18,712 bases of DNA from Pleurotus ostreatus/Saccharomyces cerevisiae fusant (taxonomy: Eukaryota > Opisthokonta), in the NCBI GenBank assembly GCA_024196135.1, contig JAMQCK010000634.1, positions 1 through 18,712 of the forward strand, given 5' to 3'. Shown here one piece after another: positions 1 to 18,712 of this stretch (position 1 is the stretch's first letter; the number at the start of each line of letters is the position of its first letter). Under the pieces are notes generated by a model. The model was given only the letters and a program-made list of their open reading frames with translations. It was not told the DNA's origin and did not search any database. A program made the translations under genes and the position numbers.

Positions 1-6
1 ATGCCG

Positions 7-164
7 GGGATACGCAGCCGATCGCACCGTCACAGCGCCCTTGTCAGGGATACGCAACCGTTCGCGACGATACAGCGCCCTGGCCAGGGATACGCAGCCG
101 TTCGCGACGATACAGCGCCCCGCCAGGGTTATAGGCCGCTCGCTCCGTACAGCGCTCCAGCCGT
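7..164. repeat. 40-bp minisatellite, about four units
   Basis: Four head-to-tail units begin at 7, 47, 87 and 126, each starting with GGGATACGC or a decayed form of it. Units 1 to 3 are 40, 40 and 39 bp and share the internal blocks GATACGCAGCCG and ACAGCGCCC. Unit 4 (126-164) is clearly diverged. Units 2 and 3 are nearly identical. The array begins at or beyond the left edge of the window, so its full size is unknown. An open frame runs through it, but its composition (Arg, Pro, Ser) and the lack of any recognisable motif argue against coding. Confidence 0.8.
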
Positions 165-943
165 CGAACGGCTAGACCCGCGGGTATCGCTCGCGGATCG
201 TCCATCGACGAGGCTACGCCTCCGAACGCCGAGGAGCGACCTTCGTGGTCCATCCTCTACTAGGTACAACCTACCTAGCTGTCCTTCTCCGGCGAGACCT
301 CAGATCCGAGGACGCGCTTACAAAGGCGGTGTCCGACAAGGCTGGGATTATGGATGCTTTGCTGCATCGAAGAAGGTAGTCCGTTCGAATCGTACATTGA
401 CTATTCTGATCAAGGTCATTGTCATCGCATAGCCGTGCTGGCCGGATCCTTGGGGATGCAAGGTGGAGCGCTTGCGATGGCCGCTTGCATATCATCTATG
501 CCGGGACTGGGGCGAAGGAGTAGGTTCAGTTATATCAGTCATTGGGCCCAGCCATTCGAGTTCGTAGATGATCATCCTTTTCAACACAGCACAGACGGTG
601 TGCGGAGGAGTAGCTATGACCTTAATGAACGAATGTAGCGTCTTGCTGACAGGTCGGGCGCCCGTCGGATGAAAGGAGGGGCGCACCCGCACTGATCCTT
701 ACTTGGCAAGGCCAATAGTAGGTGCACCAAGAAGGGCCAAAGACTTCAACTAGGCATGCGTCGTAGTAGCCTGACGACACGGGCCGAGATGTTGTAGAAG
801 GGTATACGCGACAATAAGAAGATTGCTCTCAACGCTGACACTAAGTAAGTCCTGCAAACCGTTAGTCCCGCTGGCACCCTCGCGCGTTTTCAGTCGTAGC
901 TCACCATTATTACTGCTTCCTTGCAGAAGCGCGTTCCTCGATG
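165..943. other. Gene-free stretch left of the membrane protein
   Basis: I see no supportable gene here. Open frames on both strands are short, overlap each other and lack recognisable motifs. The stretch lies downstream of the stop codon of the membrane-protein gene that reads leftward, so its right end probably holds that gene's 3' UTR and polyadenylation region. Confidence 0.5.
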
Positions 944-2221
944 TCAATCCGCCGTATATACAGGCGGCAACTCGAGCCCCCGTATACCACTGTCCGTATG
1001 TCGGACGACATCAACAGGCGGCAGTGCATTCGATTCTTCCAACCCGTCATTATGACGGAGCTGTACTTCTCGCCCGCCCTTGCGGTTGTTATAGACGTCG
1101 TGGCGATTCCGCGTACTGGGAGGACAGCCTGCGTCGAAGGTTTGACTGGTCTCCGGATATGATGCAGCAGGCCAAGAACCGTGTCCTGACGAGGCGTGTC
1201 GTGTCTTCTGTGGGCCTGACGATTGCGAGGTAGACGAGACGAAGGGCACTATCTCAGCGGCATGCGATGGATACATATAGTCTGCAGGTGAGAGTACTGA
1301 CTGAGCAGCATACCAGGCAGAGCGATAAGCGCGCACCAATGGAGTTATGGGTTTCCTCCTCGGCTCGTTTACGTGCCTTTCGCTTTCGTGCGAATAGGGC
1401 TCCAAGTATGAGGGCCAGACACAAAAGCAAGACACCTCCAGCCACACCTCCGATGATGGCACCGACGTTAGCGTGTCGCTGATGTCGCTGAGAGGTCGGC
1501 TCGCTGCTGCTCCCTGTCGCAGACGAAGTGCTATTGTCGCCGCCGTATATCTCGAAGAAGTCGAACCATATGGTGCCCTCGCCGTCTTCATAGTCGGTGT
1601 TGACATGCTCCATGGTGACTTTGAGAGTACTGGAAAGCGCTCGCTCGTTAGTTAGCTGATGGGACGCGAGGAAGATCGACGCGCACTGATCACCCTGCAC
1701 GAGGTTGTCCGACTTCCAGAACAACTGTTTATACGTGTCGCCTGTGCCCGAGTGCGAAGTGACCGTGGTTGCGTTACCTCCATCGATAGAGTAGCTGGTC
1801 TGTACCCAGTCTGAGGAATAATCGAACGTCTGCCTGCAGGTCAATAACCGTTTGTGAACTGGACGGACTACTCACCCCGTACACGGCGATCAACCACCCT
1901 GACAGTAATTTTAGCGATGGAACAAAAGAAGGAGAACTTACTCCGCACCGCTAAATTCCACCTCAAAATAATCGCCATCGTGTGTGCTGCTGCTCACCGT
2001 ACCCGCATACTCCTCGTCGGGCGTGCCCCCAACACGCCAACTTCCCGTGTACGTGACGTTGATGCTCTGGTCATCGAGTAGGACTTTATCCTGCGTAGAC
2101 CCGGACATTCAGCAGCGAGCTGGTACTAAAGATCGACTATTGACGGTGCACGCCCCCTCGGGAGCAGCGTGATGGCAGAGAAGAAAAGAGAGAATGCGTG
2201 TCGCGCCTCCTTGCTGCCCAT
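944..2221 (-). CDS. Single-pass membrane protein with extracellular beta-sandwich-like domain, unknown function
   Basis: Exons on the minus strand: 2138-2221 (tentative), 1949-2090, 1876-1898, 1337-1829 and 944-1281, giving about 359 residues. Exon 1 would encode a signal peptide with the hydrophobic run AFSLFFSAITLLP. Its GTCGAT donor is weak, so the 5' end is uncertain; everything from 2090 onward joins cleanly. Introns 1899-1948 and 1282-1336 use GTGCGN donors. The 23-nt exon 1876-1898 restores the frame to read FSGWLIAVYGTFDYSSDW. The outer domain is rich in Thr, Ser and aromatics. A Ser/Thr-rich stalk follows, then one transmembrane helix at about residues 205-229 (GAIIGGVAGGVLLLCLALIL) and a basic stop-transfer segment (RKRKARKR). 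The cytoplasmic tail ends in HTDSGIRGLELPPVYTAD. This layout and a His-x-Asp-Ser-Gly / Leu-Pro-Pro-x-Tyr tail are, from general knowledge, common in many uncharacterised basidiomycete surface proteins. No enzymatic motif is seen. A sensor or cell-wall adhesion role is possible but is only inference. Confidence 0.75.
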
Positions 2222-2820
2222 TACGATACTGACATTCCTCAAACATCATCACATAGCTCGCCTCTTGGCGACGGACGCCGCCCGGTTTGATTGCGACCGA
2301 GCGGTCCGCAAGGGACTGCAGACCGCTTGCGTTGGGCGCTGTTCAACTCAGCAGAGCTATTGGGCGGCAGTGCGAGTGACTCACGCGACCATCGACTTGC
2401 TTTCTCGTATCTATTGGGCTGCCTTGAGCTGCACTAGCAAACGTGGCCATCGCGGCGCCGCTTCTTCGAGTGAATCAGGACAGCAATCTCTTCAATAGCA
2501 ATGCTCTACGGCGTGGTTTGTCACACACAAGCTGACCTGAGTGGTGTTAAGCGCTGAGGAAACCTGGGAATATGCCGCCACTCGCACACCTTGAACAAGT
2601 GGGTCAAGTACGTGGCCAGCTCGAAACCAGCACTTTGGTGCATCGAGACATACTCGACGTCGCGCGGTAGTGCGGGTGTGGACGAACAGGGTTGCTGATG
2701 ACCTTGGCAATCGCAAGAGCCGGACAGGGAGGGATACTCGTTAAGTGAATTTGCAGAAGAGGGGAGATCCATATTTAATCATTGTATCCGTACAATAGGA
2801 TTTGGGCAGTCGTGATCTAC
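2222..2820. promoter_or_regulatory. Intergenic region: promoter of the membrane protein, 3' end of the TMEM256-like gene
   Basis: No gene is supportable in these 600 bp. Both flanking genes read leftward, so the left part should carry the promoter and 5' UTR of the membrane-protein gene and the right part the 3' UTR of the TMEM256-like gene. The arms GCGGTC (2301-2306) and GACCGC (2321-2326) form an imperfectly spaced inverted repeat with a 14-nt gap. An AT-rich patch lies at about 2770-2790. Open frames in this stretch are short and featureless. Confidence 0.4.
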
Positions 2821-3560
2821 TCAGAACAACAAAGCAATATATCTGCCGCTTGTCAGCTCAAGCTCATTCACACAACACCAAGTCACTCACCCAGCAATCA
2901 GAATCGAGCCGCCCAGAGGCGTGATGGGGCCCAGAATTCTGACCCTGTGGTTTGGTAGTCAGTACGAGGTCCATGGAGGTTTAGTGGTACGCACTTGTCC
3001 CCAAGCCCCTTCATCTTCGCGACCGTGAGCGCGAAGATACTGCCAGAAAACATGGCCGTGCCGGCGATGATTGCGGGACCTGCGAAGGCGTGGCGGGAGA
3101 AGCGGGGGTGCATAGACACGGCGAGGAGTGCTACACCGTTGGCGACCTATCGGGAAGGAGGCGTTCAGCAAGGTGCTTGGGAGGCGGTGGCATGGTGGGT
3201 AGGGATGCAGATGAGCGACGGGAGTAGAGGGATAACGAGGGCGGGTGTGTGTGATTATATCCTCGAGGGAGATCGTTGCTGCACGCTGGGTGGAGGAAGG
3301 GGGAAGGAACACACCGCGTAGTGGGCCGCTGTCTCCCACGCATGCACCGTATCCGGCGTAACATTGGGCTGCTTCTTGAGTCCATGAGCTGCACAGATCA
3401 AGCCCCCGGTCAGCCTACATTCCCTGAACCAGCTCTCGAATCGCATACGCACCTCCGAAAGCACCCGTAATGACTCCAGTCGCCACTGTACGCGATCAGC
3501 AACTCGCATGCCAGATCACCCGGCCCACTAACCAAAGGCAGCGCCAGCGCGCCAGAGCAT
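2821..3560 (-). CDS. TMEM256/DUF423 family small membrane protein
   Basis: Six exons on the minus strand: 3533-3560, 3453-3485, 3315-3388, 2995-3146, 2891-2944 and 2821-2842, encoding 120 residues. All phases match, with introns of 47, 64, 168, 50 and 48 nt. The start is the ATG at 3560, giving MLWRAGAAFVATGVITGAFG. Family landmarks in order: the N-terminal Gly/Ala-rich helix ending in GAFGAHGL, then AWETAAHYAVANGVALLAVS, then FSGSIFALT, then the signature LGPITPLGGSILIAGY close to the C-terminus. The length and the three to four hydrophobic segments fit the DUF423/TMEM256 family, found from bacteria (YwdK-like) to mitochondria of eukaryotes. The biochemical role of the family is not established. 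The 168-nt fourth intron is long for this locus. The last exon codes only the final residues YIALLF. Identification is firm; function is unknown. Confidence 0.9.
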
Positions 3561-3933
3561 CGAGGAGCCTTGGTTCAGCATACTGCGCGAGATGAGGGGG
3601 GTAAGCTCAGTGAGGGGGTTGCGCATTGGGGAGGTTGGGAGATCGGGCAGTGGTCGGCGGCGTCAAGGCGCGTCTACCCGGCACCGGGCGAACGCTTCAC
3701 CCCGCAGACCATGGTGACTTCTCCGTTCTGGACTTGGCGGGCTCCCGCATGTAGATATTGGTCGAAAGAGTGATGTATGCACTGCAAGCCATAGGTACTA
3801 TACTGGCTATACTTACCAGAAGTAAAGAGGGGACTGATGTCGAGGATGGGGTAAATGAAGATAACTACTTCCCCGCACTTCAGATCAGCGCAGGGACTGT
3901 CTGCAGTAGTATACACGGTGATTATAATGCTCT
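3561..3933. other. Intergenic: promoter of TMEM256-like gene and 3' UTR of WrbA-like gene
   Basis: These 373 bp separate two genes that both read leftward. No coding region is supportable. A GC-rich, G-heavy half lies next to the TMEM256-like start. An AT-richer half (about 3780-3930) lies just after the WrbA-like stop and would be its 3' UTR. Confidence 0.4.
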
Positions 3934-4753
3934 CTACTTGAAGGAATGCTTGGCCAGGGTCTCCCAGAATTGCTGGCCCTGGATCTTAGCAACTTCTAGT
4001 TCGAGAGGCGTTGGCTGGCGTGAGCCATCGCCTCCAGCGAAGGTACCTGCGCCCCAAGCCGATCCTGAAGTCATGGGTTAGCCCACTGAAAGTTCGTGAG
4101 AACGATAGGACTGAGCGTACCTCCATGAACCTCATCGTTGTTGCCCAATTGCTTGAACACCCTGGAGTACCCAAGTGGCACGAAGATCATGCCGTGATGG
4201 ACGAACGTCGACATAGCGTTCGCTACCGTCATCTCCTGGCCACCTCCCTGGGACGAGGTAGAGACGAACGCGCTGCAGAACTTCCCGGAAAGAGCACCTT
4301 GAGACCAGAGCTGGCCGGTGGTGTCCCAGAAGGCCTGCGAACAACGTTCAGCGATATATAAGTATGTAAACCAGGTGAGGCGTACCTTCCACTGGCCAGG
4401 GAAGTTGCCGTAGCGCGTGGGTATGCCGAAGAGGAAGCCATCGTAGTTGCGCAGAGTGTCCGCGCTAGCGATGGGATAGTCGGGCTTAGGAGGTGCGTGC
4501 ATCCTATCGAGGACTTCCTTAGGCAGGGTCTCGGGCACTCTGAGATTGAAGTAGGTACTTTGATTGAATTTATGCAGTATCAGCACGTACTGGTAGATAC
4601 TCGTAGTGCCTCCAGCAGCATGAACGCCAGACTTCACGGCCTCGGCGACTGCGAACGCGTGTAAGCTTGACACCTAGAGGTACGTGTAGGACACGCACGC
4701 TTGCCAACATGGCCGTACATGGTGTATATAACGACTGCGACTCGGGGCGTCAT
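3934..4753 (-). CDS. WrbA-type NAD(P)H:quinone oxidoreductase (flavodoxin fold)
   Basis: Five exons on the minus strand: 4699-4753, 4591-4648, 4386-4539, 4121-4334 and 3934-4064, encoding 203 residues with consistent phases and introns of 50-56 nt. The family enzyme binds FMN and reduces quinones by two electrons using NAD(P)H, avoiding semiquinone radicals. Fungal members (Pst2/Ycp4-like) are cytosolic or eisosome-associated. Visible landmarks: the N-terminal beta strand and FMN-phosphate loop in [20 protein letters not shown], the motif [19 protein letters not shown] at about residues 83-101, the [12 protein letters not shown] segment, [11 protein letters not shown], and the [20 protein letters not shown] flavin-side loop near the C-terminus. 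The length is usual for the family (about 200). In wood-decay basidiomycetes such enzymes are linked to quinone redox cycling, but nothing here proves that role. The gene is divergent from SPB1 across 1 kb that contains a shared promoter element. Confidence 0.95.
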
Positions 4754-4980
4754 GGTGTGCAGGTGCAAGTTTGGTGTGGTCTAATGGGAGGAACCTTCGA
4801 TGCCTTGCGCGCTTATATTGGTCGTGCTGATGTCATCGCTTTTGACTGTGCATTAGTGGGCATGATCGCCTGCCCAATAGCGTCGACCCTCTCGTAAAGT
4901 CTCTGAGAAAGTGAAGAAAAACACGCCAGCCGGCATAGGCATTATTCTGACCAGGCAGAGGGCAGGAGAGATGGAAACAA

Positions 4981-5025
4981 AAGACAAGTCTTCTTCACAA
5001 GCCGTTATTCCGCCCCAAACACGTG
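4981..5025 (-). promoter_or_regulatory. Composite E-box element, copy facing the WrbA-like gene
   Basis: Read on the minus strand, 5025 to 5004 is a 22-bp word beginning CACGTGTTTGGGGCGGAATA and ending AC. It is identical to the copy at 5632-5653. It contains the palindromic CACGTG core bound by bHLH factors. On the downstream side, after an 11-bp gap, lies AAGACAAGTCTT (4981-4992), a palindrome also present in near-identical form beside the other copy. The element lies about 250 bp upstream of the WrbA-like start and points toward it. A regulatory role is inferred from the exact repetition and position. Confidence 0.55.
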
Positions 5026-5262
5026 ATCCCATGTGCTTCATTTCGGGGATAGCAAACACATTGCCGAGATGCCGAGGCACTTGAGGCGTCACGCAGTAAA
5101 GTCCTAGAAATCGCCACTCTATCGAGGGTAAGGGCCTTCAGGCCAGAGATCAATATATGCTACCTTATCACACTGACTGAATTTATTCCACTTGTATAAG
5201 CGACTTTAAGGCTGCTCAAGGGGGTTCTAACCGTCTAACAAGGTGGCCAGGGTGTTGCCACT

Positions 5263-5283
5263 CACCGAGTTTCACTCTCGGTG
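5263..5283. repeat. 7-bp stem hairpin flanked by direct repeat
   Basis: CACCGAG (5263-5269) pairs perfectly with CTCGGTG (5277-5283) across a 7-nt loop. GGTGGCCAG occurs at 5242-5250 and again at 5280-5288. There is no evidence of function. It does not fit a tRNA. Confidence 0.4.
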
Positions 5284-5631
5284 GCCAGCGAGGCCCGCCA
5301 CTGCGCGCAGCCACGAAGTAAGCTGAAAGTGATATATATTCAGTCGCCAAGAATGTCTGCTACTCTACGCGCGGCTGTAGCTAGCTCGCTGTCGGCATTG
5401 TGCCGGGGAAGAGGTATGCTAGCCACCCATATACAATGGTGGCAGGGGGTCGGGACAGCGCGTATCGCGCGCGTACATACAGGATGGTGTGTAGTATTAG
5501 CTTGGCGCACGTTGGAGACCCAAGGGCGAGGAGTGGCGTGGCATGGTGAGGGTAGAACGAAAGGATGGCGCGCTGCGTGATGCACTGTCACGCACCAGGA
5601 ATCGATGCGGAGATGGCCGAAAACGTGGGAG

Positions 5632-5665
5632 CACGTGTTTGGGGCGGAATAACAAGACCTGTCTT
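5632..5665 (+). promoter_or_regulatory. Composite E-box element, copy facing SPB1
   Basis: The 22-bp word at 5632-5653 begins CACGTGTTTGGGGCGGAATA and ends AC. It is followed immediately by AAGACCTGTCTT (5654-5665), an inverted repeat of AAGAC and GTCTT. The 22 bp match exactly, in opposite orientation, the copy at 5004-5025. The word ends about 120 bp upstream of the SPB1 start codon and reads toward it, a position fitting a proximal promoter element. Confidence 0.55.
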
Positions 5666-5772
5666 CTTCCGTCTCCGTCGGACCGATTCACCGCTCGCGT
5701 GGCAAAATTTCCCATTTCGTAGATCTCGATCACCGCTGAACGGACCCCTTCTGCTCGTCGCGGTCACTCAAC

Positions 5773-8676
5773 ATGGGGAAGGCTCAGAAGAAGACAGGAA
5801 AGGGTCGTCTCGACAAGTACTACAAGCTTGCAAAGTGCGTGCTCAGGTGTCCTTCCGTATGTCGTGGAGTCTGACAAAACGACAGGGAGCAGGGCTACCG
5901 CGCTCGATCTGCCTTCAAGCTCATTCAGCTCAACAAGAAGTACAACTTTCTGGAGACTGCACGATGCTGCATCGATCTTTGTGCTGCGCCAGGTGGCTGG
6001 CTGCAGGTTGCTAGCAAGCATATGCCTAATAACAGTGTCATCGTCGGTGCGTGTTCCACCACTCAGACCATGCATCGTCCCCTCACACTCTACCAGGTGT
6101 TGACTTGGTCCCCATTAAGCCTATCCCCCGTGTTGTAACCTTCGCCGCCGACATTACTACCACTCATTGCCGAAACCTTCTGCGCGGTGAACTCAAGGAC
6201 TGGAAGGCGGACGTCGTACTGCACGATGGTGCCCCCAACGTCGGAACGGCTTGGATCCAGGATGCCTACACCCAGTCCGAGCTCGTGCTCATGTCCCTCA
6301 AGCTCGCTGTCGAGTTCCTCGTCAAGGGCGGCACCTTCGTCACCAAGGTCTTCCGTAGCACCGACTACAACAACCTCATCTGGGTTTTCAGCCAGCTCTT
6401 CGGGAAGGTCGAGGCGACCAAGCCGCCTTCGTCTCGTAACGTTTCCGCCGAGATTTTCGTCGTCTGCCGCGACTTCCATGCCCCCAAGCACATCGACCCC
6501 AAGTTTCTCGACCCGAAGCACGTCTTCAAGGACCTCGCCGCCTCGATCCCTGCCGACGACAAGGGTTCCAACTCCAACAACGTCCAGGCCAACGTCTTCC
6601 AGCCAGAGAAGAAGCGCCGGAAGCGTGACGGTTACGCCGACGGCGACTACACCCTCTTCCGCACAGCGACTGCGAGCGACCTCATCCGTGGCCCGGATCC
6701 CATTGCCATCCTTGGTTCTGTGAATCAGATCACCTTCACTACGGACGAGGAGAAGGAGTATGTATATCTTTATCTTGACTAGCGAACTGTGACTGACCTG
6801 CTCATAGATGGCTGAAGCTGGAGATCACGAAGCCGGAGATCAAGGCCAACTGCGATGATCTCAAGGTTCTCGGCAAGGGTGACTTCAAGGCTATCCTCAA
6901 ATGGCGGACTAACTTGCGGGAAGACGTGCGTATACCCTCTTATATTGGTCGCTCCGTAGCTAACACCATCCTCAGCTCGGCTTGGACAACAAGTCGAAGG
7001 ACGCCCAAGAGTTGACCGAAACAGTCGAAGTGACCGAAGAGGTCGACGAGGACACCCAGATCCAAGAAGAGCTCGAGCGCCTCAACGCCGAAGCCGCCGC
7101 CCGCACCAAGCGCCAGCGCCGCCGCGCCAACGAGGTCAAGACCAAGACCATCCAGCGCATGCAGCTCCAGATGACCGCGCCCCTCGACATCGGTATGGAG
7201 CAGGCCGACGCCTCCCTCGGCGGCCAGGACGACTTCTTCGACCTCGACGAGGTGGAGCGCAATCGCAAGGGCGCGCGCCGCTTGGCAAAGTCCTCCATGG
7301 ACGATGAGGATGCGGACTCGGATGTGGCGCAGGAGGAAGATGAGGAGGAGGAAGAGCTCGTAGACTCGGAGGAGGAGCGCGAGCGGAGGACACGGGCGCT
7401 GGAAAACGATATGGATGGGATGTACACGGCGTACCGGCAAAGGCTGCGCGAGCGGGACGCAAAGTTCAAGGCGAAGGAGGCGCGGATGAACAACCCGGAC
7501 CGCGAGGAAACGTGGCAGGGTATCAAGGAGGTCGCCAGCGAAGAGGAGGACGATAGCGACGCTGAGGGCGCGGGCTGGGCTGCGAGGGAGCAGCGCAAGT
7601 TCGCAGATGCGGAGGATTCGTCGGACGAGAGCGATATCGATGACGACGAGCCTTCGACGAAGCGGAGACGGACGGAGAACGGTGCTCAGCGGGTGGGCAA
7701 GGGAAAGCTTGTCCAGTCGTTGGAGGGCCCGAAGATGCCGGAGAGCCAGGCGGCCAAGATATGGTTCAGCCAAGATGTCTTCGCCGGTATTGACGATGAT
7801 GTGGAGGACGACGAGGAGGAGAGCGAGGATGAGGAGGACGAGGATGAAGATGAGGATGTCGACATGGAGGAAGAGGTGCGTGCTCCCACATCAACATCCC
7901 TTTTGCAACCCTCTTACCCGATCTGCAGGGCCCCGCTACTCCAGAAGACGACGATGACTTCGAGATTGTCCCGTTACAAAAGGACAGCGACGATGAAGAC
8001 ATGTGGGACGTCGAGGATGACAACGAGGACGCTGCGAACGCAGAGAAAATACGGAGTATGTTGACTTGCTATCATTTATCTGTGTCTTTACTGACCCTCT
8101 GCAGAATACGGCCTCACCACTGGCGAAACCGTCACCCTCGCCCAGGCCCTCGTCAACCGCAACACCACCAAAACCCACCTCATCAACGACGGCTTCTCCC
8201 GCTACTCCCTCAACTCCAAAGACGACCTCCCCTCCTGGTTCCTCGACGACGAGCAGCAGCACTACAAGCCCAACCTCCCCGTCACCAAAGAAGCCATCGC
8301 CGCCCTCCGCGCCCGCCAGCGCGCCCTCGACGCGCGCCCGATCAAGAAGATCGCGGAGGCGAAGGCGCGCAAGAAGCTCAAGGCCGCGCAGCGCCTCGAG
8401 AAGGCGATGAAGAAGGCGGAGGGCGTGAACGAGACGAGCGACCTGAGCGAGCGCGAGAAGGCGGCGCAGATCGAGAAGCTGATGCGCAAGGGCGCGAGCA
8501 AGGGGAAGCCGAAGACGGAGGTGAAGGTCGTGTTTGCGAAGGGCGCGCAGAAGGGGGTGAAGGGCAGGCCGAAGGGCGTGAAGGGGCGGTACCAGATGGT
8601 GGACGCGAGAGGGAAGAAGGAGCTGCGGGCGAAGAAGCGGGCGGAGAAGGCGAACAAGAAGAGGAAGCGGGCTTAG
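5773..8676 (+). CDS. SPB1: SPB1: AdoMet-dependent rRNA 2'-O-methyltransferase of pre-60S ribosomes
   Basis: Seven exons: 5773-5834, 5886-6046, 6097-6757, 6808-6925, 6976-7875, 7929-8055 and 8105-8676, encoding 866 residues (yeast Spb1 is 841). Introns are 49-53 nt. The start [20 protein letters not shown] is typical of the family. The FtsJ/RrmJ methyltransferase domain spans about residues 20-210: the SAM motif DLCAAPGGW at 51-59, and the catalytic K-D-K-E tetrad visible as K32 (RSAFK), D118 (HDGAPN), K158 (FVTK) and E193 (VSAE). A central DUF3381 region follows, then a long acidic stretch rich in Asp/Glu (encoded around 7560-8040). The Spb1 C-terminal domain lies in the last exon ([15 protein letters not shown]) and ends in a Lys/Arg-rich tail. 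In yeast, Spb1 methylates a guanosine of the 25S rRNA A-loop in the nucleolus and is needed for 60S maturation. All key residues are intact. The stop lies 153 bp from the convergent hydrolase stop. Confidence 0.97.
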
Positions 8677-8829
8677 GCGCATTCCCCGTCTTGTCGTTCG
8701 TCTCTGCCACTCATTGCATACCATGTTGTTGTACTTGCATTTATCCTCCATCTGTGTTCTTGTATCCCGGAGTTTACTCGGGCATCTGTTTGTGATACAA
8801 GCTTTTTATTCGACCTTCTATAAAATCAT
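8677..8829. terminator. Convergent 3' UTR region of SPB1 and hydrolase copy 1
   Basis: Only 153 bp separate the SPB1 stop (8676) and the hydrolase stop (8830), which face each other. The region is rich in T on the plus strand, and 3' processing signals of both genes must lie here or overlap the neighbouring coding ends. Confidence 0.5.
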
Positions 8830-10092
8830 CTACTCTGGCGGGTGGAGCGCACCAATAAAATGCGAGACCACCTTCTTGAACTCGTTCGGCCTGTGAAGGT
8901 AGGTTGTCAGTAAAGGCGGTAGCAGGATAGATGACCTCCCACTTCTCCGCGTGCACTGTTGGATCAAGTTAGCGAACAGTCCACTCTGCGGCAAAGGTTA
9001 CTCAAGCTCACCCCAATGACTCGTCGGCAATTCTACCAGCTCCATGTTAGGGAAGAACTTCTGTGCTTCCGGTAGGTTATTCTTGTTGATGTACCTTCGA
9101 CAATCGAGTGAGCTGACGGCGCAAGAAACGACAAGAAAATAGTGCTTACTTGCTCTTGCTACCCTTGATGAAGAGCGTCCTCCCCTGATATTGCCGCTTG
9201 GCAGAGTCGTACGGGAAGTCACCCAACGAGTCAATGTATTCCTCCAGAATATGCAAAGGGATCTTGAAGTGCCCATGCTCTACTAGCGGGGGTACTTCCA
9301 GGTTCGTGAGCAGGAATTGCAGCACAGATGGGTCCTAAACACGGATCAGCGGGATTCAGGGAGTGATAGCAGAACAAGCACCTTCTCCCATTTCGACAGA
9401 ATATCCCTGGCTTCCTTGCGACTTTTCACCTTGGCGGCGTCGACTGCCTTCATGCCCTGGATGTAGCCCTGGAATTCGGGTGATAGTGCGCCCTTGGACG
9501 GGGCGATGTCTTCGACGATGAGGTTCTCGAGCAGGCCCTCCGGCAGCTCCGGGTCCAGAGCGACGCTCATGGCTACCTTGCCTCCCCTGCGATCGGTGAG
9601 TATGTTACGTGGGGATGTAGGGGCACGCGCACATGGAGTGTCCGAGCAAGGAGACGTTGTTAAGGTTGTGTGTGCGGAGGAAGTGCAAGACATCGCCTGC
9701 CATTGCACTGTAGGTCATCGGCTCCTTATGAGGGGAGGTTCCCTGGTTGCGGAGATCCTACGCGCGATGAGCGTCAAGCCTTCACGCAGGCCGGCTACTC
9801 ACCAAAGCATAGACCGGCCTATGCAGCTCATGCGCGAACGCCTTGGAAAGTGACATCCAGTTCCGCTTGGATCCGCTGCAGCAAAGTGAGCATGACCCCC
9901 ACGATGAAAGTAGTCAACGCACAACAAGCCATGGAGAATGACTAGTGGTTTGTCCGTCTCGTTGCCTGACGGGGGCACATTCTTCGAGTAGTCGAGCTCG
10001 ACGACGGCCGAGGCGGACGCGTGGAGGCGGCGCGACGACGCGAGCAAGACGCGTCGGGACGCACAGGACCGTGACAGTGAAGGGAAGAGCAT
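8830..10092 (-). CDS. ABHD11/Imo32-like mitochondrial alpha/beta hydrolase, copy 1
   Basis: Eight exons on the minus strand: 9923-10092, 9803-9875, 9633-9757, 9382-9586, 9150-9334, 9012-9094, 8943-8955 and 8830-8890, encoding 304 residues. Introns are 45-56 nt. The N-terminus (MLFPSLSRSCASRRVLLASS) is rich in Arg and Ser and free of acids, as in mitochondrial presequences. Alpha/beta hydrolase landmarks in order: oxyanion-hole motif HGLFGSKRNW, DLRNQGTSPH, MTYSAMAGDV, the nucleophile elbow GHSMGG (Ser122), VEDIAP (probable acid Asp149) and SHWVHAEKP (His279). The complete triad and the HGLFG/LRN signatures place it with ABHD11 and yeast Imo32, mitochondrial serine hydrolases; the physiological substrate is not evident from the sequence. 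The 13-nt seventh exon supplies part of the VHAE motif. It is a tandem duplicate of the gene at 10432-11730. Confidence 0.93.
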
Positions 10093-10431
10093 GGATGACG
10101 TCGATCAATTCATCCGGTCCGGCCACTACCGTGCCACGCGTTAGCCATCAATGCCACCCAACTGACGAGGCCAGTCTCTGCTTCAGCTTTCTTGCCGACT
10201 TGTGCTTGGAGACCAGGAAGTAACAAACTTGGCTTGTGCCTCGGTTGTTCCTGTTGTGAGAGCCATTTCAAATCCTCGGGAACCGTAAAGCGGCGCTCAT
10301 TCGCGTTGCAAACTCGATGGTGCCACAAATTCAGACTACCGGAAGATATGATCGACGCTCGCCTCACAGATGGCTGCTCGGCGGGAAGCCTAACTACCTA
10401 TGGGACTGCATAGAAAGATCGGTAGCACGGA
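10093..10431. promoter_or_regulatory. Spacer between the two tandem hydrolase genes
   Basis: These 339 bp lie between the start codon of copy 1 and the stop codon of copy 2, which read in the same direction. No gene is supportable. It should hold the copy 1 promoter and the copy 2 3' UTR. Confidence 0.45.
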
Positions 10432-11730
10432 TCAGTCGCTAGATGATCGGTGGACAGGGCCGACGAACTGCGAGACCAGCTTTCGGAACTCTTGAGGCCT
10501 GTGGAAAGAATTGTATCTTGGAAGCCAGTGTTGAGCGCGAAATTTCTTACCTCTCCGAATGCACTGCAAGCGCGATGCACGTCCAGTAAGCAAATTCAAG
10601 AGGACACAACTGACTTACCCCAATGACCCGCCAGAAGTTCCGACAATCGCATGTTCGGAAACATCTGCTGTACGACAGGTATATTGCGCTCATTCATATA
10701 CCTGGCCGATTTAGCACAAAAAAAAGGATGGCGCGGCGCACATGCGACTCACTTGCTCTTCGTGCCTCTGATGAAGAGGGTTCTTCCAGACCATTGCCGC
10801 TCGCCAGGCGCGTACGGGAAGTCGCCCATGTTGGACGTGTATTCTTCGAGAATATCCAAGGGAATCTTGAAGCGCGCATACTCGACCACAGGCGGCAATT
10901 CCAGATTGGTCAGTAGGAACTGTAGAATGGCGGGGTCCTGGGCCGCGGTCAGTTCAATTGTTAGTTCAATAGCCACTCTCATGTCGGAGGACTGTACCTT
11001 TTCCCAAGTGGAAAGAATCTCCGTAGCTTCCTTGCGCGTTGTCACCTTGGCGGCGTTTACTGCCCTCATACCCTTGATGTATCCGGGAAATTCAGTCAGT
11101 TGAGCACCGGCAGCCGGAGCAGTATCCTCGACCACGAGATTCTCCAGTAGCCCGTCCGGAAGGTCCGGATTGAGCGCTACAGTCATGGCGACCTTGCCAC
11201 CCCTGGGTGCGTTGGACAGAGCAATCCCGCTCCTCATCTTCATTCGCTTACATTGAGTGCCCCAGCAAAGACACGTTCTTCAGCCTTTGATTCTGAAGAA
11301 AAAGCAAAGCGTCGCCAGCCATGGCACTGTAGGTCATGGGTGCTTGGTGAGGGGATGCACCATGATTTCGAAGGTCCTACAAGCCGTTCACGAATGTCAA
11401 AGACCTTCAGAGGTGCGGGAAGCCTGCCCACCAGAGCGTAGACCGTTCGATCGAGCGCGGTGGCAAGTGCTCTTGAGTGAGACGTCCAATTTCGTTTAGA
11501 CCCACTATGGTATGCGAGAAGGAATGAGCAATGGGTCTCTGCGAGGTCCACACAGCAACTGACAATAAACCATGGAGAAGAACGAGTGGTCGGTCGGTCT
11601 CGTTCGCGCCTAGCGGAGCAGTCTTCAAGTAGCTAAGATCTACCACGGCTGAGGCAGACGTGTAGACGTTACGCGACGCAAGCAGTACGCGCCTCGTCGC
11701 CCGAGTCCATGATGGTGAGTGGAAGAGCAT
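10432..11730 (-). CDS. ABHD11/Imo32-like mitochondrial alpha/beta hydrolase, copy 2
   Basis: Eight exons on the minus strand: 11564-11730, 11432-11504, 11252-11376, 10998-11202, 10753-10937, 10619-10701, 10551-10563 and 10432-10498, encoding 305 residues. The start at 11730 is chosen by alignment with copy 1 (MLFHSPSWTRATRRVLLASR); an in-frame ATG exists ten codons upstream. The six internal exons have exactly the lengths of copy 1 (73, 125, 205, 185, 83, 13 nt), while introns differ (49-60 nt). The catalytic residues are retained: HGLFGSKRNW, GHSMGG (Ser121), VEDTAP (Asp148) and GHWVHSERP (His278). Exon 4 differs from copy 1 at 20 of 68 positions by my count, including the change from PSKGALSPEF to PAAGAQLTEF, so the duplication is not recent but both copies look functional. 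Substrate divergence between copies is possible. The start lies 74 bp from the divergent RINT-1 start. Confidence 0.92.
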
Positions 11731-11804
11731 CAGTGACGTCTGAGCTGCTCCGGAAAGCACGGGCCGGCGACGACGTGGGTGAACGCGACTTGGACGCGCC
11801 TACC
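11731..11804. promoter_or_regulatory. Short bidirectional promoter between hydrolase copy 2 and RINT-1 gene
   Basis: Only 74 bp separate the two divergent start codons. Both transcripts must start within it or within the opposite gene's 5' coding end. No TATA-like motif is seen. Confidence 0.5.
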
Positions 11805-14782
11805 ATGACTTCCACCCAGCTCAAGACTCTGCTCGCCCCTCCCGACAGGAACAAGTCGCAGCAAACCGTCCTCGCATCCCTCAACTCCCGCTTCCATTCT
11901 ATCGACGACCTCGACGGCCTCGATGACGATTTCCACCAGGCGGCCATTCGGCATGAGCAACTTCAGCGCGATGTGCGTGCCCCTCTGCTGCGAGTGCATG
12001 GTTGCTGAGACGCCCTAGTATAGCTAGCTGCCTCTCAGGCGAGCACGAGTGCACTGCTACTGGATGCTCGCACGAAGATCTCTGAGCGCGCGCATACCGC
12101 GCAGGAGCTTTCCCTCCTACGACATTCCCTCACCGACGAGTTGTCCCAGCTCTCTAATGAGCTGCTGTCCTCTATGTCCGCAGGTCCCGGTGAAACAACG
12201 CTGCTTGAGGATATCGAGACCCAGCATCGGAATCTAAAGGACCTTGGCAATGTGAAGGGATACGTGCAGATCCTGGAAAAGGCGTTGAGTTTGAGGTAAG
12301 TTCTGGCATATGAACATAGTCCGTGCCTATGAGCTTATCAGTCTACTCAGCGAGGCGGCGATAGCACAAGTCAGCTCCCTCCAGCCTTCTGAGATCCTCA
12401 CACCAGCATCCCTTGGGAAGTACAGTGCCTTGCAGAATTATGTTGCACAAGTCGACGAGTACTGCTCATCTGTCGAGGATGCTTCCGGCCAGCAGAAGCT
12501 CCATCTTGTGGCCTTTTTGGAGGAAGTGCGCGAGAAAACTTGGTCCGACATCAAGCAAACCATGTCTACGTGCGTTGACCCAGATGTTTTGCTTCGTTTC
12601 CTGACGATATGCAGCGCGTTGTTGGACGTTGCGGAGCAGCTGAAGTGGCCGATGGCGGTGGAGTGGGTTTCGGCCGACAAAGAAACCAGAAAGACGTTCG
12701 AGCACGCGTTCTACAACCTGCTTCGCTTGCAAGATATGTGAGTGTTGGCTGAGAGAAATTCGCGGCACTTTTTGACACTCGACAGAGGGTCGAAAATGCG
12801 GTCCGCTCTCGGAACGGAGAGGGCCGGGCTCTACCCATTACAGGCGCTTGTACGACCGGTCGCGCTCCGCTTCAAGTACCATTTCGAAGGTACTCGGCCA
12901 ACAAATCGGTTAGACAAGGTGTGCACCTGCCAGTCCCTTGCACTCAAGCCAAGTATTGACCGTTGCCCAGCCTGAATGGTACCTCACACATGTCGCCAAC
13001 GTTGCGCACGAGCATCGGGTCTTCATGGACACCGTCGTTCAAACCCTCTTGAACGCGTCCGAGCATCGGGACATCATCGCTTCGGTAAGACCTGTCTTCA
13101 GACCTGTAGACCCGCTTACTTACCCGCTCTAGCGTGAATTCACCTACTGTCTTCTGCCGCTAGCGCAGCGGAAGCTGAAGCGCACTATACCCTTGCTGCT
13201 ACAGCGGCCTTCACTATTGGCACACACCATCTATCAAACGCTCAGCTTCGATGCCACACTTGTCGAGCAGGGATTCTCCCTCCGCGGGACGTCGGGGGCG
13301 TCCACTGTCGACGACCCAGACCAGTGGGAGGGCGTGAGCGAGACGGTGCTCGGCACCAAGGAGTGGTTCGACGCCTGGATGGAAGGCGAGAAGCGCTGTA
13401 TGTCTCGCGGGACTTTCATCTATGAAGACAGGTTCTCACGCATCTTTGCAGTCGCGGAAGACCAGTATCACGACATCATCAGCGCGGCCGATGCGTGGCA
13501 AATTGCGGATGACGATGGTGAGGAAGGGCCGCGGGAGCACAAGGGAACGAACGCGGCGCGCCGGGTGAAGGCGTTGGTTGAGCAGATTACCGGTATGCGG
13601 CACTCCTCGGGCGCTCCGATCCCGTTTCTGATGCCCTTCAGACCGCTATTCACCGCTTCCGAACGCAGCACGGAAGACCCGCTTCCTGACTACGGTACAG
13701 CTTCCTATACTGGACCACTTCCAAGGGCGGATATCTTCCTCACTGGACGCATTCGAAACCCTGTCTTCTGCACTTCTGCGTGCGGTACCGGGGGCCCTCA
13801 GCTTCGGTGGCAGAGAAGATGGTGGCATGAATGTCGACACGCAACGGCTCACAGCTGGGGTCGAGGGTGTGAAGAAGCTCGCAAAAGCGTGGCTAAGTGC
13901 ACGCTACCTTGAGGCCGCCTTGCAGGGCTGGGGCGAGGACTTGGTATGTGCCTTCCACCAAACTCCTGAGAGGAGAAGCTCACTTTGCGCAGTTCTTCTT
14001 GGAGCTGTGGGCTGAGATAAACCGCTCCCCTGGATTGAAGGCTCGCGTCAAGGCTAGCGCGCTGCTGCCCGAACCAACGTCAGACGAAGATGCAGCGCCG
14101 GAGAACACGATCTTCGACGCGCTCATCGACGTCTACCGCAAGCTAGTGGAGCGCGCAGACGACATGATTGTGCTACAAGTCTCCAACGAGGTCCAAAACG
14201 CCCTCAAACCCCATATGCAGTGGCTGAACTCGTACGCTTCCAACCCCTTATTTCCATCGCAGCGAAGCTGACCTTGGACGTAGCCCCGAAAGCGCGCAGC
14301 AAGATGAAGATGAGATCGCCGTCTCGCAAACTTTGCTGCCCGCGATAGCCCTGCTCAGCGCGCACCTCACCTTCCTGCGCACGACGCTCCCTACTGCCTC
14401 CGTCGCGGCTATCTACCGACGCATCGCGTCCTCGATCGCCGAGCACGTCCTGCAGCGCGCCATCCTCTATCGCGGCCGGCTTAGCCTGCAGGAGGGACGC
14501 CGGTGCGCTGCGGAGAATGGACTGTGGCTCGAGACCTGTTTGGGCGCGCTTGGCGGGGCGCTTCCGCGTACGCGAGTGGAGGCGCCGTGGCTTAGGTTGC
14601 TGCAAGGCGGGCGGCTTATCGCGGCAGAGGGCCCAGCGTGGGCGGAGGTCGTAACAGCGACGTTTGGGCCGACGGACGACGTCCAGTGGCGCGAGGCTGT
14701 TATGCGTGCTGTCGGGCTTGGGGAGATGGACCGGGACGAGGTAGGGAGGGTGCTCAGAAGGAGGGAGGATTTCCAAGCTTGA
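11805..14782 (+). CDS. RINT1: RINT-1/TIP20 family vesicle-tethering protein (Dsl1/NRZ complex)
   Basis: Ten exons: 11805-11972, 12039-12295, 12351-12737, 12786-12918, 12971-13084, 13133-13397, 13452-13592, 13642-13943, 13993-14231 and 14284-14782, encoding 834 residues; introns are 48-66 nt and all phases close. The start at 11805 (MTSTQLKTLLAPPDRNK) is preferred. An in-frame ATG at 11709 would overlap the hydrolase coding start. The first 140 residues are heptad-rich and likely coiled coil. The RINT-1/TIP20 domain covers the rest, with family hallmarks LRFKYHFEGTRPTNRLDKPE followed by WYLTHV, WFDAWMEGEKRFAEDQ, ITDRYSPLPNAARKTRFL, FDALIDVYRKLVERADDMI, and a C-terminal end reading LGEMDRDEVGRVLRRREDF. 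Family members sit on the ER in the Dsl1 (yeast) or NRZ (animal) complex and tether COPI vesicles returning from the Golgi. The length is close to human RINT1 (792). Overall identification is firm; single splice sites in the middle could be off by a few residues. Confidence 0.92.
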
Positions 14783-15501
14783 GGGATACATGGGTATGGT
14801 ATGATCAACATGCACTCTGTAGGTTTGCGATGGACAACTATGTAGGGTCCATTCCTGCTGCATACTAGCACGTCTGCGACCATGACCATGAGGTGTCTAC
14901 CACTCAGATTTGTACCTTGATGTGTCTCTGGGCAAGTCTCTTGTTTCCGTCATTTGAGCTTGTAGGGTCAATAGAAGCACGTGCAGGAATCACTTGAGAG
15001 CCGCAGGCATGGAGACTATAACAACTTGGGGAGAGCAAGGAAGACTTGATGAACGTTTGAATGTGCTAAGCTCGAACGTTCGACACGTTGACAACTTTCC
15101 CGAGGGACGAAGTGAAGGCGCAAGCTGTTTAGAGGTGTTTTCGAGGATGCCCACGCATACTGGAGATCGCTACAAGCTGTCGTCAACAGTCAAAAGAAGA
15201 GCCCGAGAGTGGCATCGATTGACCAGGCATGAACAGTGGACATGCGCCACAACTCGTGAGGTACTACGATAGCGGCCCCTCCTCCGGCATTGTTGCTGAT
15301 GATTGATCGTCGACGAATGCGCATCGCGCGCCACATGCCTCGGCAGGGCTAACAGATAGGGAAGCCACTGCTGTCGTCGGCCTTTCACGCGAGGCAAAAG
15401 CCGCGCCGTGAGGAGGCCGTGTTTCATAGCGAGAAGGCTTTCGTTAACAACGCTCGGGGTAGCCCTACCGGGTATCGAGGTCGGCGAGAAGGCGAAGGAC
15501 T
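14783..15501. other. 3' region of RINT-1 gene and possible end of the hypothetical gene
   Basis: No firm gene. The left part is the 3' flank of RINT-1. The minus strand between about 15300 and 15500 keeps an open frame (reading SVVNESLLAMKHGLLTARLL) that could be a last exon of the hypothetical region to its right, but I cannot join it with confidence. A perfect 12-bp palindrome, TCGAACGTTCGA, lies at 15072-15083. A small plus-strand frame at 14994-15272 has no recognisable motif. Confidence 0.35.
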
Positions 15502-16378
15502 TCAGAGTGCCGTTCGTGCAAGTGAAGTGACCGAGCGTCTCGAAGTGCGCGCCACTCGGAGCAGTACTTGATGGGGAAGCGGCGATGGCGCGGTGATGAA
15601 TAGCGTCTGATTCTGCATGACGGCATCGTCGTCGAAGAGACTGCAGAAACACTCGGGGGCTGGCGTAAAGAAACCTCGAGCTTGTCGGTCGCTCAGAAGG
15701 AGGGCACTTGAAGTCCAAGCTTCTGATGGAAGACCTTCGCGTGGGGGTGCTTTCACCATGCCAGAAGAGACGTGTAGCTGAGCTGTGGCGGAAGCGAGGA
15801 CGGATGCCATACGCAAGTCGTTATGGGGGACAGGATAGACCGACGACGGACAGGAAGTAGGCTCCGATAGAGTGGTAGGCGAGCTAGATAAGAGTAGCGC
15901 GTCAGCTGAGCCTCGAAGAGCGATATTTGGACTGAATATCGTCTCGATATGGCGGATAGCACGTTCATAGGCACAGACTCCGGCCTGCTCACCGATGAGG
16001 GACCGGGCGACAAGATTGGACAAGATAGAGGTGTATAGGCATTGGACAGTCCACCCCTTGGAGAGGCAAGTGCCGCGGCATAGGGAGATCCAGCAACAGT
16101 GATGTCGTATGCTTGCCATTCAGCGAAGGACACCGGTGGTAGGCTGATCACAGGAAGGCTTGATGCAAGTGGCGAGATAGACCCGGTAGGGCAGTTGCGT
16201 CTACCTCAACTTCAATAACTCGGTCCAGGGTGCAAAGGGGGCTATCACGCGCGGGCAGCGCGGTGCCTGCGATGCGGAGTGGTGAGGGGCATGCGCGCAT
16301 ACGCGGCGAGGTCGTGTCGAGGGCGGCCGTCCCCTGGTCGTCTGTTGTGGAGCGCGTCAGGGCAGGGGGCGTACGCAT
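15502..16378 (-). CDS. Hypothetical protein-coding region, exon structure unresolved
   Basis: Two minus-strand open blocks lie in line. One starts with ATG at 16378 (MRTPPALTRSTTDDQG) and stays open to about 16148. The second is open from about 16119 to 15502 and contains GWTVQCLYTSILSNLVARSL, IGEQAGVCAYERAIRHIETI and GFFTPAPECFCSLFDDDAVM. The second block has codon choice like the neighbouring real genes. The two can be joined in phase by a long intron from a GTAGAC donor near 16204 to an AAG acceptor near 16059, but shorter alternatives exist. An internal GTGAGC...CAG pair (about 15992-15932) could be a further intron. I do not recognise a family and no catalytic motif stands out. It could also be a decaying gene. 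It is the downstream neighbour of the secreted repeat peptide gene, on the same strand. Confidence 0.3.
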
Positions 16379-16553
16379 TCACACATACGACTGAGGTGGT
16401 CGAGGTATGATCGAGAATTAATTCAGCAGACTAGATCTGAGCGCTAAATGCAAGCCCAAGTATAGAATACAAGGCGACAGTACAACCGGCGGGGAAGTAA
16501 ACGAGTGCGAAAGGTCCGGGAGGGGAAGAGGATATTCGTGCAGTCAATAAGTT

Positions 16554-16603
16554 CTGTAGAAGGATTAGGGGTGGACATGAGATCATGGGGAGGGGGCACT
16601 CAC
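16554..16603 (-). other. Probable 3' UTR intron of the repeat-peptide gene
   Basis: On the minus strand a GTGAGT donor at 16603 and a TTCTACAG acceptor ending at 16554 define a 50-nt intron matching the local size class. It begins about 40 nt after the TAG stop of the peptide precursor. It has not been verified; the same sequence also lies in a small open frame (16431-16622) that I consider untranslated. Confidence 0.4.
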
Positions 16604-16642
16604 CCACAGCAATGGGCAACACCGAGTCTGGAGGACGTCTTG

Positions 16643-16982
16643 CTACCAGTCCGAGTTGCGGATGCCCTGGCGTTTCCTCCAGTCGGATGTAGGGACACCG
16701 CGTCTCCAGTCGGATGTGGGGACATCGCGTCGCCAGTCGGAGGTCGGGACACCAGCTTCACGCTTCCAGTCGGAGGTAGGGACGCCAGCTTCCCGCTTCC
16801 AGTCAGACGACACGACGCCCGCGTCTGCACGTTTCAATTCTGGTAGCTCGTCGCTCTGGACGGGGTCAGCAAGGATCGACGGCGAGTCGGCGACGGGGAG
16901 GACGACGTACGGGCACAGGTGCGGCGGCGACGGTGGCTGCGAGCAGCAGAGCGGCGGCAGCGATAGCACGAGTGAAGTGCAT
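16643..16982 (-). CDS. Secreted precursor of tandem Ser-Asp-Trp peptides, kexin-processed type
   Basis: Two exons on the minus strand, 16911-16982 and 16643-16855, joined across a 55-nt GTACGT...CCAG intron in phase 0, encode 94 residues. Residues 1-21 are a textbook signal peptide (MHFTRAIAAAALLLAATVAA), cut probably after the Ala run. A short pro-segment (SDELPEL) ends in Lys-Arg. Then come six peptides separated by dibasic or tribasic sites: ADAGVVSSDW, KR, EAGVPTSDW, KR, EAGVPTSDW, RR, DVPTSDW, RR, GVPTSDW, RKR, QGIRNSDW, stop. Known biology: kexin (Kex2) cuts after KR or RR, and Ste13-type dipeptidyl peptidase removes Glu-Ala, as for yeast alpha-factor. Trimming would turn both EAGVPTSDW copies into GVPTSDW, identical to the fifth peptide. 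There is no Cys, no Tyr and no C-terminal CaaX, so it is neither a standard basidiomycete lipopeptide pheromone nor a Tyr-based dikaritin RiPP. Function is unknown: a signalling, antimicrobial or surface peptide are all possible. The uninterrupted open frame that begins at 17011 in the exon 2 frame reads through the intron and lacks a proper signal peptide. Confidence 0.85.
16646..16828 (-). repeat. In-frame coding repeat, six units ending in Ser-Asp-Trp
   Basis: Units on the minus strand, each ending in the codons TC(C/G/T) GAC TGG: 16799-16828, 16766-16792, 16733-16759, 16706-16726, 16679-16699 and 16646-16669. They are separated by KR at 16793-16798 and 16760-16765, RR at 16727-16732 and 16700-16705, and RKR at 16670-16678. 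Period is 33 nt for the EA-type units and 27 nt for the short units. Synonymous differences occur between units (for example CGG versus CGT in the KR sites) while the SDW ends are constant, which suggests selection on the peptide. Confidence 0.85.
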
Positions 16983-18275
16983 AGTGGGTAGGTGGGGGGG
17001 AACGACGACAAACAGCGAAAAGTGCCTGACCTTCGCGGCCGAGAGCTTTTAAATCATACGCATGCCGAGAAAGGGCAGACGCCACTGCGCACCGTCGCAA
17101 CCCACGCGGATCGTTCTCAGCTGTCACACCAGTGACGCATTCCCCCGAGATCGTCACCGGTATCTCGTCCCTCCTTCTCGCTTGCACTCAGTTCTAGTCG
17201 ATTTTGCTTGGCAGATGTACTTGTACGGCTAGCACTAGACGTTCCCTCTATTCACCGGCTTTTTCGAGTACACCGACAGCACAGAGGAGGAGGGGAAAGC
17301 GACGATGAGGGCCTGGAGAGACAGTGCCTGTCACGCTGTGGCGTTTCCCGTGCCTGAGTAGAGGACCGTTTCCTCTCTGATTCAAATTCCGGTCTGCGGC
17401 TTTTGCGACGTGCGAGAACGTTTGTACTCCGTAGCGTGACGTTACGGTTCATCTTCAACGTTTCAATCCACAGGTCTTTTACTCGCCGTTAGACTGGTGT
17501 CTGGCCGACGAAGGCTGTCGGACGGGGTTCTGGTCGTCGGAAAGACGGAGCTGGCCAAGGCACTCCCGCCTGAAATATGCACCAGTGGGAGATTTCCAGG
17601 GCCGATGGCGCACCCGCAAAAGCCGGATGAATTAGCGTGACGCACGTGAGATAATGCCTTTGTTACCGAATTCGGACCCGGTCCGACCGACCGATGGCTG
17701 GGCGTTCTTCTTCCGGGCAGCTGACTGCAGGCGAGGATAACGACCCGGCGAGGGCAGAGCTGGACCCCAACTCGACTGACCGGCCTTCACACACTTCCTG
17801 AAGTGCCCGAGAAGTAGGTCGCCCGGCAACACCTCTGACTCCTCGCTTCTGCTTCAAGGTGGAGTTTACTTCAGCGACTTGGCACGCCCGCATCTTCCGG
17901 GCAAGGCCCTACGAAAGTGCAGCAAGGGTGAGCACAGCGATGCGCAGTTGGCCACGCTCGATCAGTATAGAGTCGGACCTAGTCGACGCAGGTCAACGCA
18001 TGATGGACTCCACACCCTCGTACCGGATCACTCTCGAGGATGGGCGAAGTACCATCGACGATATTTGAATGCGACCTCGGGTGATACGCCCTCTACCCGC
18101 GAGCTCCGGACGAGCTATAGTCTGACGACATGATCCTTGAGCCAGCGGTGAGTCCAGTCGCTTACGAGAGGTCGATCGACATGAGCTTCGGATGTGCATC
18201 GACAAGCTATATTGTACACGTAGAAGTATCCCTGTTGCGTAGACAGGCTGGGTACGAAGTCCAAGATGTAGGGCA
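16983..18275. other. 1.3-kb gene-free region between the peptide gene and PRP17
   Basis: No gene is supportable on either strand; open frames are short, overlapping and without motifs. The left end is the promoter and 5' UTR of the peptide gene, the right end the 3' flank of PRP17; both genes read leftward. A short inverted repeat, CGGAC/GTCCG, lies at about 17673-17685, and a CACGTG core occurs near 17643. Confidence 0.45.
17046..17053 (-). promoter_or_regulatory. TATA-like box of the repeat-peptide gene
   Basis: TTTAAAAG on the minus strand, about 65 nt upstream of the precursor start codon in otherwise GC-rich sequence. The position fits a TATA element with a short 5' UTR. This is inference from position and composition only. 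Confidence 0.45.
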
Positions 18276-18712
18276 CTAATCCTGAAGGGCGGCGCAAGCA
18301 TGTCAGATCGATGTTCTCGTAGGACATTATCAACCGACGTACCCATAGCTTGATGAGACCATCCCACGACGCCGTGACGACCTTGGACTACAGACCCGTC
18401 AGTCAAATATCTAAATGACGACAGCAGCACTTACAGTCTCGTGCGGCAGCCACTCGTGCGCAATGACGACTTTGGAATGTGCCTTGAGCTTCGTCTTTAT
18501 CCGGCAAGTCTTCCAGTCCCAAAACACCATGTTCCCCTCGGCGTCACCGCTGCTGAGCCACTTGCCGTCGGGGGAGAAGCCCACCTGGCAGGCGTACCCC
18601 GCGACAGAGTGCCCCGCGAACCGCTTCTTGCGGTTCTGGCGGAAATTGTCCGTACTGTAGACGAGGATTTGATTGTCCAGAGACTGGGCGGCGAAATAGC
18701 GGTCTGTTGGGC
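18276..18712 (-). CDS. PRP17: PRP17/CDC40 splicing factor, C-terminal WD40 repeats (partial)
   Basis: Minus-strand exons 18435-18712 (cut by the window edge), 18343-18387 and 18276-18281 encode the last 108 residues or so. Introns are 47 and 61 nt. The fragment reads [20 protein letters not shown], then [19 protein letters not shown], a WD unit ending NMVFWDWKT, then KAHSKVV with [18 protein letters not shown] and LIKLWD-stop. The GYACQV, PHETSKV and terminal DGLIKLWD strings are the signature of the Prp17/Cdc40 beta-propeller, which joins the spliceosome for the second catalytic step. The last exon is only 6 nt (GAT TAG): it supplies the final Asp and the stop. Reading through the preceding intron would instead add a long unrelated tail. 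The N-terminal part lies beyond the window. Confidence 0.93.

Follow-up and report, generated by a model that had tools for sequence, protein, structure and literature searches.

A two-exon gene on the minus strand of the window (the whole 18,712-nucleotide stretch of DNA analysed here, on contig C874) encodes, at 16982-16643, a 94-residue precursor with a predicted signal peptide and six short peptides, each with Ser-Asp-Trp (SDW) at its end. The explanation that fits best – at a probability of roughly 0.7 – is that this is a KEP, or KEX2-processed repeat protein, which releases linear SDW peptides that probably serve as a secreted signal outside mating. Judged from its sequence, the gene is very probably a KEP. 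Processing to linear peptides is likely as well, and a self-signal role for the released peptides may be suggested at somewhat below even odds. The gene is real, the class to which it belongs is published, and its core appears to be new.

The initial annotation had called the family unrecognised and perhaps undescribed, and had suggested an antimicrobial or a modified, RiPP-like product. Its account of the layout stands; its suggestions about novelty and product found no support. KEPs were named in 2019 (Le Marquer, PMC6339444), and since Trp-ended basidiomycete KEPs with STE13 spacers are already described (PMC6339444, PMC9769878), the gene is a further member of a published class rather than the first of a new family.

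Gene structure and intron

Exon 1 (16911..16982, minus strand, 72 bases) contains the start codon and translates as the leader MHFTRAIAAAALLLAATVAA-APVP. Exon 2 (16643..16855, minus strand, 213 bases including the TAG stop codon) encodes the propeptide SDELPELKR and the six peptide units. Between them lies a 55-base, phase-0 intron (16856..16910, minus strand) that begins with GTACGT, ends with CAG and carries CTGAC, a branch-like motif. These are exactly the coordinates that the initial annotation had given for the gene and its intron.

Residues 1–20 (16982-16923) form the predicted signal peptide, with a hydropathy maximum of 2.46 at residue 7 (Kyte-Doolittle, 13-residue window). By hydropathy alone, the gene has a predicted signal peptide like that of a KEP, and the leader is predicted to direct secretion. 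A Pfam scan of the frame assigned it no family. Upstream of the start codon by ca. 64-71 bases is a TATA-like TTTAAAAG (17046..17053, minus strand), a consensus match only; it is identical in the second copy of the gene on contig C534 and is a possible core promoter.

Several comparisons bear on the intron. Contig C534 lacks 8 bases inside the intron stretch, which leaves an intron of 47 bases there, while both exons align without gaps between the haplotypes; the intron is supported, since this gap would shift any reading frame that crossed the stretch. Two related proteins, available as protein only, differ at the same point: in P0001, APVP is followed at once by sequence like that of exon 2, and P0002 has the same leader followed by VRRAPP, which is near the intron's own reading. 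The label 'lgn' of P0001 presumably refers to the Logan assemblies, which include RNA-seq. In a KEP gene on contig C1079, too, a phase-0 intron falls at the corresponding position. Together the haplotype gap and the two proteins support the putative 16856-16910 splice, short of proof.

The peptide units

The full translation of 94 residues reads MHFTRAIAAAALLLAATVAA-APVPSDELPELKR and then ADAGVVSSDW-KR-EA-GVPTSDW-KR-EA-GVPTSDW-RR-DVPTSDW-RR-GVPTSDW-RKR-QGIRNSDW. In translation, and all on the minus strand, the units are ADAGVVSSDW (16799..16828), GVPTSDW (16766..16786) and GVPTSDW again (16733..16753), the latter two each preceded by KR-EA, then DVPTSDW (16706..16726), GVPTSDW immediately after RR (16679..16699) and QGIRNSDW (16646..16669). 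A signal peptide followed by six peptides that KR, RR or RKR separate is what had been read from the DNA at the outset, and the translation, with hydropathy for the leader, bears it out. The last unit ends at the stop codon and thus needs no C-terminal trimming.

In the precursor body, a dibasic site or the stop comes after all six Trp residues. When the body was shuffled 200,000 times, SDW ahead of a dibasic site or the end occurred at most twice, as against six times in the precursor: there were no occurrences in 199,026 shuffles, one in 972 and two in 2. Glu-Ala, a spacer of the X-Ala kind removed by STE13, follows two of the six dibasic sites, which gives the gene a partial STE13 signature. 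The first unit begins with Ala-Asp, a pair that STE13 is not expected to remove. The proposed kexin-type, alpha-factor-like layout is supported, down to these Glu-Ala pairs, and so is the absence of a CaaX end: the C-terminus is NSDW.

The four VPTSDW units differ only synonymously, at two codon columns. They use three codons for Pro and two for Thr with the amino acids unchanged. Compared pairwise, there are 9 synonymous and 0 non-synonymous differences, while a random single change would be non-synonymous in 76% of cases; the pattern calls for at least three silent changes, so the sample is small.

The copy on contig C534

The gene is present again at C534:1726-2057. C534 is collinear with the window in two large pieces, 5678-18712 at 91% identity and 323-4996 at 86%, and from 15000 to the end of the window identity is 94–100% throughout, reaching 100% at the end. 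From this collinearity and the rise in identity we infer that C534 is the second haplotype of one dikaryotic assembly. There are five codon differences between the two coding sequences, four of them synonymous. The single non-synonymous difference is a Ser/Gly exchange in the propeptide, and all six peptides are identical.

Conservation between the haplotypes was considered as a sign of constraint and rejected. The surrounding window is as conserved as the gene, so the identity is weak evidence, and the codon pattern of the VPTSDW units within the gene is the better evidence. Elsewhere along the window, haplotype identity varies strongly – it is 82% at 10749-11799, a stretch that covers an alpha/beta-hydrolase-like gene (named by reading; the scanned frame had no Pfam hit).

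The allele differences were likewise rejected as evidence for the sense strand. The plus strand has a 136-residue open frame across the repeats, and it too is silent at all three of the exon 2 allele differences that it covers. These repeats could accordingly be read as an antisense frame or a non-coding tandem repeat rather than as a gene, a reading that is highly improbable: translated from its Met, the antisense frame opens without a hydrophobic leader (maximum −0.06), it crosses the 8 bases missing in C534, and it is the sense reading that is matched by P0001 and by the C1079 gene of the same exon layout.

Related genes in this genome and elsewhere

Outside this genome, a protein search with the window gene gave two of 726 candidates at E <= 1, P0001 and P0002, and an alignment search found the same two proteins among the 7992 candidates scored, a capped number. 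P0002 (E 0.03 in the protein search, 9.8e-4 in the alignment search) is a fragment consisting of the leader, which leaves P0001 as the sole full relative outside this genome in these searches. The protein search relies on words of five residues in common and can therefore pass over KEPs of greater divergence.

The leader of P0001 is identical to that of the window gene at 24 of 24 residues. Its pieces are GGPLSDW (preceded by a single Arg), TDAGVVSSDW, AEAGVPTSDW, EAGVPTSDW, EAGGRLSDW and WVRTSDW, with KR-EA spacers at two of its five dibasic sites. All six pieces end in SDW, so the dibasic/SDW pattern does recur in a relative. Since SDW is fixed in P0001 and the front half varies, the core looks less like a hormone of one exact sequence.

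The same genome contains a second KEP gene at C1079:6870-5914 (locus L008 1147-2103, minus strand), which encodes 221 residues and matches the window gene at E 3.7e-7. It has the same layout of signal and intron – a leader, MRLDHILAFAAALLASAAVG-SPV, and then a phase-0 intron of 291 bases. Its 13 pieces, among them GFRTNDW and QVKSPSW, all end in Trp (10 in NDW, two in PSW and one in SDW), as do all six units of the window gene. Every one of the 13 Trp residues is at a dibasic site, and X-Ala or X-Pro follows 10 of the 13 dibasic sites. GIRNSDW of the window gene and GFRTNDW of this one align with a score reached by 0.4% of shuffles. A protein search with the C1079 frame gave none of 4070 candidates at E <= 10.

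The genome searches with both KEP genes scored the best candidates only, and more KEPs may exist. A stretch on contig C1135 (locus L028 1408-1950) resembles the C1079 gene at E 1.5e-17, with units in two frames and with no MRLDH-type leader found in the 3,153 bases around it. It is likely a degraded KEP relic and was excluded from the unit counts. Weak matches on C729, C706, C1031, C200 and C455 (E 0.03-1.3) were dropped; among these five loci, two Trp-dibasic or SDW motifs fall in one frame only at C729 and C455, where the frame runs opposite to the match and lacks repeats.

Processing and mating genes

The genome has matches to enzyme families of the kinds that the precursor would need. There is one match to the kexin P-domain, on contig C1057 (E 1.7e-25), and among solved structures its frame comes out nearest to Kexin (E 5.6e-49). 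A DPPIV_N match on C836 (E 2.3e-52), whose solved relatives are dipeptidyl peptidase 4, marks a putative DPP4-like gene that may be the STE13 orthologue or another DPP. Matches to S10 carboxypeptidases (30 pieces) and OPT transporters (66 pieces) were also found; both families are general in fungi, so their presence singles out nothing.

We infer secretion, cleavage, trimming and, above all, the signalling role, in the following course. The leader likely takes the precursor to the secretory pathway. Cleavage by kexin would follow there, behind each KR, RR and RKR, with the basic residues then stripped by a KEX1-type carboxypeptidase and Glu-Ala taken off by a STE13-type dipeptidyl peptidase. 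This would release about six linear peptides of seven to ten residues – GVPTSDW three times, DVPTSDW, ADAGVVSSDW and QGIRNSDW – and the N-terminal Gln of QGIRNSDW may turn to pyroglutamate. Once outside the cell, they would probably serve as a signal unconnected with mating. There is supporting precedent, by analogy, for the processing. Trp-ended KEP peptides were detected by mass spectrometry for KEPs of Coprinopsis cinerea, in yeast and in the fungus, and in Lentinula and Pleurotus, according to PMC9769878.

A precursor of this layout could also be that of a mating pheromone used in place of the CaaX pheromones or alongside them. The KR-EA spacers are those of alpha-factor, and the alpha-pheromones of Fusarium and other Sordariomycetes have a well-conserved PCW motif at the C-terminus (PMC6339444). 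This is nonetheless quite unlikely. C450 and C476, which also carry STE3 receptors, account for ten of the 12 matches to the CaaX-type Pheromone family, and none is on C874 or C534; the mating system therefore looks like the usual basidiomycete one, sited elsewhere. A genome search without a positive control gave no match to a STE2-type receptor. The peptides are also identical in both haplotypes, whereas mating specificity would presumably call for differences. The C450 and C476 clusters are possibly two haplotypes of the B mating-type locus. The assignment of the genome to a basidiomycete rests on the STE3, CaaX-pheromone and hydrophobin matches.

On the RiPP-like reading suggested earlier, the cores would be precursors of cyclised, dikaritin-like peptides made by UstYa/DUF3328 oxidases. 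Ustiloxin-type precursors are KEPs, and among 76 KEPs with homology to six putative pheromones of basidiomycetes, 17 (22%) are near DUF3328 genes (PMC7329392), so modification is possible within the class in general. UstYa matches are present in this genome too. All 15 of them are elsewhere: none is on C874, on C534 (contigs of 19 and 28 kb) or on C1079. A Pfam scan of nine neighbouring frames within the window found FMN_red as the sole oxidoreductase, at 4071-4673, ca. 12 kb away. The cores of the window gene have no Tyr, and across 1680 KEPs from 317 basidiomycete strains just 103 (6.1%) are near DUF3328 genes (PMC7329392). A cyclised product is thus improbable here, and linear SDW peptides are the expected release.

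The FMN_red frame is of the NADPH-dependent FMN reductase family. Other recognised neighbours are an SPB1 rRNA methyltransferase (6033-8676) and a RINT1/TIP1-family gene (13133-14782), the second frame of which was below the cut-off.

Function of the peptides

The strongest competitor to a self signal is an outward action of the peptides, in a defence or effector-like way, with bacteria, other fungi, animals or plants as the targets. Since six kep knockouts of C. cinerea had no phenotype in axenic culture, Vogt et al. lean towards a role in the biotic environment (PMC9769878), and the front half of the core differs between P0001 and the window gene. Against such a role, the synthetic KEP peptides whose testing PMC9769878 reports had no antibacterial activity. 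The VPTSDW units here differ synonymously only, and the cores, short and free of Cys, are not strongly basic. Nothing found here supports the antimicrobial proposed at first. By our estimate a non-mating self signal ranks ahead of an outward role, which is a possible but doubtful alternative.

With this gene, the Trp-ended KEPs of basidiomycetes gain a fresh core end, SDW, and an instance of two genes within a single genome. The C1079 gene, with NDW and PSW ends in one precursor, links the Asp-Trp and Ser-Trp ends that the cited papers describe from separate precursors. It can be speculated, with less confidence than any claim made above for a self signal, that mushroom-forming fungi run a second, non-mating hormone system of Trp-ended heptapeptides made by the alpha-factor route, of the GVPTSDW type here and of the QYKAPSW/SGVAADW type in other agaricomycetes, with a receptor or importer yet to be known. 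If the peptides are hormones, synthetic peptides would be a direct handle on a layer of mushroom signalling apart from mating.

Comparison with known systems

The precursor of Saccharomyces alpha-factor has Kexin sites, Glu-Ala dipeptides and Trp-containing repeats, and gives unmodified linear peptides. The window gene resembles it in the sites, the dipeptides and the Trp repeats, and a linear, unmodified product is predicted here as well. It differs in core sequence and in its genome, which has a CaaX pheromone system and no STE2 match (searched without a positive control). Qsp1 of Cryptococcus ends in Trp. It is a secreted peptide signal of a basidiomycete (PMC7537855), as is proposed for the window gene, and OPT transporters are present here too; its sequence is unrelated to the window gene. 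Ustilago Rep1 is a basidiomycete precursor cut by kexin, as is predicted for the window gene, but it is described as having no STE13 signature, and the peptides it yields become attached to hyphae (PMC6339444).

The closest systems are other KEPs. Basidiomycete KEPs with clear STE13 signatures, for which a hormone role was proposed (PMC6339444), share with the window gene a signal peptide, here a predicted one, repeats separated by KR or RR, X-Ala or X-Pro spacers and a C-terminal Asp-Trp. In many KEPs of basidiomycetes, STE13 motifs are found along with cores whose last residue is Trp (Vogt 2022, PMC9769878). No paper with any two of TSDW, SDWKR and KEX2 was found in a search of texts outside their supplements, where the gene may be listed.

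A post hoc test compared seven chosen cores from the two genes (two cut to the last seven residues, DVPTSDW omitted) with five published peptides (one cut to the last seven residues). Five of the 35 pairs had p < 0.05, all with C1079 cores and none with cores of the window gene, and the sum of best scores was reached in 0 of 20,000 shuffles. What links the window gene to the published cores is therefore its layout, the final Trp and the gene on C1079.

Pleurotus ostreatus 1091723 is a KEP with an STE13 signature (PMC7329392), with the peptides MSGVAADW, SGVAADW and LSGVAADW; SGVAADW was detected by mass spectrometry in Pleurotus and SGTGEASAADW in Lentinula (PMC9769878). Unlike these SGVAADW KEPs, the window gene has the core GVPTSDW and a spacer at only two of six dibasic sites. 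In C. cinerea, 490115 expressed in yeast was cleaved and trimmed in an STE13-like manner to QYKAPSW and QMRPPSW, and 447393 gives, from its non-repetitive C terminus, GPPAPSW, detected in culture by mass spectrometry (PMC9769878). With 490115 compared by its core peptides only, QVKSPSW of the C1079 gene matches QYKAPSW with a score reached by 0.3% of shuffles; for GVPTSDW against GPPAPSW, p = 0.07. The C. cinerea products are seven-residue, Trp-ended peptides, as are most units here, with PSW at the end where the window gene has SDW.
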